Shown one piece after another: positions 1-64,000 of a DNA stretch of 64,000 nt; positions within the stretch are counted from its first letter, which is position 1; every line of letters starts with the position of its first letter. Made by a program: the position numbers and the translations under genes. This DNA is from Phycisphaerales bacterium (GTDB lineage Bacteria; Planctomycetota; Phycisphaerae; UBA1845), in NCBI GenBank assembly GCA_003597935.1, contig QZJT01000120.1, positions 1 through 64,000 of the forward strand, in the 5' to 3' direction. The notes beneath the pieces were generated by a model. The model ran no database searches and was not told the origin of the DNA. It worked only from the letters and a program-made list of their open reading frames with translations.

Positions 1-401
1 GGATCACCGATCCGGAGGTGCTCGAGGCCCGAGTTCCCGTCCGCCTGCGGCGCTTCGCCGTCCGTCGCGGATCGGGGGGGGGCGGGCGGTGGCGCGGCGG
101 CGACGGCGTGGTGCGCGAGTTCGAGTTTCTGGAGGACCTGGAGGTGTCGATCCTGAGCCACCGGCGCGCCCGCGGCCCGTACGGGCTGGCCGGCGGCGCG
201 GAGGGCCGGCCGGGGCGGAACCTGCTGATCCGGGCGGGCCGCGGCGGTACAGGTGAAGCCGAGGCTTTGCCGCACATCGCCTACCTCCGGGCCCGCCGCG
301 GCGACCGGCTGATCATCGAGACGCCCGGGGGGGGTGGGTACGGCATGGACGATGTGGCAGCCTTCGGAAACCGGTGCCACCTGAGACCGGACCGGCGATG
401 A
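1..401 (+). CDS. Hydantoinase B / 5-oxoprolinase C-terminal fragment (partial, 5' end outside window)
   Basis: The open frame enters from the left edge (first complete codon at position 3) and ends at TGA 399-401. The translated tail carries the HyuB/oxoprolinase C-terminal signature: a [11 protein letters not shown]-like run, [25 protein letters not shown] and the terminal [15 protein letters not shown]. Members of this family are ATP-dependent amidohydrolases of 5-oxoproline or hydantoins, with the B part either a separate subunit or the C-terminal half of a fused 5-oxoprolinase; the window does not show which. The stop overlaps the ATG of the next gene (ATGA), implying translational coupling. 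That neighbour is a D-glutamate cyclase, which makes 5-oxoproline, so 5-oxoprolinase activity is the more attractive reading; this is inference. Confidence 0.85.
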
Positions 402-2467
402 ACCCCCGAATCAGCTCCATCGAGAACCTCATCGCCCGCGACCCGGCCGGGCGCAACGTGTTCGGGCTGCTCATTCCCGATCAGTTGCGGCTGGCGGCCC
501 AGTCGCTGCGGCTGGCCCGGCGGGTGGGCATCGTCACCGGGTTCTACGTCCCCGCGGCCGAAGCCCCCGAAACCGACGGCCCGCACGGGGCGCACGTTGT
601 CGGCGCGGCGCTGACCCGGCTGGGGCTGCACGTCGACTACGTCACCGACGAGCGCAACGCCGGCGTTTTGCGGGCGCTGGGCATCGAGCCGATCCTCGAC
701 GCCGATTCGTATCTGGCCGGCGCCCGTCCGTCGCACCTGGTTTCCATCGAGCGCGTCGGCCGCGCCCGCGACGGGCGCTACCGAGACATGCGCGGGCGGG
801 ACATCACCGCCGCCGCCGCGCCGCTGGATTCGCTGTTCCTGGCGGCGTCGGACGAGGGTCTGACCACCATCGGCATCGGCGACGGCGGCAACGAGATCGG
901 CATGGGCCGCGTGTTCGCCGCCACGCTGTCGCAGATCGCCCACGGCCCCGAGATCGCCTGCGTCGTGTCCACCGACTACTGCATCGCCGCGGGCGTCTCG
1001 AACTGGGGGGCGTACGGCCTGGCCGGGGCGCTGTCGGTGCTGGTGGGCAGAGATCTTCTGCCGGACGCCGCGGCCGTGCTGGAAGACCTGCGGGCGATGG
1101 TGGACCGGGGGGGGGCCGTGGACGGCGTGACGCTGCGGCGCGAGCCCACCGTCGACAGCGTCAGCGCCGACGAGAGCGTACGGATGCTGGAGGAGATCCG
1201 CCGCCAGATCATCCCGCTGCCGGACTTCCGCGGCGGCCGGACGCTCACCGTGGGGATTCTCGGTTACGGCGAAACGGGCCGGGCCGCAGCCCGGCTCCTG
1301 GTGTACCACGGCCACAAGGTGCGCATCTCCGATGAGGGCCCGGTCACGCTCGATCCACCGCTGGTCGCCGACGGCGTCGAAAGCGGCGGGCACAGCATCG
1401 AGTTTCTGCACGGTTGCGACGCCGTGGTCGCCAGCCCGGGCGTCCCGGCCGACGCACCCATCCGCGCCGCCCTGCACGCCTGCGGCACGCCGGTCATCAG
1501 CGAGCTGGAGATGGGCTCGCAGTTGTGCCCCTTTCCGCTGGTGGCGGTGACGGGAACGATCGGCAAGCGAACCACGCTGGAGATGCTGCAACGCATCGTC
1601 GAAAACCACGACAACCGACCGTCGGAAGCTGCGCACCCGATCCGCGACGCACGTGCCGGCTCAGAATCCGACAGCGAGCCGCGCGCTTCAGCCCGCGCGG
1701 ACTTGCCGTCGGAGAAGCGCACTGAGGCCGAGCACGCTCATCCCCGCCTGAAAACGCCCGTCCGAATCGCCATCGGCGGCAACCGCGGCCTGCCGCTGTC
1801 GGAACTGCTGATGCGGTCGTATCAAGAAGCGTCGCGCTGCGGTGCGGATGGCGAGCGACGACAGAAGTGGCCCTCTGCCGGGGCAGGTGCCGAGGCTTCC
1901 ACCCGTCTCTCCGACGGCGGCTCCGCGCGGGCTGAAGCCCGCGGCTCGCTGCACGACGCTCCCGGCTCGCTGGCCGAAGCCCGCGGCTCGCTGGCGGAAA
2001 CGCGCGGCCCGCTGGCGCTCGACGACCGACGTCCGTCCGGCTCCGCGACCATCCTGGCCCTGGCCGTCTCCAGCTTCCAGCTTGAATCGATCGTCCGTTT
2101 CCGCCCACAGATCGCCGTCATCCTCAACGTCGGCGAGGCCCACCTCGACCGCCACGGTTCGGTCGCCGAATACGTCCGCATCAAGAGCCGCATCTTCATG
2201 AACCAACAGGCCGACCAGTGCCTGATCCTCAACTACGACGACCCGCGCGTGCGGCCGCTGTCGCGCAAGCACCGCGGCCAGACGATGTTCATCTCGGCGA
2301 AACAGCCGGTGGACCGCGGCGCCTGGCTGGAGGGGGGCCGTCTGCACATGAACGTCGCCGGCCGCGACGAGTCCTTCGATGCCGCCCGCTTCGGCGACGC
2401 CACTTTTCCCGAGGACCTGCTGGCCGCGGCCCTGGTGGCGCGGCTGTGCGGCGTGACGCCCGGGTGA
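398..2467 (+). CDS. D-glutamate cyclase (DUF4392) fused to a truncated MurD-like ligase
   Basis: This 689-residue protein starts at ATG 398, overlapping the upstream stop; an in-frame ATG at 374 lies inside the previous gene and is less likely. Residues about 1-280 match the DUF4392 (D-glutamate cyclase C-terminal) family, including DGGNEIGMG near residue 160 and [14 protein letters not shown]. From about 284 a Rossmann start ([10 protein letters not shown]), a P-loop GTIGKRT near 385, SSFQLE near 557 and [11 protein letters not shown] follow, which is the N-terminal and central part of MurD (UDP-MurNAc-L-Ala:D-Glu ligase). The C-terminal Mur ligase domain is absent: the protein stops just after the central domain. 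Residues about 415-545 are an Arg/Ala/Gly/Ser-rich stretch encoded by dispersed DNA repeats. Both halves handle D-glutamate in their families. Whether the ligase half is catalytic is doubtful. Confidence 0.8.
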
Positions 2468-2759
2468 CGGCTGGTGCTGAATGTCGAACGGGGAGTGTCC
2501 AATGCTGAATTGCGTATCGCGCGTGAACCGCGGAGGGCGAGCGATCGTAGCCACGGACCTCAGTCATTGATCGTTACCCACAAGTGGGGGGCGGGGGCCC
2601 TCCGGGCGATCCCCCGCTGGAGCGAGGCCGGAATGTGGGCAACGATGAGGGCTGAAGTTCCTGGCTTCGACCGTGCGCCGTCCCGGCGTACAGGCGTATC
2701 GCGTGGAAGCTCACGACGGCAATGATGCCCGAGCCTGACGGCGGTACAATCGGCGTGCG
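2468..2759. other. Intergenic stretch between the two D-glutamate cyclase genes
   Basis: About 290 bases without a convincing gene. It contains a GTCGAA-type motif near 2480 resembling the heptamer repeat found at 3.6 kb, and an inverted GC-rich segment around 2585-2625. No clear promoter or terminator was recognised. Confidence 0.4.
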
Positions 2760-3578
2760 ATGGTTTCGCTGCCGCCCGACAAATCGCCGGCCGATCTGAC
2801 GCCCGTGCAACTCCGCATCCTGTGCCGCGCCGGCTCATTGTCCTCCCCCACGGCCGGTTATGCCCGCGGCTTCGCCCAGGCGAACCTGGTCGTACTGCCC
2901 GTCGAGCACGCCGACGCCTTTGCGCGGTTCTGCAAGGCCAACCCGAAGCCCTGTCCGCTGCTGGAGGTTCTGCCGCCCGGCGCATTCGAACCGGTGCGAT
3001 GCGCCCCTGGCGCCGACCTTCGCACCGACCTGCCCCGATATCGCGTGCTGGAGCACGGCCGGTGTGTCCAGTGGCCGACCGACGTGACACCGTTGTGGCG
3101 ACCCGACTTCGTTGCGTTCCTTATCGGTTGTTCGTTCACCTTCGAGTGGGCATTGTCAGCACTGGGAGTGCCGGTCCGGCACGTGGAAGAGGGCCGCAAC
3201 GTGCCCATGTTCCGCACCGACAGGCCATGTGTATCGGTCCCGCCGTTCGCCGGTCCGCTAGTGGTGTCGATGCGTCCATTAACGCCCGCCGACGCGAAGC
3301 GGGCCGCCCACATCACCGCCGCCTTCCCGGACGTCCACGGCGGACCCGTCCACGCCGGCGACCCGGCCGCGCTCGGCATCGGCGACCTTTCGCACCCGCA
3401 CTACGGTGACGCCGTCACCATCAAGCCCGGCGAGATCCCCGTCTTCTGGGCCTGCGGCGTCACGCCTATGGAAGCCATCCTCGCCGCCCGCCTGCCGCTG
3501 GCCATCACGCACGAGCCGGGGCACATGTTCGTCACCGATATCCCGAATGAAGCGTTGCGGAGAGAATCGCCGGAGTGA
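2760..3578 (+). CDS. D-glutamate cyclase family protein (DUF1445, YcsI-like)
   Basis: A 272-residue protein of normal length for the DUF1445/YcsI family, formerly called putative hydro-lyase. Visible family features are the N-terminal arrangement with AGYARGFAQANLVVLP, the central GCSFTFEWAL segment (FLIGCSFTFE is the family hallmark), and the C-terminal GEIPVFWACGVTP and THEPGHMFVTD motifs. In vertebrate D-glutamate cyclase this domain is the N-terminal half and DUF4392 the C-terminal half; here they are separate proteins on the same strand 292 bases apart. The expected reaction is reversible dehydration of D-glutamate to 5-oxo-D-proline, or assistance to it. The start ATG 2760 follows closely on a short AT-poor leader. 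The 3' end runs straight into a heptamer repeat array. Confidence 0.85.
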   Translation: MVSLPPDKSPADLTPVQLRILCRAGSLSSPTAGYARGFAQANLVVLPVEHADAFARFCKANPKPCPLLEVLPPGAFEPVRCAPGADLRTDLPRYRVLEHGRCVQWPTDVTPLWRPDFVAFLIGCSFTFEWALSALGVPVRHVEEGRNVPMFRTDRPCVSVPPFAGPLVVSMRPLTPADAKRAAHITAAFPDVHGGPVHAGDPAALGIGDLSHPHYGDAVTIKPGEIPVFWACGVTPMEAILAARLPLAITHEPGHMFVTDIPNEALRRESPE

Positions 3579-3668
3579 AGGTCGAAGGTCGAAAGTCGAA
3601 AGTCGAAGGTCGAAAGTCGAAGGTCGTAGGTCGAAGGTCGAAGGTCGAAAGTCGAAGGTCGAATGACG
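3576..3668. repeat. Tandem heptamer array, unit GTCGAAR
   Basis: About thirteen consecutive copies of a 7-base unit GTCGAA(A/G), with a few single-base variants, begin at the stop codon of the DUF1445 gene. Reading frames through it give artificial KVESRRSK-type peptides on all frames, so it is not coding. A second, shorter run of the same unit lies at about 3752-3800 and another upstream of the aspartyl protease gene. Confidence 0.9.
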
Positions 3669-3714
3669 AACGTCGAGTATCGAAAGCACGGCGTGCGGAG
3701 GGCGCACAACAATC

Positions 3715-3866
3715 CGGACCGCGACCGTGAGGGAGCGGCTTCCTGGGGAATGTCGAATGTTGAAGGTCGAACGTCGAAGGTCGAAGGTCGAATGTCGAAA
3801 GGAGGAACGGCGCGCGGAGAGAGCACGACAATCCGAACCGCGACCGTGAGGGAGCGGCTTCCTGGA
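3715..3866. repeat. Two copies of a GACCGTGAGGGAGCGGC repeat flanking a short heptamer run
   Basis: Near-identical segments of about 35 bases (core CGCGACCGTGAGGGAGCGGC followed by TTCCTGG) occur at about 3715-3750 and 3830-3866, separated by another stretch of the GTCGAA heptamer. Three diverged copies of the same core occur at 45.5 kb. No protein-coding signal is seen. Confidence 0.8.
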
Positions 3867-3897
3867 AGAATACGAATTGTGCGAACGTGCATCGTCA

Positions 3898-3930
3898 GCG
3901 AGCCGCGGGCTTCAGCCCGCGCGGAACTCG
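3898..3930. repeat. Dispersed palindromic repeat, GCGGGCTTCAGCCCGCG type
   Basis: A near-perfect palindrome (GCGGGCTTCAGCCCGC) flanked by AGCCGC on one side and GCGGAACT on the other. The same sequence recurs, in both orientations, at about 1.68, 1.92, 16.2, 21.8, 23.2, 24.9, 36.7 and 63.2 kb. Confidence 0.85.
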
Positions 3931-4017
3931 CGACCCTGATGTGATCGCCGAGGCGATGGAATCGGCGGCGCCCAGAAGACGCAGCTCATGGTCGCTCAGT
4001 GGCTCGTCCGTGGGTGC

Positions 4018-4073
4018 TCGCCGCTCCGCGGCGAGTCAGGACCGCCGCACAGCGGCGGCCCACCAAAGAGCAC
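4018..4073. repeat. Pair of strong GC hairpins downstream of the aspartyl protease gene
   Basis: Two adjacent inverted repeats, CTCGCCGC/GCGGCGAG with a 3-base loop and GGACCGCCGC/GCGGCGGCCC with a short loop, lie 30-85 bases beyond the 3' end of the minus-strand protease gene. There is no run of T on either side, so this looks more like a REP-type element than a classical terminator, although it could stabilise or stop the transcript. Confidence 0.55.
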
Positions 4074-4102
4074 CCTGGAGCCGCGCGCGAGAAGTGCAGG
4101 TC

Positions 4103-5122
4103 TTATGGCGGCGCGAAGTACGCCACCGCCTTCGGATAGTCCACCGTCACGCGAAAGTGCCGCAGGGCGTTGCCGCCCAGGGCGCCTTCGACCTGCTTGT
4201 CCATCCACTGCGACATGAACTGGTGAAAGTTGGCGTTGGCGCGGCGGGTGAACCAGACGGGGCCGACCTCCATGGCGGCGGGACGCGCCTCGCCAGGCCC
4301 TTCCCTTACGGTCGGGGTTCCGATCGTGACCTTCGGTACTTGGATCATCGCCTCGCGGCCGTCGCCGATGACGTCGGCCGCTTCGATCACGCGCCAATCC
4401 GGGTGCTCGGCCCGCCACCGGTCGAAGTGCACGGCCGCGATGAAGCAGGTCGCCCGCACCGCCGGCCTGCCGTCGTCAAGTGCTTTCAGCGCTTCGGGCG
4501 AAAGGTGCGTCGTTGCGCCAGTGTCGAAGAGCAGGTCGAGCGCCTCCCCAGCGATCTCGACGCTGATGCGGGGAAAGTCCGACCCGCGGCCGCCATCGGC
4601 ACTCGTGGGGAAGCCGAGCGGGACGCGCTTTGCGCCCTTCGGCGGCGATTCAAGCCCATCCGGGTGCAGCCAGAGCTGCTTGCCGGGGTAGTCGAACGTC
4701 CACACGCGGCCGGAAAACCAGGCCTGGCCCAGCATCCCGCCATTCTCGAACGCCTTGTCGAGGCTGCTCTTTCCGTCCAGCGCGTGAATGAAGATCTTCC
4801 CGGCGGTTCTCAGCGGCGGCGGGATGCTCGCCTCCGGCTTGAATTGCGGGAATGGGACGCCCTCTTCATCGCCGCCCGCCGTCAGACCGATGCGCTCAGC
4901 CACGGACTCCGCGATGAAGAGGCCCCCGCCCGTGTCAGTGAAGAACTCCAGCGTGACGCCGCCGGTGGTGACGGGCCGCACGAAGAAGCGATCCTCATCG
5001 TAGCGGGTCGGCAGGGCGATCGGCGACTCGGGCCGCGCCGTCGCCTCCTGTTCGGCGCGGGCCGCGGCAGCGCTCGGCGTCAGGACCAGACCGAGCCACA
5101 ACGACATGGAGCCGGCATTCAT
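4103..5122 (-). CDS. Secreted pepsin/retropepsin-like aspartyl protease family protein
   Basis: A 339-residue protein with an N-terminal hydrophobic segment ending around ARAEQ, consistent with export. Two Asp-Thr-Gly motifs are seen: FFTDTGGG near residue 61 and LLFDTGATTHLS near residue 200, the arrangement expected for a two-lobed, single-chain aspartyl protease-like fold. The remaining sequence includes GGNALRHFRVTVDYPKA near the C-terminus, typical of bacterial members that end in a GxxxLxxFxVxxDYP motif. It stands alone, with the heptamer repeat in its 5' leader and hairpins after its stop. Substrate is unknown. Both catalytic Asp residues are present, so activity is plausible. Confidence 0.75.
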   Translation of the reverse strand: MNAGSMSLWLGLVLTPSAAAARAEQEATARPESPIALPTRYDEDRFFVRPVTTGGVTLEFFTDTGGGLFIAESVAERIGLTAGGDEEGVPFPQFKPEASIPPPLRTAGKIFIHALDGKSSLDKAFENGGMLGQAWFSGRVWTFDYPGKQLWLHPDGLESPPKGAKRVPLGFPTSADGGRGSDFPRISVEIAGEALDLLFDTGATTHLSPEALKALDDGRPAVRATCFIAAVHFDRWRAEHPDWRVIEAADVIGDGREAMIQVPKVTIGTPTVREGPGEARPAAMEVGPVWFTRRANANFHQFMSQWMDKQVEGALGGNALRHFRVTVDYPKAVAYFAPP

Positions 5123-5135
5123 CGCGGCGCCCTTT

Positions 5136-5155
5136 CATTCGACATTCGACATTCG
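5136..5155 (-). repeat. Short GTCGAAT heptamer run in the protease leader
   Basis: Read on the minus strand this is nearly three tandem GTCGAAT-type heptamers, about 14 bases upstream of the ATG of the aspartyl protease gene. It belongs to the same family as the longer array at 3.6 kb and sits where the 5' untranslated region would be. Confidence 0.6.
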
Positions 5156-5170
5156 CGTTGAACGTGTCGT

Positions 5171-6007
5171 TCACGCTCCCACATTCGTCACGATCTCCCG
5201 ATACCGCTTCGTCGCCGCAGCGCTGGCCTCGCCTTTGCGACAAAAGCTCATCTTCGCCAGTTCCCGCCGCGGCGCTTCGACGATCATGTTGCCGTCCGCG
5301 TCCAGCTTGGACGTCAGCGCTTCCATCGCCGCCTGGAACCGCTTGTCGCGATGGGCCGCCTTGTAGAACGACAGCACGTACACGTAGTAAAACAGGTTGT
5401 AGCGCAGAAACGGGTACTCCACCTGCATGAACCGCGAGCCGATGCCGAACTCGCACGGGCCCAGCGGGCGGCGCGTGTCCCAATGGTCCAAAAGAAACGA
5501 CACCGCCCGATCGAGCCGCTTCTCCCTGTTCGCCGCGGCCGTGAAACGAAACGCGTCCAGCGCGGCCAGCGTGACGCCGGGGTTGGAGGCGTCGGTGATC
5601 GGGCTTTGGCCCAGCTTGCACACGTTGCAGCGCCAACCGCCGTCGGTGTGCTGAATCTCGAGCAGGTGCTCGAAGGTGCGGGCCATGCGCTTGTCGCGGG
5701 CGCAGCCGAGCCAGCACAGCGTACGGGCGACCGTGGCCGTGTGGCAGGGGTAGATCGTCTGCTTCGGCGCGATCCGGAATCGTCCGTCCTCCTGCCAGGC
5801 GTCGAAGAGCACCTCGGCCGCGCCGCGCATCGCCGGGTCGGTGCGGCTGACGCCCAGGTCCGCCAGCATCAGGGCGCAGTCCACGGCCGCGAACGGGCTG
5901 CCCTTGCCGATGCGCCGATCCGGCGTCGTCCAGAAGTCAGCGCCGAGATGGCCCCGCCGCGCCAGGATCGCGTCCACGTCGGGTTGGTATTGCCGCAGGA
6001 CCGCCAT
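5171..6007 (-). CDS. Prenyltransferase / squalene-cyclase-fold (alpha-alpha toroid) protein
   Basis: A 278-residue protein starting at ATG 6007; longer frames run into the preceding gene. It contains repeated helical units with QW-like cores, for example IQHTDGGWRCNVCK near residue 120, and spaced DRAVSFLLDHW and MQVEYPFLRYNLFYYVYVLS segments. This resembles the prenyltransferase and squalene oxidase repeat superfamily. It is far shorter than hopene cyclases (about 600 residues), and the catalytic DxDD motif of those cyclases is not seen, so cyclase activity should not be assumed. It starts 14 bases after the rlmN stop on the same strand and probably shares its transcript. Confidence 0.65.
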   Translation of the reverse strand: MAVLRQYQPDVDAILARRGHLGADFWTTPDRRIGKGSPFAAVDCALMLADLGVSRTDPAMRGAAEVLFDAWQEDGRFRIAPKQTIYPCHTATVARTLCWLGCARDKRMARTFEHLLEIQHTDGGWRCNVCKLGQSPITDASNPGVTLAALDAFRFTAAANREKRLDRAVSFLLDHWDTRRPLGPCEFGIGSRFMQVEYPFLRYNLFYYVYVLSFYKAAHRDKRFQAAMEALTSKLDADGNMIVEAPRRELAKMSFCRKGEASAAATKRYREIVTNVGA

Positions 6008-6021
6008 GGACCCAGTGTACC

Positions 6022-7116
6022 TCAACCGGACCGACGACTCACCACCGCTCCCATCGTCGCCGATCGTCTTCTGAGTTGCCCGCAGGCGGCGTCTACGTCG
6101 ATGCCGCGGCTGCGGCGCAGGTGGGTGTTGACGCCCTCGGCCCGCAGAATGGCCATGAACCGTTCGGCGGCGGCAGCGTCCGGCCGCTGGAACGGCAGCG
6201 ACTCGACCGGGTTGTAACGGATCAGGTTCACGTTCGACCTCATGCCCTTCGCCACCTGCGCCAGCTCGCGGGCGTGCTGCGGAGCGTCGTTCAGACCGCC
6301 CAGCAGCACGTACTCGAGCGTCACCTCGCGGGTGGTTTTCTCGAAGTAGACGCGGGCCGCCTCGACCAGGGACGCGATGTCGATCGCCTCCGCCCACGGG
6401 ATGATTTGGCGGCGAAGCTCATCGTTGGGAGCGTGGAGCGAGACCGCCAGCTTGATCTGCAGGCCCTCCTCCGCCAACTGCCGGATCGCCTTGGGCAGGC
6501 CCACCGTGCTGACGGTGATCTTCCGTGCGCCGATCCCGACGCCCCAGGCCGCGTTCAACGTCCTGACGGCCGCCACGGTGGCGTGGTAGTTGTGCAGCGG
6601 CTCGCCCAGGCCCATGAACACCACGTTGGACAGCCGCGCGTCGCCGCACACCTGCCGCACCCGCATGGCCTGCTCGACGATCTCGCCGCAGGAGAGCTGC
6701 CGCTGCAGCCCGTCCAGGCCGCTGGCGCAGAACAGACACCCCACCGGGCAACCGACCTGGGTCGACACGCAGGCCGTGCGGCGGTCGCTGTCCGGGATGC
6801 AGACGCACTCGGAAGTCGCTCCATCGGGCCAGCCCAGCAGCAGCTTCGTTGTGCCATCGGCCGCGACGCGACGTGCCAGGACTTGTGACCGATATATCGG
6901 CAGGCTGGCGCCCAGTTTCGCCCGCAGCGGTCCGGGCAGGTTGGACATGGCGTCATAGTCGTCGGCATCCCGCCGATATACCCAGGCGAGAATCTGGTCG
7001 GCGCGATAGGCCGGCTCGTTCCACCCGCTCAGCACCTCCTTGAGGGCATCGGGCGTCAGGTCGAACACGCCCACCCCGACCGGGGCGGCGCCGACTGGCA
7101 GCGCAACGTCGTTCAC
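6022..7116 (-). CDS. rlmN: Dual-specificity 23S rRNA/tRNA adenine-C2 methyltransferase RlmN
   Basis: A radical SAM enzyme of 364 residues that methylates A2503 of 23S rRNA and A37 of some tRNAs. The radical SAM cluster motif CPVGCLFC (CxxxCxxC), the preceding CVSTQVGC, NVVFMGLGEPLHNY, the KITVSTVGL and SLHAPNDELR segments and the C-terminal LRRSRGIDVDAACGQL with its catalytic Cys are all in family order. The start is taken at GTG 7116 (VNDVALP) because the frame upstream is unrelated and a TATAAT lies 6 bases before it. The length is typical. It is followed by the prenyltransferase-fold gene 14 bases downstream. Confidence 0.93.
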   Translation of the reverse strand: MNDVALPVGAAPVGVGVFDLTPDALKEVLSGWNEPAYRADQILAWVYRRDADDYDAMSNLPGPLRAKLGASLPIYRSQVLARRVAADGTTKLLLGWPDGATSECVCIPDSDRRTACVSTQVGCPVGCLFCASGLDGLQRQLSCGEIVEQAMRVRQVCGDARLSNVVFMGLGEPLHNYHATVAAVRTLNAAWGVGIGARKITVSTVGLPKAIRQLAEEGLQIKLAVSLHAPNDELRRQIIPWAEAIDIASLVEAARVYFEKTTREVTLEYVLLGGLNDAPQHARELAQVAKGMRSNVNLIRYNPVESLPFQRPDAAAAERFMAILRAEGVNTHLRRSRGIDVDAACGQLRRRSATMGAVVSRRSG

Positions 7117-7122
7117 GTCGCG

Positions 7123-7128
7123 ATTATA
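7123..7128 (-). promoter_or_regulatory. Perfect -10 box (TATAAT) of rlmN, suggesting a leaderless mRNA
   Basis: On the minus strand TATAAT is followed after only 6 bases by the GTG start of rlmN. No ribosome binding site is possible in that spacing, so the transcript would start at or next to the start codon. No good -35 match is visible (GGCAGA at the expected distance). Confidence 0.5.
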
Positions 7129-7311
7129 GCGGCGCCGGCGTCTGCTCTGCCCCTCCGGACGCCGGACCGCGGGGCGCCTGCAATGCGGCGCTGCCTTGAT
7201 CAACATGGGAACGTGGAGCAACCTTCTGAAAGATACGCCCCTCCCGGCGGAATACGCTTTGTGTCGCGGGTCCGCTGCGGGTTGGGCCGCGACGTGTGAA
7301 GAGACGAAACC

Positions 7312-7728
7312 ATGTCCAGTCGTTCGCAAAAAGGGCGGGGCCGGCAGCGCACGGTTGCTCGCCGGGTGATCGAGATCGGAATTCTGACGCTGGCGGCGTT
7401 CCTTGCCGGGGCCGCCTTGGCGGGGTGCCCGTCCATCACCGAGCCGGGGGCCAACGAGGTCCTCATCCGCGAGTTCGCCTTCGACCCGGGGACCATCACC
7501 ATCGAGATGGGCGAGTCGATCACCTGGCGGAACGTGGGGAATGTGTCGCACACCGCCACGTCCGGCAATCCCGGCGACGCGGATCTGGGATCCGTCTTCC
7601 GGTCCGAGCTTCTGGCGCCAGGTGATACGTTCACCCACCGGTTCGACGAACCGGGTGACTTCGTCTACTTCTGCGAAACTCATCCGACCACGATGCGAGG
7701 CGCCCACGTGGTGGTTGAGGCCCCCTGA
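7312..7728 (+). CDS. Lipoprotein cupredoxin (plastocyanin/azurin-like)
   Basis: A 138-residue protein. An N-terminal positively charged region and hydrophobic segment end in the lipobox LAGC (Cys39), so it should be lipid-anchored on the outer face of a membrane. The mature part is a single cupredoxin domain with FDPGTITIEMGESITWRN and a type-1 copper site: His80 in NVSHTA, then Cys121, His124 and Met128 in FCETHPTTM. The likely role is electron transfer. A purine-rich GAAGAG precedes the ATG. It is followed 51 bases downstream by an AI-2E family permease gene on the same strand, which has its own ribosome binding site. Confidence 0.88.
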   Translation: MSSRSQKGRGRQRTVARRVIEIGILTLAAFLAGAALAGCPSITEPGANEVLIREFAFDPGTITIEMGESITWRNVGNVSHTATSGNPGDADLGSVFRSELLAPGDTFTHRFDEPGDFVYFCETHPTTMRGAHVVVEAP

Positions 7729-7779
7729 TTTGCCAAACCCGGCTGCCGCCGTTCCAATGCCGCCACCGCGGAGGCGCTC

Positions 7780-9252
7780 ATGCCGGAACGGCCGCTACGA
7801 ACACCATCCCGGCCACCGCCCGGCGGCGGTCCCGCCGCCGACGAGCGAGGGCCGCGCTACACCTTCGACCGCGTCGTCCGCATGACGCTGACCGCGGCCG
7901 CGGCGGTGGCGCTATTCACGCTGCTGCGTTACCTGTCTGACGTGCTGGTCCCGTTCGCCGCGGCCGCGGTGCTGGCCTACCTGCTGAATCCCCTGGTCAA
8001 CGCATTCGAGGCCAAACTCCACCGCCGCTGGGCGGCCGTTTCGGTGACCCTCGGTGGCGGGATGATCGTCGGGTTTGCGATCGCGATCGTGGTCGCGGCG
8101 CTGTCGGTACGACAATACGACCAGTTCTCGCGATCCCTGTCGCGCTGGAGGGAGACGTTTCAGGCCGCCGCGGCCGACCTGGACGCCATCAGCCAGGCCA
8201 TCATCAAGCCGACCGGCGCCAGTCCCGCCGACGGCTCAGCCGGCCAGGGGCCTGCTCCCAGCGCCGGAACGGACGCACCCGCCGGAGTCGACGCGAGTGT
8301 TGGCGGGGACCACGCGGCGGCTCAACCCGGCGAGGAGGCTGCTGCCGCGACGCCGGCTGACAAGGGAAGGGACGACGCGGACCAGCCGGGCAATGAAAAG
8401 TCCTTCACCGGGTGGCGGGAGCTTCCGCACGCCTGGTCGGAGTTCCGCGCGGCCGCCTCGACGCGGACGCCCCGGGAACGCGTCGCCGCGTTGATGACGC
8501 GCCTCGAGGGCACGCTGATCGGGCGCGGCCTGCGCAGCCTGGCTCAGCGGGACGACTACGATCAGGTCGCGGTGGACCTCGCCCGCCGCGTGCTGCGCGG
8601 AGGCTGGAACGTGGTTTCCGCCGGCGTCGATACCGTCCTGGGTCTGACCGTCCTGATCGTGGTGGCCCTGTATCTGTGGTTCCTTCTGCTGGACTATCCG
8701 CATTACGCCCGCAACGCCCGCGAGTTCATCCCGCCGCAGTACCGCCCGGCGCTGCTGGAGTTCGCGCACGAGTTCGAGATCGTCATGCGGCGATACTTTC
8801 GCGGCCAGGCGATCGTGGCTCTGCTGGTCGGGATCCTGTTCATGGTGGGGTTCTCGCTGATCGGTCTGCCGCTGGCGGTGCCGTTCGGCATGTTCGTCGG
8901 GCTGCTCAACGTGGTCCCCTACTTGCAGGCGGTGGCGCTGGTTCCGGCCGGGATGCTGGCGGTGATGCGGGCCATCGAGCACGATGGGAGCCTGGCCTGG
9001 TCCCTGGGACTGGTGCTGCTGGTCTTTCTGATCGCCCAACTGGTCCAGGACGTGGTGTTGACGCCCCGGATTATGGCGGGCGCGACCGGGCTGCGCCCGG
9101 TGGCGATCCTGCTCGGCGTGTTCATCTGGGGGAAGCTGCTCGGGTTTCTCGGACTGCTGCTGGCGATCCCGCTCACGTGCGTCGGGATCGCCTATTATCG
9201 CCGGCTGGTGCTGAAGCACGCGCCGGACGCCACGGCGCCGGGAACAGGGTGA
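7780..9252 (+). CDS. AI-2E family transporter (PerM/YdiK-like membrane protein)
   Basis: A 490-residue polytopic membrane protein, with GGAGG five bases before the ATG. It begins with a Pro-rich cytoplasmic tail, then transmembrane segments VALFTLLRYLSDVLVPFAAAAVLAYLLNPLV (roughly residues 43-72) and VTLGGGMIVGFAIAIVVAAL. A long soluble region follows, interrupted at about 145-205 by an Ala/Gly/Asp-rich low-complexity insert that is unusual for the family. The conserved C-terminal half has YFRGQAIVALLVGILF, GLPLAVPFGMFVGLLNVVPYLQ and LVQDVVLTPRIM, diagnostic of the former UPF0118 family. Substrates differ between members (quorum signals, Na+/H+), so none is assigned. Confidence 0.88.
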   Translation: MPERPLRTPSRPPPGGGPAADERGPRYTFDRVVRMTLTAAAAVALFTLLRYLSDVLVPFAAAAVLAYLLNPLVNAFEAKLHRRWAAVSVTLGGGMIVGFAIAIVVAALSVRQYDQFSRSLSRWRETFQAAAADLDAISQAIIKPTGASPADGSAGQGPAPSAGTDAPAGVDASVGGDHAAAQPGEEAAAATPADKGRDDADQPGNEKSFTGWRELPHAWSEFRAAASTRTPRERVAALMTRLEGTLIGRGLRSLAQRDDYDQVAVDLARRVLRGGWNVVSAGVDTVLGLTVLIVVALYLWFLLLDYPHYARNAREFIPPQYRPALLEFAHEFEIVMRRYFRGQAIVALLVGILFMVGFSLIGLPLAVPFGMFVGLLNVVPYLQAVALVPAGMLAVMRAIEHDGSLAWSLGLVLLVFLIAQLVQDVVLTPRIMAGATGLRPVAILLGVFIWGKLLGFLGLLLAIPLTCVGIAYYRRLVLKHAPDATAPGTG

Positions 9253-9408
9253 TCCACGCGAGAATCCACCTCCGCTCCCCCGTCCGGCTGGCCGGAGGAT
9301 TGACAAGAGACTACAACCCAGGCGGGTCGCGGCCCCGGACTGCTCGTCTGTATACTAGGTTGAGCGGGCAGGCCCCCGGGGCCGACCGTGTTTTTTCCGT
9401 GCAGGACG

Positions 9409-10482
9409 ATGGACATGCATTATCGCAGATTACTCGGACTCTTGACGTTCGCCCTTCTGTCGCCGATCGCCCACGGGCAGTTCGGCGCCGCCCCCCGCCT
9501 GAAGGTCGGCGATATGGCCCCGCCGCTGGCGATCGCCGAATGGGTCAAGGGCGAGCCGGTGGACCTGGCCGCAGGGAAGGGCAAGCACGTCTTCGTGGTG
9601 GAGTTCTGGGCGACCTGGTGCGGCCCCTGCCAGTACAGCATCCCGGAACTCACCGAGCTGCAAAAGGTGTACGGCGACAAGGGGCTGAAGGTGATCGGCG
9701 TGACCTCGCCCGATCTGCGCGGCAACACCCTGAAAGCGGTCAAGCGATACGTCGAGGAGCGCAACGACACCATGGCTTACACCGTCGCCTTCGACGACCA
9801 GACGAAGACGAACGACGCCTGGATGATGGCGGCGAACCAGTACGGCATCCCGACGGCCTTTATCGTGGACCGCTCCGGCAAGATCGCCTGGATCGGCCCG
9901 CCGCTGGTGCCGGAGTTCACCGAGATCGTCGGCCAGGTGGTGGACAACGTCTTCGACCCGCAGCGGCAGGAGCGGATTCGGAACCTGTCCGACGCCCTGG
10001 TGGAAAAGGCCCAGGGCGGCGACCTGCGGGCCTCCATCGAAATCGCCACCCAGATTCTCGAACTGGATCCCGGATACCAGTGGGCCATCCAGGCGGTTTA
10101 CACGATCTACGTCGAGCAGTTGGAGGACGTGGCCGGCCTGCGGGAATGGGCGGGCAAGTTCATCGCCAAGAACCGCGGCCACAGCCGGGCGATGACGCGC
10201 CTGTCCACGCAGTTGATGGGCACCGGGATGCTGCCCAATCGCCTGCCGGACCTGGCCCTGGACGCGGCCCGGGCGGCATACGAGGGAACGCAGCGGAAGG
10301 ACGCCGAGGCGGCCGCCGTGTATGCCCGGGCGCTCTACCAGATCGGCGCGATCGACGAGGCGATCAAGACGCAGGAACTGGCCGTGAGCCTGACCAGCGC
10401 CTCGATGGCCGACGACCACCGGGCCCTGCTGGCGTTTTACCAGGACTGTAAAAAGGCCAGGAACACGCTTGCGTCGCCGTGA
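9409..10482 (+). CDS. TlpA/ResA-like thioredoxin-fold protein with helical C-terminal repeats
   Basis: About 357 residues. A signal peptide (LLGLLTFALLSPIAHGQ) targets it to the periplasm. The thioredoxin-fold domain follows, with FVVEFWATWCGPC (redox pair Cys71/Cys74), the GIPTAFIVD cis-Pro segment and TSPDLRGN. The C-terminal 150 residues are Ala-rich helices suggestive of TPR-like repeats (EAAAVYARALYQIGAIDEAI). Start choice: ATG 9409 and ATG 9415 are both possible, and AGGA at 9403 fits 9415 better. Its 3' end is 44 bases before the methyltransferase gene, which has its own ribosome binding site, so co-regulation is uncertain. The role is probably thiol-disulfide exchange. Confidence 0.85.
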   Translation: MDMHYRRLLGLLTFALLSPIAHGQFGAAPRLKVGDMAPPLAIAEWVKGEPVDLAAGKGKHVFVVEFWATWCGPCQYSIPELTELQKVYGDKGLKVIGVTSPDLRGNTLKAVKRYVEERNDTMAYTVAFDDQTKTNDAWMMAANQYGIPTAFIVDRSGKIAWIGPPLVPEFTEIVGQVVDNVFDPQRQERIRNLSDALVEKAQGGDLRASIEIATQILELDPGYQWAIQAVYTIYVEQLEDVAGLREWAGKFIAKNRGHSRAMTRLSTQLMGTGMLPNRLPDLALDAARAAYEGTQRKDAEAAAVYARALYQIGAIDEAIKTQELAVSLTSASMADDHRALLAFYQDCKKARNTLASP

Positions 10483-10525
10483 ACGCGGCTCAAGACCTCC
10501 ATCAGCGGTCGGGAGGACCAGTGAA

Positions 10526-13500
10526 GTGGCGAGAAGGACCGGATCGCGGCCGGACGACCTTCTGACGGCACTGGCGTTTGACGAGGCGCCGACGTTTCTT
10601 CGAGCCGGGGACCGTCGCTTTTCGACTGCGCCGGCGTTCGGACACGTCTTTCGCCGCGCCGCGAAACCGGCCGAGGGCGACCGGCCGGGGCCCGGGCTGG
10701 TCGGCGTCTACACGCTCCGCTCCGCAACTGCCACCGCAAGCACTCCGCCGATCCCAGTCCTGTACGTGTGCAAATGCGATTCCGTCGAGACAGCCGACAA
10801 GGTTCATCGCCTCGTCTGGAATCAGGACGTCGTACCGTTCGTGCTGGTGGCGACTCCGGAAGACTACCGCCTCTATTCCGGGTTTGATTACAACGTGCGG
10901 TCGGCAAAGCGGTCCGCGAACCTGCTACGCGCGTTCAACAGCGCCGCCGAGGTTGCGGAAGCCGGCTTTCATGCCGACGCCATCGACGACGGACGGGTCT
11001 GGCGCGAGTGGGGCGCCCGCGTGCGCCCCGAGGGACGCGTCGATTGGACGCTGCTGGACAACCTGAAGACGCTGGCCGCCCGGTTGCAGGATAACGGGCT
11101 GCCGATCGAGCTTGCCCACGCCCTGATTGGGAAGTACGTCTTCCTCCACTATCTGCGCGACCGGGACATACTGTCGCAGCGCAAGCTGGACGCCTGGACC
11201 ATCAAGCGGGAGTCCGTCTTCGGCCGCGATGCCTCGCTCTCCGGCTTGAGGGCCGTCGTCAAGCGGCTGGACGACTGGCTGAACGGCAGCGTATTCCCGC
11301 TCCGGCTGAGCGGGAAGGGCGCGCCGGACACCGAGCATGTCCGCATGGTGGCCTTGACTTTCGCTGGCGATGAGCCGAAATCGGGCGGCAGTTGGCAACT
11401 CCACCTGGACTTCCAGGCGTACGACTTCTCCTACATCCCCATTGAGACACTCTCGGTAGTCTACGAGCAGTTCCTGCACGCACCGTCAAGCGACAAACGC
11501 TCGCGCGGCCGGGAGGCTGGCGCTTACTACACGCCCATCCCGGTCGTCAACTTCATGCTCGCGGAGCTGGAGGATCGGCATCCGCTGACGGACAAGACGA
11601 GGATTCTCGACCCGGCCTGCGGCTCCGGTGCTTTTCTCGTTCAGTGCTATCGCCGGCTGATCGAGAAGGCGCTGACTATGCGAAAGGGCGAACTCCGTCC
11701 CATTGAATTGCGATCCCTGCTCACGCGGAGCATCTTCGGCATCGACCGCGACCCGGAAGCGTGCAGCGTCACGGAGTTGTCGCTGATCCTGACGCTTCTG
11801 GACTATTGCGACCCGCCGGATCTTGAAAATGGCAGCCGTTTCAAGCTCCCCACGCTGCGCAGCTCAAACGTGCTGGCCGAGAACTTCTTCTCCACCGATC
11901 CGGATCCATTTGCCAATCTGGGCGGCCGCGGCTTCGATTGGGTTGTGGGCAACCCGCCTTGGAAGAGGCTCAAGTCCGACAGGCTCAGCGATGACGACAG
12001 GCCCGCCTGGGACTGGATGCAGCGGTCGAAGAAACAGGACATGCCCGTCGGCGGCCACCAGGTGGCTCAGGCCTTTGCATGGGAAGTATCGCGGTATCTG
12101 GCGGAGGGCGGACACGTCGCGCTGCTCATGCCTGCCATGATGTTGTTTGAGGATCCGTCGCAGGACTTCCGTTCGTCGTTCTTTCGTCGCAACCAGGTCC
12201 AATCGGTCGCGAACTTCGCCAACCTGGCGGAAGTGCTATTCGCCGGGCGATCGCGCGTTCCCGCGGCAGCCATTTTCTACACACCACGTGCCGAGGAGGC
12301 CGGCGAACCATCCTTCGACGAGTACATTGCGGTCTGTTCGCCGCTCGTCGCCAACCAGGAACCCACGCGGCCGGTGCAGGCGGGCACACGCACCGAGAGC
12401 TGGAGCCTCGTGGTTAACGGTGCGGAGGTGCGCGGGATCCCGGCACGGTCTGTCTTGAAGGGGAACGGTCTGCCCTGGAAGCTCGCTACGTGGGGCAGCC
12501 ATCTCGACGCTCGCCTGCTGGAGCGAGTCAGCCAGCGCTTTTTGACATTGCGAGATGCGATGCGGTTGGACCTGCTTGTCTATGCAGAGGGTTCTCAGCT
12601 TCGTGCGGCTGCCGGTGGTGAAGTCGAACGGTGCGAGGAGGTCGCAGGCAAGCAGACCATCAATGTGAAAGCACTAGAAGGCCTTCGCCACCTCTTCGCA
12701 TTTCCCATTCAGGCTTTGCTTTCAAACAAGAAGAACTACCTCAGACTCCGCGGCGGAAAGCTAGGGCTCGACGTCTGCCGTCCACCGCACGTCATCGTCA
12801 GTGCGGCCCGCAATTTCGCCATTTACTCCGAAGAGTATCTGATTGTGCCGCCACGTCAGATCGGGGTGATCAGTCCGTCGGGCGACAAGCGATTGCTCAA
12901 GGCCTTTGCTGTCTACATGAACTCAGATTTCGCCTACTATCATCAATTCCTCCGCTCCACAGAGTTGGGAGTGAAACGGGATAGGGCAACACTGTCGGCG
13001 TTCAAGACGATCCCCCTCCCTATGATCTCGTTCGATGCGCAGTCCCTGGACCGGTGGGCCGGGTTGCATGACAGGTTGGTGGCCGCGTCGAAGGCAGCGC
13101 TCGCGATGCCGAATCGGCGCGGGCCCGATTTGTTTACGCAACAATCGGACGACACCGGAAGTGAGTCGATTGCCGCACTGCTCGTTCAAGCAAACGAGGC
13201 CGTCAGCGACGCGCTCGGACTGAAACCCCGGGAGCGGGCGATCGTCAACGACCTGGTCAATGTGCGATTGGAACTCAATGATGGGAAACTGGGCGCAAAC
13301 GCCGTCGGGCCACCCACGGCGGATCACCTGCGGGCGTACGCCGATCGCCTCCAAACCGAACTCGATACGTTTGTCGGCGACGCACTGCCGAAGCGGCACA
13401 ACGTCGAAGTCTTGAATGACCGGAATACCGGCATGATTCATGTCGAACTTGTTCCGGCAGGCAAGGCGCGCCCGGTCGCCGTGCTCGCCGCGGACTCCAA

Positions 13501-13714
13501 GACCGCCGTACAACTGGAGCGAACACGGGCACGCCTGCGCCAACAGCGCGCCCAGTGGGTCTATTTCGACCGCAACCTGCAGATCTTCGAGGGAACCAGT
13601 ACGTACACCTTCAAGCCCATGCAGCGATTCCACTGGACCGAGAGCCAGGCCATGTGCGATGCGGCCGAGATTATCGCCAAGACGCTGAGCAGTTCCGGAG
13701 GTCGTTCGCGTTGA
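10526..13714 (+). CDS. N6-adenine DNA methyltransferase (type IIG/Eco57I-like) of a restriction-modification unit
   Basis: A 1062-residue protein starting at GTG 10526, preceded by GGGAGG at the proper distance; a longer frame overlaps the previous gene and is rejected. The N-terminal 330 residues are helical and include GKYVFLHYLRDRDIL. The sequence EAGAYYTPIPVVNFM then leads into motif I ILDPACGSGAF (about residues 360-370) and motif IV NPPW (476-479), giving a gamma-type amino-methyltransferase order. The C-terminal half (about 560-1060) resembles a target-recognition and specificity region, with FAVYMNSDFAYYHQF and LSAFKTIPLP. No nuclease motif is obvious at the N-terminus, unlike true type IIG enzymes. 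The stop overlaps the next gene by four bases, so the two products are probably made together. Confidence 0.85.
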   Translation: MARRTGSRPDDLLTALAFDEAPTFLRAGDRRFSTAPAFGHVFRRAAKPAEGDRPGPGLVGVYTLRSATATASTPPIPVLYVCKCDSVETADKVHRLVWNQDVVPFVLVATPEDYRLYSGFDYNVRSAKRSANLLRAFNSAAEVAEAGFHADAIDDGRVWREWGARVRPEGRVDWTLLDNLKTLAARLQDNGLPIELAHALIGKYVFLHYLRDRDILSQRKLDAWTIKRESVFGRDASLSGLRAVVKRLDDWLNGSVFPLRLSGKGAPDTEHVRMVALTFAGDEPKSGGSWQLHLDFQAYDFSYIPIETLSVVYEQFLHAPSSDKRSRGREAGAYYTPIPVVNFMLAELEDRHPLTDKTRILDPACGSGAFLVQCYRRLIEKALTMRKGELRPIELRSLLTRSIFGIDRDPEACSVTELSLILTLLDYCDPPDLENGSRFKLPTLRSSNVLAENFFSTDPDPFANLGGRGFDWVVGNPPWKRLKSDRLSDDDRPAWDWMQRSKKQDMPVGGHQVAQAFAWEVSRYLAEGGHVALLMPAMMLFEDPSQDFRSSFFRRNQVQSVANFANLAEVLFAGRSRVPAAAIFYTPRAEEAGEPSFDEYIAVCSPLVANQEPTRPVQAGTRTESWSLVVNGAEVRGIPARSVLKGNGLPWKLATWGSHLDARLLERVSQRFLTLRDAMRLDLLVYAEGSQLRAAAGGEVERCEEVAGKQTINVKALEGLRHLFAFPIQALLSNKKNYLRLRGGKLGLDVCRPPHVIVSAARNFAIYSEEYLIVPPRQIGVISPSGDKRLLKAFAVYMNSDFAYYHQFLRSTELGVKRDRATLSAFKTIPLPMISFDAQSLDRWAGLHDRLVAASKAALAMPNRRGPDLFTQQSDDTGSESIAALLVQANEAVSDALGLKPRERAIVNDLVNVRLELNDGKLGANAVGPPTADHLRAYADRLQTELDTFVGDALPKRHNVEVLNDRNTGMIHVELVPAGKARPVAVLAADSKTAVQLERTRARLRQQRAQWVYFDRNLQIFEGTSTYTFKPMQRFHWTESQAMCDAAEIIAKTLSSSGGRSR

Positions 13715-14379
13715 TCGAGGACGCACAGGCTGGAGACGGGGGCGCCTCCGCGAACCTCGCTGATTACCGGTGGGTGTTCCTCCAGCGCGTCCACGGCGTC
13801 CTTCAGGCCGGCTACCTGCGGCTCAACGCCTCCGACTATGCCGCCGCCGATGAACCCACGATCAGCGGAGTTCTCGCAGGGTGCATGCGTGCGTTCCTCC
13901 GCGAGGACGTGCCCGACTGGGCCGACCACTTCAGCATCCACGATGATCCGCCGGTGAGCGACGGCGTTCGCACCGGCAAGCGTCGAAAACGCATCGACAT
14001 TGGTGTCGAGTCAGCGGTTCCGCGACCGGGACAGCGGTTCTCATTTGAGGCGAAGCGCCTCGGTGCGGAACATCCCATCGGCATCTACCTCGGCCCGGAG
14101 GGTCTCGGTTGCTTTCTTGCGGGCGACTACGCCCGCAACGACGACTCGGCCGGCATGATCGGCTACGTCCAGTCACACACGCCGTTTCACTGGGCGTCGC
14201 AACTGGAGCATCGGCTCCGTCTTGGCCCTGCCGCGTATCACACGTCCACCGAGCGGTGCTGGAAGAAGCACCTCTTCGTGGATGGCCCGCAGCACTGTTT
14301 CGTGTCCCACCATGAACGGGCCATCCTCGCGCGACCCATCACGATCTATCACAGCCTGCTGTCGTTCGTCGCCTCGTAG
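13711..14379 (+). CDS. Candidate PD-(D/E)XK restriction endonuclease partner of the methyltransferase
   Basis: A 222-residue protein. The start is TTG 13711, which overlaps the methyltransferase stop (TTGA) and has GGAGG 9 bases upstream. No family was recognised for certain, but the middle carries KRRKRIDIGVE followed about 12 residues later by FSFEAKRL, which gives Asp96, Glu113 and Lys115: the D...ExK pattern of PD-(D/E)XK nucleases. The sequence then continues with HPIGIYLGPEGLGCFLAGDYAR and a C-terminal region containing HHERAILARPI. The tight overlap with a modification methylase and the motif together suggest the cleavage subunit of a two-gene restriction system. A specificity or accessory protein remains possible. 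Confidence 0.6.
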   Translation: MIEDAQAGDGGASANLADYRWVFLQRVHGVLQAGYLRLNASDYAAADEPTISGVLAGCMRAFLREDVPDWADHFSIHDDPPVSDGVRTGKRRKRIDIGVESAVPRPGQRFSFEAKRLGAEHPIGIYLGPEGLGCFLAGDYARNDDSAGMIGYVQSHTPFHWASQLEHRLRLGPAAYHTSTERCWKKHLFVDGPQHCFVSHHERAILARPITIYHSLLSFVAS

Positions 14380-14433
14380 ACCGTATCCATCCTCTATCCG
14401 CCGATCCAGCGGGAAGGCAGGGACTCATGCCAG

Positions 14434-15516
14434 TCAACGGACCAATTCCAGCACCAGGTTAGCGTAATACGTGTTGTCGAGCCGTTCGAGACCGGGCTGC
14501 GGGCGCGAGTTGTATTCGTTCCTCATGCCCAGCTTGAACTTGAGGGCGTCGTTCTGGAAAGGGATGACCGCGGCCGTGTCGAAGTCCAGGCGGTAGTCTT
14601 TGAAGTCGAGGATGTCGGGGCTGTAGGTCGCCGAGTGGGTGAACTGCAGCCAGGGGGCCACGTCGACCCGGTAGTCCAGCCCCAGGTCGATCACAGCCGC
14701 GTCATCCGCGGTGCCGTCGTTGAAGGCCTCGTGACGGTATCCGAAGCCGCCGCGGTTCTTCAACTCGTGCTCCGGCTTGCGGATCCAGTAGTAGCCCGCG
14801 CCGGCCGCCACCGTCGTCCGCAGGTCGATCTGTTCGAACTCGTCGTACTCGAGCTGCAAGCGCGTGTACCAGTACCAGCGGTCTGTGAGCTCGTTCTCGT
14901 AAATGACGCCGCCGCGGTATTCGTTGACCGTGCGGTTGTCGTCCTGCTCGCCGTAATCGGCGGCGATGAAGAAGTGCAGCAGGTCTTCGTTGGTGGTGCG
15001 CTTGACGTCGAAGCGGCCGCGGGTTTCCAGCCGGTCCGTATTGCCCTCGGTGAACAGTCCGCCGGCTTCCAGCGTGGCCGTCCACTTCGGCTTCATCGCC
15101 TCCTTCTGCGCCTCGAACTCGGCCCGCAGGGCGACAGTCTGCGGGTCTTCCTGCCCCACTCGCCAGGCCGTCGTAACGCTGGAGGGCGCCACCTTGACGG
15201 GGCCGAGGGCCGTCTGCACCGTCGCCCCCTCCGGCGTGCTCACCACCACTCCGACCAGTCGATCGCCGGATTGAAACTCGAGGTTGATCGGTTCGTCGGT
15301 CTCGATCGAGACCACGTACGCAGCGTCGATGACGAGCGTGCCCGCGACGGCGGTCTCGAGCGTGAGCTTGCCGTCCGACCACAGCGCGATCCTGCCGACG
15401 ATGCGGCTGCCGTCGGACGTGACGACGACGTCGGCCCCGGACGGGTACGCGGCCAGCAGCGTAACGCCCGTTGCGATCAGACGCGCCCAGGCTCGATCCG
15501 TCGAGAGTCTCATCAT
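14434..15516 (-). CDS. DUF481 outer-membrane protein
   Basis: A 360-residue protein with a signal peptide (MMRLSTDRAWARLIATGVT...). Residues about 28-130 form a beta-rich domain (SDGSRIVGRIALWSDGKLTLET; SGDRLVGVVVSTPEG). From about 150 a DUF481 beta-barrel follows: WTATLEAGGLFTEGNTD is the family entry motif, and alternating aromatic strands such as WYWYTRLQLEYDEF and AGAGYYWIRKPEHELKN run to the end. The C-terminal LVLELVR fits an outer-membrane strand. Two adjacent ATG codons (15516, 15513) follow GAAGG; the second has the better spacing. It faces the nuclease gene tail to tail with 54 bases between them. Function is unknown beyond outer-membrane location. Confidence 0.85.
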   Translation of the reverse strand: MMRLSTDRAWARLIATGVTLLAAYPSGADVVVTSDGSRIVGRIALWSDGKLTLETAVAGTLVIDAAYVVSIETDEPINLEFQSGDRLVGVVVSTPEGATVQTALGPVKVAPSSVTTAWRVGQEDPQTVALRAEFEAQKEAMKPKWTATLEAGGLFTEGNTDRLETRGRFDVKRTTNEDLLHFFIAADYGEQDDNRTVNEYRGGVIYENELTDRWYWYTRLQLEYDEFEQIDLRTTVAAGAGYYWIRKPEHELKNRGGFGYRHEAFNDGTADDAAVIDLGLDYRVDVAPWLQFTHSATYSPDILDFKDYRLDFDTAAVIPFQNDALKFKLGMRNEYNSRPQPGLERLDNTYYANLVLELVR

Positions 15517-15603
15517 CACCTTCGCCGCTGATGGGTCTGCGGCGCCGCCGGCCCCCGATGCCGCGCGCCACGACGTGGATCGACCCACGCCCCTGGTTCG
15601 CGA

Positions 15604-15825
15604 TCACTCGTCGCTGAACAGATCGCTCACTGCCCCGGTGACGTAGGCGTCGATCGGGTTCAGGATGGCGGAGCGAATCAGGGTGATGATCAACTCCTCA
15701 GCGCTGAGCGTGACCGAAGCCGTCACCTCGCCGAGGTCGCAGCCGCCGGACTGGGTGAGGACGGCGCCTGCGACCAGCAGTTTCGCGGTGGCGGTCCGGA
15801 CTCGGTGAAAAGCAGATGGTCTCAC
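15604..15825 (-). CDS. Small hypothetical lipoprotein-like peptide
   Basis: A 73-residue frame from GTG 15825; upstream extension runs into repeat sequence. It has a basic start, a hydrophobic stretch LLVAGAVLTQSGGC that ends in a lipobox-like SGGC, and a helical tail (SAEELIITLIRSAILNPIDAYVTGAVSDLF). Short proteins of this layout occur in planctomycetes, but no named family was recognised. It lies 87 bases before the DUF481 gene on the same strand and may be co-transcribed. The evidence is composition and layout only. Confidence 0.45.
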   Translation of the reverse strand: MRPSAFHRVRTATAKLLVAGAVLTQSGGCDLGEVTASVTLSAEELIITLIRSAILNPIDAYVTGAVSDLFSDE

Positions 15826-16594
15826 GCTTGCGTTCTCCGTGAAGGTGGAGGGCGGCCGGGACGGCCAGAAACCGCTCCGTGCCGGTTCGGGGTGCCGCCT
15901 CGGCCACGACGCTGAATCGAGCGGGAACGACATCGTCCCCCCGCCGCAGACGTTGCGTCACCCGCCCTTGTCGCCGGCAGCGCCACTGTGGCCGCCAGAG
16001 GGGCAAACTACCCTCCCCCCCATGTTGGGGCAACCCGCCCACCGTGGCGGTGGCGGTAAGCGTGCGCGTCACGATCGGCGGCTCGCCCTGGGACCGTCTC
16101 GCTCCCGCCTGGCGGCGCGGGAGAATGCCTTCCCGACCAAGACACGCTTTACGCGAGACTCCGCGCGGGCTTGAAACCCGCGCGGATTCTATGGCCGAGG
16201 GGATCGTCCGGGGTGGAGCGCTATCGATCTGGAACCTCCGCGCGGACAGAAGCCACGCCTCCCGAGCGGCCGCCGGATAGTTCGGCCGACTGGAACCTCC
16301 GCGCGGGCTGAGGCCACGCAACTCGCCCAGAAGGGCCGCTCATGCCGTCACCGGCTCCGGCTTCGAATCGTGGTCGGTGGACGGAGTTGCTCCGGGCCGG
16401 ACCGGCACTAAGATGACAATGACGGCCCTCGATGACGGCCAGGTCCCATGCAGTGGGTCTCGGCGGCAACGGGTCAGGCTGGAGACAGAGCAGCCCACCG
16501 GCGCGATTCAGGTGCCGTGGATCGCCTGGTCGTCATCCAGGGCCGTCAGCACAGCCCCTCCTTTGACCGGGGCTGAGCGTCTACTTCCCTACGA
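15826..16594. repeat. Repeat-rich intergenic region
   Basis: About 770 bases without a credible gene. It holds one copy of the GGGACCGTCTCGCTCC...GGCGG element (about 16084-16125), a palindrome CGCGCGGGCTTGAAACCCGCGCG (about 16153-16180), and two diverged copies of the CTCCGCGCGGGCTGAGGCC family at about 16232 and 16290. A further GC-rich segment lies around 15945-15990. Several long open frames here are by-products of the GC content. Confidence 0.75.
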
Positions 16595-17461
16595 TCAATC
16601 CGGGCCTGATTGCGTCTCGATCATGTGTTGCAAGGCTCGCCAGCCGGCCATCTGGTGCTCGGTCAACGTGGCATCGCGGCCGGTGGCCAGGCGATGCTCG
16701 ATGGCGCGAAGCCGCCGCCGCGTTTCGCGCGGCAGGTTCGGCCGTCGGTTGACCACCAGCCCGGTCACGTACTGTCGCTGATGCGCGCGGCGGACGTGCA
16801 GCTTCTTCCGCCGGTGCAGCCGATAGCCGTAATCTTCCGCGATCAGGCCGGCCAGCCGCATCAGTTCGCGGCAGCGCGGCGCGTCATCCTCGGCGAACGA
16901 AAACGTCAGGTCGTCGGCGTAGCGCGTGTAAACCGCGCCGGCGCGAGCGGCCGCGCCAGCCAGGCGGGCGTCGAGCCGGAAGTTGACCAGGTTGCTCAGT
17001 CGCGGGCTGGTGGGCGCGCCGGCGGGTAATGCGTCCTCGAACGTACACACCTTCGTCAACAGGCGGGCGGCCGGGCGGTTCCAGCCGATCCGGCGGAAGT
17101 AGCGGCGAACGCGCTCAGCCGTGGTGGATGCAAAGAACTCCTCCACGTCCATCCGTACGACTATCCGCCGCCCAGCGTGTACACGCGCGTTGGTGACGAT
17201 GGAGCGGCCGCGCTCGAACCCGATGGCCGCCGGGTGGACCGTCAGGCCGGACAGCACGCGGCGCAGGATGCGCTTCTGCATGATTTTCAGCGCCCGGTCC
17301 GGCGACTGAATGCGCCGCTGACCGCCGCCGCGCTTCGGGATCGTGAAGGTGGTGTAGCTCTGCTCGAAGGCAAGCAGTTCATGAACGTCCGTGCCCAGCC
17401 AGGCGGCCAGTTCCTCAGCACTTCGTCCCTTGCCGTGAATCAGCCTGGTCCACAGTCCCAT
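16595..17461 (-). CDS. Retron-type reverse transcriptase
   Basis: A 288-residue RT, in the normal size range for retron enzymes, starting at ATG 17461 with GAGG seven bases before it. RT motifs are in order: FTIPKRGGGQRRIQSPD (residues 39-55), IGFERGRSI, the retron-specific NAxxH motif as N91-A-R-V-H95, catalytic Asp105 in VRMDVEEFF, LPAGAPTSPRLSN (145-157), YTRYADD (178-184) with the catalytic pair, and the VTG motif at 232-234 followed by LVVN. These features separate retron RTs from group II intron and CRISPR-associated RTs. No effector domain is fused. The nearest genes are not known retron effectors; a structured non-coding leader lies upstream. It would make msDNA if the leader is a real msr-msd. 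Confidence 0.88.
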   Translation of the reverse strand: MGLWTRLIHGKGRSAEELAAWLGTDVHELLAFEQSYTTFTIPKRGGGQRRIQSPDRALKIMQKRILRRVLSGLTVHPAAIGFERGRSIVTNARVHAGRRIVVRMDVEEFFASTTAERVRRYFRRIGWNRPAARLLTKVCTFEDALPAGAPTSPRLSNLVNFRLDARLAGAAARAGAVYTRYADDLTFSFAEDDAPRCRELMRLAGLIAEDYGYRLHRRKKLHVRRAHQRQYVTGLVVNRRPNLPRETRRRLRAIEHRLATGRDATLTEHQMAGWRALQHMIETQSGPD

Positions 17462-17515
17462 GCTCGTGCCTCGATTCCGCGACTGTGCGCTGCGCCGATG
17501 CCACAATGCGGCGAT

Positions 17516-17742
17516 GCGGCGACGCAGCCTCGAAGGACGGTTCACGAGGTTATTGGGCCAGCGCTACGGACCCGGAAAAAAGACCGGGCGCGGCCGCCCG
17601 CGCCCGGCCCGTCCTGCATCGGTTGCGAACCGATAGCCGAATTCCAAGGCCACGTCGCGTGACCCGGCCGACGAAACATCGGCCTTGCACTTTGCGTTCA
17701 AGTGCCGCCAGGACGGTGTCGGCATGGTGCAGTCGTCGCCGC
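17516..17742 (-). ncRNA. Candidate retron msr-msd RNA upstream of the RT
   Basis: The RT leader has no coding potential but strong structure when read on the minus strand: hairpin GGCCGA/TCGGCC with a TGTTTCG loop (17666-17684), hairpin ATCGGTT/AACCGAT with a 3-base loop (17618-17634), and stem CCGGGCGC/GCGCCCGG (17584-17607) followed by a T run. A 9-base inverted repeat (17734-17742 with 17516-17524) encloses all of them and could be the a1/a2 pair of a retron. Position immediately 5' of the RT, size (about 227 bases) and stem order fit a retron RNA. The bounding repeat is short and GC-rich, so chance is not excluded. Confidence 0.3.
17576..17607 (-). terminator. Intrinsic terminator-like hairpin in the RT leader
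   Basis: Read leftward, an 8-bp perfect GC stem (CCGGGCGC/GCGCCCGG, 8-base loop) is followed at once by TCTTTTTT. This is the strongest terminator-like structure seen in the window. No protein gene lies upstream on this strand, so it would end a short non-coding transcript, or partly attenuate transcription into the RT. Confidence 0.6.
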
Positions 17743-17780
17743 GCCGAGTCAACCCGCTCCGCCGGACGATGCGCGCGTCA

Positions 17781-17810
17781 TTGACTCGATACCACCGTTT
17801 TCGCTATCCT
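17781..17810 (+). promoter_or_regulatory. Sigma-70 type promoter for the secreted protein gene at 17.9 kb
   Basis: TTGACT at 17781-17786 and TATCCT at 17805-17810 are 18 bases apart, 85 bases upstream of the ATG at 17896. The region is locally AT-richer than its surroundings. Confidence 0.45.
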
Positions 17811-17895
17811 CACAAGTGCGAATGGAGGATTCCGGCACAGGACGACCCGGCCGGCGAACCTTCCGGGATGCGCCGACATCGGGGAGGGGACACCT

Positions 17896-18648
17896 ATGAA
17901 CGGTAGCATGCTGATGGGATTCGCGGCGGCACTTGTCGCCGTCAGCCTGGCCGCGCCGGGTCAAGTGGTGGAGGATGGGAGCTTCGAACTGGGAACGCCC
18001 AACCCGGTATGGGACGAGCACTCGCAGAACTTTCCGTCGCCGGTCTGCAACGTGCAGCGGTGCGGCAACTTCTTCGGCGATCCCTACGACGGAGACTGGT
18101 GGGTCTGGTTCGGCGGCATCGAACAGGAGGAGACCGGCTGGATGCGGCAGAAAGTGACGATCCCCCGGGGCGCCGCCACGCTGACCTTCTGGCTGGACAT
18201 CACCGCCTCCAGCGGCAACCGGACCGATTTCTTGTCGGTGTCCATCGACGATGAAGAGGTGTTCAAGGCGCTGGAGTCCGACGCCGGCCGCTACCACCCG
18301 TGGACGCAGGTGCGGCTGGACATCAGCGACTTCGCCGACGACGGCGAACACCTGCTCAGCTTCGACAGCACGATCACCGGTCCCCGGCGCTCGAACTTCT
18401 TCCTCGACCTGGTGGAGATCGTCGTCGAAGGCGGCGGCACGTGCGTCTACGTCGTCAAGAGCACGCCCAAGGGAAAGAAGGGCTGCCCCAACGAATTCTG
18501 CCCCGCCAGGAACTCGTCGTTCGACAGCGGCATCGTCTGCGGCCCGCCCGATTGCCCCAAAAAGCAGAAGATCAACAAGCTCGATTGCCCGGAGGGCAGA
18601 GGTTTCTGCAAGAAGGTGAAACTGGCCAAGCCCCAGTGCCGGTCCTGA
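17896..18648 (+). CDS. Secreted protein with jelly-roll domain and Cys-rich tail
   Basis: A 250-residue protein with a strong GGGAGGGGA ribosome binding site and a signal peptide ending near SLAAPG. Residues about 25-170 read as a beta-sandwich of the carbohydrate-binding or MAM-like kind: VVEDGSFELGTPNPVW at the start, the GWMRQKVTIPRGAATLTFWLDI strand pair, then VEIVVEGGG. The last 75 residues contain many Cys and Lys (CVYVVKSTPKGKKGCPNEFC; CGPPDCPKKQK). It is expected to be exported, with several disulfides. No enzymatic motif was recognised, and the ligand is unknown. It is divergent to the RT leader. Confidence 0.75.
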   Translation: MNGSMLMGFAAALVAVSLAAPGQVVEDGSFELGTPNPVWDEHSQNFPSPVCNVQRCGNFFGDPYDGDWWVWFGGIEQEETGWMRQKVTIPRGAATLTFWLDITASSGNRTDFLSVSIDDEEVFKALESDAGRYHPWTQVRLDISDFADDGEHLLSFDSTITGPRRSNFFLDLVEIVVEGGGTCVYVVKSTPKGKKGCPNEFCPARNSSFDSGIVCGPPDCPKKQKINKLDCPEGRGFCKKVKLAKPQCRS

Positions 18649-18727
18649 AGCACCGCAACACGCGAACCGCCGGCTCCCGCGAGATCCCGTTCAGCGGACT
18701 CTTGATCGCGTTATTGGGAGTTCACCC

Positions 18728-18802
18728 CGCCCATTCCCCCTCCATGCCGTCCATCCCGCGTTCATCCCGTCCATTCCGCGTCCATACGGTCCATCCCATC
18801 CA
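18728..18802. repeat. GTCCATNNN nonamer repeat run
   Basis: Imperfect tandem 9-base units of the form GTCCATCCC/GTCCATTCC/GTCCATACG lie between the secreted protein and serine hydrolase genes. Three other runs of the same family are at 20.4, 22.5 and 35.0 kb. It is non-coding in any frame that looks natural. Confidence 0.75.
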
Positions 18803-18849
18803 AGCGGCATCGCCGCCAGCCCGCAACGGCCCCTCCGCCGCCCGCCCGC

Positions 18850-20430
18850 CTACTTCCGCGCCGCTGCTTCCGCGATCCGCCGCGCCAGCGCCTCGACGTC
18901 GTCGGCCTGGTTCATCGCCACCACCACCGCCTCGTCGCCTTCCGGAAACACGCTGACTAGGGCGTAAAACGTGCCCGCCGAGCCGTTGTGCCAGTGCATC
19001 AGCTTGCCCTCGAACTCGGCGATCACCCACCCGCCGGCGTAGTCGTCACCCGGAGCGGGAGTGTGCAGACGCTGGATGGTGGCCGCCTTCAGCGGCCCAT
19101 CCTTGCCGCGCAGGCCGGCGAGGTGAAACGCGGCGAAGCGGGCCAGGTCGTCGATCGACATGTGTACGTCCCCGGCCGGGGCGAGAAACTCGCCCAACTC
19201 ATACTCGCCGATCGGCTGGACCTGGATGGCGTCGCCGCTGCCGGCGTGGCCGTGCGGCTGATACGGGCGCGCGTGCGTGGCAGGCCAGCCGAAACCGGCC
19301 GACTTCAACCCGAACGGTTTGAACACGTATTCGCTCACCAGTTCCGCCCAGGGCTTGCCCGTCGCCCGCTCGGCGAGATACCCGACCAGGGCGTAGCCGG
19401 CGTTGGAATACTCGCTTTTCGTCCCGGGCGTGTTGGCCGGCGACATCATCAGGATTTCGGACAGGAACGCCTTGCGCTGCTCCGTCGGTTCGCCGCCCAG
19501 CGCGGTCAGCCGGTCCAGTTCCTCCTGGTCGAAGGTCAGCGCCGGCGTGATGCCGCCGCGGTGCTGCAAGAGCTGCGTCAGCGTCACGTCGCGGTAGGCC
19601 TCGTGCATCTTCATGTCTGGAAGTGCCCTGGCCAGCGTGGTGTCCCAGTCGAGCTTCCCCTCTTCGATGAGCCGCCCGATCAGCGTGGCGGTGATCGACT
19701 TGGTGAGCGATCCGACGTGGAACAGATCGCCCGGCTGGACCGCCTCCTGCGACCCGTGGCGGCGAACGCCGACCACGGCGTGATCGACGACCTTGTCGCC
19801 CTTGACGTGCGCGGCCGCGATGGCAGGGATGCCGTGAAGCTCGCGCAGTCGGGTCAGCAGGTCCTTGATGTCCTTGAAGGACTTGAAGACGGCCTCGTCA
19901 TCGACCGGCGGCGTGCCCGGCTGCAGGAGCAGACCGTTGATCAGGTGGGGCTTTTCGCTCTCCACCGAAATCGACATCTTCAGCCATTCGCCCTTGGTGG
20001 TCAGCGCGTGGACGACCATGCCGAAGTCCTGCCCGCCGTCGTAGCGCTTGATCTCGGCGATGCGCAGCGGCCCGGTGGCCGTCTGCATGAGCACTTCGTA
20101 GGTGCCGAAGCGGATTTCCTTCTGAAACGCCTCGGTGAAGGCCGTCTCGAAGTGCTGCTTGATCTCGACCGCGTCGCCCTTGCGGATGACCTTCAGCCAG
20201 GCGTCGAAGGCTTTGCCCACGGGGCTGTCCGGCAGCGGGATGTCACCGGCGCGGACCGGCGGCGCGGCGGCGAGCAGCACCACGGCCAGGCTGGCGGCCG
20301 TGCAGCGATGGAGAGTGAGGCGCTGGCGGCCGCGGAACTGCCGCCCGCGGGGCGGGCAGCGACGGACGGCATGGGCGGCGGATGGACTCGATGGACCGGA
20401 TGGACTGGATGGACGCAATGGAGTTGGCAT
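18850..20430 (-). CDS. Secreted serine hydrolase, beta-lactamase class C / esterase family
   Basis: Up to 526 residues. The N-terminal 35 residues are encoded by the nonamer repeat (PSSPSGPSSPS), so the true start may be further in; a signal peptide is visible as AASLAVVLLAAAPPVRAG. Residues about 65-170 form a DUF3887-like domain (AFDAWLKVIRKGD...). The catalytic domain follows with the SxxK motif in HVGSLTKSITATL and the YxN motif in SEYSNAGYALVGYL; the third motif is probably HNGS in LMHWHNGSAGTFY. This order is that of class C beta-lactamase-like serine hydrolases (esterases, D-aminopeptidases, AmpC relatives). The substrate is not predictable, and antibiotic resistance is not implied. 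Confidence 0.85.
   Translation of the reverse strand: MPTPLRPSSPSGPSSPSAAHAVRRCPPRGRQFRGRQRLTLHRCTAASLAVVLLAAAPPVRAGDIPLPDSPVGKAFDAWLKVIRKGDAVEIKQHFETAFTEAFQKEIRFGTYEVLMQTATGPLRIAEIKRYDGGQDFGMVVHALTTKGEWLKMSISVESEKPHLINGLLLQPGTPPVDDEAVFKSFKDIKDLLTRLRELHGIPAIAAAHVKGDKVVDHAVVGVRRHGSQEAVQPGDLFHVGSLTKSITATLIGRLIEEGKLDWDTTLARALPDMKMHEAYRDVTLTQLLQHRGGITPALTFDQEELDRLTALGGEPTEQRKAFLSEILMMSPANTPGTKSEYSNAGYALVGYLAERATGKPWAELVSEYVFKPFGLKSAGFGWPATHARPYQPHGHAGSGDAIQVQPIGEYELGEFLAPAGDVHMSIDDLARFAAFHLAGLRGKDGPLKAATIQRLHTPAPGDDYAGGWVIAEFEGKLMHWHNGSAGTFYALVSVFPEGDEAVVVAMNQADDVEALARRIAEAAARK
20383..20425. repeat. GTCCATNNN nonamer run at the 5' end of the serine hydrolase frame
   Basis: About four and a half 9-base units (GATGGACTG-type on the plus strand) overlap the first codons of the minus-strand serine hydrolase frame. 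Their presence makes the assigned ATG at 20430 doubtful. Confidence 0.7.
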
Positions 20431-20472
20431 TTCAGGTGGGTTCCTGTTCGCGTTCAGGTCGAGGAATGGCGC

Positions 20473-21840
20473 TCAGCCTAGATCGAAAGCCATGATGTCC
20501 TTTCGGTCGCGGATGTAAAGTCGGCGGCCGACCAGCGTCGGCGCCGCCCACGACCACTTCTCGGTGGCTACCTTGGCCTGGGAGACGATTTTCAGCCCCT
20601 CCGGCGACGCCTGCGCCAGGGCCAAGTTGCCGTCCTCATCCAGGATGATCAGCCGATCGCCGGTCGACAGGCAGGTGGCCTTGGTGAAGCCTCGTTCGCG
20701 CCACAGCACCTCGCCGTCGCTCATGCGGACGGCCTGGAAGAACGCCGGGCCGAAGTCCCCGCTCGATCCGTACACCACGTCGCCTACGATGACCGGGTTG
20801 GCGTGGTGCAGGCGCATCTTGCGGTGGAACCAGACCTCTTCGGTCGTAGTTTTCTCGCCCTCCGCCTTCAGTCGGATCACCCGGCTGCCGGAGTCGTACG
20901 CGGCCGAGCAGAAAAGCAGGTCTTTGCTGTTCCAGACCGGTGTGGAGAGGTTCGCCCCGTACTGCGTCGGGTGCTCGTGCCGCCACAGCAGCGTCCCGTC
21001 GGCCGGGTTCACGGCCGCCAGCTCCGCCGCCATGAAGCAGACGAGCTGGTCCTGGTTGTTGAAGCGGATCAGGATCGGCGACGAGTGCGTCGGCTCGAAG
21101 TCCAGCGATTTCCACGCGACCTTGCCGTCCTCCTGCTGGAACGCCATCACTGCCTGCTCCTTCCCCCCCCCGGCGTAGACGACGACGGTACGTTCATAGG
21201 CGATGGGGCTGGTCGAATACCCCCGGCCGGGCACCTCGGCGCCGAATTCTCTGGGGATGTCGTGCGTCCATCGGACTTTGCCGGTCTTCTTGTCGAAGCA
21301 GTGGAGCACCGCGTTGGTGCCGATCGAATAGAGCCGGTCGCCGACGATCAGCGGCGTGGCGCTGGGGCCGGGTCCGAACTGGGTCATCAATTCGGTAAAC
21401 GGCGACGCCTGCCTGTATTCCCAGTGCGTCTTGCCGGTGGCCGCGTCCAGGCAGACGGTGAACTCGTCGTCGCCGGCACGGTACATGGTGTACAGGGCGT
21501 CGCCGTCCGCCAGCACCGTCGAGTAGCCGTCGCCCAGCGCCCGCTTCCACACCTGCTTGGGGCGGGCGTCTTCCCAGGTCTCGGCCAGGCCGGCAGCCTC
21601 CGTGGTGAAGTCGCGATGAGGCCCGCCCCACTGGGTCCACTGGGCCAGGGCAGCCGCCGAGCACGACAGCGCCATCGCCGCGGCGCAAGCGACGATCGCC
21701 CGCGGTCCGCATGGCGCGGCCCGCCCGCGTGCGATGAATCGGCGCGCCCGTTCTCGCCCCGCAGGCGAGCCGCAGGCTTCACCCTGCGCGGAGTCGCCCT
21801 GTGGATCGCGTTCACACAGGCGATGAGGCCTTTCCGCCAT
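20473..21840 (-). CDS. Secreted PQQ-like beta-propeller protein
   Basis: About 455 residues from ATG 21840; the frame stays open to 22032. The beginning is uncertain because dispersed repeats underlie the first 25-50 codons (DSAQGEACGSPAG). A signal peptide is visible as AIVACAAAMALSCSAAALA before QWTQWGGPHRDF. The mature part is a propeller with repeated blades: VWKRALGDGYSTVLADGDALYTMYRAGDDEFTVCLDAATGKTHWEY, DKKTGKVRWTHDIP, NPADGTLLWRHEHPTQ and SDGEVLWRERGF each hold the W-docking pattern of PQQ/PVC-type outer-membrane propellers. Quinoprotein dehydrogenase residues were not recognised, so a structural or binding role is as likely as an enzymatic one. It has no obvious operon partner. Confidence 0.85.
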   Translation of the reverse strand: MAERPHRLCERDPQGDSAQGEACGSPAGRERARRFIARGRAAPCGPRAIVACAAAMALSCSAAALAQWTQWGGPHRDFTTEAAGLAETWEDARPKQVWKRALGDGYSTVLADGDALYTMYRAGDDEFTVCLDAATGKTHWEYRQASPFTELMTQFGPGPSATPLIVGDRLYSIGTNAVLHCFDKKTGKVRWTHDIPREFGAEVPGRGYSTSPIAYERTVVVYAGGGKEQAVMAFQQEDGKVAWKSLDFEPTHSSPILIRFNNQDQLVCFMAAELAAVNPADGTLLWRHEHPTQYGANLSTPVWNSKDLLFCSAAYDSGSRVIRLKAEGEKTTTEEVWFHRKMRLHHANPVIVGDVVYGSSGDFGPAFFQAVRMSDGEVLWRERGFTKATCLSTGDRLIILDEDGNLALAQASPEGLKIVSQAKVATEKWSWAAPTLVGRRLYIRDRKDIMAFDLG

Positions 21841-21905
21841 CGCCAGCCCAAAGCCGGACGCTTCCAGCCAGCGGCGGGCTTCAGCGTGCGCGGAGTCTGC
21901 GATCG
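21768..21905. repeat. Two copies of the dispersed palindromic repeat at the PQQ gene 5' end
   Basis: Copies at about 21768-21800 (GCGAGCCGCAGGCTTCACCCTGCGCGGA) and 21878-21905 (GGCGGGCTTCAGCGTGCGCGGA). Both are in the same orientation and flank the assigned start codon of the propeller gene. Confidence 0.75.
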
Positions 21906-22034
21906 TTTCACGACGACGCGTCGCGCTCGGCGACATCGTGCGTGACCCGCTGACATCCATCAAGCGATCAGTCAAGCGACATCGGGTGAGGAATCCGGCC
22001 ATTCTGAATGTGCTCCGAGAGTCACCAAACAATA

Positions 22035-22063
22035 GCGGGCTCGCCGTGAGGGGGCGAGCCCGC
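22035..22063. other. Strong hairpin in a gene-free stretch
   Basis: An 11-bp perfect stem GCGGGCTCGCC/GGCGAGCCCGC with a 7-base loop. On the minus strand it is followed by TATTGTTTGG, weakly terminator-like. The 820 bases between the propeller gene start and the neuC stop otherwise hold repeats and no gene that can be supported. Confidence 0.55.
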
Positions 22064-22518
22064 CGCTTCCGGGTCTACCTCCTCCCGAAGCCCCCGGAAT
22101 CGCCGCTCGTTTCGACCTCGGGCCTGTCCGACTGGCGCACCGATTCAGCGCGGGCCGGAATCGCTTCCTGACCACCGGCGCCTGCTCGGTACGCTGACGG
22201 ACCCCACCGAAAGAACGGCAGACTCCATTGTGCCAAATGGTGCCGCCCGGATCAACTGCCGCCTCGGGATTCGGCAGCGCTGGACGGCATCCGACATCGG
22301 CCGGTCGCCCTGCGACAGCACTCCGGACCCTGGCGCTCCGCGCCCGTCGGACCATGAGGAAACGCGATCATTCGTTCGTCCGCGGGGCGCACGGTGCTCC
22401 GCGCTCGTCGGGCGATGTGACCGAGTCGGCCTGCCCGCGCACTGACCGTCGGAAAGACGCCGATCGCACGAGCCCCAAGCCGCTTCGTGGGTACCGAAGG
22501 TGTGGCGCCACGTCCGTG

Positions 22519-22652
22519 CGTCCGTCCAGTCCATGTCGTCCATCCAGTCCATGTCGTCCATCCAGTCCATGTCGTCCATCCAGTCCATGTCGTCCATCCA
22601 GTCCATGTCGTCCATCCAGTCCATGTCGTCCATACGGTCCATCAAGTCCATC
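22519..22652. repeat. Tandem array of 18-bp double nonamers (GTCCATCCAGTCCATGTC)
   Basis: About seven uninterrupted, almost identical 18-base units, each made of two GTCCATNNN nonamers, lie just beyond the 3' end of neuC. Frames through it give MDDMDW-type repeats, which are not a real protein. Units are too short and have no spacers, so it is not a CRISPR array. Confidence 0.92.
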
Positions 22653-22663
22653 TCCGCGCAGCC

Positions 22664-23983
22664 TCAGTATGACATCCGCTTCTGTCGCAACGCCTCGTCT
22701 GACGTCAGCGACGCCAGAATCTCCGCGATGCGCGTACCGGCGCGGCCGTCGCCGTAGACGGTCGTCCTGCCGGGGCGCGGACGCAGGCGCAGGGCGGCGG
22801 CGATGGCTCGTCGGATCGCGACGGGCGATTCGTCGGCGTCGATGACACATCGGCCGGCCTTCTCACGCCCGCGCTGGCGGTCGCCGACATTGACCGAGGG
22901 CGTCCCGGCCGACGCCGCTTCGATGATCCCGCACGACGAATTGCCGATGACCAGCCTCGCGCCGATCAGCGCCCGCAGGAAGGCGTCGCGCGGCATCGAG
23001 CGATGGACCTCGACCGATCCCGCGGGCGAGCGCTGCGCGTGGGCTTCGATTGCGTCGATGACGCCGGTGTGGCCCCGGTCGCTGTTGGGATAGACGACCA
23101 CGCGGCGCAGCCCTCCGGCTGCCACCGCGTCGAGCACCATCGCCGCGACGCGGCGCTCGACCACTCGGGATCGGCCGTAGGCGTGCTGGATCACCAAGGC
23201 GAACGAGTCCGCGGATCCCGGCGAGCCGCGTGGCTTCAGCCCGCGCGGAGGCGCCCCGCGAGACTGCCTCGCAAATGGGGACGACGTCCCCGCCTCCGCC
23301 AGGCTGGAGCCAACCGGTCCCAGGGAGGCGGCCGCGTCCTGGGTTCGCGTCGAGGATCCGGTACTGGCGGGCAACGTGATACTGCTCCGCGAATCCGGTG
23401 CGCGCCGCGATGCGGCCCGCAGACACATCGCCAGTTCCACCAGATCATCCAGCCCCGGCGCGCCGACGACGTGGACGCGCCACGGCTCTTCGCCCATGCG
23501 GGTGATCCGGCGCGCCGCGGTCTTCGTGGCGGCGAAGTGAACGTGGGCGAGCTTGGTGATCGCGTGCCGCTGCGGATCGTCGAAGTCGCCAGGCGCGACG
23601 TCGCCGCCGTGAATGTGCGCGACGATCCGCCCGGTCGCCGTGCCCGCCAGCGCACCGGCCAGCGCCTCGATGCGATCGCCGAGCACCAGAACGACGTGAT
23701 CGTCCCAGGCCTGGAGTGCCTCGGCGATCCCCGCCACGCCGCGCGACAGGCCGCGGGCCTGGTCCAGCGGATCGTCGTCGCCCTTCTGCATCCGCACCCG
23801 CGCCAGGATCGGCCACCTGTCCGTTTCGATCTGGCGCACGGTCAGCCCGAACTTCTTCAGCAAGTGCATACCCGTGGCGATGACCCCCAGTTGAAGCTCG
23901 CGCCGCTGCGCGATGGCCCGCATCACGGGCCGCAGCAGCCCGTACTCCGCCCGCGTCCCCGTCACCACCGCGATCCGCGTCAC
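22664..23983 (-). CDS. neuC: UDP-N-acetylglucosamine 2-epimerase (hydrolysing), NeuC/LegG type, with repeat insert
   Basis: A 439-residue protein from GTG 23983, which overlaps the neuB stop by four bases (GTGA). It makes the 2-acetamido-hexose precursor of nonulosonic acids. Family features: TRIAVVTGTRAEYGLL at the N-terminus, LGDRIEALAGALAG, HIHGGDVAPGDFDD, and the C-terminal VVYPNSDRGHTGVID, LVIGNSSCGIIEA and TPSVNVGDRQRGRE. Between about residues 197 and 260 lies an Arg/Gly/Ser-rich insert, encoded by two dispersed repeats, that interrupts the region just before VIQHAYGRS. Normal members are about 380 residues, so the extra length equals the insert. The insert is in frame and the gene is otherwise intact; a surface loop is the likely location. 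Confidence 0.9.
   Translation of the reverse strand: MTRIAVVTGTRAEYGLLRPVMRAIAQRRELQLGVIATGMHLLKKFGLTVRQIETDRWPILARVRMQKGDDDPLDQARGLSRGVAGIAEALQAWDDHVVLVLGDRIEALAGALAGTATGRIVAHIHGGDVAPGDFDDPQRHAITKLAHVHFAATKTAARRITRMGEEPWRVHVVGAPGLDDLVELAMCLRAASRRAPDSRSSITLPASTGSSTRTQDAAASLGPVGSSLAEAGTSSPFARQSRGAPPRGLKPRGSPGSADSFALVIQHAYGRSRVVERRVAAMVLDAVAAGGLRRVVVYPNSDRGHTGVIDAIEAHAQRSPAGSVEVHRSMPRDAFLRALIGARLVIGNSSCGIIEAASAGTPSVNVGDRQRGREKAGRCVIDADESPVAIRRAIAAALRLRPRPGRTTVYGDGRAGTRIAEILASLTSDEALRQKRMSY
23219..23335. repeat. Composite dispersed repeat inside neuC
   Basis: One copy of the GCGTGGCTTCAGCCCGCGCGG palindrome family (about 23219-23255) lies next to a copy of the GCCTCCGCCAGGCTGGAGCC...GGTCCCAGGG element (about 23290-23335, reversed relative to the 63-kb copy). 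Together they encode the insert RGAPPRGLKPRG and GPVGSSLAEAG of the epimerase. Confidence 0.85.
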
Positions 23984-25209
23984 CGCACGACCTGCCACGA
24001 GAGAGGCTCGTCCGCCGCCACCGGCGCCGTCAGCCGCCGGCCGATCAGGTGGTCCAGTTCCGCCGGCTCGATGCCCCCCCCCGGGCGCTTGACCGCCAGC
24101 ACCTCGGCCGTCAGCACGGCGCCGGCGGGCAGGTCGACGGCCGCCACCACGCTGCGCCGGGCCACAGCGCGCACGTCCTGCTCCACCTCCGACATCCCCG
24201 GCACGCCGTCGCCCAGCGCCCGCCCCGCCTCACGGGCGTGTGCGACGTACTCACGGAGTCCGGCCGGATCCAGCGACATCGCGTGGTCCGGACCCTCGGC
24301 GGACCGATCCAGCGTGAGGTGCTTCTCGACCACGCTCGCCCCGCACGCGACCGCCCAGCCGCCGGTAAGCGTGGACGTAGTGTGGTCGCTGTAACCCACC
24401 AGCACGTGGAACCGCCCCCGCAGGCCGGACACCGCCGCGACGTTGGCGCGGTCGATCGGCGTGGGATAGGCGCTGACGCAGTGCAGCAGCACGGTGCGCT
24501 CCAGTGCTCCCCAATCCGCCAGCCACCGCACCGAGCGTTCCAACTCGTCGAAGGTGCAGGCGCCCGTCGAAACCAGCAGCGGAAGCCCGATCGACGCTGC
24601 CCGCTGGAGGAGCGGGTGGTTCACGATGTCCGTCGAAGCGATCTTGACGGCGGGCGGGCGGATGGCGGCATACGCCGCCAGCGCCTCGACCGAGAAGGGC
24701 GTCGCCAGAAAGTCGATGCCCCGCTGTCGACAGTGCCTCGCGATCGTATGGAACGCATCGGCGCCGAGTTCCAGGCGCCGGAGCATCTCATGCTGATCGC
24801 CCGGCGGCGCCCAGGCGAGTCGTCCGGCCGACCGTCCCCGTCCGACCGGTGGCCGCGGCGAACTCGGAGAACCCGCGCGGGCTGACCTGCCTGCCTGCCG
24901 GCAGGAGTCCCGCGGCTCGCCGGGCGCACCCATTCGAGCACCGGGGTCTGACGTTCCATCTCGCTGATAAGCCGCCAGCGGCGCGGCCCGTGTCACCAGC
25001 GCATCGGCCGTGAACCACTGGAACTTCACGGCATCGGCCCCGCACTCGGCGGCCGCGTCCACCAGGGCCAGCGCCTGCTCGAGCGAACCGTTATGATTGA
25101 CGCCCGCTTCGGCGATGATGTACGTGGGACATCCGTCGCCGATCGCGCGACGGCCGAGGTCGATCCGCTTCGCCCCCCCCCAGCCGCCAACGGCGCCGCC
25201 CCCCGTCAT
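23980..25209 (-). CDS. neuB: N-acylneuraminate (sialic/legionaminic acid) synthase, NeuB family, with repeat insert
   Basis: A 409-residue protein from ATG 25209 overlapping the neuA-like stop (ATGA). It condenses phosphoenolpyruvate with a 6-carbon amino sugar. Visible motifs: YIIAEAGVNHNGSLEQAL, ADAVKFQWF, FLATPFSVEALA, VKIASTDI, LLVSTGA, LHCVSAYPTP, VGYSDHTTS and VVEKHLTLDR in the barrel, then a C-terminal SAF (antifreeze-like) domain VVAAVDLPAGAVLTAEVLAVKRPGGG. Between about 86 and 140 there is an Arg/Gly/Pro/Ser-rich insert that separates AYQRDGT from HEMLRRLEL. Two 9-base C tracts fall inside the gene (24074-24082 and 25173-25181). NeuB-type specificity (sialic versus legionaminic) is undecided. 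Confidence 0.9.
   Translation of the reverse strand: MTGGGAVGGWGGAKRIDLGRRAIGDGCPTYIIAEAGVNHNGSLEQALALVDAAAECGADAVKFQWFTADALVTRAAPLAAYQRDGTSDPGARMGAPGEPRDSCRQAGRSARAGSPSSPRPPVGRGRSAGRLAWAPPGDQHEMLRRLELGADAFHTIARHCRQRGIDFLATPFSVEALAAYAAIRPPAVKIASTDIVNHPLLQRAASIGLPLLVSTGACTFDELERSVRWLADWGALERTVLLHCVSAYPTPIDRANVAAVSGLRGRFHVLVGYSDHTTSTLTGGWAVACGASVVEKHLTLDRSAEGPDHAMSLDPAGLREYVAHAREAGRALGDGVPGMSEVEQDVRAVARRSVVAAVDLPAGAVLTAEVLAVKRPGGGIEPAELDHLIGRRLTAPVAADEPLSWQVVR
24840..24925. repeat. Repeat-derived insert inside neuB
   Basis: The sequence around 24862-24925 contains CCCGCGCGGGCTGACC, a CCTGCCTGCCGGCAGG palindrome and CCCGCGGCTCGCCG, all related to the palindromic family. It matches the stretch of NeuB that has no counterpart in the family. 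Confidence 0.6.
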
Positions 25210-25940
25210 GGCGACACCGCCGCGGGTTCGGCAAGCCCGCGGGAACGCAGCACCGCTTCGGCCAGCAGCAGATCCAGCGGCTCGTCCACGTCCACAGCGT
25301 CGTCGGGCCGGCAGACGATGGCGCGGCGGTCGCTGCCCAGGAAGGCCTGGCCGTTGTCGGGGTAGCGCTCGGCCTCGAACAGCGGTCCGCGCCGCACGGC
25401 CACGCCGGCGCCGTCGTGATAGTAGAGCGGCTCCAGATCCTGCCGGCGGAAGATGCCGTTGGGGCGAAACTGCGACATCCGGTCGCCGTCGAGGCGGTGC
25501 AGCCAGTCGGGGTGGTGCCGGCCGACCGACGCCACCGTCCGGACCGAGTCGGCGCCGGTCGCACGCAGGTGGTCGATCACCCGGTCCAGGATCCCCTCCG
25601 CTCGCACGGGGATGTTGGCGTACAGCAGCACGACGGCGTCGACGTGAAACGAAGAGGGCGAATCTTCCCACGCCAGCACCGCGTGGCGCGCGGCCGCGTC
25701 CACTCTGGCGGTGTCCGTCGCAAGCTCTGCCGGGCGCTGGATCGTCACGACGCCGCGCGCCGACGCCACCTCGCGTGCGGCCGGCGAATCGGTGGTTAGG
25801 AGCAGGCCGCGAATGAGGGAAGACTCACAGGCGTGATCAATGGTGTACTCGACGAGCGGCCGGCCCAGCAGGGGCGCGACGCACTTGTTCGGCAGCCCGC
25901 GACTGCCCGCCCGCGCCAGGATGATCCCCAGGACGTTCAC
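25206..25940 (-). CDS. neuA: CMP-N-acylneuraminate cytidylyltransferase (NeuA family)
   Basis: A 244-residue nucleotidyltransferase of normal length. The family signature LARAGSRGLPNKCVAPLLGRPLVEYTID is at the N-terminus, followed by LLLTTDSPAAREVA, LLYANIPVRAEG and a C-terminal VDVDEPLDLLLAEAVLR. It activates a nonulosonic acid with CTP to the CMP-sugar used by glycosyltransferases. It is the first gene of a minus-strand operon neuA-neuB-neuC with four-base overlaps between all genes, so translation is probably coupled. The acceptor glycosyltransferase is not in this operon. Related LegF/PseF enzymes use legionaminic or pseudaminic acid. Confidence 0.9.
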   Translation of the reverse strand: MNVLGIILARAGSRGLPNKCVAPLLGRPLVEYTIDHACESSLIRGLLLTTDSPAAREVASARGVVTIQRPAELATDTARVDAAARHAVLAWEDSPSSFHVDAVVLLYANIPVRAEGILDRVIDHLRATGADSVRTVASVGRHHPDWLHRLDGDRMSQFRPNGIFRRQDLEPLYYHDGAGVAVRRGPLFEAERYPDNGQAFLGSDRRAIVCRPDDAVDVDEPLDLLLAEAVLRSRGLAEPAAVSP

Positions 25941-26170
25941 ACTGCACTCTTATCGACCCGCACGGCGCGCAGACTTGATCGCCGGAACCCCGGGGGTCCA
26001 GGGAGTGGCGGACTGTGGGAGTCAGGGAGTAAAGGACAGAGGCAGCGAAGGAACCGCGCAACGATACCCACTATGGAAGCCGACGGGTATTTCCTCTGAA
26101 CCTGAGTACACGCCCGGGCCGCATCTGTGCCGCCGAATCCTCCGAAGCGGGACCTCAACCCGGTTTCTTC

Positions 26171-26203
26171 CGCTCTCTGCGCTCTCTGCGCCCTCTGCGG
26201 TGA
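26171..26203. repeat. CTCTCTGCG-type short repeat
   Basis: Four imperfect units of the form CTCTCTGCG/CCCTCTGCG lie just after the sigma factor gene. A related run (CAGCGGCGCAAAGGTCGCAGAG) lies at about 36528-36552 after the tryptophanase gene. Purine/pyrimidine-biased units of this form are known in many high-GC genomes. Confidence 0.6.
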
Positions 26204-26211
26204 TCCCCGCG

Positions 26212-27879
26212 CTACGCGGCGACCATGTCCGCCAGCGACGGGGAGAGCACGGCCTTGAGCTTCTTGATCGCCCGGCGCTCGATCTGGCGGATGCGCTCCT
26301 TGGTGACCCCGTAGCGGTCGCCGATCTCCTGGAGCGTCTTGGCTTCCTTTTCCTCGAAGAGACCGAAGCGGGCTGACACGACGTCGCGCTCGCGCTCGCT
26401 CAACTCGGCCAGGCCCTGCTTGAGCATCCGGCGGACCTGCTCGGCGTCGTGTTGTGGATGCTCCGGCTCACGATGATCGGGCGCGGCGGCCAGGATTTCG
26501 TCCTGCCCGGTGATGCAGCGGGAGAGGCGGAAGTGCTGCTCGGGGATGGTGCGGGCGTAGTTCTTCATGATCGCCCACGACGCATAGGTGCTGAAGCGGA
26601 AGCCGCGGCTGAAGTCGAACTTCTCCACCGCCCGCATCAGCGACATGTTGCCGTCGCTGACCACCTCGAAGAACTGGGTGGACCAGCCCACGTGCTTCTT
26701 GGCCACGCTGATGACCAGCCGCAGGTTGGCCCGGATGATGCGCTGGCGGAGCGCCTCCTGCTGCACGATCAACGCCTGCACGTCATTCACCTCGGCGGCC
26801 GTGACGTGGCAGGGATCCAGCTTCCGGATCTGGCGGGCGGCCAGGTACTTCACGAAGTTGTAGCGCCGGAACAGATCCTGCTCCTGTTCGGCGGTCAGAA
26901 GCGGAACCTCGTAAAGGGAGCGAATGTAGGCGGGCAGTTCGGGCGGCGGGCGGAACGCCTCGGCGGCTTCGCCGGCCGGTTCGGGCGCGTCGAGGATGAG
27001 CGCCCGGGCATTGGGTGCGTCGAACAGCTCGTGGTGAACGTAGGTGATCGGCTGCTCTCGCCAGCGGCGGACCTGCACCTCGCGCAGCACCCGCTCGATC
27101 TCATCGGTGGTCGTCTCGAATGCCGCCGCCAGCGTGCCGACCGAGTCGCCCGCGGCATGGGCGTTCCAGATGGCGTCCTCGCGGCGGGTCAGCCGGGGCT
27201 GGCCTTTCACGCCGAACAGAGCCCGGCCCTTGTTGGCACGGTCAAAGCGGCGCAAGGTATAACGAATGGTCTCGACGGCGCGGCCGGTCTCTGCGGAGAT
27301 GATGCGGGCGGTTTCGTGCAGCTTCATCCGCCGCTGGGACAGCAGCGTCTGCGCCCGCTCGATGATGTTCCGGCGCTCTTCGTCGGTAAGCTGCGTGAAC
27401 GACGCCGCCTTCTCCACCAGCGCCCGATTCCGCTCGACGAACCGGGCCACGAACCGCCGCGGGATCAGCAGACGGCCGACGCCGTCCTCGCCCAGCACCC
27501 GGATCCCCAGAAGCCCCCGCGCCCGCCAGCGGCGCACGGTCTTCGGGCTGACGTGCAGTTCCGCCGCCGCCTCGTCTTGCGTAAGGCACGGCTCGGCCAC
27601 CTCCGCCGCGGTGAAGTTCGCCTTCTGACTGATGTGTTCGACCAGCCGGACCAGGTCGGCGATCAACGCGCGCCCTGGAATCGCCGGACCGGTGTCCGGG
27701 CCGCGACGCGCGTATTTGGTGATGTGGTAACAGACCCAGTCGTAGGGGTACGCACGGTCCTCCTCCACCAACGAGAGCAGATTCGCCACGTTGTCGATCT
27801 GCTCCATCCTCAGCCGGCGGGGAGAGAGCGTCAGTTGGTGGGCGAGTTGATCGAGGTCAGCGTTGTAGAATCCGGGCAT
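26212..27879 (-). CDS. Sigma-70 family RNA polymerase sigma factor with MerR-like N-terminal domain
   Basis: A 555-residue protein; AGGGAT precedes the ATG. Its first 300 residues are not standard sigma sequence: about 98-150 is a helix-turn-helix with SPKTVRRWRARGLLG and a following wing (MerR/excisionase-like), and a second DNA-binding-like stretch ETARIISAETGRAVETIRYTLRRF lies near 195. The sigma core starts near 314 with region 1.2 (LLTAEQEQDLFRRYN). It continues with region 2 (RANLRLVISVAKKH; GNMSLMRAVEKFDFSRGFRFSTYASWAIMKNYAR), a shortened region 3, and region 4 (LSERERDVVSARFGL...TLQEIGDRYGVTKERIRQIERRA). It is likely an alternative or essential RpoD-like factor whose extra domain may sense a signal or bind promoter DNA. 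Confidence 0.9.
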   Translation of the reverse strand: MPGFYNADLDQLAHQLTLSPRRLRMEQIDNVANLLSLVEEDRAYPYDWVCYHITKYARRGPDTGPAIPGRALIADLVRLVEHISQKANFTAAEVAEPCLTQDEAAAELHVSPKTVRRWRARGLLGIRVLGEDGVGRLLIPRRFVARFVERNRALVEKAASFTQLTDEERRNIIERAQTLLSQRRMKLHETARIISAETGRAVETIRYTLRRFDRANKGRALFGVKGQPRLTRREDAIWNAHAAGDSVGTLAAAFETTTDEIERVLREVQVRRWREQPITYVHHELFDAPNARALILDAPEPAGEAAEAFRPPPELPAYIRSLYEVPLLTAEQEQDLFRRYNFVKYLAARQIRKLDPCHVTAAEVNDVQALIVQQEALRQRIIRANLRLVISVAKKHVGWSTQFFEVVSDGNMSLMRAVEKFDFSRGFRFSTYASWAIMKNYARTIPEQHFRLSRCITGQDEILAAAPDHREPEHPQHDAEQVRRMLKQGLAELSERERDVVSARFGLFEEKEAKTLQEIGDRYGVTKERIRQIERRAIKKLKAVLSPSLADMVAA

Positions 27880-28059
27880 AGGATCCCTGCGTTTCTTCGC
27901 GCCAGCGCCGACATCACGCGCGGAACGTGCCCCGCGAGCGATGGCTTCAGTTCCGATTTACCGCCGCGAGCGAAATCCCCCGTCAGACGTTCACGCAGCC
28001 AAACCGAACAGCGACGATCCGGAAGAACGACGATCTATGATACCCGGAATCTCTACAGG

Positions 28060-28088
28060 ATTATCGTCCTGACGTCCCCGTTCGTCAA
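28060..28088 (-). promoter_or_regulatory. Sigma-70 promoter for the sigma factor gene
   Basis: On the minus strand TTGACG (28088-28083) and GATAAT (28065-28060) are exactly 17 bases apart. They are about 180 bases upstream of the sigma factor ATG, giving a long 5' untranslated region of about 170 bases. Confidence 0.6.
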
Positions 28089-28168
28089 GAGTCAGCCTCG
28101 CGGCGGCCCGCCGTCGCGCCTGCGTGACAAACTTTTACATGCCGGATGCCGCCGGCGGGGTAAAAGCC

Positions 28169-29992
28169 CTACTGCATTTTTTCCACTTTGGCTAGACGCT
28201 CCTTGAAGGTGGCCGCGGCCGGTGTCGTTTCACGGCCGGCGATCGCATTCCGATAATTCGCGACCACGTCCTTGAGGTACTGGCGTTCGCCGAACACCAC
28301 TTTCAAGTACACAGCGCCGGCGTACTGAGCGACGACCGTCCAGTTCTTGCCCAGCTTTCCGTGTACGTTCTGGATGGCCTCGATGGCGGAGTCCGCAGCC
28401 TGTACGCCGGCAGTACGCGCGGCTTCCGCCAGGTCGCGGCGGGGCTGGGCCACGTCGTCGCCCAGTCCCAGGGCATTTGCGGCGGAGGCCAGCGCCTCGG
28501 CAAGGCCGGTTTCATTCTGATACTGCTGGAAGTGTACCCACGCGGCCGCGGTCTTCGCTCCCGCCCGCTCGGTGGACAGATGCGCTCCGATCCAACTGTC
28601 GTCTTTCAGAATGGAGGCCGCAGACACATCCTCCGCCGTGGGGGAGACAAGTCTGGCAGCTTCCGCGGCGGAGCGGACGGCGTTGTCCGCGGCCACTTCC
28701 GCCGCCCGCCAGGCGTCGGCCGCCTGCGAGAACCGGCTGATGGCTTCATCCTCGAGCCGGCGGGCGTCGTCGGAATCCCGGATCAGATCTTCGACGGCCG
28801 CGGCCCCCGTGGCCTGCGCTTCCCGGATACCCGCAGCGGCCGCCGATTGCTGTTGCTGGTAGGTGGCCAGCGTGTCCTTCAGCCGCCCGATGCGCTCCTG
28901 GTAGCGCGTGACCGCGTCGGTCGCCGAGGCGACGGCGCCCGCCACGCGGTCCCGCTCGGCGCGGTAGTGGGCCAAGCCAGGTGCGACCGTAAAGTTATCC
29001 GTGCGTCCATTCTCGACGTAGGCGCCGCGCAGATAATCACCCGAAGCGTCGATCGTCGCCTTCGGCAACGTCCCATGATTGATGGCGTGTACGCGGCCAA
29101 GGGCGCTGCGATACTTCGCCGCCGCCGCCGAGTAGTCGCGCTCGAACGTCACGAACCCATCGGGGCGGGAAAGGTCCATGCCGCTTCGGCTCATGGCGTC
29201 CATGACGGCGCGGGCGGCGTCGGCTTCCGCCTGGGCTGCGGCCAGCTCGCCTTCGAGCCGGGCGATGTTGGCGTCGAGGTCCGCCAGCGTCTGTTTGACC
29301 TGAGCGGACGCGGCCTGCCGCTCTGCCGATTCGGCCTCCATCGAGGCGATCTGCTCCTGGATGCCGCTGGTGGAGACCAGCGTCGTGCGCGGCTGGTCGG
29401 CCGCAATCGATGCGACGGCGGAACCCACGCGATCTCGCGCGGCCAGCGCCCGCCGCCGCACGCCGGCGGACTTCCGCGCCATGGCCTGCCCCTGAAAGGT
29501 GAGGATCGAGCCCTTCACCCGGTTGGCCGCAGCGTGCGAGGGCGACAGGCGCAGCGCCTCGCCCACGGCGGCGAGCGCGTCGGCCAGCAGCTTGTCGTTG
29601 TCGGCGATCAGCGACGCGCGGGCCTTCACGCCGTCGCGAATCTGGCTTTCGATGGCGCCGGTCGGCCGTCTGCTGCGATCGATCTCCAGCACCTCGACGG
29701 TCGTGTCCACTTCATCCTGGTACAGTCCGGCGAAGTCCTCGTCGCGGGCCCGTTCGGACGCCTGAGCCAGATCGGGCACGCTCGGTCCCAGGTCGGCCGT
29801 CAACGCCTCGATGCGGGCGAGGTTCGCGTTGTACTGGTACAGCAGGCGCTGCGCCGCCTCGACCTTGCGCGATGCCGCCTCGTAGTCGGTGCGGGCGGAA
29901 TCCTGCAACGACGGGGCCAGCACGTACCCCGCCCCACCCAGGACCAACGAGACCACCAGCGCGACCCCAGCGATTCCACCTTGGTTCTTCAC
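28169..29992 (-). CDS. Membrane-anchored long coiled-coil protein
   Basis: A 607-residue protein from GTG 29992 (GGAG six bases upstream); longer frames enter repeat DNA. One transmembrane segment opens the protein (GGIAGVALVVSLVLGGAGYVLAP), and almost all the rest is Ala/Gln/Glu/Arg-rich heptads: EAASRKVEAAQRLLYQYNANLARIEAL, MEAESAERQAASAQVKQTLADLDANIARLEGELAAA and ERIGRLKDTLATYQQQQ. The C-terminal 150 residues look alpha-helical and repeat-like (LASAANALGLGDD; AVYLKVVFGERQYLKDVV), perhaps TPR-like. No catalytic motif was found. An extracytoplasmic scaffold is likely. The flanking genes give no functional clue. Confidence 0.75.
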   Translation of the reverse strand: MKNQGGIAGVALVVSLVLGGAGYVLAPSLQDSARTDYEAASRKVEAAQRLLYQYNANLARIEALTADLGPSVPDLAQASERARDEDFAGLYQDEVDTTVEVLEIDRSRRPTGAIESQIRDGVKARASLIADNDKLLADALAAVGEALRLSPSHAAANRVKGSILTFQGQAMARKSAGVRRRALAARDRVGSAVASIAADQPRTTLVSTSGIQEQIASMEAESAERQAASAQVKQTLADLDANIARLEGELAAAQAEADAARAVMDAMSRSGMDLSRPDGFVTFERDYSAAAAKYRSALGRVHAINHGTLPKATIDASGDYLRGAYVENGRTDNFTVAPGLAHYRAERDRVAGAVASATDAVTRYQERIGRLKDTLATYQQQQSAAAAGIREAQATGAAAVEDLIRDSDDARRLEDEAISRFSQAADAWRAAEVAADNAVRSAAEAARLVSPTAEDVSAASILKDDSWIGAHLSTERAGAKTAAAWVHFQQYQNETGLAEALASAANALGLGDDVAQPRRDLAEAARTAGVQAADSAIEAIQNVHGKLGKNWTVVAQYAGAVYLKVVFGERQYLKDVVANYRNAIAGRETTPAAATFKERLAKVEKMQ

Positions 29993-30302
29993 GGTCTGCT
30001 CCGTCAGCTCCCCCGGCCAGCGTTCACCGCGGCCGGGCGCACGCCGACCGCTGGAAAACCCGCAGTCTAGAAAGCCGTCCCCTTTGCGTCCAGCCCTGTT
30101 TTGGCGCCCGGCGCCCGGATGGTGCATGACAGTTGCGGCGTGCGGCCTTTCGGTGTGGCACCGGCTTCCAGCCGGTGGGCGTGGCCTTCCAGCCCACGCC
30201 AGTCGCGGTTTCGCCGCAAACACCGGCAAGATGCCGGTGCCACACGCATCGCGGAGCGTATTCTCAGCCCAGCCGCATCCGTCGCGCACCCACGCCCGGA
30301 GG
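29993..30302. other. Intergenic region with CCGGCTTCCAGCCGG-type inverted repeats
   Basis: About 310 bases with several short palindromes: CACCGGCTTCCAGCCGGTG at about 30160-30178, a GTGGGCGTGGCCTTCCAGCCCACG pair following it, and CACCGGCAAGATGCCGGTG at about 30224-30242. No gene is supported. The GGAG box of the coiled-coil gene lies at the left edge. Confidence 0.65.
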
Positions 30303-30680
30303 TCAGTCCATCATCTCGAAGTACGTCCGGCGGGCGTTTTCCTCGTCGCCGGCCAACAGATCCTGGGTCCACTGACGGAACATCGGCTGACGGTCGTGCC
30401 ACTCCCGCTGGCGGCGGGCGGTTTCCGCGTCGAGGTAGGCATCCATCGCCTGGAGCCGCCGCGCGTGATAGGCGCCGCGGGCTGCGCACCAGTCGTCCCA
30501 TTGGCGCAGGTTGGCCCCGCAGCGGGCCTCGCGGGACTGAAGCGTATCGTGAACGAATCGGATGTTGGCGTCGCGGTAGACGCGGGCCTGGCGGTAGTGC
30601 GGGTGCTGGCACCCGCCGGAGGCGCCTGCGATGAGCGCTAGCGCGACGAGCGCAATTGCGGTTTTCCGATGATGGGTCAT
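30303..30680 (-). CDS. Small hypothetical lipoprotein
   Basis: A 125-residue protein with an N-terminal basic start, a hydrophobic run (AIALVALALIAGASGGC) and a lipobox SGGC, so it should be lipid-modified at that Cys. The mature part is charged and helical (RQWDDWCAARGAYHARRLQAMDAYLDAETARRQREW), with no family that could be recognised. It precedes the coiled-coil membrane protein on the same strand by about 310 bases, separated by repeats. A TATAAT lies about 55 bases upstream. Confidence 0.7.
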   Translation of the reverse strand: MTHHRKTAIALVALALIAGASGGCQHPHYRQARVYRDANIRFVHDTLQSREARCGANLRQWDDWCAARGAYHARRLQAMDAYLDAETARRQREWHDRQPMFRQWTQDLLAGDEENARRTYFEMMD

Positions 30681-30734
30681 TCGCGGGCCTCGGCGCCAAA
30701 TAGCTCGTGCTGGTCAAACCCGCACGCTTGCCCG

Positions 30735-30740
30735 ATTATA
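30735..30740 (-). promoter_or_regulatory. -10 box (TATAAT) upstream of the small lipoprotein gene
   Basis: A perfect TATAAT on the minus strand, 55 bases before the ATG at 30680. The -35 region at the usual spacing is GC-rich and poor. Confidence 0.4.
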
Positions 30741-30847
30741 ACCGACGACGCGGGCCGGGTCGCACGGCCGCCGGGCGGAGGTAGCCCGCGCGGCCGGGGA
30801 GCCGTGCCGGAATTCCCGGGCGCCCATGGAACCGCCTGGCGTCACTC

Positions 30848-30955
30848 GGACCGTCTGACTCCAGCTTGGCGGCAGTCGGAAAAGGCGTTCGCGGCGCAGG
30901 ACCGCACTCACCGCGGAACGTCCGTTGGGGCTGCAAGCCCACGCCGCAAGGCGCG
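30848..30955. repeat. Composite dispersed repeat before the thioesterase gene
   Basis: The GGACCGTCTGACTCCAGCTTGGCGGCAG...GGAAAAGGCGTTC element (about 30848-30892) is followed about 20 bases later by a CGCGGAAC...GGGGCTGCAAGCCC palindrome (about 30915-30945). The same pair in the same order is present at 63.1 kb. Confidence 0.8.
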
Positions 30956-30980
30956 CCTCTGTCGGCCTTTGAGAATCCTC

Positions 30981-31451
30981 ATGGACGACGCATCACACCT
31001 GTCGCCGCGCGTGCGGGAGATGTTCGAGCGGCAAGGGTTCGCGCGCACGGCCGGCGTCCGGGTCGATTCGTGTGCCGACGGCCGGGCGCAGGTGTCGCTG
31101 ACGCCGCACGAAGGCGTCACGCAGCAGCACGGCGCCGCCCACGCCGCCTGCCTGACGCTGCTGCTCGACGTGGCCGGAGGGCTGGCGTCCTACTCCCTGA
31201 CCCATCCAGGCGAGGACCTCGTGAGTTCCAGCATCCACATCCACTTGTTGCGCCCGGGTGTTGGCGTGCGGCTCATCGCCCGCGGGCGGGTCGTCAAGCA
31301 CGGACGTACGCTCAGCGTATCCCAGACCGAGATCCACGCGGTCCAGGAGGGCCGCGAAGTGCTGGTGGCGCAGGGGACCATGACCTGCGTCGTGCTCCGG
31401 TCCGAAGCCGGACCGCAGCCCGACGGTGAAAGGAGTGAACGGGGAGCGTGA
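30981..31451 (+). CDS. PaaI-type hotdog-fold thioesterase
   Basis: A 156-residue protein from ATG 30981; an upstream in-frame extension is repeat DNA. The hotdog domain is shown by LTPHEGVTQQHGAAHAACLTLLLDVAGGLAS and by SSSIHIHLLRPGVGVRLIARGRVVKHGRTLSVSQTEI, close to the PaaI/YigI/menI subgroup in length and order; acyl-CoA thioester hydrolysis is expected. The sequence GVTQQHGAAHA stands where the family has HGG. The gene overlaps the next (MOSC) gene by four bases (GTGA), so the two are translationally coupled. Confidence 0.85.
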   Translation: MDDASHLSPRVREMFERQGFARTAGVRVDSCADGRAQVSLTPHEGVTQQHGAAHAACLTLLLDVAGGLASYSLTHPGEDLVSSSIHIHLLRPGVGVRLIARGRVVKHGRTLSVSQTEIHAVQEGREVLVAQGTMTCVVLRSEAGPQPDGERSERGA

Positions 31452-31894
31452 ACCAGGCCGTGGGAGTCATCCAGTCCATCGCCGTCCGCACAGCGCGAAG
31501 AGGCCCGATGAGGGAGATCGCTTCCGCCCGGGCCGTGGTGGATGCCGGCCTCGCCGCTGACATCGAGGTCACGGCCAACCGCGGGATGACCTTCCTGGCA
31601 TCCGGAGCATGGCGCAAGACCTGCGAAGACCTGAACGTGGATCTTCCCTGGCACACCCGCCGGGCCAACGTGCTCATCGACGCCGAATCGCTGGCCGACC
31701 TGATCGGCAGGACGATCCGCTTCGGCAGCGTCGCGGTCGCGGTCCGGGGCGAGACCCGTCCCTGCGGCCTGATGGATGAACTCCACTCCGGCCTGCTGCA
31801 GGCGCTGACGCCGGACGTGCGCGCCGGCGTGATGGGGCGCGTCATTTCAGGGGGGAGCTTCGCCATCGGGGACACGGTGTGGGTCGGGGATTGA
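31448..31894 (+). CDS. MOSC domain protein
   Basis: A 148-residue single-domain protein starting with GTG that overlaps the preceding stop. The N-terminal VGVIQSIAVRTARRGPMREIASARAVVDAGLAADI and the central TRRANVLIDAESLADLIGRTIRFGSVAVAVRGETRPCGLM correspond to the MOSC (molybdenum cofactor sulfurase C-terminal) fold, including a conserved Cys in RPCGLMDEL that is the likely sulfur-carrying or metal-binding residue. Related stand-alone MOSC proteins act in sulfur transfer or molybdopterin-dependent reductases; no partner is nearby. The region to 32149 holds no further gene that I can support. Confidence 0.85.
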   Translation: MNQAVGVIQSIAVRTARRGPMREIASARAVVDAGLAADIEVTANRGMTFLASGAWRKTCEDLNVDLPWHTRRANVLIDAESLADLIGRTIRFGSVAVAVRGETRPCGLMDELHSGLLQALTPDVRAGVMGRVISGGSFAIGDTVWVGD

Positions 31895-32149
31895 TGTTCG
31901 ACCCGCAGAAGCACGCTCACAAGTTCGTGCACACGTAGACTGGTGCAACGACGTAGTCCCGGGCATTGAACAACGGATCGGCACTTCGGTAACATGACTG
32001 CTGTGACATGGGGTACACGTCACGCGACGGCGGGGCGATGGTCCGCCCGCGGCCGGCGGGTCGGTCCTTCTTGCGGCGCGACTTCTCCAGGCCGCCCGTG
32101 CAGGGCCGCCTTGCGGGGGTTCCGCTTCCTCGAGAGACAGGGGTGATTC

Positions 32150-33814
32150 ATGGAACAGGTGCGACAGATCTTGACCTTGCAGCGAGTTTGTTCGACGCGC
32201 GCGTCGGCGCTGATCGTGCTCTGTGCGGCCGCCGCCGTGATGGCCCAGCCGCGCACTCGAGTGAGCGACTCGGAGTACGTCGTCGGCCCGCAGACGTATG
32301 ACCGGGTCACCTACCCGGCCCCCCAGCCCCCCACGGCGACGGAAGTGCAGGCGATCGACATCACGTTCGCGCACGCGCCGATGGCGCGCAACGGTCAGGC
32401 CGTGCCCGGCGGCGGCACGCTCAACGCGGCCGCCTGGGGCAATCCGGCGACCGTCAACGCATCCGGCCGGATCGCCTTCTTCGCCCAGATCAGCGGCGAC
32501 CAGCGCAACCAGGGCATGTTCACCGCCGACGAGCGGGGTTTGCACGTGATTGCCCGCGGCTGCGGCGGGCTGGGCGGAAGCGGCAATCCCGGTTCGTGCG
32601 GCGACCCGACGCCGGTGGGCGGGACGTTCTCCGGGATGTTCTTCGGAACGTTCTTCGTCCCGTCGATCAACGACGCGGGCGACGTGCTCTTCATCTCCGA
32701 CGTCTTCAACGGCCCCACGTCTCGGGGGCTGTTTCTCTACCGCTCCGGCGAAGCCGACATCATCAAGATCGCCGCGGTCGGGGATCCGTCGCCGATGGGC
32801 GGGAGCATCGGCATGGTCGGACCCGGCTCGATCAACAACCGCCGGCAGATCGTCTTCCTGGCCTTCAACGAGGGCTCGCTGGACGGGCAGATCTTCCGCT
32901 GGGAGAGCGGCGTGGTCACCAGGCACGTCGTCGTGGGTGATCCGGTTCCCGGGGGGGGGACGTTCAGCATCCTGGCGGGGGAACGGGTGCAGTTTCAGGA
33001 CGGCACCTGGGTGCCGACCGGCGTCGTGCCGGACATCAACGACCAAGGCGACGTGAGCTTCTTCTCGGTGACGCAGGGCGCCGAGGCGGACCGGGGCCTG
33101 TTCGTCACGCGCGACGGCCGGCACGAATGGTACGTCCGCAGCACCGAGCAGACGCCGCTGGGCGGGCGCTACTTGAACCTCTTCGCTCCGATTCTGAACA
33201 ACAACGGTGAGATCGCCTTCTACTGTGACATTCAGATCGGGCAGGGCCAGTTCAACTCGGCGTGGATCGTCGGCCGGCCGGGGGCGTACCAGAAACGGCT
33301 GGCGTTCTTCGACGTGTTCGACGACGGCCGGGTGTGGGTGCAGGCCCTCGGCCGCAACCCGATGAACGCGCTGGACGATTGCGGCAACTTCACCGCCTGG
33401 TGCAAGCTGCAGATGCGGGACCTGTCCGAAGTGGATCGGATGCTGGTGTTCGGCCCGGACGGCGCGCGGCACGTCGTGGCGCGATACAACGACCCCACCC
33501 CGCTGGGCGGGCGCTTCACGGCCATGCAGGGCTGGCCGTCGATGAACGACTTCGGCGACCTGACGCTGGGGGCCAACACACCCGGGGCAACCGCCGCCAA
33601 CGTGCAGTTCCTCTCCGGCATCGGCAACGCGCGCGGCGACGGGGATGACAACGGCGCGATCGACCTCTTCGATTACTCCGGCATGGCCGATTGTCTTGCC
33701 GGCCCCGAATCGTGCCCGGCGACCTACGAGTGCAAGGTTTTCGATTTCGACGGCGACGGGGACGTGGATATGGCCGACGCCGGCGGGTTCCAGCGGGCGT
33801 TTACCGGGGAATAA
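32150..33814 (+). CDS. Secreted beta-propeller-like protein with C-terminal dockerin-type EF-hands
   Basis: A 554-residue secreted protein with a signal peptide ending at AAAAVMAQ. The body consists of repeating units of about 60-80 residues that contain DPTPVGGTF, NDAGDVLFISD, GDPSPMGGSI, NDQGDVSFFS and NNNGEIAFYCD-type phrases: each has an N-D/N-x-G-x-[IV]-x-F strand, suggesting a beta-propeller or similar repeat fold. The end carries two calcium-binding loops, GDGDDNGAIDLFDYSGMADC and FDFDGDGDVDMADAGGFQ, in the dockerin-like arrangement common in Phycisphaerae secreted proteins. A cell-surface role is likely. A 9-base G tract lies at 32951-32959. Confidence 0.85.
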   Translation: MEQVRQILTLQRVCSTRASALIVLCAAAAVMAQPRTRVSDSEYVVGPQTYDRVTYPAPQPPTATEVQAIDITFAHAPMARNGQAVPGGGTLNAAAWGNPATVNASGRIAFFAQISGDQRNQGMFTADERGLHVIARGCGGLGGSGNPGSCGDPTPVGGTFSGMFFGTFFVPSINDAGDVLFISDVFNGPTSRGLFLYRSGEADIIKIAAVGDPSPMGGSIGMVGPGSINNRRQIVFLAFNEGSLDGQIFRWESGVVTRHVVVGDPVPGGGTFSILAGERVQFQDGTWVPTGVVPDINDQGDVSFFSVTQGAEADRGLFVTRDGRHEWYVRSTEQTPLGGRYLNLFAPILNNNGEIAFYCDIQIGQGQFNSAWIVGRPGAYQKRLAFFDVFDDGRVWVQALGRNPMNALDDCGNFTAWCKLQMRDLSEVDRMLVFGPDGARHVVARYNDPTPLGGRFTAMQGWPSMNDFGDLTLGANTPGATAANVQFLSGIGNARGDGDDNGAIDLFDYSGMADCLAGPESCPATYECKVFDFDGDGDVDMADAGGFQRAFTGE

Positions 33815-33836
33815 CGCCGGGCAAGCGGACGGGTCT

Positions 33837-34127
33837 TCACGACCCCGCGAGCGCCTCGCGGACCTGGTCGGCGGGGACGCCGCTGATTTCGACCGTTTTC
33901 AGCGGCGTCGTCAGACCCTGCACGACCTTCACGTCGCGGCGCCGCACGCCGAGCGCCCTGGCGAGCAATCTCTCCACCGCCGCATTGGCCCTGCCCTGCT
34001 CGGGGGGGGCGGTGACGGCGATCCTGGCGCGGCCGTTCCACTCGCCCATCAGCCGGTCGCGTGAGGCGCCGGGGACGACCTTCACGTCCAGCCGGACCAC
34101 GCCATTCTGTTCGGTTACGAGGATCAT
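33837..34127 (-). CDS. DUF167 / YggU family protein
   Basis: A 96-residue protein typical in length for the UPF0235 (DUF167) family. Visible family features: KVVPGASRDRLMGEW near the N-terminus, the central APPEQGRANAAVERLLARALGV, the VKVVQGLTTPLKTVEISG strand pair, and a short C-terminal helix. Function in the family is unknown; structures show a small alpha/beta fold. It sits tail to tail with the dockerin protein gene. Confidence 0.9.
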   Translation of the reverse strand: MILVTEQNGVVRLDVKVVPGASRDRLMGEWNGRARIAVTAPPEQGRANAAVERLLARALGVRRRDVKVVQGLTTPLKTVEISGVPADQVREALAGS

Positions 34128-34262
34128 CGCGGATCCGCCGTTCTACCACCCCGGACCCGTACCCGAGCTTCGACGCCGAGAATTCTTCAGTCGCTCGCCC
34201 GGCCCGCCGGCAGGCGCGGCGCGATTCGGCGCGCCCCACGTGCCGCCTCCATCCGCTGGAGA

Positions 34263-34988
34263 CTACGAGGCCGGCGGGGCGAGCCACTCCCGCAACGACG
34301 CGACCGGCTCGACGTCTAACGGCTGGTGGCCGCGGCGGAAGACGCGGGCCGGGGCGCAGTGCAGCGTGACGTCGTCGTCGCTGACGTGCAGGATGCCGCC
34401 CTCCCACAGGCCCAGCACCGGCCGGTCGTTCATCTCGTGATACTCGCGGATGCGGTCGTCGCGGGTCTCGCCGAAGTGCGGCACCAGCCTCTCGCCCTCC
34501 TGAACGTGAACCTGCCCGTTGAAGTAGTGCGGGTTGATCTGAAACGGGACCAGATCCAGCGTCTCGAAGCTGGGCGGCGCCACGATCGGCATGTCGTTGG
34601 TCGTCATCAGGGTCGGGCAGGCGACGTTGGTTCCGGCGCTGATTCCCAGGTAGGGCACGCCGGCCCGCACGCGCTGACGGATCACCTCAATGAGCCCAAA
34701 CCGGTAAAGATCGTGGACCAGCCGGAACGTGTTGCCGCCGCCGACGAAAATGGCGGGCGCCTCCGCCACCGCCCGCGCCGGGTCGTCGTAGTGGTGGATG
34801 CCGTCGAGGCGGTAACCGGCGTGGATGCCCCGCTGCACCATCATGCCCACGTAGGCGTCGTGGTCCGCCAGGGCGTAGGGGATGAAGAGCAGCCGGTCGA
34901 CGTCGCCGAAGTGGGCGCGCATGTGCCGTGCGAGGTTGGCGACGCGCTCTTCGGTACGAAACCCGCCGCTGCCCAGGAGGAGGTTCAT
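34263..34988 (-). CDS. pepE: Peptidase E (alpha-aspartyl dipeptidase), S51 family
   Basis: A 241-residue S51 peptidase. It shows the class I glutamine-amidotransferase-like fold: MNLLLGSGGF at the start, AIFVGGGNTFRLVHDL, the nucleophile elbow GISAGTNVA with the catalytic Ser, and the INPHYFNG segment. The elbow in the E. coli enzyme is GWSAGANV, so the active-site Ser and its Gly neighbours are conserved. It hydrolyses N-terminal Asp-Xaa dipeptides in the cytoplasm. The GTCCATNNN repeat run is in its 5' leader. It is divergent to the tryptophanase gene. Confidence 0.88.
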   Translation of the reverse strand: MNLLLGSGGFRTEERVANLARHMRAHFGDVDRLLFIPYALADHDAYVGMMVQRGIHAGYRLDGIHHYDDPARAVAEAPAIFVGGGNTFRLVHDLYRFGLIEVIRQRVRAGVPYLGISAGTNVACPTLMTTNDMPIVAPPSFETLDLVPFQINPHYFNGQVHVQEGERLVPHFGETRDDRIREYHEMNDRPVLGLWEGGILHVSDDDVTLHCAPARVFRRGHQPLDVEPVASLREWLAPPAS

Positions 34989-35011
34989 GTCGGATCGCCT
35001 TGGGTGCGCAT

Positions 35012-35058
35012 CATGGACTTGATGGACAGTATGGACCGGATGGACTGGATGGACAAGC
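35012..35058. repeat. GTCCATNNN nonamer run between pepE and tnaA
   Basis: About five tandem nonamers (TGATGGACA, GTATGGACC, GGATGGACT, GGATGGACA forms on the plus strand) in the shared divergent leader. Same family as the runs at 18.7, 20.4 and 22.5 kb. Confidence 0.8.
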
Positions 35059-35157
35059 GGGCGCGGATGGCTCGCCGCCCGCTTCCGGTGGCACGCTCAT
35101 TGCTTCGGGAATACCTTTGGCGCACCGCGGCCGTGCGGCGATCCGGGAGTGTACGCC

Positions 35158-36513
<1,356 letters not shown>

Positions 36514-36726
36514 GGAAGAGGCTCACGCAGCGGCGCAAAGGTCGCAGAGAAGAAAAGGTCGCGGTGAGTAAGAGAAGGGAGAAAGGACAAGCTCGTCGAA
36601 CGCAACCTGGCAGAAACGGGTGCGCGACGGAATCGGCGGCTCCTCTGAGCGAGCCGCGTGGCGTCAGCCTGCGGGTTCCCGCGCGGCTTGCCGGCCGCGG
36701 GGCTTTCCGAGAGACTCGCAGCGACG
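36514..36726. repeat. Intergenic region with short repeats between tnaA and the MFS gene
   Basis: A purine-rich CGCAGAG-type run at about 36528-36560 is followed by GCGAGCCGCGTGGCGTCAGCC, then GCGCGGCTTGCCGGCC, at about 36650-36690, a diverged member of the palindromic family. No small gene is supported. Confidence 0.6.
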
Positions 36727-38049
36727 ATGAGCGAAGACGCGACCGGATCCATCGACCTCACCCCTGCGTCCATGTCAACCGCCGCGCCGACCGGCGTCGC
36801 TTGCCCGCCAACCGCAGCGACAGTGCTCGACGGCGCGTCGGCGAGCCTCGCCCGCGTGGTCGCACCCCTGTCGCTGGTGCTGTTTCTGACCATGCTGCCG
36901 GTCACCATGATCGTGCTGGTCCTCAAGGAGCTGAAGGAGACGTTCAACGCCGGCACGTTCTGGTCGCACGCCTTCATGTCGGTCAACATGATCGCCGCCG
37001 TGCTGGCGGCGCCGGTCGGGGCCGCCGTCGCGGATCGCCTGTCGCGGCGCAAGCCCGTTCTGCTGGCCGCCCTGGCCCTCAACGCGGCCACGCTGCTGGT
37101 GATGGGCCTGCTCTGCGCCCGCCAGCCCGTGTTGTGGGTGCTGATGATCGCGCGCTTCGTCGAAGGCGCCGCCCACATCGTCGTCGTCACCAGCGTCATG
37201 GCGCTGGCGGGCGACTGGGCGCCGTCGGCGCGGCGCGGACGTGTGATGGGGCTGGTGGGCGGTTCGCTGATGTTCGGCACCGCCTGCGGCGCGGTGATCG
37301 GGGGCCGCATCGCCGGGGCGGCGGCGGACCGCGTGTTTCACCTGGGCGCGGCCATCATCGTGGTCGCGGGGCTTCTGGCCGCCGGGTGGGTGCGCGACGC
37401 CGGGGCGCAGCGCTGCGGCACGACGCTGCGCGACACGCTGAACCTGATCGCGCGCAGCCGGCGGCTGCTGGTGCCCTACGCCTACGCCTTCATCGACCGG
37501 CTCTGCGTCGGCGTGGTCGTCTCCACGCTCATCCTGTATCTGAGCGAGATCGTCAACCTGACGCCGGCAGAAAGGGGCGCGATGCTGGCGATGTTCCTGG
37601 TGCCCTTCGCGCTGCTGTGCTACCCCGCCGGGCGTCTGGCCGACCGATGGGGTCGGGCGCTGCCGATGGGCTTCGGAAGCCTGGCGTTCGGGCTCGTCTT
37701 TTCCGCCTACGGCCTGGTTCCGCACGCCTGGCTCTGGTCGGTCATGCTCGCCTCCGGCGTGCTGAGCGCGATTATGTTTGCCCCCAACCTGACCATGTGC
37801 GCAGACCTTGCTCCGCCCGAGCATCGTGCGGCCGCGTTCGCGGGGTTCAACGTCGCCGGTTCGCTGGGGTTCCTGGTCGGCCCGTTGCTGGCCGGCGGGA
37901 TATGCACGCTGCTGGAGCCCCGCCTGGGCACGGATCGGGCGTACACCATCACCTTCATCATCACCGGCGCCGCCGAAGTCCTCTGCGCGCTGGTCACGCT
38001 CCCCTGGCTGCTCCGCCTGCACCGCGCCGCCCGCTCTGCGCCACGGTGA
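36727..38049 (+). CDS. Major facilitator superfamily transporter
   Basis: A 440-residue membrane protein with about 12 predicted transmembrane stretches (for example LVLFLTMLPVTMIVLVL, VNMIAAVLAAPVGAAVA, PVLLAALALNAATLLVMGLL, GLVGGSLMFGTACGAVIGG). The MFS loop 2-3 motif is present as GAAVADRLSRRKPVL, and a second half copy as YPAGRLADRWGRALPMGFGS. The start at ATG 36727 precedes a Ser/Thr/Ala-rich cytoplasmic tail of about 45 residues; no perfect ribosome binding site is seen. The substrate is not deducible. Being just downstream of tnaA, amino-acid or indole transport is possible but unproven. Confidence 0.85.
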   Translation: MSEDATGSIDLTPASMSTAAPTGVACPPTAATVLDGASASLARVVAPLSLVLFLTMLPVTMIVLVLKELKETFNAGTFWSHAFMSVNMIAAVLAAPVGAAVADRLSRRKPVLLAALALNAATLLVMGLLCARQPVLWVLMIARFVEGAAHIVVVTSVMALAGDWAPSARRGRVMGLVGGSLMFGTACGAVIGGRIAGAAADRVFHLGAAIIVVAGLLAAGWVRDAGAQRCGTTLRDTLNLIARSRRLLVPYAYAFIDRLCVGVVVSTLILYLSEIVNLTPAERGAMLAMFLVPFALLCYPAGRLADRWGRALPMGFGSLAFGLVFSAYGLVPHAWLWSVMLASGVLSAIMFAPNLTMCADLAPPEHRAAAFAGFNVAGSLGFLVGPLLAGGICTLLEPRLGTDRAYTITFIITGAAEVLCALVTLPWLLRLHRAARSAPR

Positions 38050-38057
38050 CGCACTAT

Positions 38058-38171
38058 CCCCCGAGCCCCGGCATTCATGCCGGGAGTTCCCCGCACGACG
38101 CCACCATCGCCGGCGCCGGTCACAAGCACTGTCGAACCAGCCCCCCCCCGAGCCCCGGCATTCATGCCGGG
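38058..38171. repeat. Two copies of a C-tract plus CCCCGGCATTCATGCCGGG palindrome
   Basis: Copies at 38058-38084 and 38141-38171. Both read CCCCCGAGCCCCGGCATTC then ATGCCGGGAGTT; the second is preceded by nine Cs. A third copy is at 42915. The 38050-38364 interval holds nothing else except a short CTTGAAAGGCGGGG element at about 38230 and a TATAGT about 30 bases before the ECF sigma ATG. Confidence 0.9.
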
Positions 38172-38364
38172 AGTTTTGCCGGCGTGTGATCGTCGGTCCC
38201 CGCTCGGCATGCGATCCCCCGAACACTCCCGCCTTGAAAGGCGGGGCTCTGAGGGGCAGAGTTCTGAGGGGCGGGGAACCGCGTGGCGGGGCAGCTACGG
38301 CAGGCACTCCGCGCTGGGGCGCGTTTCGAGTATAGTGCGGGTGGCCCGGCGGCTGGAGAAGGCG

Positions 38365-38988
38365 ATGTCGCAGGAGGTTACAGATTGTCTGACACGGGCG
38401 GCCCGTGGGGACCGGGCGGCGCTGCGGACGCTGCTCGAGGACTTCGGACCGCAGGTATGGGCGCACGTCAACGGCAACATCAGCGCCCAATGGCGCTCGG
38501 TCCTCGACGCCGACGACGTGATGCAGGTGACCTACATGGAGGCGTTCCTGCGCATCGACCAGTGCGAGGCCCGTGACGCCGGCGCCTTCGTCAGTTGGCT
38601 GCGCCGCATCGCGGACAACAACCTTAGAGACGCGATCAAGGAACTGAGCCGCAAGAAACGCCCCCACCCCGCCCACCGTGTTTACGCCGATGGCACGGGT
38701 GATTCCTGCGTCACGCTGGTCGAGGTGCTGGGCGCCGGCGGATCCACCCCCAGCCGGCACGTCGCCCGACAGGAGGCGGCCGATGCCGTCCACGCCATGC
38801 TCAAGCGCCTCCCTCCCGACTATGCCAAGGTCATCCAGCTTTACGACCTCCAGGGACACGAGATCGCCGAAGTCGCGGCGGAGATGGGGCGGTCGCCCGG
38901 CGCCGTACACATGCTCCGCTCCCGCGCCCATGACCGGCTGCGGTCCCTGCTGGGCGCGGAGACCGATTTCTTCACCCGGATGGCGTGA
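38365..38988 (+). CDS. ECF-type RNA polymerase sigma factor (sigma-70 family)
   Basis: A 207-residue protein with GGAGAAGG before ATG 38365. Region 2 is seen in LEDFGPQVWAHVNGNISAQWRSVLDADDVMQVTYMEAFLR and VSWLRRIADNNLRDAIKE, and region 4 in LKRLPPDYAKVIQLYDLQGHEIAEVAAEMGRSPGAVHMLRSRAHDRLR. The form resembles the planctomycete ECF group that is encoded next to serine/threonine kinases. Its stop overlaps the GTG of the kinase gene by four bases. Phosphorylation-based control by the kinase is expected from this context but is not shown by the sequence alone. Confidence 0.9.
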   Translation: MSQEVTDCLTRAARGDRAALRTLLEDFGPQVWAHVNGNISAQWRSVLDADDVMQVTYMEAFLRIDQCEARDAGAFVSWLRRIADNNLRDAIKELSRKKRPHPAHRVYADGTGDSCVTLVEVLGAGGSTPSRHVARQEAADAVHAMLKRLPPDYAKVIQLYDLQGHEIAEVAAEMGRSPGAVHMLRSRAHDRLRSLLGAETDFFTRMA

Positions 38989-41900
38989 ACCAGGCCCCTC
39001 AACCATCGCCCTCGACGTGGAGAAAGGTCGTGATGAACCGCAGCGGCGACATCGAACAGCCTTCGGCGGCCCGCCAGAAACGCCTCATCGACGCCGCCTG
39101 GGAGCAGGTGGAGCAGGCGGCGTCGACGCAGGCGGCCGCGGCCACCGGCGACCGCATTGTCCCGCCGCTGGAGCGCCGGCCGCCGGGCGCCCTGCCGGGC
39201 GCCCTGCCCGGCTACCGCATCGTGCGCGAGGTGCACCGGGGGGGGCAGGGCGTCGTGTACCAGGCGGTGCAGGCGTCCACCGGGCGGCAGGTGGCGATCA
39301 AGGTCATGCACGGCGGCCCCTTCGCCGGTCCGCGGGAAAAAGCCCGCTTCGAGCGAGAAGTCCACGTGCTCGCCCAGCTCAAGCACCCCAACATCGTCAC
39401 CGTCCACGACAGCGGCGCCGCCGGCGACTCAGTCTTTTTCGTGATGGACTTCATCGAAGGGCACCCGCTCGACCAGTACGCCCGCAAGTTCCAGCCCGGC
39501 CTGCGCGACCGGTTGCGGTTGTTCGCGCGGATCTGTGCCGCCGTACACGTCGCACATCTGCGCGGCGTGATCCACCGCGACCTCAAGCCGGGCAACATCC
39601 GCATCGACGCCGCCGGCCAGCCGCACGTGCTCGACTTCGGCCTGGCCAAGACCACCGACTGGGACGCCTCCAGGTCCGGGCCTGAGGAGGTCATCACGCT
39701 CACCGGCCAGTTCCTCGGCTCGCTGCCCTGGGCCAGCCCGGAGCAGGCGCAGGGGCTGCACGATGAGACGGACCTTCGCACCGACGTCTATTCGCTCGGC
39801 GTGATGCTCTACCAACTCCTGACCGGCGCATTCCCCTACGGCGTGAGCGGCTCCTTCAGCGAGACGGCCCACAACGTCATCCACGCCGATCCGAAAAACC
39901 CGCGCACGCTGAACCGCGAGCTGGACGACGAGATCATCGCGATCGTGCTCAAGGCGCTGAAGAAGGAGCGGGAGCTGCGATACCAGTCGGCCGGCGCCTT
40001 CGGCGCGGACATCGAACGATATCTCGACGGCGAGCCGATCGAAGCCAAGCGCGATTCGATGACGTACGTGCTGCGCAAGCACCTGGTCCGGCATAAGGCG
40101 GCGGCGGGCGTCGTCGCGCTCTTCGTCGCCGTCGTCACCATCGGCTTCGGCGTATCGCTGTCCTTCTGGCGGCAGGCGGCATTGGCCCGCGACGCCGAGT
40201 CGGACCAGAAGCACGCCGCCCAGCGAAGCGCCGCGGCGGCGGAGCGCGCGGCCGCCCGGGCGGAGGCCGAGTCGGCCAAGGCACGAGCCGTCACCGAGTT
40301 TCTCACCGACATGCTCGCGTCGGCGGATCCGGACGAAATGGGCAGGAAGGACGCGACCGTGCGCGAGGTGCTCGACGCCGCCTCGCGCCGCGTGGACGAA
40401 GGAACGCTGGCGGACAAGCCGCAGATCGAAGCAGCGGTCCACCGCGTGCTGGGCGCGTCGTTTAGTTCGCTCGGCGCCTCCGAGCCGGCGCATCGTCACG
40501 CCGCTCGGGCGAAAGAACTCTATGAGCAGATCGAGGGGCCGGACTCGGAGGAGACGCTGCGTCAGGCGATCCGGCTCGCGGACGTGCTGCGGTCCCTGGG
40601 CAAGGTCGATGAGGCGGAAGCGGCCTTTCGCGAAACGGCGGACCGGATCGCCGGTGCGTTGGGCCGGCGGCACCTCCTCATGGCCCAGTGCCTGCGCGGA
40701 CTGTCGGGCGTGTTGCGCGACCGCAAGCTGCCGGACGAAGCGGAGCCGCCCGGCGCCGAGGCGGTCGAGATACAACGGGCGCTCGGCGAAACGGAGACTG
40801 ACGAGTACGCCTCGGCCCTCAACGATCTGGCCATCGTCTATCAGGATCAGGGCCGCATGGACGACGCCCTGACGCTGCAGCTCGAAGCGCTGGATACGTT
40901 CCGCCGCATCTACGGCGACGACCACCAGGCCACGGCCGTGGCTAGGTTCAACGTGGCCGTGCTCTATACCCAGCAGGCCCGCTTCCCGGAAGCGGAGACG
41001 ATCTACCAGGAAGCCCTGGCCACGATGCGGCGGGTCTACGGTGACGAGCACCCCACGACGGTCACCTGCCTCAACAGCCTGGGCCTGCTGTACGTCAAGC
41101 AGAAGCGGCTTCCCGAGGCCCGGCAGGCGCTCACCGAATCGTTGACGACTGCCCGTACCCTGTTCGGCAACGAACATCCCAAGGTGGGCATGAGCCTCAA
41201 CAGCCTGGCGATCGTCCAGTACGAACTGGGCGACCTGGAGGCGGCGGTGGAGAGCTTCCGCGAGTGCGCCCGTATCTTTACGAACATCTATGGGGCGGAT
41301 TCGCCCTCGGTGCTGACCATCGAGGGGAACATGGCCGCCGTCATGCGCGTCCGCGGCGACGTGGAGGGGGCGCTGCCGGTGCTCCGCGGCGTGCTGGAAC
41401 GGCGCCGCGCCCTGCTCGGTGAAAACCACCCGACCGTCATCGGCGATCTGCACAACGTGGGGATTACGCTCAACGACTTGCGGCGATTCGACGAAGCCGC
41501 GCCGATCCTGCGCGAGGCGCTGCGGCTTCGGACCGGCGTCCGCGGCGCGGACCATCCGGAGACGATCGAGTCGAAGCTGGGCCTGGCAGGAGCGCTGCAC
41601 GGGTTGGGGCAACTGGAAGAAGCCGAGTCGCAGGCGCGGGAGGCGCTGGCGGCGCTGATCCGCACGGTCGGCGAAGGACACCTGTCCACCGCCGGCGGGA
41701 TGGACACCCTGGCGCTGGTGCTAACCGATCGGGGCCAGGCGGCTGAAGCCGAGGAGTTGTACCGCAGCGCCGTGGCGATCTGCGAGCGTGAGCTGCCACA
41801 AGCCCACTGGCGCACGGCCGTGTACCGCGGCCACCTGGGCGCGCAACTGGCCGCGAGGGGGCGGTTCGACGAGGCCGAGCCGTTGCTGCTGGCGGCATAC

Positions 41901-42035
41901 GAGGCGATCGCCGCCACGCAGGGCGATGAGCGGGAACGCACCCAGCGGATCATTCAGGAACTCGTTGAGCTATATGAGGCGTGGCAACGTCCGGAAGAGG
42001 CCGATCGCTGGCGGGCGAAACGGATCGGCGGCTGA
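38985..42035 (+). CDS. Transmembrane serine/threonine protein kinase with C-terminal TPR repeats
   Basis: A 1016-residue protein from GTG 38985, overlapping the ECF sigma stop; ATG 39033 with its own GAGAAAGG is an alternative start. The cytoplasmic kinase domain is residues about 75-350: glycine loop REVHRGGQGVVYQAV, VAIKVM lysine, HRDLKPGN loop near 196, DFGLAK, GSLPWASPEQA, and YSLGVMLYQLLTG. One transmembrane helix lies near 373 (GVVALFVAVVTIGFGVSLSFW), then a basic coiled-coil linker, then about ten TPR units (from about 430 to the end), with repeated [YW]GDEHP-type loops such as IYGDDHQAT, VYGDEHPTT and LFGNEHPKV. Such kinase-TPR proteins are typical of planctomycetes and acidobacteria. 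Ligand binding at the TPR side is unknown. Confidence 0.93.
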   Translation: MNQAPQPSPSTWRKVVMNRSGDIEQPSAARQKRLIDAAWEQVEQAASTQAAAATGDRIVPPLERRPPGALPGALPGYRIVREVHRGGQGVVYQAVQASTGRQVAIKVMHGGPFAGPREKARFEREVHVLAQLKHPNIVTVHDSGAAGDSVFFVMDFIEGHPLDQYARKFQPGLRDRLRLFARICAAVHVAHLRGVIHRDLKPGNIRIDAAGQPHVLDFGLAKTTDWDASRSGPEEVITLTGQFLGSLPWASPEQAQGLHDETDLRTDVYSLGVMLYQLLTGAFPYGVSGSFSETAHNVIHADPKNPRTLNRELDDEIIAIVLKALKKERELRYQSAGAFGADIERYLDGEPIEAKRDSMTYVLRKHLVRHKAAAGVVALFVAVVTIGFGVSLSFWRQAALARDAESDQKHAAQRSAAAAERAAARAEAESAKARAVTEFLTDMLASADPDEMGRKDATVREVLDAASRRVDEGTLADKPQIEAAVHRVLGASFSSLGASEPAHRHAARAKELYEQIEGPDSEETLRQAIRLADVLRSLGKVDEAEAAFRETADRIAGALGRRHLLMAQCLRGLSGVLRDRKLPDEAEPPGAEAVEIQRALGETETDEYASALNDLAIVYQDQGRMDDALTLQLEALDTFRRIYGDDHQATAVARFNVAVLYTQQARFPEAETIYQEALATMRRVYGDEHPTTVTCLNSLGLLYVKQKRLPEARQALTESLTTARTLFGNEHPKVGMSLNSLAIVQYELGDLEAAVESFRECARIFTNIYGADSPSVLTIEGNMAAVMRVRGDVEGALPVLRGVLERRRALLGENHPTVIGDLHNVGITLNDLRRFDEAAPILREALRLRTGVRGADHPETIESKLGLAGALHGLGQLEEAESQAREALAALIRTVGEGHLSTAGGMDTLALVLTDRGQAAEAEELYRSAVAICERELPQAHWRTAVYRGHLGAQLAARGRFDEAEPLLLAAYEAIAATQGDERERTQRIIQELVELYEAWQRPEEADRWRAKRIGG

Positions 42036-42077
42036 ATCGGATTGCACGCGCCGATCGGGCCGGGTATTCACGAACCC

Positions 42078-42905
42078 GTGCCCGAACTGCCCGAAGCCGA
42101 GACGATTGCCCGACAACTTCACGCCGGACTGGCCGGGGCGGTCGTGTCCAGCGTCCGCGTCCAGCGGGCGGACATCCTGCACGGCGATCCGCGCCCGCTG
42201 GCGGCCGTCATCCGGCGCCGTCGCGTCGAAGGCGTCACGCGGCGCGCCAAGCGGGTCCAGGTGCAGCTTGACGGCGGCGTGATGCTGGTCTTCCGCTTGG
42301 GCATGTCGGGGCGGCTGACCCTCGTCCCGCGTGCGGCCCCCGTTGAACCACACACGCACGTGTGCATTCGGTTCCGCGCCCGCGGCGACGAGCTTCGCTT
42401 TCGCGATCCGCGCCGCTTCGGCGGCGTCTGGTGCCTGTCTGGACGGGAGGCGTATGCCGGACGACGGATGGGCGAGGTGGGGCCGGAGCCGCTGACTCTC
42501 GAACAGTCTGCGTTCGCGGCCATACTTAAGGATCGCCGGCGGTCGATCAAATCGCTGCTGCTTGACCAGACCCTGATCGCCGGGCTGGGCAACATCTATT
42601 GCGACGAAGCGCTCTTCGCAGCCGGCATCCACCCGCTCACGCCGGCCGGCGCGCTGGACGGGCCGTCGGCTCAGAGGCTGCTGCGAGCCATCAAGCGGAC
42701 GCTGAACCGGGCGATCGACGCGAACGGCTCGACGCTATCCGACTACCGCCGTCCGGACGGGCTGGACGGTTCGTATCAGTTTTCGCACAAGGTCTATGGA
42801 CGCCTGGGCGAGCCTTGTCGCCGCTGCCGCGTTCCCATCGAGAAGCTCACCATCGCGGGTCGGACGACGCACCTGTGCCCGGTGTGTCAGGTGGGCAGGC
42901 GTTGA
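42078..42905 (+). CDS. mutM: Formamidopyrimidine-DNA glycosylase (Fpg/MutM)
   Basis: A 275-residue DNA repair enzyme. The start is GTG 42078, which places the catalytic Pro right after the initiator (PELPEAETIARQL); an upstream ATG would destroy this. Other landmarks: ELRFRDPRRFGGVW, KSLLLDQTLIAGLGNIYCDEALF with the H2TH helix, and the C-terminal zinc finger CRRC-x16-CPVC. It removes 8-oxoguanine and formamidopyrimidines and cuts the DNA backbone by beta/delta elimination. It follows the kinase gene by 42 bases on the same strand and may be read through from it. The first-residue and zinc-finger conservation make an active enzyme likely. Confidence 0.95.
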   Translation: MPELPEAETIARQLHAGLAGAVVSSVRVQRADILHGDPRPLAAVIRRRRVEGVTRRAKRVQVQLDGGVMLVFRLGMSGRLTLVPRAAPVEPHTHVCIRFRARGDELRFRDPRRFGGVWCLSGREAYAGRRMGEVGPEPLTLEQSAFAAILKDRRRSIKSLLLDQTLIAGLGNIYCDEALFAAGIHPLTPAGALDGPSAQRLLRAIKRTLNRAIDANGSTLSDYRRPDGLDGSYQFSHKVYGRLGEPCRRCRVPIEKLTIAGRTTHLCPVCQVGRR

Positions 42906-42914
42906 TGAGTCGAT

Positions 42915-42945
42915 CCCCCCCCCGAGCCCCGGCATTCATGCCGGG
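42915..42945. repeat. Third copy of the C-tract plus CCCCGGCATTCATGCCGGG palindrome
   Basis: Nine Cs, then GAGCCCCGGCATTC and ATGCCGGG, directly after mutM. Identical in its core to the two copies at 38.1 kb. Confidence 0.88.
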
Positions 42946-42992
42946 CGGGCTGCTGATCACACGAATCGCCACCCGGCGTCAGACGTACACGC

Positions 42993-43433
42993 TCACGATC
43001 CGGTCGGCTCCAGCACCGCCGCCCGCACGTCGTCGTAGCTCACGCCCAGCGCCTTGAGCGCCTTGTGGGCCACGCAGCCCGGCTCCTTGAGCAGCGCCAG
43101 CAGCAGGTGCTCGGTGCAGACTTCTTTCGACTCAAGCTGCTGGGCCTGTTCGATGGCCTTGGCGATGACGTTCTTGAAATGAGGCGTGCCGGGCAGACGC
43201 CCGAACACCCACGTCTCCTCCATGCTCTTGCGCACCAACCGGTCCACCTCCGCCCGGGCGGCCTTTTCGGTGACGCGCTTGCGATCCAGGATCGAGGCCC
43301 CCACCCCGGTGCCCTCGCGCAGCACGGCCAGCAGGATGTGCTCGGTGCCGACGTATTCCTGGTCGTACTCGCGGGCGATGTCGTTCGCCAGCTTCATCAC
43401 CTGATCGACGCGCTTACTCGCTTTGGGCAGCAT
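42993..43433 (-). CDS. Stand-alone Clp repeat (N-domain) protein
   Basis: A 146-residue protein from ATG 43433 (AGGA about 10 bases before it); a longer frame would overlap the previous gene more. It consists of the Clp N-terminal double repeat only: VDQVMKLANDIAREYDQEYVGTEHILLAVLREGTGVGASIL, then PHFKNVIAKAIEQAQQLESKEVCTEHLLLALLKEPGCVAHKAL. No AAA+ module is present, so it cannot unfold protein alone. It could be an adaptor or a regulator of ClpC/ClpA. It overlaps the end of the following gene (upstream on the minus strand) by 20 bases, so the pair is probably one operon. Confidence 0.88.
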   Translation of the reverse strand: MLPKASKRVDQVMKLANDIAREYDQEYVGTEHILLAVLREGTGVGASILDRKRVTEKAARAEVDRLVRKSMEETWVFGRLPGTPHFKNVIAKAIEQAQQLESKEVCTEHLLLALLKEPGCVAHKALKALGVSYDDVRAAVLEPTGS

Positions 43434-44268
43434 GGACGGATCGTTCCTGTGTCGGGTTCGGCACCGCTCTCGATTGGACGTAATGATAACCCAGGCTGAT
43501 GACCGCGACAATCACCGCGGTCACCAGCGTGATGCGCATCAGCCGGATGCGATTGGCCAGTTCGCGGTCCCGCCACTCCTGCATGCGCTCGTCGATCTGG
43601 TCCAGCTTGGCGTCGATGCGCCGTTCGATCTCGTCGAGCTTCTCGCGGACGTAGTCGTCGGCCACCCCGCGCAGCGTGCGGGCGATGCCGCCGACCACCC
43701 CCTCATTCTCGATGCGGCGACGCACCGCGTCGCCGCGCTCCTCGTCCGGCAGGAAATGATACTCGCCGGACGCCGACGCCCGCGGCATCGAGTCCTGCGC
43801 CGGCTCCAGCACCCGTGACAGCAGCGACCCGATCACCGAGCGCCGCAATCGTCTGAAGCGGGCGCCGAGCCCTTCCGCCCTGCGGATGCGCGCCGTCAAG
43901 GCCTCGCGTGATTCACCGGCTCCCGGCTCCACCCCGCGCAGCCGCGCCAATGCGTCCAGCCCGCGGCAGGTGAGGGTCTCATATTCGTCGTGCGTCGAGC
44001 GGATGATGATGCGGGCCAGTTCGTCGTTGGAGGCCTCGCGCCGCACCGGCCAACGCACCCACATGACGATGTCCAGCAGGGCGTCGCGGTCGAGGCCGCG
44101 GATCAACTCCTGCCGCTGCCGGATCAGCCGCAGCCGCTGCCCGCGTGGCGTGTCCTGGGCCAGCTCCAGCCCGAGTTCCCGCCCGAAGCGCAGCAGTTCA
44201 TCGTCCGGCAGATCGGCAATCGAGTCTGCCCGCGCGGCGATGTCCGGACTGGACGACGCTTCAGCCAT
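43414..44268 (-). CDS. Hypothetical coiled-coil protein with C-terminal membrane anchor
   Basis: A 284-residue protein with no recognised family. Its N-terminal half is acidic and helical (SIADLPDDELLRFGRELGLELA), the middle is Arg-rich (RRAEGLGARFRRLRRSV), and a coiled coil with charged heptads (YVREKLDEIERRIDAKLDQIDERMQEWRDREL) runs into one transmembrane helix (ITLVTAVIVAVISLGYHYV) near the C-terminus. It therefore looks like a tail-anchored cytoplasmic protein. Its stop overlaps the start of the Clp N-domain gene. Its own 5' end has no obvious promoter. Function cannot be stated. Confidence 0.7.
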   Translation of the reverse strand: MAEASSSPDIAARADSIADLPDDELLRFGRELGLELAQDTPRGQRLRLIRQRQELIRGLDRDALLDIVMWVRWPVRREASNDELARIIIRSTHDEYETLTCRGLDALARLRGVEPGAGESREALTARIRRAEGLGARFRRLRRSVIGSLLSRVLEPAQDSMPRASASGEYHFLPDEERGDAVRRRIENEGVVGGIARTLRGVADDYVREKLDEIERRIDAKLDQIDERMQEWRDRELANRIRLMRITLVTAVIVAVISLGYHYVQSRAVPNPTQERSVHAAQSE

Positions 44269-44512
44269 ACGGGCATTGTATCACGCCGCGCCGTTATCAC
44301 CCCCGCCGAACGGAGGACCGCAGCGAGCCGCCGCGCCGTTCCGATAGCGAGCGCCCCGTCCGGGCCGTGGTGGTACGGATTACAGACTGCGAATCCCTGC
44401 CGCGGACCCGCGGACCGGAAACCATAGTTATCCCGCGGGCGGCGATCCCCCCGGCCGACAACGCAGAGTGAGCCGCACGCCGTTGCGGCCTTCCTCTGTG
44501 GAGACCAAACCC

Positions 44513-45400
44513 ATGCTGACGCTGCTGCTGACCATCGCGAGCCTGAGCACCGCCGCTCCCGTCACGGCCAATGCGCCGGCCGTCGGCGACGGTCCCGAAC
44601 ACGTGGACGTGCGCGTCCTGAGCATCGCCGAAAACCGGTTCAAGGACCTGACGCCCAGGTCGTCGGACGGGTCGGTGGTGCAGGTGTTTTCAAGCTGGAA
44701 CCAGGACCGCAACACGCTGACCGTCGCGCTGGGGTTGCGCGGCCGCCCGGTCACGGCCGCGACCCACTACGGGCGGATCGCGCTGAAGGGCGCGAGCTTC
44801 GACGGCGGCGCGGCGTTGACCCTCAACGCGGACTTCAAGGTCGGTTTCACCGATCCGCGCACCGAGTTCGTGCAGATCGACCGCGACTCGATGTATTTCG
44901 GCCGCCCCGACGCCTCGGCGGATCAGATCATCGTCGAGCTGAAGTTCGACCTGCCGCCGCGCAAGGCCACCCGCATCGAGAAACTCACGGGCGTCATCGA
45001 GCTGCGCACCGGCGACACCCGCGAACTGACCATCGACGGCATCGCGTCGAAGCCCGGTGCGGCGATCGAGAACAGCGCCCTCCGGGCGGCGGGCGTAACC
45101 CTTACCGTGGCCGACCCCAAGTCGAAACAGCCCGGCTTCTTCATGAGCGGCGCGCCCGGCAAGTCCGTGACGCTGAAGGTATCCGGCAACGTCGACGCCC
45201 TGCTCGACGCGGAGCTGATCGACGCCGACGGCGAACCGCTCTACGCCAGCCGGATGACCTCGACCGGAGAGGGCGCCACCGTGATCGTGCTGGAAGACGA
45301 CGCCGACCTTCCGCCGACCACCAGGCTCAAGCTCCGCGTGGCCGTGGATCAGAAAACGATCCCGGTGCCGTTCGACCTGAAGAGCATCGAGCTGCCGTAA
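44513..45400 (+). CDS. Secreted hypothetical protein
   Basis: A 295-residue protein from ATG 44513 with GGAG at a suitable distance; a longer frame starts in non-coding DNA. A short signal peptide (MLTLLLTIASLSTAAPVTANA) leads into a beta-rich body (NTLTVALGLRGRPVTAATHYGRIALKGASFDG; ATRIEKLTGVIELRTGDTRELTID; KSVTLKVSGNVDALLDAELID). No family was recognised. Strand lengths suggest two or three immunoglobulin-like domains. The gene is isolated, with repeats after its stop. Confidence 0.7.
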   Translation: MLTLLLTIASLSTAAPVTANAPAVGDGPEHVDVRVLSIAENRFKDLTPRSSDGSVVQVFSSWNQDRNTLTVALGLRGRPVTAATHYGRIALKGASFDGGAALTLNADFKVGFTDPRTEFVQIDRDSMYFGRPDASADQIIVELKFDLPPRKATRIEKLTGVIELRTGDTRELTIDGIASKPGAAIENSALRAAGVTLTVADPKSKQPGFFMSGAPGKSVTLKVSGNVDALLDAELIDADGEPLYASRMTSTGEGATVIVLEDDADLPPTTRLKLRVAVDQKTIPVPFDLKSIELP

Positions 45401-45507
45401 GAGCGAATCGTGATGGCCGGGGGACAACTGCACAGTGGCGGATGACGAGCAGCGCTTGCGAAACGGCGAATGGCCGATCCGTGCGGGCTGCGCGACCGCC
45501 ATCCGAA

Positions 45508-45595
45508 CGACGACCGTGAAGGAGCGGCCCCAATCCGAACTGCGACCGCGACGGAGCGGCCCCCATCCGAACCGCGACCGTAAGGGAGCGGCTGA
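45508..45595. repeat. Three diverged copies of the CGACCGTGAGGGAGCGGC repeat
   Basis: Units at about 45508-45533, 45534-45563 and 45564-45595 read TCCGAACnnCGACCG(T/C)(G/A)A(A/G)GGAGCGGC. They match the pair near 3.7-3.9 kb. The 45401-45699 interval has no other feature that can be supported. Confidence 0.82.
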
Positions 45596-45699
45596 TGCGT
45601 CGCGGCGCGTTCATGGCCCTGCGCCACGCTGCCGCCGTTCAGAGGCCGCTTCCTGACGGGCGCGGTTCGGATTAAGGACGGCGGCGGGCGTTGGAACGC

Positions 45700-47094
45700 T
45701 CACCCAGTCGAGCGCAGCCCCCCCCCGAGCATCGCTTCCCACCGCCGGGTGAAACCGGGAAACGACTTCGACGCACAGTCCGGATCGCGCACGCTCAGCC
45801 CGTCGATGCCCAGGCCCGCCAGGCAGAATGCCATGACCATGCGGTGGTCGTCATACGTCTCGATCGTCGCCGCGCGGTATCGCGCGGCCGGGTGAATCGT
45901 CAGGCCGTCGGCGTGCAGATCGACCCGCGCTCCGATGCGGGTCAACTCGCAACGCAGCGCCTCCAGGCGGTCACTCTCCTTGAGCCGCAGATGAGCGACG
46001 TTGCGAATCCGCGTCGGCCCGTCGGCGAACAGCGCCAGCGCCGCCAGCGTCGGCACGGTATCCGGCATCGCGGACAGGTCCACGTCCACGGCCCTCAGGC
46101 GCGGCGACGGCCCCGCGCCACGGGCGCTCAGCGGCGGCGACCCCCCACCACGGGCGGTCAGCGGCGATGGCTGCGGGCCGACGACGGTCAGCCACTGCGC
46201 CGCGCGATCGACGGCGCAACCCATTCGCTCGAGTACGTCAGCGAAGCGCGCGTCTCCCTGCAACGAATCCGGCGCCAGACCCGTGATGGAGACGCGCCCG
46301 CCCCTCAGGGCGGCGGCCGACAGGAACACCGTCGCAGCCGAAGCGTCCGGCTCGATGCTCACGTGGGCCGCCCGATAGACTTGCGGCGCGGGCACGATGA
46401 TCCGCATCCCGCCCTGGCCGTCGTCGTCCGCCACGGTGGCGACCCCGAACCGATCCATCACCGCCAGCGTCACGTCGAGATAGGGCCGGCTGGCGATCGG
46501 GGGGGGGACCTCCAGCATCACGTCGCGGACGGCGCAGACGGACGCCATCAGCAGGGCGCTGGCGAACTGGCTGGAATCCACCGCGCTGATGCCGACCGGC
46601 CCGCCGGCCAGGTGCCGGGCATGGACCGTCAGAGGCGGATAGCCCTCGACGCCGTGGAACTCGACCAGCGCTCCCAACCCGCGCAGCGCGTCCACCAGCG
46701 GTTCCATCGGCCGCTGGCGCAGCCGAGCCGTGCCGTCCAGGCGGAAGTCGCCGAAACCCGCCGCACACAGCGCGGTGGCGAACCGCATCACCGCCCCGGC
46801 CGCGCCGCAATACAGCACGGCGTGCTGGCCCGGGACGTGTCCCCGACAGCCGGTGACCTCGATGGCGGCCGCCTCTTCATCGACCGTTGTTGCGATGCCC
46901 AGCCGCTCCAGCACGTCGAGCATGGCGCGGGCGTCGTCAGACGTGGACGCCCCGGCCAGCACGCTGTCCCCGTCCGCCAGCGCGGCGGCCATCAATGCCC
47001 GGATCGTTAAAGACTTGCTGCCCGGCAGCACGACGTCGGCATCGAGAGGCCCGGCGGCGACGGGACAGGCGTAGCAGTTCGCGTCGGTGCTCAT
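45700..47094 (-). CDS. aroA: 3-phosphoshikimate 1-carboxyvinyltransferase (EPSP synthase)
   Basis: A 464-residue enzyme of the shikimate pathway, slightly longer than the usual 420-440. N-terminal LPGSKSLTIRALMAAALADG, AGAVMRFATALCA, GTARLRQRPMEPLVDALRGLGA, AVDSSQFASALLMA, YLDVTLAVMDRFG and the C-terminal HLRLKESDRLEAL and IETYDDHRMVMAFCLAGLG are all in family order. The extra length is in the loop around residues 303-335 (PSPLTARGGGSPPLSARGAGPSP), encoded by a direct repeat. Two 9-base G/C tracts occur in the gene (45718-45726 near the C-terminus and 46499-46507). Active-site motifs appear intact. Confidence 0.92.
   Translation of the reverse strand: MSTDANCYACPVAAGPLDADVVLPGSKSLTIRALMAAALADGDSVLAGASTSDDARAMLDVLERLGIATTVDEEAAAIEVTGCRGHVPGQHAVLYCGAAGAVMRFATALCAAGFGDFRLDGTARLRQRPMEPLVDALRGLGALVEFHGVEGYPPLTVHARHLAGGPVGISAVDSSQFASALLMASVCAVRDVMLEVPPPIASRPYLDVTLAVMDRFGVATVADDDGQGGMRIIVPAPQVYRAAHVSIEPDASAATVFLSAAALRGGRVSITGLAPDSLQGDARFADVLERMGCAVDRAAQWLTVVGPQPSPLTARGGGSPPLSARGAGPSPRLRAVDVDLSAMPDTVPTLAALALFADGPTRIRNVAHLRLKESDRLEALRCELTRIGARVDLHADGLTIHPAARYRAATIETYDDHRMVMAFCLAGLGIDGLSVRDPDCASKSFPGFTRRWEAMLGGGLRSTG
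46100..46180. repeat. Direct repeat inside aroA
   Basis: Two copies of CCACGGGCG(C/G)TCAGCGGCG lie about 27 bases apart in the loop-coding region of aroA. They give the duplicated ARGxGxxPLxARG peptide. Confidence 0.7.
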
Positions 47095-47193
47095 GCGGCG
47101 CCGTCCCGGCAGGGAAGTAGCAGAGTGAGAGAGTGAGGGAGTAAGAGATTAGAGTCGCGGGCCATGCTTCACCAGCGTCAGTCTGTCGCGTGA

Positions 47194-47430
47194 TTCCACA
47201 AGAGCATCCGTGATCCGACGGGCCGTGGCAACACCAGCGACGAGGTCATCATCCCATCGAACGAGCAACCGGTGTACGAGGGCCGGCGCCGCCGCTGGCC
47301 GGAACCGACCGGCAGCTTCCCGCTCAGCGAAGACCTGGGCGCGCGCGGACTATGCCCGCCCAGCGGCGCGGGGCTGACCCGCGACGATCAGGAATACGTG
47401 GTCGAGCAGCTTCTTTCGTGCAGACGCTGA
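47194..47430 (+). pseudogene. C-terminal remnant of a DegT/DnrJ/EryC1-type aminotransferase
   Basis: An open stretch with no start codon in the right context, between TGA 47191-47193 and TGA 47428-47430, reads through GSFPLSEDLGARGLCPPSGAGLTRDDQEYVVEQLL before the stop. This is the C-terminal pattern of PLP-dependent sugar aminotransferases (LegC/PglE type). Only about 60 residues resemble the family, and no upstream part was found, so it is a degraded fragment. It overlaps the 3' end of the oppositely oriented glycosyltransferase gene. Confidence 0.55.
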
Positions 47431-48932
47431 GGCGGCCGGCGCCGGACGAGCAACTCCTTATACCACGCGAGGTATTCGTTCGTCTGACGGCGGAGGTCGA
47501 AGCGTCGGTGGGCGTCTGCGGCGGCGTTGTCAGACAGCCGCAGGCGCAGCGGATCGTTGATGAGCAATCGTTCCACGGCAGCGGCCAGGCCGGCCTCGTC
47601 CGCTGGCGCGGTCAGCATGCCGGTCGCTCGTTCCGCGTTTTCGTCGGCGTCGTCGAGGCCGATCACCTGTTCCGGGATGCCGCCGACGGCCGTGGCCGCC
47701 ACCGGCAGGCCGCACGCCAGCGCCTCCAGCACGGCGTTGGGGAACGTGTCGGCGCGGGCGGCGTGGACGTAGACGTCGGCCGCCTGGTAATGGCAGGCCA
47801 CGGCCGCCGGATCGGCCTGGAAGGGCACGAACCGGACCTCGGCGCCGGCCGCGCCGCGACCGATCCGCTCAGCAGGGGCATCCTCACCGAGGGCGACGAA
47901 GATCAACGGCCGGCCAGCGGTCGCTGGCGTCTGAGCTTCGGCATTCAGCCCTCGGCTCTCAGCCAGCCGCGCGATGGCGGCCCGCATGGTGCGAAAGTCC
48001 TTCCACACATTGTCGCGTATTCCACTGGCGGCGAAGAGCAGGACACGGGCCTGGCGCGGCAGGCCCAGCGCGGCGCGGGCCGCAGCGTGGTCGCCAGGCC
48101 TGAAGACGTCGAGGTCCACCCCGTACGGAATCACGCGGGCTTCGACGACGCCGGGTGCGAGCATCGACTGCTCGACTCTGTCCCTCAGCCAGTGGCACGG
48201 CGTGGCGACGTGCAGCCGGCCGGCGGCGTAGATATCGCGCTTGCGCCGCCAGTTCTCGGCCGACCCGTCGCGCCGGATGGGCGAATAGAGCGATAGCGCC
48301 GGGCACTCGCCGCAGCCGGTCTTCCAGCGCTCGCAGTCGAACGAGTGCGCGCAGTGTCCGGCCAGCAGCCAGGCGTCGTGCAGCGTGAGCACGACCGGCG
48401 CCTGGCGGCAGAGCCACGGCAGGGCACGCAAGTCGAAGTAGTTCTGGTGGAGGTTGTGGCAGTGAATCACGTCCGGCCGCCGCGGCGTGATGTCCAGCAG
48501 CCGCCACGTCCCGGGGTAGTGGAAGTCTTCCAATCCGCGGCGCACGTCGCGCCAGCCGCGCGGCTCGGCGATGCGATGGATCAGCCGGCACAGGCTCCGC
48601 GAACCGGTAAACCGGCCGTAGCAGGGCTGGAGGCCGCGGTGCAGGCCCCACCAGAACCGCTGCCAGCGGGACGACGCTTCGTGATTAGGTAACAGCAGCA
48701 CGTCAGGGTCGGCGCTGCGCTTTCGTCCCACGGCGAAGTACGAGGCATGGCCCAGGCTGCGGTAGGACTGAAAGAGGTCCCACGCCACGCGCTCGGCGCC
48801 GCCGTGCCGGTCGAACGCGCTGACTTGCAGGATGGTCAGCGATGGTTCGCGATCCCGCGGTGTCGAGCGCCGCCCGTCTGCCGAAGCGCGACGTGCGGTG
48901 TCCAGGTCCGGCCTGTCCTCAAGCGCCAGCAC
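47388..48932 (-). CDS. Family-4 type glycosyltransferase
   Basis: A 514-residue GT-B fold enzyme. The start is taken at GTG 48932, overlapping the deacetylase stop; the family body begins only at LTILQVSAFDRHGGAERVAWDLF. Core features: HCHNLHQNYFDLRAL, VLTLHDAWLLAGHCAHSFDCERWKTGC (a Cys-rich insertion typical of a subgroup), VIPYGVDLDVFRPG, LLFAASGIRDNVWKDF, and the C-terminal nucleotide-sugar site VYVHAARADTFPNAVLEALACGLPVAATAVGGIPEQV with the E-x7-E pattern. It is the last gene of a four-gene minus-strand operon for polysaccharide or glycan synthesis. The sugar is unknown. Confidence 0.88.
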   Translation of the reverse strand: MLALEDRPDLDTARRASADGRRSTPRDREPSLTILQVSAFDRHGGAERVAWDLFQSYRSLGHASYFAVGRKRSADPDVLLLPNHEASSRWQRFWWGLHRGLQPCYGRFTGSRSLCRLIHRIAEPRGWRDVRRGLEDFHYPGTWRLLDITPRRPDVIHCHNLHQNYFDLRALPWLCRQAPVVLTLHDAWLLAGHCAHSFDCERWKTGCGECPALSLYSPIRRDGSAENWRRKRDIYAAGRLHVATPCHWLRDRVEQSMLAPGVVEARVIPYGVDLDVFRPGDHAAARAALGLPRQARVLLFAASGIRDNVWKDFRTMRAAIARLAESRGLNAEAQTPATAGRPLIFVALGEDAPAERIGRGAAGAEVRFVPFQADPAAVACHYQAADVYVHAARADTFPNAVLEALACGLPVAATAVGGIPEQVIGLDDADENAERATGMLTAPADEAGLAAAVERLLINDPLRLRLSDNAAADAHRRFDLRRQTNEYLAWYKELLVRRRPPQRLHERSCSTTYS

Positions 48933-50001
48933 GGGACCACTCCTGGTGGAGACGTTGTTCGAACAGGTCGGCGTCCCAGTCGCGCACCAGGATTCTGGGC
49001 AACTGAAACACGTCGGTGTGGGGTTGAACCGTGCCGCGGAAGTTGGAGACCGCGCGGGCAAAGCTGGCCTCGCGGACCAGCCGGACCGTGTTTTCCGAGT
49101 AGTCGCGGCGCGTGCCGAACGGATAACTGAAGCTGGTCACGGGCGCCGCAAGGAGTGATTCGAGGCGATGCTTGCTGGCCGTCAGTTCATCCCGCTGCAC
49201 GCTCTCGCTGTGGGCGGCCAGCCGGGCGTGCGATACCGTGTGGGCGCCGATCTCAATCAGCCCGCCCTCGGCCAGCGCCGCGACCTCGTCCGCCGTCAGC
49301 GGCCGGTGACTCTCTCGCGGCGAGCGGGGCACGCCCGACCACGCCGACAGCGCGTCCAGCGCCCGCTCGCGGGCGGCCTCCGTACACGGCGCCAGGCGAT
49401 CGAACAGATCGAGGTACAGGGCCTGCCGGCTCCACGGTCCGGCGGCGGGGGGGGGCGACGGTCCGTGGGCGTCGAGCACGGTCCACGACCGCCGGCGCTG
49501 AAACGCGTCTTCGTCATGGTCCCCGGCGTCCGCCAGCGTCCAGGATCCCGGCCGGCCTTCGATTTCGAGTTCCAGCCGCTGCGGCAGAGCGCGCGGCTGG
49601 AGCAGGATCCGCTCCAGCGCATCCCACCAGAACTCGCGCCGCCCGTCGAGATAGCCGGTGGCGATGAAGACCGTGGCCGGCACGCCGTGGCGCTCCAGCA
49701 GCGGCCTGGCGGCCAGCAGGTTGTCGGCGTAGCCGTCATCGAACGTGATCGCCACGGCCTGCTTCGGCAGTCGATTCTGCAGGGCCAGGTCGACGACGTC
49801 GGCAAGGCTCACCGGCGTGGCCACCCGGCGGAGGACGTCCAGATGATCGGAAAACCTCCCGTCGGAGACCGAGAGGAGTTGCGGGTCGGTCTGCGGCTCG
49901 GCCACGCGATGGTAGAGCAGGATCAACCCGCCCGGTGGAGGGGACTGCGGCTCGGGCCGCGGTGGACCGGCATGACGCGCTGTGACACCCGTCGCACTCA
50001 A
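48919..50001 (-). CDS. Polysaccharide deacetylase (NodB homology)
   Basis: A 360-residue CE4-family protein starting at TTG 50001, which overlaps the methyltransferase stop (TTGA); upstream in-frame codons lie in the other gene. The NodB motifs are visible: AITFDDGYADN (metal-binding Asp pair) near residue 85, and EIGAHTVSHARLA (the HxxxH motif). FSYPFGTRRDYS and LPRILVRDWDADLFEQRL follow. A 9-base G tract lies at 49447-49455. Chemical role: removal of acetyl groups from a surface polysaccharide. It sits between a methyltransferase and a glycosyltransferase, so it most likely modifies the polymer being made. Confidence 0.87.
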   Translation of the reverse strand: MSATGVTARHAGPPRPEPQSPPPGGLILLYHRVAEPQTDPQLLSVSDGRFSDHLDVLRRVATPVSLADVVDLALQNRLPKQAVAITFDDGYADNLLAARPLLERHGVPATVFIATGYLDGRREFWWDALERILLQPRALPQRLELEIEGRPGSWTLADAGDHDEDAFQRRRSWTVLDAHGPSPPPAAGPWSRQALYLDLFDRLAPCTEAARERALDALSAWSGVPRSPRESHRPLTADEVAALAEGGLIEIGAHTVSHARLAAHSESVQRDELTASKHRLESLLAAPVTSFSYPFGTRRDYSENTVRLVREASFARAVSNFRGTVQPHTDVFQLPRILVRDWDADLFEQRLHQEWSRAGA

Positions 50002-50780
50002 GGCGTTTCCTGCGGCTTGACCGCCCTCATCGTGATCAGCAGTTGGTAGTCCGGGTCGTGGTGCTCGAGTTCCTCGGCGGCCAGGTCGCCGGCGCACAGA
50101 CCGTGCAGAAACGCGACCGCCGCGAGCACGTTGCCGGCGGATGTCACCTCCACGTGTTGCGCGGGAAAGGCTTCCTCCAGCAGCCGTCGGGCGGATTTCG
50201 TTGTCAGCCGCCAGCAGTCGCCCCAGCGATCCATATCATATCGGCTGATCTGGCTGATGCCCGGATTGGTGGCGAGCAACACGCCGCCGGGTTTCAGGAT
50301 CCGGTGCAGCGTCCGTACCGCGGCCCGGAGGTCGAAGATCATCATCAGCGTCTGCGTCAGGATCACGCAGTCGAAGGCGGCCGAGGGGATGGGATCGCCG
50401 CGCGTCAGGTCCGCGACGATGGTGGTGCGCGCCCCGCCCGGCTCCAGGTGGAGTACGTCGCTGCGCGTCACGCGGGCGCCGCCGAACCGCCGGGTGTAGG
50501 CGTCGTCCGCCACCTCCAGCACGCGGCCGCGGATGTCGTCCGCGTGCCGGCCCAGAAACGCCTCGATGTAATAGCGGTCGATGCAGAGTCCGCGATCGAA
50601 GCCGAACCGGCGGTCGATCGGATCCAGTCGGCGCAGGTCGCCGAAGTCCACCGCCCCGACGCCGAGTCCGTCGGCGCTTTCCCGGTGCGCACCGCCGCGA
50701 TGCTCGCCGTGCCCGCGCCCGCGAGTGGAAAGGACGTTCACGTCAGCGAGGGCGTGTTTCCCGGTGTCCGTTCCGCGCAT
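49998..50780 (-). CDS. Class I SAM-dependent methyltransferase
   Basis: A 260-residue protein starting at ATG 50780, which shares one base with the stop of the preceding gene (TAATG). The SAM-binding motif order is atypical but readable: RYYIEAFLGRHADDIRGRVLEVADDAYTRRFGG, SDVLHLEPG, TIVADLTRGDPIPSAAFDCVILTQTLMMIFDLRAAVRTLHRILKPGGVLLATNPG. This is a Methyltransf_11 type. It probably methylates a sugar or lipid intermediate within the same polysaccharide operon. The fused-looking N-terminal 60 residues (RGRGHGEHRGGAHRE) are unusual, so a start further downstream is possible. Confidence 0.85.
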   Translation of the reverse strand: MRGTDTGKHALADVNVLSTRGRGHGEHRGGAHRESADGLGVGAVDFGDLRRLDPIDRRFGFDRGLCIDRYYIEAFLGRHADDIRGRVLEVADDAYTRRFGGARVTRSDVLHLEPGGARTTIVADLTRGDPIPSAAFDCVILTQTLMMIFDLRAAVRTLHRILKPGGVLLATNPGISQISRYDMDRWGDCWRLTTKSARRLLEEAFPAQHVEVTSAGNVLAAVAFLHGLCAGDLAAEELEHHDPDYQLLITMRAVKPQETP

Positions 50781-51697
50781 TACTCCCTCCGCCTGGCATA
50801 GATCAGCAGGAAATAGCGGGTGGCGGGCGTGAGCCTGAAGGGCGGACATGCGCCGGGGTTGGTCTGCCCATCGAAGTCGTTGATGAGGTACTCGAAGCCG
50901 CACCGATCGAGCACTTGGAGAATCCGGTGCAGCGTTCTGGGCAGACCGGGCAGGTGGTGATACTCGATGACCATCTCGCGGACGTGGCGAAGGCACGGCT
51001 CGCCGTCCGCGATCACGTCCCACTCCGCGCCTTCGATGTTCATCTTGAGAAAATCGACGGGACCGGTCAGCACGTCGCCAAGCCGCACGGCGGGCACGGT
51101 CACGGATGGCTGGCGCGGCGCGGCGTCCGTGGCATACGGTTCCAGGCAGCTTGCACAGACGCCGTCCGAAGCCAACCCAAGGGCGCCCGAAGCGGCCGCC
51201 ACGGCGGCCTGGTGCAGTTCGACGCGCTCCAGCCCGTTGCGTTCGACGTTCTCGCGCAGCAGCGGGAAGATGGCAGGGTCCGGCTCGAAGGCGATGACCC
51301 GCGCGGCCGGGTACACGTGTTTGAAGTAGAGCACCGACATGCCGATGTTGCTGCCGCAGTCCACGACGAGCGGATCCGGGCGGGCAGCCTCGAAGTGGTA
51401 GATGCGCTGGACGAAAATGTCCTTGAAGAGAATGTAGAAGTTCGGTCCATCGTTGATGCGCACGCGGAAATCGAGACACGGGACGACGGCGCCGGCCGGC
51501 GTGCCGGCCATGCGAGCTTTCAGGCGCGACAATCGAAGCGCCCAGCCGGCGGCGTTCCAGCCGCGCCGCGGCGCCGGCGCCGCCTCGATGTCGGCGAACG
51601 GGCGCACTGCCGGCGGAGCTTCCGACTGCGTCCCGGTGGCGTGGCCCGTACCGCTGTCCGTCAAACAACGCTGCACGATCAAGGCTCCACGGGCCAA
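50780..51697 (-). CDS. FkbM family methyltransferase
   Basis: Up to 305 residues; the first in-frame start in the longest frame is TTG 51697, but GTG 51676 is also possible and no clear ribosome binding site was seen. The FkbM pattern is intact: LVVDCGSNIGMSVLYFKHVYP (SAM site), VIAFEPDPAIFPLLRENVERNGL, and VDFLKMNIEGAEWDVI with the characteristic K-x-D/N-x-E-G-[AE]-E motif. FkbM proteins O-methylate sugars or glycan ends. It is the first gene in the operon with the class I methyltransferase, the deacetylase and the glycosyltransferase. The interval from 51698 to 51934 is non-coding. Confidence 0.87.
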   Translation of the reverse strand: MARGALIVQRCLTDSGTGHATGTQSEAPPAVRPFADIEAAPAPRRGWNAAGWALRLSRLKARMAGTPAGAVVPCLDFRVRINDGPNFYILFKDIFVQRIYHFEAARPDPLVVDCGSNIGMSVLYFKHVYPAARVIAFEPDPAIFPLLRENVERNGLERVELHQAAVAAASGALGLASDGVCASCLEPYATDAAPRQPSVTVPAVRLGDVLTGPVDFLKMNIEGAEWDVIADGEPCLRHVREMVIEYHHLPGLPRTLHRILQVLDRCGFEYLINDFDGQTNPGACPPFRLTPATRYFLLIYARRRE

Positions 51698-51934
51698 CTA
51701 TGGTCGGACACGGAGACTCTCTATCAGCTATCGGACGCAAGCTCCGTTACCTTGAGACCATCGCGGGAGGTCCAGTCCCGCGAAGCCGCAAACAAGAACG
51801 GCCACCGTCGACGGCCGGCTCCCTGCCGGTGCGGGCCAGCCGCCGACCAGCCGGCTGATCAACGGCTTCGCCCGCCTGGCGCTCGGCGGCTCTGGGCCCT
51901 CACGTCGGATCGCTCGGCGGGAAGAAGCCGCGTT

Positions 51935-53224
51935 TCACCCTGCGCTGGCCATAAACGGAAACTCCCACTGTCTGTCAGGGTAGGCGATGTTCTCGAGTTC
52001 CATGAGCGATCGTATGAACGGCCGCATCAGCGGATTGCTGAACTTGTAATAGCCCTCGCGCACCTTCGTCAGGGTATGCGCCCGCTTGTCGCTCGCCAGT
52101 TCGCCCAGGTTCCAACTGAAGCTGGCAGGCTTCGGTTCGTCGCCGACAAACAGCGCCATGTTGCGGGCGATGTCCTTGACCTGGATTTCGCGTTCGTCGG
52201 ACAGCGCCATCCCCCAGAGCACGAGCGTGAACTTCTCGCTCGGCTTGCGGGTCGTGATCGTCGCCCGCCCGTATTGCTCGCTGAGCGTGTGCTCGGCGTT
52301 CTGAAGCGCATCCTGCAATCCGGTTGCGTACTCGTCCTCGCCGATCGTCACGTCCGGGGAGGCGCCCGCCAGGAGTTGCCGCGCGGCCGCGTGGGCCGCA
52401 TGCCGGCAGATCAGGTGAACGAAGTAGGGAAATCCGTCCGCCAGGCGAACGATCCGATCCCGGACGGCGCCTTTGACGGTAGCTCCCGTGTGCAACTCGC
52501 CTTTTCGCACAACGTCAGTCAGCTCGTCGATCGACATCCGGTCCAGCCTGAGCTGCGCCAGCGACCTGCCCAGCGACTCGTGCTCGCCGATCAGTTGCGT
52601 CAGCGTCTCGGCCACTCCGACGAGCATGATCTTCGTACGTGAGTCCGCGTCGGAGAACTGTTTCAGGAGTTCCGCCATCCTCGTGTGTGTCGGAGCGTCT
52701 TCGACCCGGTCGAATTCGTCGATGATGATCAGCCCCTCGGTCCCCGCGAACTGGTCGAGCAGCAGGCGCGGCGTGATCTGCTGCTCGGCGACGATGCGGC
52801 GGTAGGACTGTCGCATGCGGCGGGTCCCGCCGAATCCCAGCGTACCGCCGAATCCGAGATTTCCCTGCCGCTCCCCTTCCGATTCCACTCCGTTGAGCAC
52901 GACGTCGACGCCGGCGCTGGCCAGCACGTCACGGAAGATCGTGTCAAACGTGCTGGACCTCTCGCAGCGCACGAAATGCGTCTGATCTTCATCTCGCTGA
53001 ACGAAGAAGTACGCCAGCCTGGCAAGCGAGGTCTTTCCAACGCCGCGCTCGCCGTAGATCGCGACTTGACGCCCAGGGGCGCGAATCTCTGATTCGAGCC
53101 GGCGAATGTGCTCACTCCTGCCGGCGAAGAAGTCGGGCAGGTCGATCGGAGCGTAGGGCCTGAATGCCTGCTCGGCCCTGGCCAGGAAGTTCAGGTAGGT
53201 TTCTCTGGCCGGATCCTTGGTCAC
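51935..53224 (-). CDS. AAA ATPase with helical C-terminal domain
   Basis: A 429-residue P-loop ATPase. The N-terminus has FFAGRSEHIRRLESEI, then Walker A GERGVGKTS near residue 58, Walker B LIIIDEFDRVED near 169, and sensor-like LVGVAETL. After this comes a helical middle (VRDRIVRLADGFPYFVHLICRHAAHAAARQLL), as in ORC1/Cdc6-like and STAND-related ATPases, and a C-terminal winged-helix-like part. A low-complexity LGFGGTLGFGGTRR repeat sits between about 124 and 138. It follows the methyltransferase gene by 68 bases on the same strand. This pairing is suggestive of a defence or replication-type regulator; the partner is not proven. Confidence 0.8.
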   Translation of the reverse strand: MTKDPARETYLNFLARAEQAFRPYAPIDLPDFFAGRSEHIRRLESEIRAPGRQVAIYGERGVGKTSLARLAYFFVQRDEDQTHFVRCERSSTFDTIFRDVLASAGVDVVLNGVESEGERQGNLGFGGTLGFGGTRRMRQSYRRIVAEQQITPRLLLDQFAGTEGLIIIDEFDRVEDAPTHTRMAELLKQFSDADSRTKIMLVGVAETLTQLIGEHESLGRSLAQLRLDRMSIDELTDVVRKGELHTGATVKGAVRDRIVRLADGFPYFVHLICRHAAHAAARQLLAGASPDVTIGEDEYATGLQDALQNAEHTLSEQYGRATITTRKPSEKFTLVLWGMALSDEREIQVKDIARNMALFVGDEPKPASFSWNLGELASDKRAHTLTKVREGYYKFSNPLMRPFIRSLMELENIAYPDRQWEFPFMASAG

Positions 53225-53292
53225 GCGGTCACTGTAGCGCTGGCGTCCTGCTCATGCAAGGCGGCCGGGCGGGCGTCCGGAGAGCCACCCAC

Positions 53293-54312
53293 TCAGGCAC
53301 ACCTCCCGCCGCGTGATGCCTTTTTTGGGCTGCGGCCATCTGACCACAACAGCGGATGCGCCGGGTCCGACGTGGACGCTGATTTCGCTCGCCCGTTTCG
53401 CGAGGCACGCCCCGCCTTGGTCGCCGGCGCGCTCAGTTCCGGATTCTCCGGGCCGACCAGCGGATCGCCGGGATTGATGTTCGCGAGTCGATCTTCGACC
53501 TTCTGGGCGTACTTGTTCGACAGCTCGAACCCGACGAACTTCCGCCGCAGTTTTTTCGCGACTGCCAGCGTGGTGCCGCTGCCGGCGAAGGGGTCCAGCA
53601 CCACGTCGCCCTCGTTCGAGCAGGCGCGGATGATGCGGCCCAGCAGTTGCTCGGGCATCTGGCAGCCGTGCCAGCCGCGGCGCTCGGCGAACGTGCCCGC
53701 CACCCGCGAGAAGTACCACGTGTCGCTGTGCGGCGGGAAGCGGTCGGGGATGTCCTGCGGGCGGAGCACGAAGCCGTCCCACATGGGGGTGCCCTGGGGA
53801 AGCTCGGGCGTGGCCATCCACGTGTCGTCGGGCACTCGCCCATCCGGGTTGGCCCGGCTGTCGCCGTAGACGATCTGCCGCGCCGACGGCACCCGGATCG
53901 CCAGCGAGTTGAACGTGAAGTCCTTCGGATCGCGCACGAAATAGAACAGGTGGGCGTGGCTGCGGGTGAACTTGTGCGTACAGTGGACGCCAAAGGTGTA
54001 GAACCAGACGACCCAATTGCGGCAGATGAAGCCCAGTTCACGGGTACAGAGCACCTTCAGCTCGGCCGCGTACTCGTCGCCGATCGCCAGCCAGAAAGTG
54101 CCGTTGGGCTTCAGCACGCGCCGGACGCCTTCGATCCACGACTTCGACCAGGCCACGTAATCGTCGGCGGCCCGCCAATCGTGATACACGTCGTAGTCGT
54201 AGCCGATATTGAAGGGCGGATCGGCGAATGCCAGATCGACCGACCCCGCCGGCATCGCGGCCATCCCCGCCACGCAGTCCGTGCCCTGTACTCGTCCCAG
54301 TCCAAGGGCCAT
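53293..54312 (-). CDS. Site-specific DNA methyltransferase (beta-class, N6-adenine or N4-cytosine)
   Basis: A 339-residue protein starting at ATG 54312 with GGAGG eight bases before it. Motif [13 protein letters not shown] comes first (near residue 35) and motif [14 protein letters not shown] (near 245) comes after, which is the circular order of beta-class amino-methyltransferases. [11 protein letters not shown] and [14 protein letters not shown] are the other landmarks. The C-terminal 50 residues are basic and disordered-looking ([16 protein letters not shown]). No cognate endonuclease is visible next to it; an AAA ATPase follows. It could be a CcrM-like regulatory methylase or the modification half of a larger system. 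Confidence 0.88.
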
Positions 54313-54386
54313 CCTCATCGCCTCCCCAAGGATAGTGGTACCAGGCAGCCTCGGCCTCAAGATGTTGGGCCACCGTTACGGTCGGA

Positions 54387-54415
54387 CCATTATCGTGTCG
54401 GCCGACCGATGTCAA
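54387..54415 (-). promoter_or_regulatory. Consensus sigma-70 promoter for the methyltransferase/ATPase pair
   Basis: On the minus strand a perfect TTGACA (54415-54410) and TAATGG (54392-54387) are 17 bases apart, with the methyltransferase ATG about 75 bases downstream. Confidence 0.6.
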
Positions 54416-54526
54416 CGCCGCCGTTACGCCGGGGGTGGGACGGCGCAGGGACCGCGGTCAGTGGCACCCGGCCGTCGGCGGCCAGGGGGCCAGGAAGGGT
54501 TGACCCCGCCCCGCGGCCTCCGCACG

Positions 54527-55699
54527 ATGCCGCCGTCCATGAAGATCTGCCACGTCATCACGCGCCTCATCATCGGCGGGGCGCAGGAGAACACGCTGCT
54601 GACCTGCCGCGGGCTGGTCGAGCGCGGGCACGAGGTGATGCTGGCGGCCGGGCAGGAGACCGGGCCGGAGGGGTCGCTGTGGCCGCAGGCGCAGGCCAGC
54701 GGAGCGTCGCTGGTCACGCTGGAGCACATGCGGAGGGCGGTGCGCCCGGCGGCTGACCTGCGGGCGATCCGAGAGCTGACCGACCTGTTCCGCGACTACC
54801 GTCCGGATGTCGTCCACACCCACAGCAGCAAGGCGGGCATTCTCGGGCGAGAGGCCGCCGCCCGCGCAGGCGTCCCGATCATCGTCCACACCATTCACGG
54901 CATGAGCTTCAACCGAACGCAGACGGCAGCGGTCCGATGGCTCTACCGCCAGTTGGAGCGACGGGCCGCACGCCGCACGCACCGCATCGTGTGCGTCGCG
55001 GACGCGATGGTGCGGCAGGCGGTGGCGGCGCGGCTGGCGCCGCCCGACCGGTTCGTCACCATCCGCTCCGGTATGGACACGGAACGGTTCCATCCGGATC
55101 CCGACCTGCGGGCGCGAGTGCGGACCGGCTGGGGCGTCGGCGAGTCGGGCGTCGTCGTCGGCACCGTCGCCCGGCTGTTCGACAACAAGGGTTACGAGGA
55201 GATCATGGCGGCCATGCCGGCCATCGTCGGTGCGGCGCCGGGAGTGCGGTTCGTATGGATCGGCCACGGTCCGCACCGGGAGCGTTATTCCCAACAGCTC
55301 GATCGATCGGGCCTGCGCCACCGAGTGACGTTCGTCGGGCTGGTCACGCCGGACGAGGTCGCCCGCCTGATGACCGGTTTCGATATCCTGTTGCACGCTT
55401 CCCGCTGGGAAGGACTGCCGCGGGCGGTGGTGCAGGCGCTGCTGACGGAGGTCCCGGCGGTCAGCTTCGACAACGACGGCGCGGCCGAGGTGGTGGTCAG
55501 CGGCCAGACCGGCGTCTGCGTTCCCTACGGCGACGTCGCCGGGCTGGCGGACGCAGTGATCTTGCTGGCGGGCGACGCCCGGCGGCGGGCGGAGCTGGGC
55601 CGGCTTGGGCGGCAGCGGTGCGTTGCGGAGTTCGACTGGCGGACGATGGTGGAGCGCCTCGACGGGCTGTACGCACAACTGGCGGAAGCGGCCGGGTAG
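54527..55699 (+). CDS. Family-4 type glycosyltransferase
   Basis: A 390-residue GT-B fold protein; ATG 54527 and 54539 (MKICHVITRLIIGGAQENT) are both possible. It shows the start HVITRLIIGGAQENTLLTCRGLVERGHEV, VVHTHSSKAGILGREAA, IRSGMDTERFHPD, GTVARLFDNKGYEEIM, and the C-terminal E-x7-E site LLHASRWEGLPRAVVQALLTEVPAVSFDNDGAAEVV. This is the common layout for capsular or lipopolysaccharide glycosyltransferases. It is oriented away from the minus-strand operon and stands alone, followed by a tRNA on the other strand. The sugar donor and acceptor are unknown. Confidence 0.9.
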   Translation: MPPSMKICHVITRLIIGGAQENTLLTCRGLVERGHEVMLAAGQETGPEGSLWPQAQASGASLVTLEHMRRAVRPAADLRAIRELTDLFRDYRPDVVHTHSSKAGILGREAAARAGVPIIVHTIHGMSFNRTQTAAVRWLYRQLERRAARRTHRIVCVADAMVRQAVAARLAPPDRFVTIRSGMDTERFHPDPDLRARVRTGWGVGESGVVVGTVARLFDNKGYEEIMAAMPAIVGAAPGVRFVWIGHGPHRERYSQQLDRSGLRHRVTFVGLVTPDEVARLMTGFDILLHASRWEGLPRAVVQALLTEVPAVSFDNDGAAEVVVSGQTGVCVPYGDVAGLADAVILLAGDARRRAELGRLGRQRCVAEFDWRTMVERLDGLYAQLAEAAG

Positions 55700-55748
55700 C
55701 CGGCGGCAACGCCGAGCGGACCGGTGAGGGCAGCAGCGGCGACGGGAC

Positions 55749-55820
55749 AGCCGACGGAGGGATTCGAACCCTCAACCCCGGCTTTACGAAAGCCGTGCTC
55801 TACCGTTGAGCTACGTCGGC
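55749..55820 (-). tRNA. tRNA-Thr, anticodon CGT
   Basis: On the minus strand the cloverleaf is complete: acceptor GCCGACG/CGTCGGC, D arm TAGCTCAACGGTAGAGC, anticodon stem CGGCT/AGCCG with loop TTCGTAA, giving anticodon CGT (reads ACG, threonine), a GGTTG variable region and T arm AGGGTTCGAATCCCT. The discriminator base is T, and no CCA is encoded after it. Confidence 0.95.
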
Positions 55821-55909
55821 GAACGAGTTTGGTCGGCAGGATAATCCGTTCTGCGGGGCGGACTGTCAACGGCGGCGGTGGTCCAGGGACGGCTGCTCTG
55901 GAATGCGCG

Positions 55910-55938
55910 TTGGCATCGCTGATCCGATTTGCTATAGT
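55910..55938 (+). promoter_or_regulatory. Sigma-70 promoter for the membrane pyrophosphatase gene
   Basis: TTGGCA at 55910-55915 and TATAGT at 55933-55938 have an ideal 17-base spacing. They are about 170 bases before the TTG start of the pyrophosphatase, leaving a long leader. Confidence 0.6.
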
Positions 55939-56108
55939 CCCGCCTTCCGGTGCAGAGCCGGTGGCGCGGTTGCGGCTCTATGCGTGCAACCTCATGTTTG
56001 ACAGGTGGTTACAGCGCCGTTGGGATGCCCCTGGCATCGGGTGCCGGCGGTCCGCCCTTTCCTGAAAAATATCGCAGCGAAATCGACGGATTCTATGGAG
56101 ATGAAGCG

Positions 56109-58814
56109 TTGAGACCCAATGTATTGACACCGATGAAGCTGCTCCTGCTGGGAGCGATGTGTCTGAGCGTCGCGGGCGACGCACTGTTCGCCCAGGATGA
56201 GGCCGCCGCGCCGGCGGCGCAGGCCGAGATCCACATCCATGGCATCGCGGACATCCACTGGCTGTGGTATCTGGCGCCGGTCTGCAGCGTGATCGCGCTG
56301 GTCATGGCGCGAAAGTACTTCCTGGAAGTGCGCCTTTGCGACGAGGGCGATCCCGAGATGCAGCGCATCGCCGGCTACGTGCGCGAGGGCGCCATGGCCT
56401 ATCTGTTTCGGCAGTATCGGGTCGTGGGGGTCGTGTTCGTCGTCCTGATGGGCATCCTCGCCTGGATGGCGTATGGGCTGCACGTGCAGCACGGGCTGGT
56501 GCCGTTCGCGTTCATCACGGGGGGCTTTTTCAGCGGCTTGTGCGGCTATTTCGGCATGCGCACGGCCACCATGGCCGCCCATCGCACCGCGGCCGGAGCA
56601 CGGAACAGCCTCAACCAGGGGCTGCGCGTGGCGTTCCGGGCCGGCGCCGTTATGGGCCTGGTGGTTGTGGGGTTCGCCCTGTTTGACATTTGCGCGTGGT
56701 TCTTCGGCCTGAGCCTGTTCACGGAAATGCCGCTGCAAGAGATCACGGTCGTGATGCTGACGTTCGGCATGGGGGCCAGCACACAGGCGCTGTTCGCCCG
56801 CGTGGGCGGCGGCATCTACACCAAGGCCGCCGACGTGGGGGCGGACCTGGTGGGCAAGGTGGAGGCGGGCATTCCGGAGGACGACCCGCGCAATCCGGCC
56901 TGCATCGCCGACAACGTCGGCGACAACGTCGGCGACGTGGCCGGCATGGGGGCGGACCTGTACGAGTCCTACGCAGGGTCGATCCTTGCGACGGCGGCGC
57001 TGGGCGTGGCCGCGGCCCATGCCGTGGGCAACGTCGGCGAAATGCAGGACGCCATGAGGTTCATCGCGGTCCCGATGGTGGTGGCCGGCGTGGGCATCCT
57101 GGCGAGCATCTGGACCGGCATCAACCTGGTGAAGACGGAAGAGAATGCGACGATGTCGGTGCTGATGGCGGCGCTGAACCGCGGCCTGATCGCATCGAGC
57201 GTCGTGATCATGGCCGCCACCTACGGCGTGTGCTGGCTCCTGCTGGGGGGCATCCCCAGCGTGTCCTGGGCGGGCATCGCGACGTCGGTCGTGATCGGGC
57301 TGGTCGCCGGATACCTGATCGGACAGTGTACGGAGCGATATACGAGCTATGACTACAAGCCCACCCGGTCCATCGCCGAGCAGGGTCAGACCGGTCCGGC
57401 GACCGTCATCATTGCGGGCGTCGGCGTGGGCATGAAGAGCACGTGGGCGGCGCTGACGATCGTGATCGTGGGGATCATGTTCTCGTTCGCCCTGGCGGGC
57501 GGCCGGCAGGAGTTCATGCTGGGGTTGTACGGCGTGGGTCTGGCGGCGGTGGGCATGCTCGCCACACTCGGATTCACGCTGGCGACCGACGCCTATGGTC
57601 CCATCGCCGACAACGCCGGCGGCAACGCCCAGATGACCCATCAGGAACCCCACGTCCGTGAGCGAACGGACGCCTTGGATTCGCTGGGCAACACCACCGC
57701 CGCGACGGGCAAGGGGTTCGCGATCGGGTCGGCGGCGCTGACGGCGCTGGCGCTCCTGGCGGCGTACGTCGAAGAGGTCCGCATCGGACAAGTGCGGGAG
57801 GGCATGGCCAGCGTGGCCCGGATCGACGCTCGGACGAAGGCGGACGCCGATGCCGGCGTCGGCGACGTGTACTACATCGGCAACGGCAAGTTCGGCTGCA
57901 AGTTCCGGCCGGGGACCACGGAAGCGTCGTTCGACGCGTACATGCTGCTCAGCGGCGCCGCCCAGCCGGCGCTGGATGAGCTTCTGGCCGGCAACAACGG
58001 CGCGTACAAACTCCCGGCGCTGACGCCCGCCGCCCGCGAGAACGAGTTCGTGCAGGAGACGACGATCACGGACGCTTCGGGATCGCCGCACGACATACAG
58101 GTCGTCTCGTCGCGCAACGCCGCCATGGCGCACTTCATGGACTATTACAACGTGACGCTGATGAACCCGACGACGCTGTGCGGGATGTTCGCCGGCGTGA
58201 TGCTGGTGTTCGTCTTCTGCGCCCTGACGATGCAGGCGGTGGGCCGGGCAGCCTATCGCATGATGCTGGAGTGCCGCGAACAGTTCGGCCGGATCGCCTC
58301 CTACGTCGTCGCGACGAAGGGGCTTTCGGAGGAGGATTCCCGCAAGGCGGAGAACTGGCCGAACGAGCAGATCGTACACCAGGGCCAGAAGCTGCCGGAC
58401 TACGCCCGGTGCGTCGACATTTCCACGCTCGGCGCTCAGAAGGAAATGATCTTCCCGTCGCTGCTGGCGATCATCGTTCCGGTGGTCATCGGGCTGCTGT
58501 TCGGCGTGTCCGGCGTCATGGGGCTGCTGGCCGGGGGCCTGACCAGCGGGTTCGCCGTGGCGGTGTTCATGGCCAACGCCGGCGGGGCGTGGGACAACGC
58601 CAAGAAGTACGTGGAAAAGGGCAACTACGGCGGCAAAGGCAGCTTCACGCACAAGGCCACCGTGGTCGGTGACACGGTCGGCGACCCGTTCAAGGACACG
58701 TCCGGCCCCAGTCTCAACATCCTCATCAAGCTGATGAGCATGGTGAGCGTCGTGTTCGCCGGGCTGGTGGTGAAGTACGCCCCCGAGATCGGCGCGCTGA
58801 TCGGGCTGGGGTAG
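56109..58814 (+). CDS. hppA: K+-dependent type membrane-bound pyrophosphatase (ion pump)
   Basis: About 901 residues from TTG 56109, eight bases after GGAG; ATG 56133 is an alternative. It hydrolyses PPi and pumps H+ or Na+ across the membrane. Motifs: DVGADLVGKVEAGIPEDDPRNPA followed by the DNVGDNVGD substrate region (about 241-280), ATDAYGPIADNAGGNAQM near 491, and the C-terminal GDTVGDPFKDTSGPSLNILIK. The segment NTTAATGKG (about 528) has Ala and Gly where K+-independent enzymes have Lys and Thr, so it should be K+-dependent. A signal-like N-terminus (MKLLLLGAMCLSVAGDALFAQ) and an extra loop of about 120 residues (about 555-675) make it longer than the usual 660-800. Confidence 0.93.
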   Translation: MRPNVLTPMKLLLLGAMCLSVAGDALFAQDEAAAPAAQAEIHIHGIADIHWLWYLAPVCSVIALVMARKYFLEVRLCDEGDPEMQRIAGYVREGAMAYLFRQYRVVGVVFVVLMGILAWMAYGLHVQHGLVPFAFITGGFFSGLCGYFGMRTATMAAHRTAAGARNSLNQGLRVAFRAGAVMGLVVVGFALFDICAWFFGLSLFTEMPLQEITVVMLTFGMGASTQALFARVGGGIYTKAADVGADLVGKVEAGIPEDDPRNPACIADNVGDNVGDVAGMGADLYESYAGSILATAALGVAAAHAVGNVGEMQDAMRFIAVPMVVAGVGILASIWTGINLVKTEENATMSVLMAALNRGLIASSVVIMAATYGVCWLLLGGIPSVSWAGIATSVVIGLVAGYLIGQCTERYTSYDYKPTRSIAEQGQTGPATVIIAGVGVGMKSTWAALTIVIVGIMFSFALAGGRQEFMLGLYGVGLAAVGMLATLGFTLATDAYGPIADNAGGNAQMTHQEPHVRERTDALDSLGNTTAATGKGFAIGSAALTALALLAAYVEEVRIGQVREGMASVARIDARTKADADAGVGDVYYIGNGKFGCKFRPGTTEASFDAYMLLSGAAQPALDELLAGNNGAYKLPALTPAARENEFVQETTITDASGSPHDIQVVSSRNAAMAHFMDYYNVTLMNPTTLCGMFAGVMLVFVFCALTMQAVGRAAYRMMLECREQFGRIASYVVATKGLSEEDSRKAENWPNEQIVHQGQKLPDYARCVDISTLGAQKEMIFPSLLAIIVPVVIGLLFGVSGVMGLLAGGLTSGFAVAVFMANAGGAWDNAKKYVEKGNYGGKGSFTHKATVVGDTVGDPFKDTSGPSLNILIKLMSMVSVVFAGLVVKYAPEIGALIGLG

Positions 58815-58859
58815 GCAGCGCAGACGGCCCGTCGGTGCGAATCCTGATCTGCTTCACGG

Positions 58860-58893
58860 ACCGGCCCGCCATAGCGGGGCCGGTCTTTCTCTT
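58860..58893 (+). terminator. Intrinsic terminator after hppA
   Basis: An 8-bp stem ACCGGCCC/GGGCCGGT is followed by CTTTCTCTT, 46 bases after the pyrophosphatase stop. Confidence 0.7.
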
Positions 58894-59404
58894 GGGGCGA
58901 GGATGGCTGGTGGGAGAGAAGTGACTCAGCGCGATTCACCCCCGGACGGGGAACTGCCGCGGCGCGGTGCAGCGGCCGCGCGGGACGTCGCTGGGGGAGC
59001 ATGAGGTCCGGCAAACGGCGCGGTCGCCCGCGGGCGACGTCACGGGATCGATAACGTCCCGATTGCGGTTCCGAACCCCCAGTCCTCCGAGACGATCGGG
59101 TCAGTGGGGACAATTCTCCAGATTGAGAAGAGATCATTCTCGAATCAGAGAAACGGCCTCAATAGGTGGGTCTACGGGCGTTCGGATACATCGCGGGCGA
59201 GTTGCACGCGGGAATCAAGGATGACTCCCCCACTCGGTTCGACCCACCCGCCGCGCCGCCGGCCGCCAGGCGGGGTGGGCCGGACGCCCCAGAAGCCGGC
59301 GAGGCGAGCGCCCGCCGCTTGGGGTCCGATCCGGTCACTTCCTCACGACGGCGCTTGCCGGCTCCCTTCTCGACTCTGGTACGCCATCTGCCAGCGGATT
59401 CGGC
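58894..59404. other. Gene-free interval before the cytochrome c maturation genes
   Basis: About 510 bases. Open frames are short and overlapping and none resembles a known protein. The stretch 58990-59100 has GC-rich inverted segments (GCCCGCGGGCGAC), and 59106-59155 is AT-richer (TTGAGAAGAGATCATTCTCGAATCAGAG with an inverted GAGA...TCTC), which is the more likely place for a promoter. Confidence 0.45.
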
Positions 59405-61240
59405 ATGAATCGCGACCGGAACCTGCTCACTCCCGAAATGGTGCCGCCCCGCCGGATGCCGAGCGCGGTGCGCGTGATCGGCTCACTGTGGTTCGGGGCG
59501 ATCACCCTGGTACTCGTGCTGGTGGTGATGGCGGCGGCCACCGTCTACGAGTCGGGCCACAGCACCGAACGGGCACTGACGGACTTCTACCGTTCCTGGT
59601 GGTTCTCCACTCTGCTGGCGCTGGTGGCCGTCAGCGTCATCGCGGTGCTGGTCCTCCGTTTCCCGTTCAGGAAGCGTCAGATCGGCTTCGTGCTCACCCA
59701 TGCCTCGGTCCTGCTCATCCTCGCAGGCGCACTGGTCACCGAAAAGTGGGGGATCGACGGCACGCTGGAACTGGCCGAGGGCGAAACACGGCAGGAGTTC
59801 GACGTACGGCAGGACGCGCTCTCCGTCGTGCGCATCGCGGATGGCACGCGAGCCGCGCTGGCGCTTCCCGCCCGCGTCTTCGCCGGAGCGCGGCCGTCAC
59901 AGCGGGAAACCGGGCCGCTGGTGCTGGGCGATCTGACCGTGACGGTCGACCGGTACCTGCCCCATAGCGAATGGCGCCGCGAAGTCGTCAATGACAGCGC
60001 GGTCGAACACCCGGCCGTCGAGGTGACGCTGACCGCGTCCACCGGAAGCATCACCGACTGGGTCTTCGCCGATCAGAGCGCGACCTTTGGACCATTGCAG
60101 GTTGCCTACCGGCGCGTGACCAGCACCGATGAATGGCAGCGGCTGATGTCTGATCAGGGCGACGCTCAGCAGGACAAGGGCGGGATCGTGCGGGTTTCTT
60201 ACAACGGCCAGATTTACGAGATCGCGCTGGATGCGTGCCTGGCGGGTGCGGCCGCGGTGGGCGAGACGGGCCTGTCCGTGCGGGTTCACCAGTATCTGCC
60301 GCACGCCGTGGTGGGCCCGGACAACAAGGTCATCAGCGCTTCAGAGCAGCCGGTCAACCCTGCCATCGAGGTGGAAGTGACCGGAGCGGCCGGCGCGGAA
60401 CGGCGTTTCGCGTTCGCCAAGTTCCCGGACTTCCGACATGGGGAGGAGGGCATCCCCGGTCTCAACCTGACGTTCATCGCGCCGACGAGCGACGCCTCCA
60501 CCCCGATCCAGATCGTCAGCAACGCAGAAGGTCAACTGTACGCCCGCTTTTCCGCGGGCGGCGGATACGTGTTGACCCAGCGGCTGGAGCCGGGCGCTGA
60601 GGTGGAGACGCCCTTCCCGGATTGCCGGCTGGCCGTGATGCGCCGGTTCGATCGCGCCCGCATCGACTGGCAACTCGTAGCGGCCGATCCGGACGTTCCC
60701 CGCCGTAACCCGGCGATCCGGGCCAGCCTGGCGGCCGGCGACGAGGTACGGATGGTCTGGCTGCAGAAGTACCGGCCGCGGGCCGAGGTGATCGGCGGTG
60801 CTTCCTATGAACTCGGCTTTGGCGCCAGTCAGATTCCCCTCGACTTCAAGGTGACGCTCGATCGGTTCCGGATCGGCCGCTATCCGGGAACGATGCGTCC
60901 GCGCTCGTTCGAGAGCCAGATCACCATCACCGACCCGACCGCGGGTGGAGCGCAGAGCCGCGTGGTCAGCATGAACAATCCGGCGTCGTACGGCGGCTAC
61001 ACGTTCTTCCAGTCGAGCTACCGGCAGGAGGCCGGGCGCTCCACCACCGTGTTGAGCGTGGCGGCGGACCCGGGCCAGCCGATCGTCTTCGCGGGCTACA
61101 TCTTAATGCTGGTCGGGATGGTGGTCGTGCTGGTGATCCGGGTCGGCGACCGGCGGCAGGCGACGGCTGCGCCGCAGCCTCGCGTTGAAGCCAGACGGGT
61201 CCGCAGGAAAGAAAACCATCACAGCCTGGTGCGCGTATGA
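59405..61240 (+). CDS. resB: ResB/Ccs1-like cytochrome c biogenesis protein
   Basis: A 611-residue membrane protein. Three N-terminal transmembrane segments (LWFGAITLVLVLVVMAAATVYES; FSTLLALVAVSVIAVLVLRFPF; IGFVLTHASVLLILAGALV) are followed by a large soluble domain of about 450 residues and a last helix (IVFAGYILMLVGMVVVLVIRV). SMNNPASYGGYTFFQSSY near the end is a typical ResB signature. Together with CcsA it handles apocytochrome c reduction and heme attachment at the outer face of the membrane (system II). Its stop overlaps the next gene ATG (ATGA), so the two proteins are produced as a pair. Confidence 0.88.
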   Translation: MNRDRNLLTPEMVPPRRMPSAVRVIGSLWFGAITLVLVLVVMAAATVYESGHSTERALTDFYRSWWFSTLLALVAVSVIAVLVLRFPFRKRQIGFVLTHASVLLILAGALVTEKWGIDGTLELAEGETRQEFDVRQDALSVVRIADGTRAALALPARVFAGARPSQRETGPLVLGDLTVTVDRYLPHSEWRREVVNDSAVEHPAVEVTLTASTGSITDWVFADQSATFGPLQVAYRRVTSTDEWQRLMSDQGDAQQDKGGIVRVSYNGQIYEIALDACLAGAAAVGETGLSVRVHQYLPHAVVGPDNKVISASEQPVNPAIEVEVTGAAGAERRFAFAKFPDFRHGEEGIPGLNLTFIAPTSDASTPIQIVSNAEGQLYARFSAGGGYVLTQRLEPGAEVETPFPDCRLAVMRRFDRARIDWQLVAADPDVPRRNPAIRASLAAGDEVRMVWLQKYRPRAEVIGGASYELGFGASQIPLDFKVTLDRFRIGRYPGTMRPRSFESQITITDPTAGGAQSRVVSMNNPASYGGYTFFQSSYRQEAGRSTTVLSVAADPGQPIVFAGYILMLVGMVVVLVIRVGDRRQATAAPQPRVEARRVRRKENHHSLVRV

Positions 61241-63054
61241 TTTCAGTTCTGATGATCGTCAGCAGTCTTGCGGTCGGAGCGGGCTCGGAGTCGGGCTGGC
61301 CGCCGTTGCCGGCCGCTGTCGACGTGACGGCGGTCCGGTCGCTGGTGGTGCAAAGCGACGGACGGTGGATGCCGCTCGACACGGTCGCCCGGGACCTGGT
61401 GAGCACCGTGACCGGCAGCGAATCGCCCGGCGGAAGGGACGCGGTGGCGTTGCTGCTCGCCTGGACGTTCGACCCCCAGGCGTGGCAGCAGGCGCCGGTG
61501 GTCCGCATCTCCAACGCCGAACTCAGACGCGAACTGGAACTGCCGGCGGATCAGACGACGTTCTCCTACGCCCGGCTGACCAGCCACGGGCGACTTCTCG
61601 ACCTGATCGACGCGCTCGAACACGTTGAGGAGGGCCGCAAGCTGGATCCGCTGGAAGCCAAGGTTAGCGACATCAGCAACACGCTCAGCGTGCTGCAGGC
61701 GATTCTCCGCCAATCTGCGGTCAAGCTCATTCCCGATCCGCGTGATCCGGCCGGCGCCTGGCGGCCGATCGTCGTTCACAACCACGCCGACGCCCACGGC
61801 GAAGCGCCGGTGGAAGCGGCGTGGGCGGCGCTGGGCGCGGCCTTCCGGGCGGACGACGGCCCCGGGTTCGCCGCCGCGGGCCGGAACCTGGCCGGCGCGC
61901 TGGCGGGCCTGCCGGCCGCGTACCGTCCCCCCCCCGGGCGGATCGCGATGGAGCTGACGTATAACGAGGTCCGGCCGTTCCGGCTGGCCTGGATCATCAT
62001 GGCGGCCGGCGCCATCCTGTCGATCGCGGGCCTTTTCGCACGGCGGACGGCCGTTTCGGTCTTGTCGTTCGTGGCGCTGCTGGCGGGATTCGCCGTCCTG
62101 ACCTGGGGGCTTTACCTGCGCTGGCAGATCGCCGACCGCATCCCCGCGTCCAACATGTTCGAATCGCTGCTCTTCCTGAGCTGGGGCGCCGGCGCGTTCG
62201 CCATCCTCTCCATTCTGATCTTCCGCGACCGGATGGTGCCGATGACCGCGTCCGTCATGGGGGCGGCGTCGCTGATGCTGGCCGACTGCCTGCCGATGGA
62301 CCACTTCGTGCGCCCGATCGCACCGGTCCTGCTGGACACGATCTGGATGTCGATCCACGTGCCCATCATCATGGTGTCCTATTCGGTGCTGGCGCTGGCG
62401 GTGCTGATCGCCCACGTGCAACTGTTCACGCTGGCGCTTGCGCCGCAGGCCCGGCGGGCGGCGGACAAGATCGACTCGCTGCACTACTGGTACGTCCACG
62501 TCGGTTCGATCCTGCTGGCGACCGGCATCTTCACCGGCAGCATGTGGGCGGCCTCGTCGTGGGGCCGTTACTGGGGGTGGGACCCGAAGGAGGTCTGGTC
62601 GCTGGTGGCGCTCTTGGGGTACCTGGCGATCCTGCACGTGCGGGCCGAGCACGCGGCGATCCCGCGCTGGGGCTGGATCGTGGGCGGGATCCTGGCGGCG
62701 CTGCTGCTGGTGGCGGTGGTTCCGAAGTTCGACCCGCTCACGGCCGGCAAGCTGGCGGCGTTCGTCGCCGCGGTTGCGGCCTGTGCTTACTTCGTGTTCG
62801 CACGCGGGTACTTCGCCACCGCGGTCAAGAGCATCCTGGCGTTCTGGATGATCATCATGACCTACCTGGGCGTGAACTATGTGCTGGGCATCGGGCTGCA
62901 CAGCTACGGATTCGGCACCGGGGCGATGGCGCGCTACATGATTCTCGTCGGCTCGATCGACCTGCTCATCGTCGCAGCCTTGTGGGTGGTGGGCCGGGTC
63001 CGCGGGGCCACCGGGGCGCTGGCGTCAGGCGCCCTGATAACTTCGGTTGCCTGA
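61237..63054 (+). CDS. ccsA: CcsA/ResC-like heme exporter, cytochrome c system II
   Basis: A 605-residue protein. The first part (about residues 1-230) is soluble and includes a signal-like segment; the second part is the polytopic CcsA domain with about eight helices (LAWIIMAAGAILSIAGLF; SVLSFVALLAGFAVLTWGLYLRW). The WWD motif is read as ASSWGRYWGWDPKEVWSLVALLGY, and the preceding SIHVPIIMVSYSVLALAVLIAHVQL carries a conserved His of the heme handling channel. It transports heme and joins it to apocytochrome c. A 9-base C tract falls at 61927-61935. It overlaps resB by four bases. Confidence 0.9.
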   Translation: MISVLMIVSSLAVGAGSESGWPPLPAAVDVTAVRSLVVQSDGRWMPLDTVARDLVSTVTGSESPGGRDAVALLLAWTFDPQAWQQAPVVRISNAELRRELELPADQTTFSYARLTSHGRLLDLIDALEHVEEGRKLDPLEAKVSDISNTLSVLQAILRQSAVKLIPDPRDPAGAWRPIVVHNHADAHGEAPVEAAWAALGAAFRADDGPGFAAAGRNLAGALAGLPAAYRPPPGRIAMELTYNEVRPFRLAWIIMAAGAILSIAGLFARRTAVSVLSFVALLAGFAVLTWGLYLRWQIADRIPASNMFESLLFLSWGAGAFAILSILIFRDRMVPMTASVMGAASLMLADCLPMDHFVRPIAPVLLDTIWMSIHVPIIMVSYSVLALAVLIAHVQLFTLALAPQARRAADKIDSLHYWYVHVGSILLATGIFTGSMWAASSWGRYWGWDPKEVWSLVALLGYLAILHVRAEHAAIPRWGWIVGGILAALLLVAVVPKFDPLTAGKLAAFVAAVAACAYFVFARGYFATAVKSILAFWMIIMTYLGVNYVLGIGLHSYGFGTGAMARYMILVGSIDLLIVAALWVVGRVRGATGALASGALITSVA

Positions 63055-63069
63055 CAGGCTCGGCGGGCG

Positions 63070-63236
63070 CGCCTGGGACCGCCTGGCTCCAGCCCGGCGG
63101 CAGCGGGGAAAGGCGTTCATGGATTGAGACTGCACTGACCCGCGGAACTCCGGGCGGGCTTCAAGTCTGCGGAACTCCGTGTGGCTTCAAAGCCCGCGGA
63201 ACGCCGCGCGAGCTTCAAGCCTGCGGCCGGGCGGAT
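63070..63236. repeat. Composite dispersed repeat cluster after ccsA
   Basis: The GGGACCGCCTGGCTCCAGCCCGGCGG...GGAAAGGCGTTC element (about 63074-63118) is followed by three tandem copies of the CGGAAC(T/G)CC...GCTTCAA(G/A)(G/T)C(C/T)(C/T)GCGG palindrome family (about 63140-63230). The 350 bases after ccsA contain no gene. Confidence 0.85.
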
Positions 63237-63405
63237 TGCGGCGATTCCGTCACGCCCTCAATAGCTTCCATTGGACCGGCGAACGGTGGACTTGCGGGGT
63301 ACCACGTCCTATGATGCGTTGCGCGTGCCGCGGGCGGTTTGCCGGGTTTCGGCGGACCTGCCCGCGGCGCCTTCGTTGTGCCCATCTTCGTACGGGACGC
63401 CGCCG

Positions 63406-63852
63406 TCAGGATCCCGTCCGGCGGCGGTCCCGTGGGGCTTGCACCACAGGCGGAGGCCTGGCCGCGATCACGGACCAGAATGACGCAACTCGCCGTGCCC
63501 GGCGGCGGACCGGGATATCGAACAGCATCGGTTTCCCGCCGCCGTCATCGCCGCCGTCCCAGTCGTCCCCGCCGCCGTCCCAACCGGCCGCCCATTCTTC
63601 GGCGTCTTCCCACGTGAACTGCGCGGGAGCGACCCGCCATCGCAGCACGTCCGCCCACAGCCAGCCAGGCAGCGGCAGCGCCACCACCCGCCACAGCCAA
63701 CTCATCAGCGGCAGCGCCTCCGCCCGCCATAGCCAGGCCGCCAGCCGGCGTACCGCTTTCGGCGGCGCTGCGGGGATCGCGCTACCGGATGGTTCCGTGC
63801 TCGCCGCCCCGGGGGGCGGTTCCGCGCCCCGCGCCAGGCGCAACGCCGGCAC
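63406..63852 (-). CDS. Hypothetical Trp-rich acidic/basic protein
   Basis: A 148-residue frame from GTG 63852, starting 9 bases after the stop of the edge gene on the same strand. It has two or three tryptophan-containing hydrophobic repeats (RRLAAWLWRAEALPLMSWLWRVVALPLPGWLW) that could enter a membrane, then an acidic Gly/Asp/Trp stretch (WEDAEEWAAGWDGGGDDWDGGDDGGG), and a basic tail. No family was recognised. Composition is biased, so this is a moderate-confidence call; linkage to the neighbouring gene supports it. Confidence 0.5.
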   Translation of the reverse strand: MPALRLARGAEPPPGAASTEPSGSAIPAAPPKAVRRLAAWLWRAEALPLMSWLWRVVALPLPGWLWADVLRWRVAPAQFTWEDAEEWAAGWDGGGDDWDGGDDGGGKPMLFDIPVRRRARRVASFWSVIAARPPPVVQAPRDRRRTGS

Positions 63853-63861
63853 GACGGCCGT

Positions 63862-64000
63862 CTAATCCCACACCTCTCCCGTCATGTCATAGTGGTAGAG
63901 CGCGGACGCGACCACGTACCACGGGTATCGGAATGTTTCGTCCGACGGCGCCTCCGCGGCTGCGTCGTCATCCCAGGGTTCCGCGGCCGCGCCGCCATCC
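63862..64000 (-). CDS. C-terminal end of an unknown protein (partial, 5' end outside window)
   Basis: An open frame comes in from the right edge on the minus strand and stops at 63862. The visible tail is acidic/Ala-rich, then TFRYPWYVVASALYHYDMTGEVWD before the stop. It is natural-looking and lacks repeats. No family can be assigned from about 45 residues. The next gene starts 9 bases later, so the two are likely one operon. Confidence 0.55.
   Translation of the reverse strand, partial: DGGAAAEPWDDDAAAEAPSDETFRYPWYVVASALYHYDMTGEVWD

What the first reader, a model, noticed from the sequence alone, without database searches (positions are those of the whole stretch)
10526..14379. Two-gene methyltransferase plus small PD-(D/E)XK nuclease unit
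A 1062-residue adenine methyltransferase of Eco57I-like type overlaps by four bases a 222-residue protein whose only motif is Asp-x16-Glu-Ala-Lys. Type IIG enzymes normally carry the nuclease on the same chain; here it would be separate and downstream. I do not recognise the small protein family.
Basis: partly seen in the sequence, partly recalled or inferred. Interest (0 to 1): 0.62.

Follow-up and report, generated by a model that had tools for sequence, protein, structure and literature searches.

The report
Restriction enzyme with a detached nuclease
Two overlapping genes encode a DNA-methylating protein and a small, previously unnamed DNA-cutting protein that travel together in many bacteria, and their evolution suggests that the methylating protein picks the DNA site for both, an arrangement of a bacterial anti-virus enzyme that I did not find described.

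Summary
Observation confirmed: a 1062-aa gamma-type adenine methyltransferase (MTase, 10526-13714) overlaps by 4 nt a 222-aa protein (13711-14379). The motif alone is weak evidence (a looser version occurs in 34% of shuffles), but relatives settle it: E48, D96, E113, K115, Y126, M149 and H201 are invariant in 93/93 sequences, down to about 15-20% identity. The predicted fold (pLDDT 90) has PD-(D/E)XK topology; its best PDB matches are restriction nucleases, though individually weak. The small family matches nothing in Pfam, NCBIfam, PADLOC or PDB sequences. The unit is obligate: in more than 100 loci from at least six phyla the small gene lies directly 3' of a related MTase, and searching from the MTase side gives the same (12/12 plasmids). 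It occurs in about 1-13% of sampled species per clade. The MTase N-terminal domain has no conserved nuclease residues. Its target-recognition segment is swapped among close relatives, while the small protein follows the MTase backbone instead. Most likely this is a two-chain, ATPase-free restriction enzyme: the MTase reads the site, the separate nuclease cuts. That the unit is restriction-modification is well supported; MTase guidance is inferred; no biochemistry exists.

The parts
10511..10516 (+). ribosome-binding site of the MTase gene (GGGAGG, 9 nt before the GTG start)
   Evidence: sequence
10526..13714 (+). gamma-class adenine-N6 DNA methyltransferase with target-recognition segment, 1062 aa (GTG start)
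10526..11035 (+). MTase N-terminal domain (residues 1-170): no D/E/K conserved at 80% or more in 66 relatives, hence no recognisable nuclease site
11426..12325 (+). MTase catalytic domain (residues about 301-600; motif I DPACGSGAF from 362, motif IV NPPW 476-479)
12488..12775 (+). presumed target-recognition segment (residues about 655-750), the stretch exchanged among close relatives
13697..13701 (+). ribosome-binding site of the nuclease gene (GGAGG)
   Evidence: sequence
13711..14379 (+). small PD-(D/E)XK nuclease, 222 aa (TTG start); invariant E48, D96, E113, K115, Y126, M149, H201
13852..13854 (+). codon of E48 (helix 48-64)
13996..13998 (+). codon of D96 (start of strand 97-101)
14047..14055 (+). 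codons of E113-A114-K115 (strand 109-118)

Best explanation
The two genes form one restriction-modification enzyme in which the nuclease is a separate subunit. The large protein binds a specific DNA sequence through its recognition segment and methylates an adenine there, protecting the host. The small PD-(D/E)XK protein (E48, D96, E113, K115; metal-dependent hydrolysis) has no fixed sequence specificity of its own; it docks on the methyltransferase and cuts DNA at or near the site when it is unmethylated. It thus works like a Type IIG enzyme whose nuclease domain sits on another chain, or like a Type I enzyme without the ATP-driven motor. Shown here: the obligate gene pair, the invariant catalytic residues, the predicted fold, the lack of a conserved nuclease site in the MTase N-terminal domain, and recognition-segment exchange without matching change in the small protein. 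Inferred: that it cuts DNA, that the two proteins form a complex, and that the MTase sets specificity.
For: Obligate pairing found from the small-protein side and independently from the MTase side (12/12 plasmid records). E48/D96/E113/K115/Y126/M149/H201 invariant in 93/93. AlphaFold pLDDT 90, order helix 48-64, strands 74-78, 97-101, 109-118, helix, strand 146-153; best PDB matches BstEII, PaqCI, FokI, MunI, McrC, BamHI. MTase fold matches CamA, BpuSI, BrxX/PglX, M.BseCI, DrdV. No conserved acid/Lys set in MTase residues 1-170. Recognition-segment exchange: L145/L149 are 77% identical over the MTase but 20% over 60 aa near residue 668, while their small proteins are 80% identical with no window below 63%. 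Backbone tree joins L145+L149 (96/100), small-protein tree joins L145+L149 (99/95), yet the recognition segment of L149 groups with L143/L136/L147 (91/99). Within clades, small-protein identity is unrelated to recognition-segment identity once the rest of the MTase is accounted for (partial r 0.05, permutation p 0.28).
Against: No biochemistry, methylome or complex model. Foldseek matches of the small protein are individually weak (best E 0.026, TM below 0.4). That the 655-750 segment reads DNA rests on its position after the catalytic domain and its exchange pattern; changes of recognition sequence are not shown. In a pooled set that ignores clade, small protein and recognition segment do correlate (partial r 0.49), which I attribute to clade effects.
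Confidence: 0.68

Rival explanations
1. Ordinary two-gene Type II system: the small protein is an autonomous restriction endonuclease that reads the same sequence as the MTase by itself.
For: Separate, independently acting nuclease and MTase genes are the classical Type II arrangement (PMC3936762); 222 aa is a typical size, and BamHI/MunI/BstEII-type folds are among the best matches.
Against: When the MTase recognition segment is exchanged the small protein does not change in step; an autonomous enzyme would have to acquire the new specificity at the same time.
Confidence: 0.2
2. The small protein is a nuclease, but not the restriction subunit for unmethylated sites: it acts as a BREX-like or abortive effector (for example non-specific or modification-dependent) that is merely kept in check by the MTase.
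For: The MTase is structurally close to BrxX/PglX, which acts without a cognate site-specific nuclease; some loci carry S24-protease repressors of LexA or CI type directly upstream, which suggests tightly controlled expression.
Against: No other BREX genes and no ATPase or other conserved partner at the loci; a strict two-gene unit is what restriction-modification requires.
Confidence: 0.08
3. The small protein is not a nuclease but a regulator or DNA-binding accessory of an orphan methyltransferase (one plasmid copy is annotated as a Fis-family regulator).
For: No experimental nuclease activity; weak fold matches; one annotation (L168).
Against: Invariant E...D...E-x-K on the expected structural elements in 93/93 sequences; no helix-turn-helix match in Pfam.
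Confidence: 0.03

Closest known systems
Type IIG restriction enzymes (Eco57I, BpuSI, DrdV/MmeI kind)
   Same: Gamma-class MTase with its own recognition segment, about 1000 aa; PADLOC's IIG profiles are the best MTase match and BpuSI and DrdV are among the fold matches; no ATPase motor; one specificity module apparently serves both activities.
   Different: In Type IIG the nuclease domain is permanently at the N-terminus of the same chain (PMC3874165, PMC4081073); here the N-terminal domain has no conserved catalytic residues and the nuclease is a separate downstream protein.
Type I restriction enzymes
   Same: Nuclease on a different chain from the MTase; specificity set by an exchangeable recognition domain that the nuclease follows.
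   Different: No separate S subunit and no ATP-driven motor: the small protein is 222 aa with no helicase domain, and none is conserved nearby.
[quoted passage not shown]
   Same: Two adjacent co-oriented genes, small PD-(D/E)XK endonuclease, sometimes a control gene upstream.
   Different: There each protein reads DNA independently; here the small protein does not change when the MTase recognition segment does.
BREX PglX/BrxX
   Same: MTase fold similarity (E about 1e-15).
   Different: No BrxA/B/C/L/Z-type partners; a dedicated nuclease gene instead.

Membership tests
PD-(D/E)XK nucleases (small protein) | Catalytic D ... (D/E)-x-K conserved in the family | tested here: met
   D96, E113, K115 (plus E48) invariant 93/93
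PD-(D/E)XK nucleases (small protein) | Alpha-beta-beta-beta-alpha-beta core with the acids on neighbouring strands | tested here: met
   AlphaFold pLDDT 90, order of elements as expected; Foldseek matches are PD-(D/E)XK enzymes but weak, E 0.026 at best; active-site distances not measured
PD-(D/E)XK nucleases (small protein) | Metal-dependent DNA cleavage | not testable with these tools
   needs purified protein
Type IIG restriction enzyme | Gamma-class N6-adenine MTase with fused recognition segment | tested here: met
Type IIG restriction enzyme | Nuclease domain on the same chain, N-terminal | tested here: not met
   no D/E/K conserved in MTase residues 1-170 across 66 relatives; nuclease motif only on the separate protein
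Type IIG restriction enzyme | One recognition module governs both cutting and methylation | tested here: inconclusive
   indirect: segment exchange without change in the nuclease; cutting not measured
Type I restriction enzyme | Separate R subunit with ATP-dependent motor, separate S subunit | tested here: not met
   nuclease is 222 aa without helicase; no conserved neighbouring ATPase or S gene
Classical Type II (autonomous R and M) | Separate nuclease and MTase genes | tested here: met
Classical Type II (autonomous R and M) | Nuclease recognises the site on its own | tested here: inconclusive
   the evolutionary pattern argues against it; not measured
BREX | Multi-gene cassette around PglX with ATPase and phosphatase partners | tested here: not met
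   no conserved neighbours beyond the pair; NCBIfam BREX models far below cut-off

The most novel reading that the evidence does not exclude
A widespread, unrecognised class of restriction enzymes with the organisation R + (gammaM~S): a motor-less nuclease subunit on its own chain, guided to DNA by whichever recognition segment the methyltransferase carries. It would be the architectural intermediate between Type I and Type IIG enzymes, with PADLOC-type tools likely to file it as Type IIG or an orphan MTase because the nuclease family has no model.
Probability: 0.6. Interest if true: 0.72.

Novelty: new variant of a known kind. Interest (0 to 1): 0.6.

Why it matters
If right, one of the common large 'N-6 DNA methylase' genes of bacteria is half of a restriction enzyme whose nuclease has been overlooked as a hypothetical protein (about 13% of sampled species in the class of a Desulfobacteraceae genome, 6% in a Bryobacterales order, 3-4% in the window's phylum and in Alphaproteobacteria). 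A published model (PMC6158711) has Type IIG enzymes arise by fusing a nuclease domain to an MTase-specificity chain; attempts to build such fusions gave no restriction activity. A natural system with nuclease and M~S on separate, motor-less chains makes that step directly testable. A nuclease that accepts any recognition segment in trans would also allow specificities to be changed in one protein only.

Tried and rejected
Motif as evidence by itself: rejected, 34% of shuffles hold a D-x(8-25)-(D/E)-x-K. A zinc-finger Pfam hit of the small protein (zf-C3HC4_5, E 0.039) is one member only and below cut-off. PADLOC PDC hits of single members (E 0.014-0.05) rejected as chance. Conserved third partner: none; the ResIII/Mod/SF1-helicase/PLD island around G086's copy (L016) is seen once, the AAA+HNH pair upstream of the Rhizobium copy once. 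Fusion of MTase and nuclease in one chain: none seen; L102's 540-aa frame is an overlapping open frame. Pooled correlation of small protein and recognition segment (partial r 0.49) disappears with clade effects. Phage carriage: none in 50,697 phage genomes with either protein; one IMG/VR contig (L055). A broad-profile viral scan was not possible. Literature searches for a two-chain Type IIG found none, but the library lacks most subscription journals and REBASE was not available.

Full report
WHAT IS THERE. The window is part of a 4.3-Mb, 77%-complete draft genome whose relatives with recognisable names are Planctomycetota. Gene 1 (10526-13714, GTG start, 1062 aa) is a gamma-type adenine-N6 methyltransferase: N6_Mtase 2.6e-19, Eco57I 3.8e-12 and MmeI_Mtase in Pfam, Type IIG profiles as best hits in PADLOC, motif I and NPPW intact. 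Gene 2 (13711-14379, TTG start, 222 aa) overlaps it by four bases and has its own ribosome-binding site. Gene 2 has no match above noise in Pfam, NCBIfam, PADLOC or PDB sequences, alone or as a profile of 31-42 relatives.

IT IS A REAL, OBLIGATE TWO-GENE UNIT. A six-frame search for gene 2 in the phylum, then scans of 85,000 genome species and of viral contigs, gave 35 loci; in every one with enough context gene 2 lies directly 3' of an orthologous ~1040-aa MTase. Wider profile searches added distant versions (E 1e-7 to 1e-22), again all next to a related MTase, and 25 of 26 further loci likewise, the last one being cut by a contig end. The one consistent exception is a broken Desulfobacula copy (L043/L123) with an in-frame stop. 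Of 81 pairs tabulated, most overlap or abut within a few bases; -4, -1 and 0 are the commonest spacings (larger values are mostly start-codon choices or MTase frameshifts such as L115 and L148). As a non-circular test I searched plasmids with the MTase only: all 12 distinct records examined carry a 214-239-aa gene directly downstream, annotated 'hypothetical' (one as a Fis regulator), and all 12 match the gene-2 profile (E 1e-20 to 1e-35) and hold all the invariant residues.

GENE 2 IS MOST LIKELY A PD-(D/E)XK NUCLEASE. Over 93 sequences, down to about 15-20% identity, E48, D96, E113, K115, Y126, M149 and H201 never vary and H214 varies once. The AlphaFold model (pLDDT 90.2, pTM 0.87) shows helix 48-64, strands 74-78, 97-101 and 109-118, then helix and strand 146-153: the order expected for a PD-(D/E)XK core with the N-terminal Glu on the first helix, the Asp at the second strand and E-x-K on the third. 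Foldseek against the PDB puts BstEII, PaqCI, FokI, MunI, McrC and BamHI among the first ten, though none is significant alone (best E 0.026, TM below 0.4); viral-library hits include Cas4, UL24 and restriction-endonuclease models. I could not measure distances between the catalytic residues.

THE MTASE HAS NO RECOGNISABLE NUCLEASE SITE IN ITS N-TERMINAL DOMAIN. In 66 full-length MTases no acidic residue or lysine in residues 1-170 is conserved at 80% or more; the conserved ones are P77, Y80, W98, N99, P111, Y117 and G156. The model has a small mixed alpha/beta domain there (strands 58-64, 76-83, helix 87-100, strands 105-109, 114-118), the place where Type IIG enzymes keep their nuclease; I read it as a non-catalytic relic or docking domain, which is inference. 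Fold matches of the whole chain are CamA, BpuSI, BrxX/PglX, M.BseCI and DrdV.

WHO READS THE DNA? Type IIG enzymes change specificity for cutting and methylation together because one module serves both (PMC4081073); in classical Type II systems nuclease and MTase act independently (PMC3936762). In several close MTase pairs a sharply divergent stretch lies at residues ~655-750, right after the catalytic domain. L145/L149: MTases 77% identical but 20% over 60 residues there; small proteins 80% identical with no 60-residue window below 63%. Trees of nine relatives make it a natural experiment: backbone joins L145+L149 (96/100) and so does the small protein (99/95), but the recognition segment of L149 belongs with L143, L136 and L147 (91/99) and that of L145 does not. 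Over 107 within-clade pairs, small-protein identity is unrelated to recognition-segment identity after removing the rest of the MTase and clade (r 0.05, permutation p 0.28). A pooled analysis without clade terms gave 0.49, so the result depends on handling clade effects; the tree contrast does not. The simplest reading is that the small nuclease follows whatever the MTase recognises. That the segment determines specificity is inferred from its position and exchange, not shown.

SURROUNDINGS. No third gene is conserved, but control genes are common directly upstream, from unrelated families: CI-type HTH + S24 protease (L029, L034, L038), LexA-type + S24 (L031, L045), MerR-like or XRE (plasmid loci). 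The window's copy has none: 43 bp separate it from a thioredoxin-family gene. Frequencies: 50/390 species in the class of a Desulfobacteraceae genome, 15/250 in a Bryobacterales order, 12/334 in the window's phylum, 8/289 in the class of Azospirillum, 2/274 in the class of Lamprocystis; the profiles used differ, so these are rough.

CLASSIFICATION. By what it works like: a Type IIG enzyme with the nuclease in trans, or a motor-less Type I enzyme. By membership: not Type IIG, because the defining single chain is tested and not met; not Type I, no motor and no S subunit; formally Type II, with autonomous recognition by the nuclease unproven and argued against. Reviews read here list no such organisation, and a model of restriction-enzyme evolution posits a fusion step for which this would be the unfused form (PMC6158711). 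The paper library is incomplete and REBASE was not available, so novelty is provisional.

Noticed in passing
window 16595-17545 (-): Stand-alone reverse transcriptase gene (RVT_1, 3.3e-16, 316 aa, YADD motif), 2.2 kb downstream of the unit; possibly a retron-type defence RT. No retron RNA family matched in Rfam.
   Followed up: partly
window 16437-16534 (+): Bacterial small SRP RNA (RF00169, 48.9 bits) just beside the reverse transcriptase gene.
   Followed up: no
L029:237-902, L034:2026-2679, L038:6050-6703, L031:5988-6635, L045:4966-5616: S24-peptidase repressors of two different kinds (CI-type and LexA-type DNA-binding domain) directly upstream of the pair, suggesting that in some hosts the unit is switched on by DNA damage.
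   Followed up: partly
L016:75-18765 (G086): The pair sits between a ResIII helicase and an N6_N4 Mod-type MTase, next to an SF1 helicase and a PLD-like protein: an unusual composite defence island, seen once.
   Followed up: partly
L014:1950-4093 (Rhizobium plasmid NZ_CP076855.1): AAA ATPase plus HNH-like small protein (Septu-like arrangement, by eye) directly upstream of the pair.
   Followed up: no
L168:6874-7584 (Paracoccus sp. TOH plasmid p2): A member of the nuclease family is annotated as a Fis family transcriptional regulator, apparently a misannotation.
   Followed up: yes
L161 (IncP plasmid pRSB223, JX469828.1): The unit, with the MTase in two frames, lies just downstream of a class 1 integron with aadA1 and blaOXA cassettes on a conjugative plasmid.
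   Followed up: no
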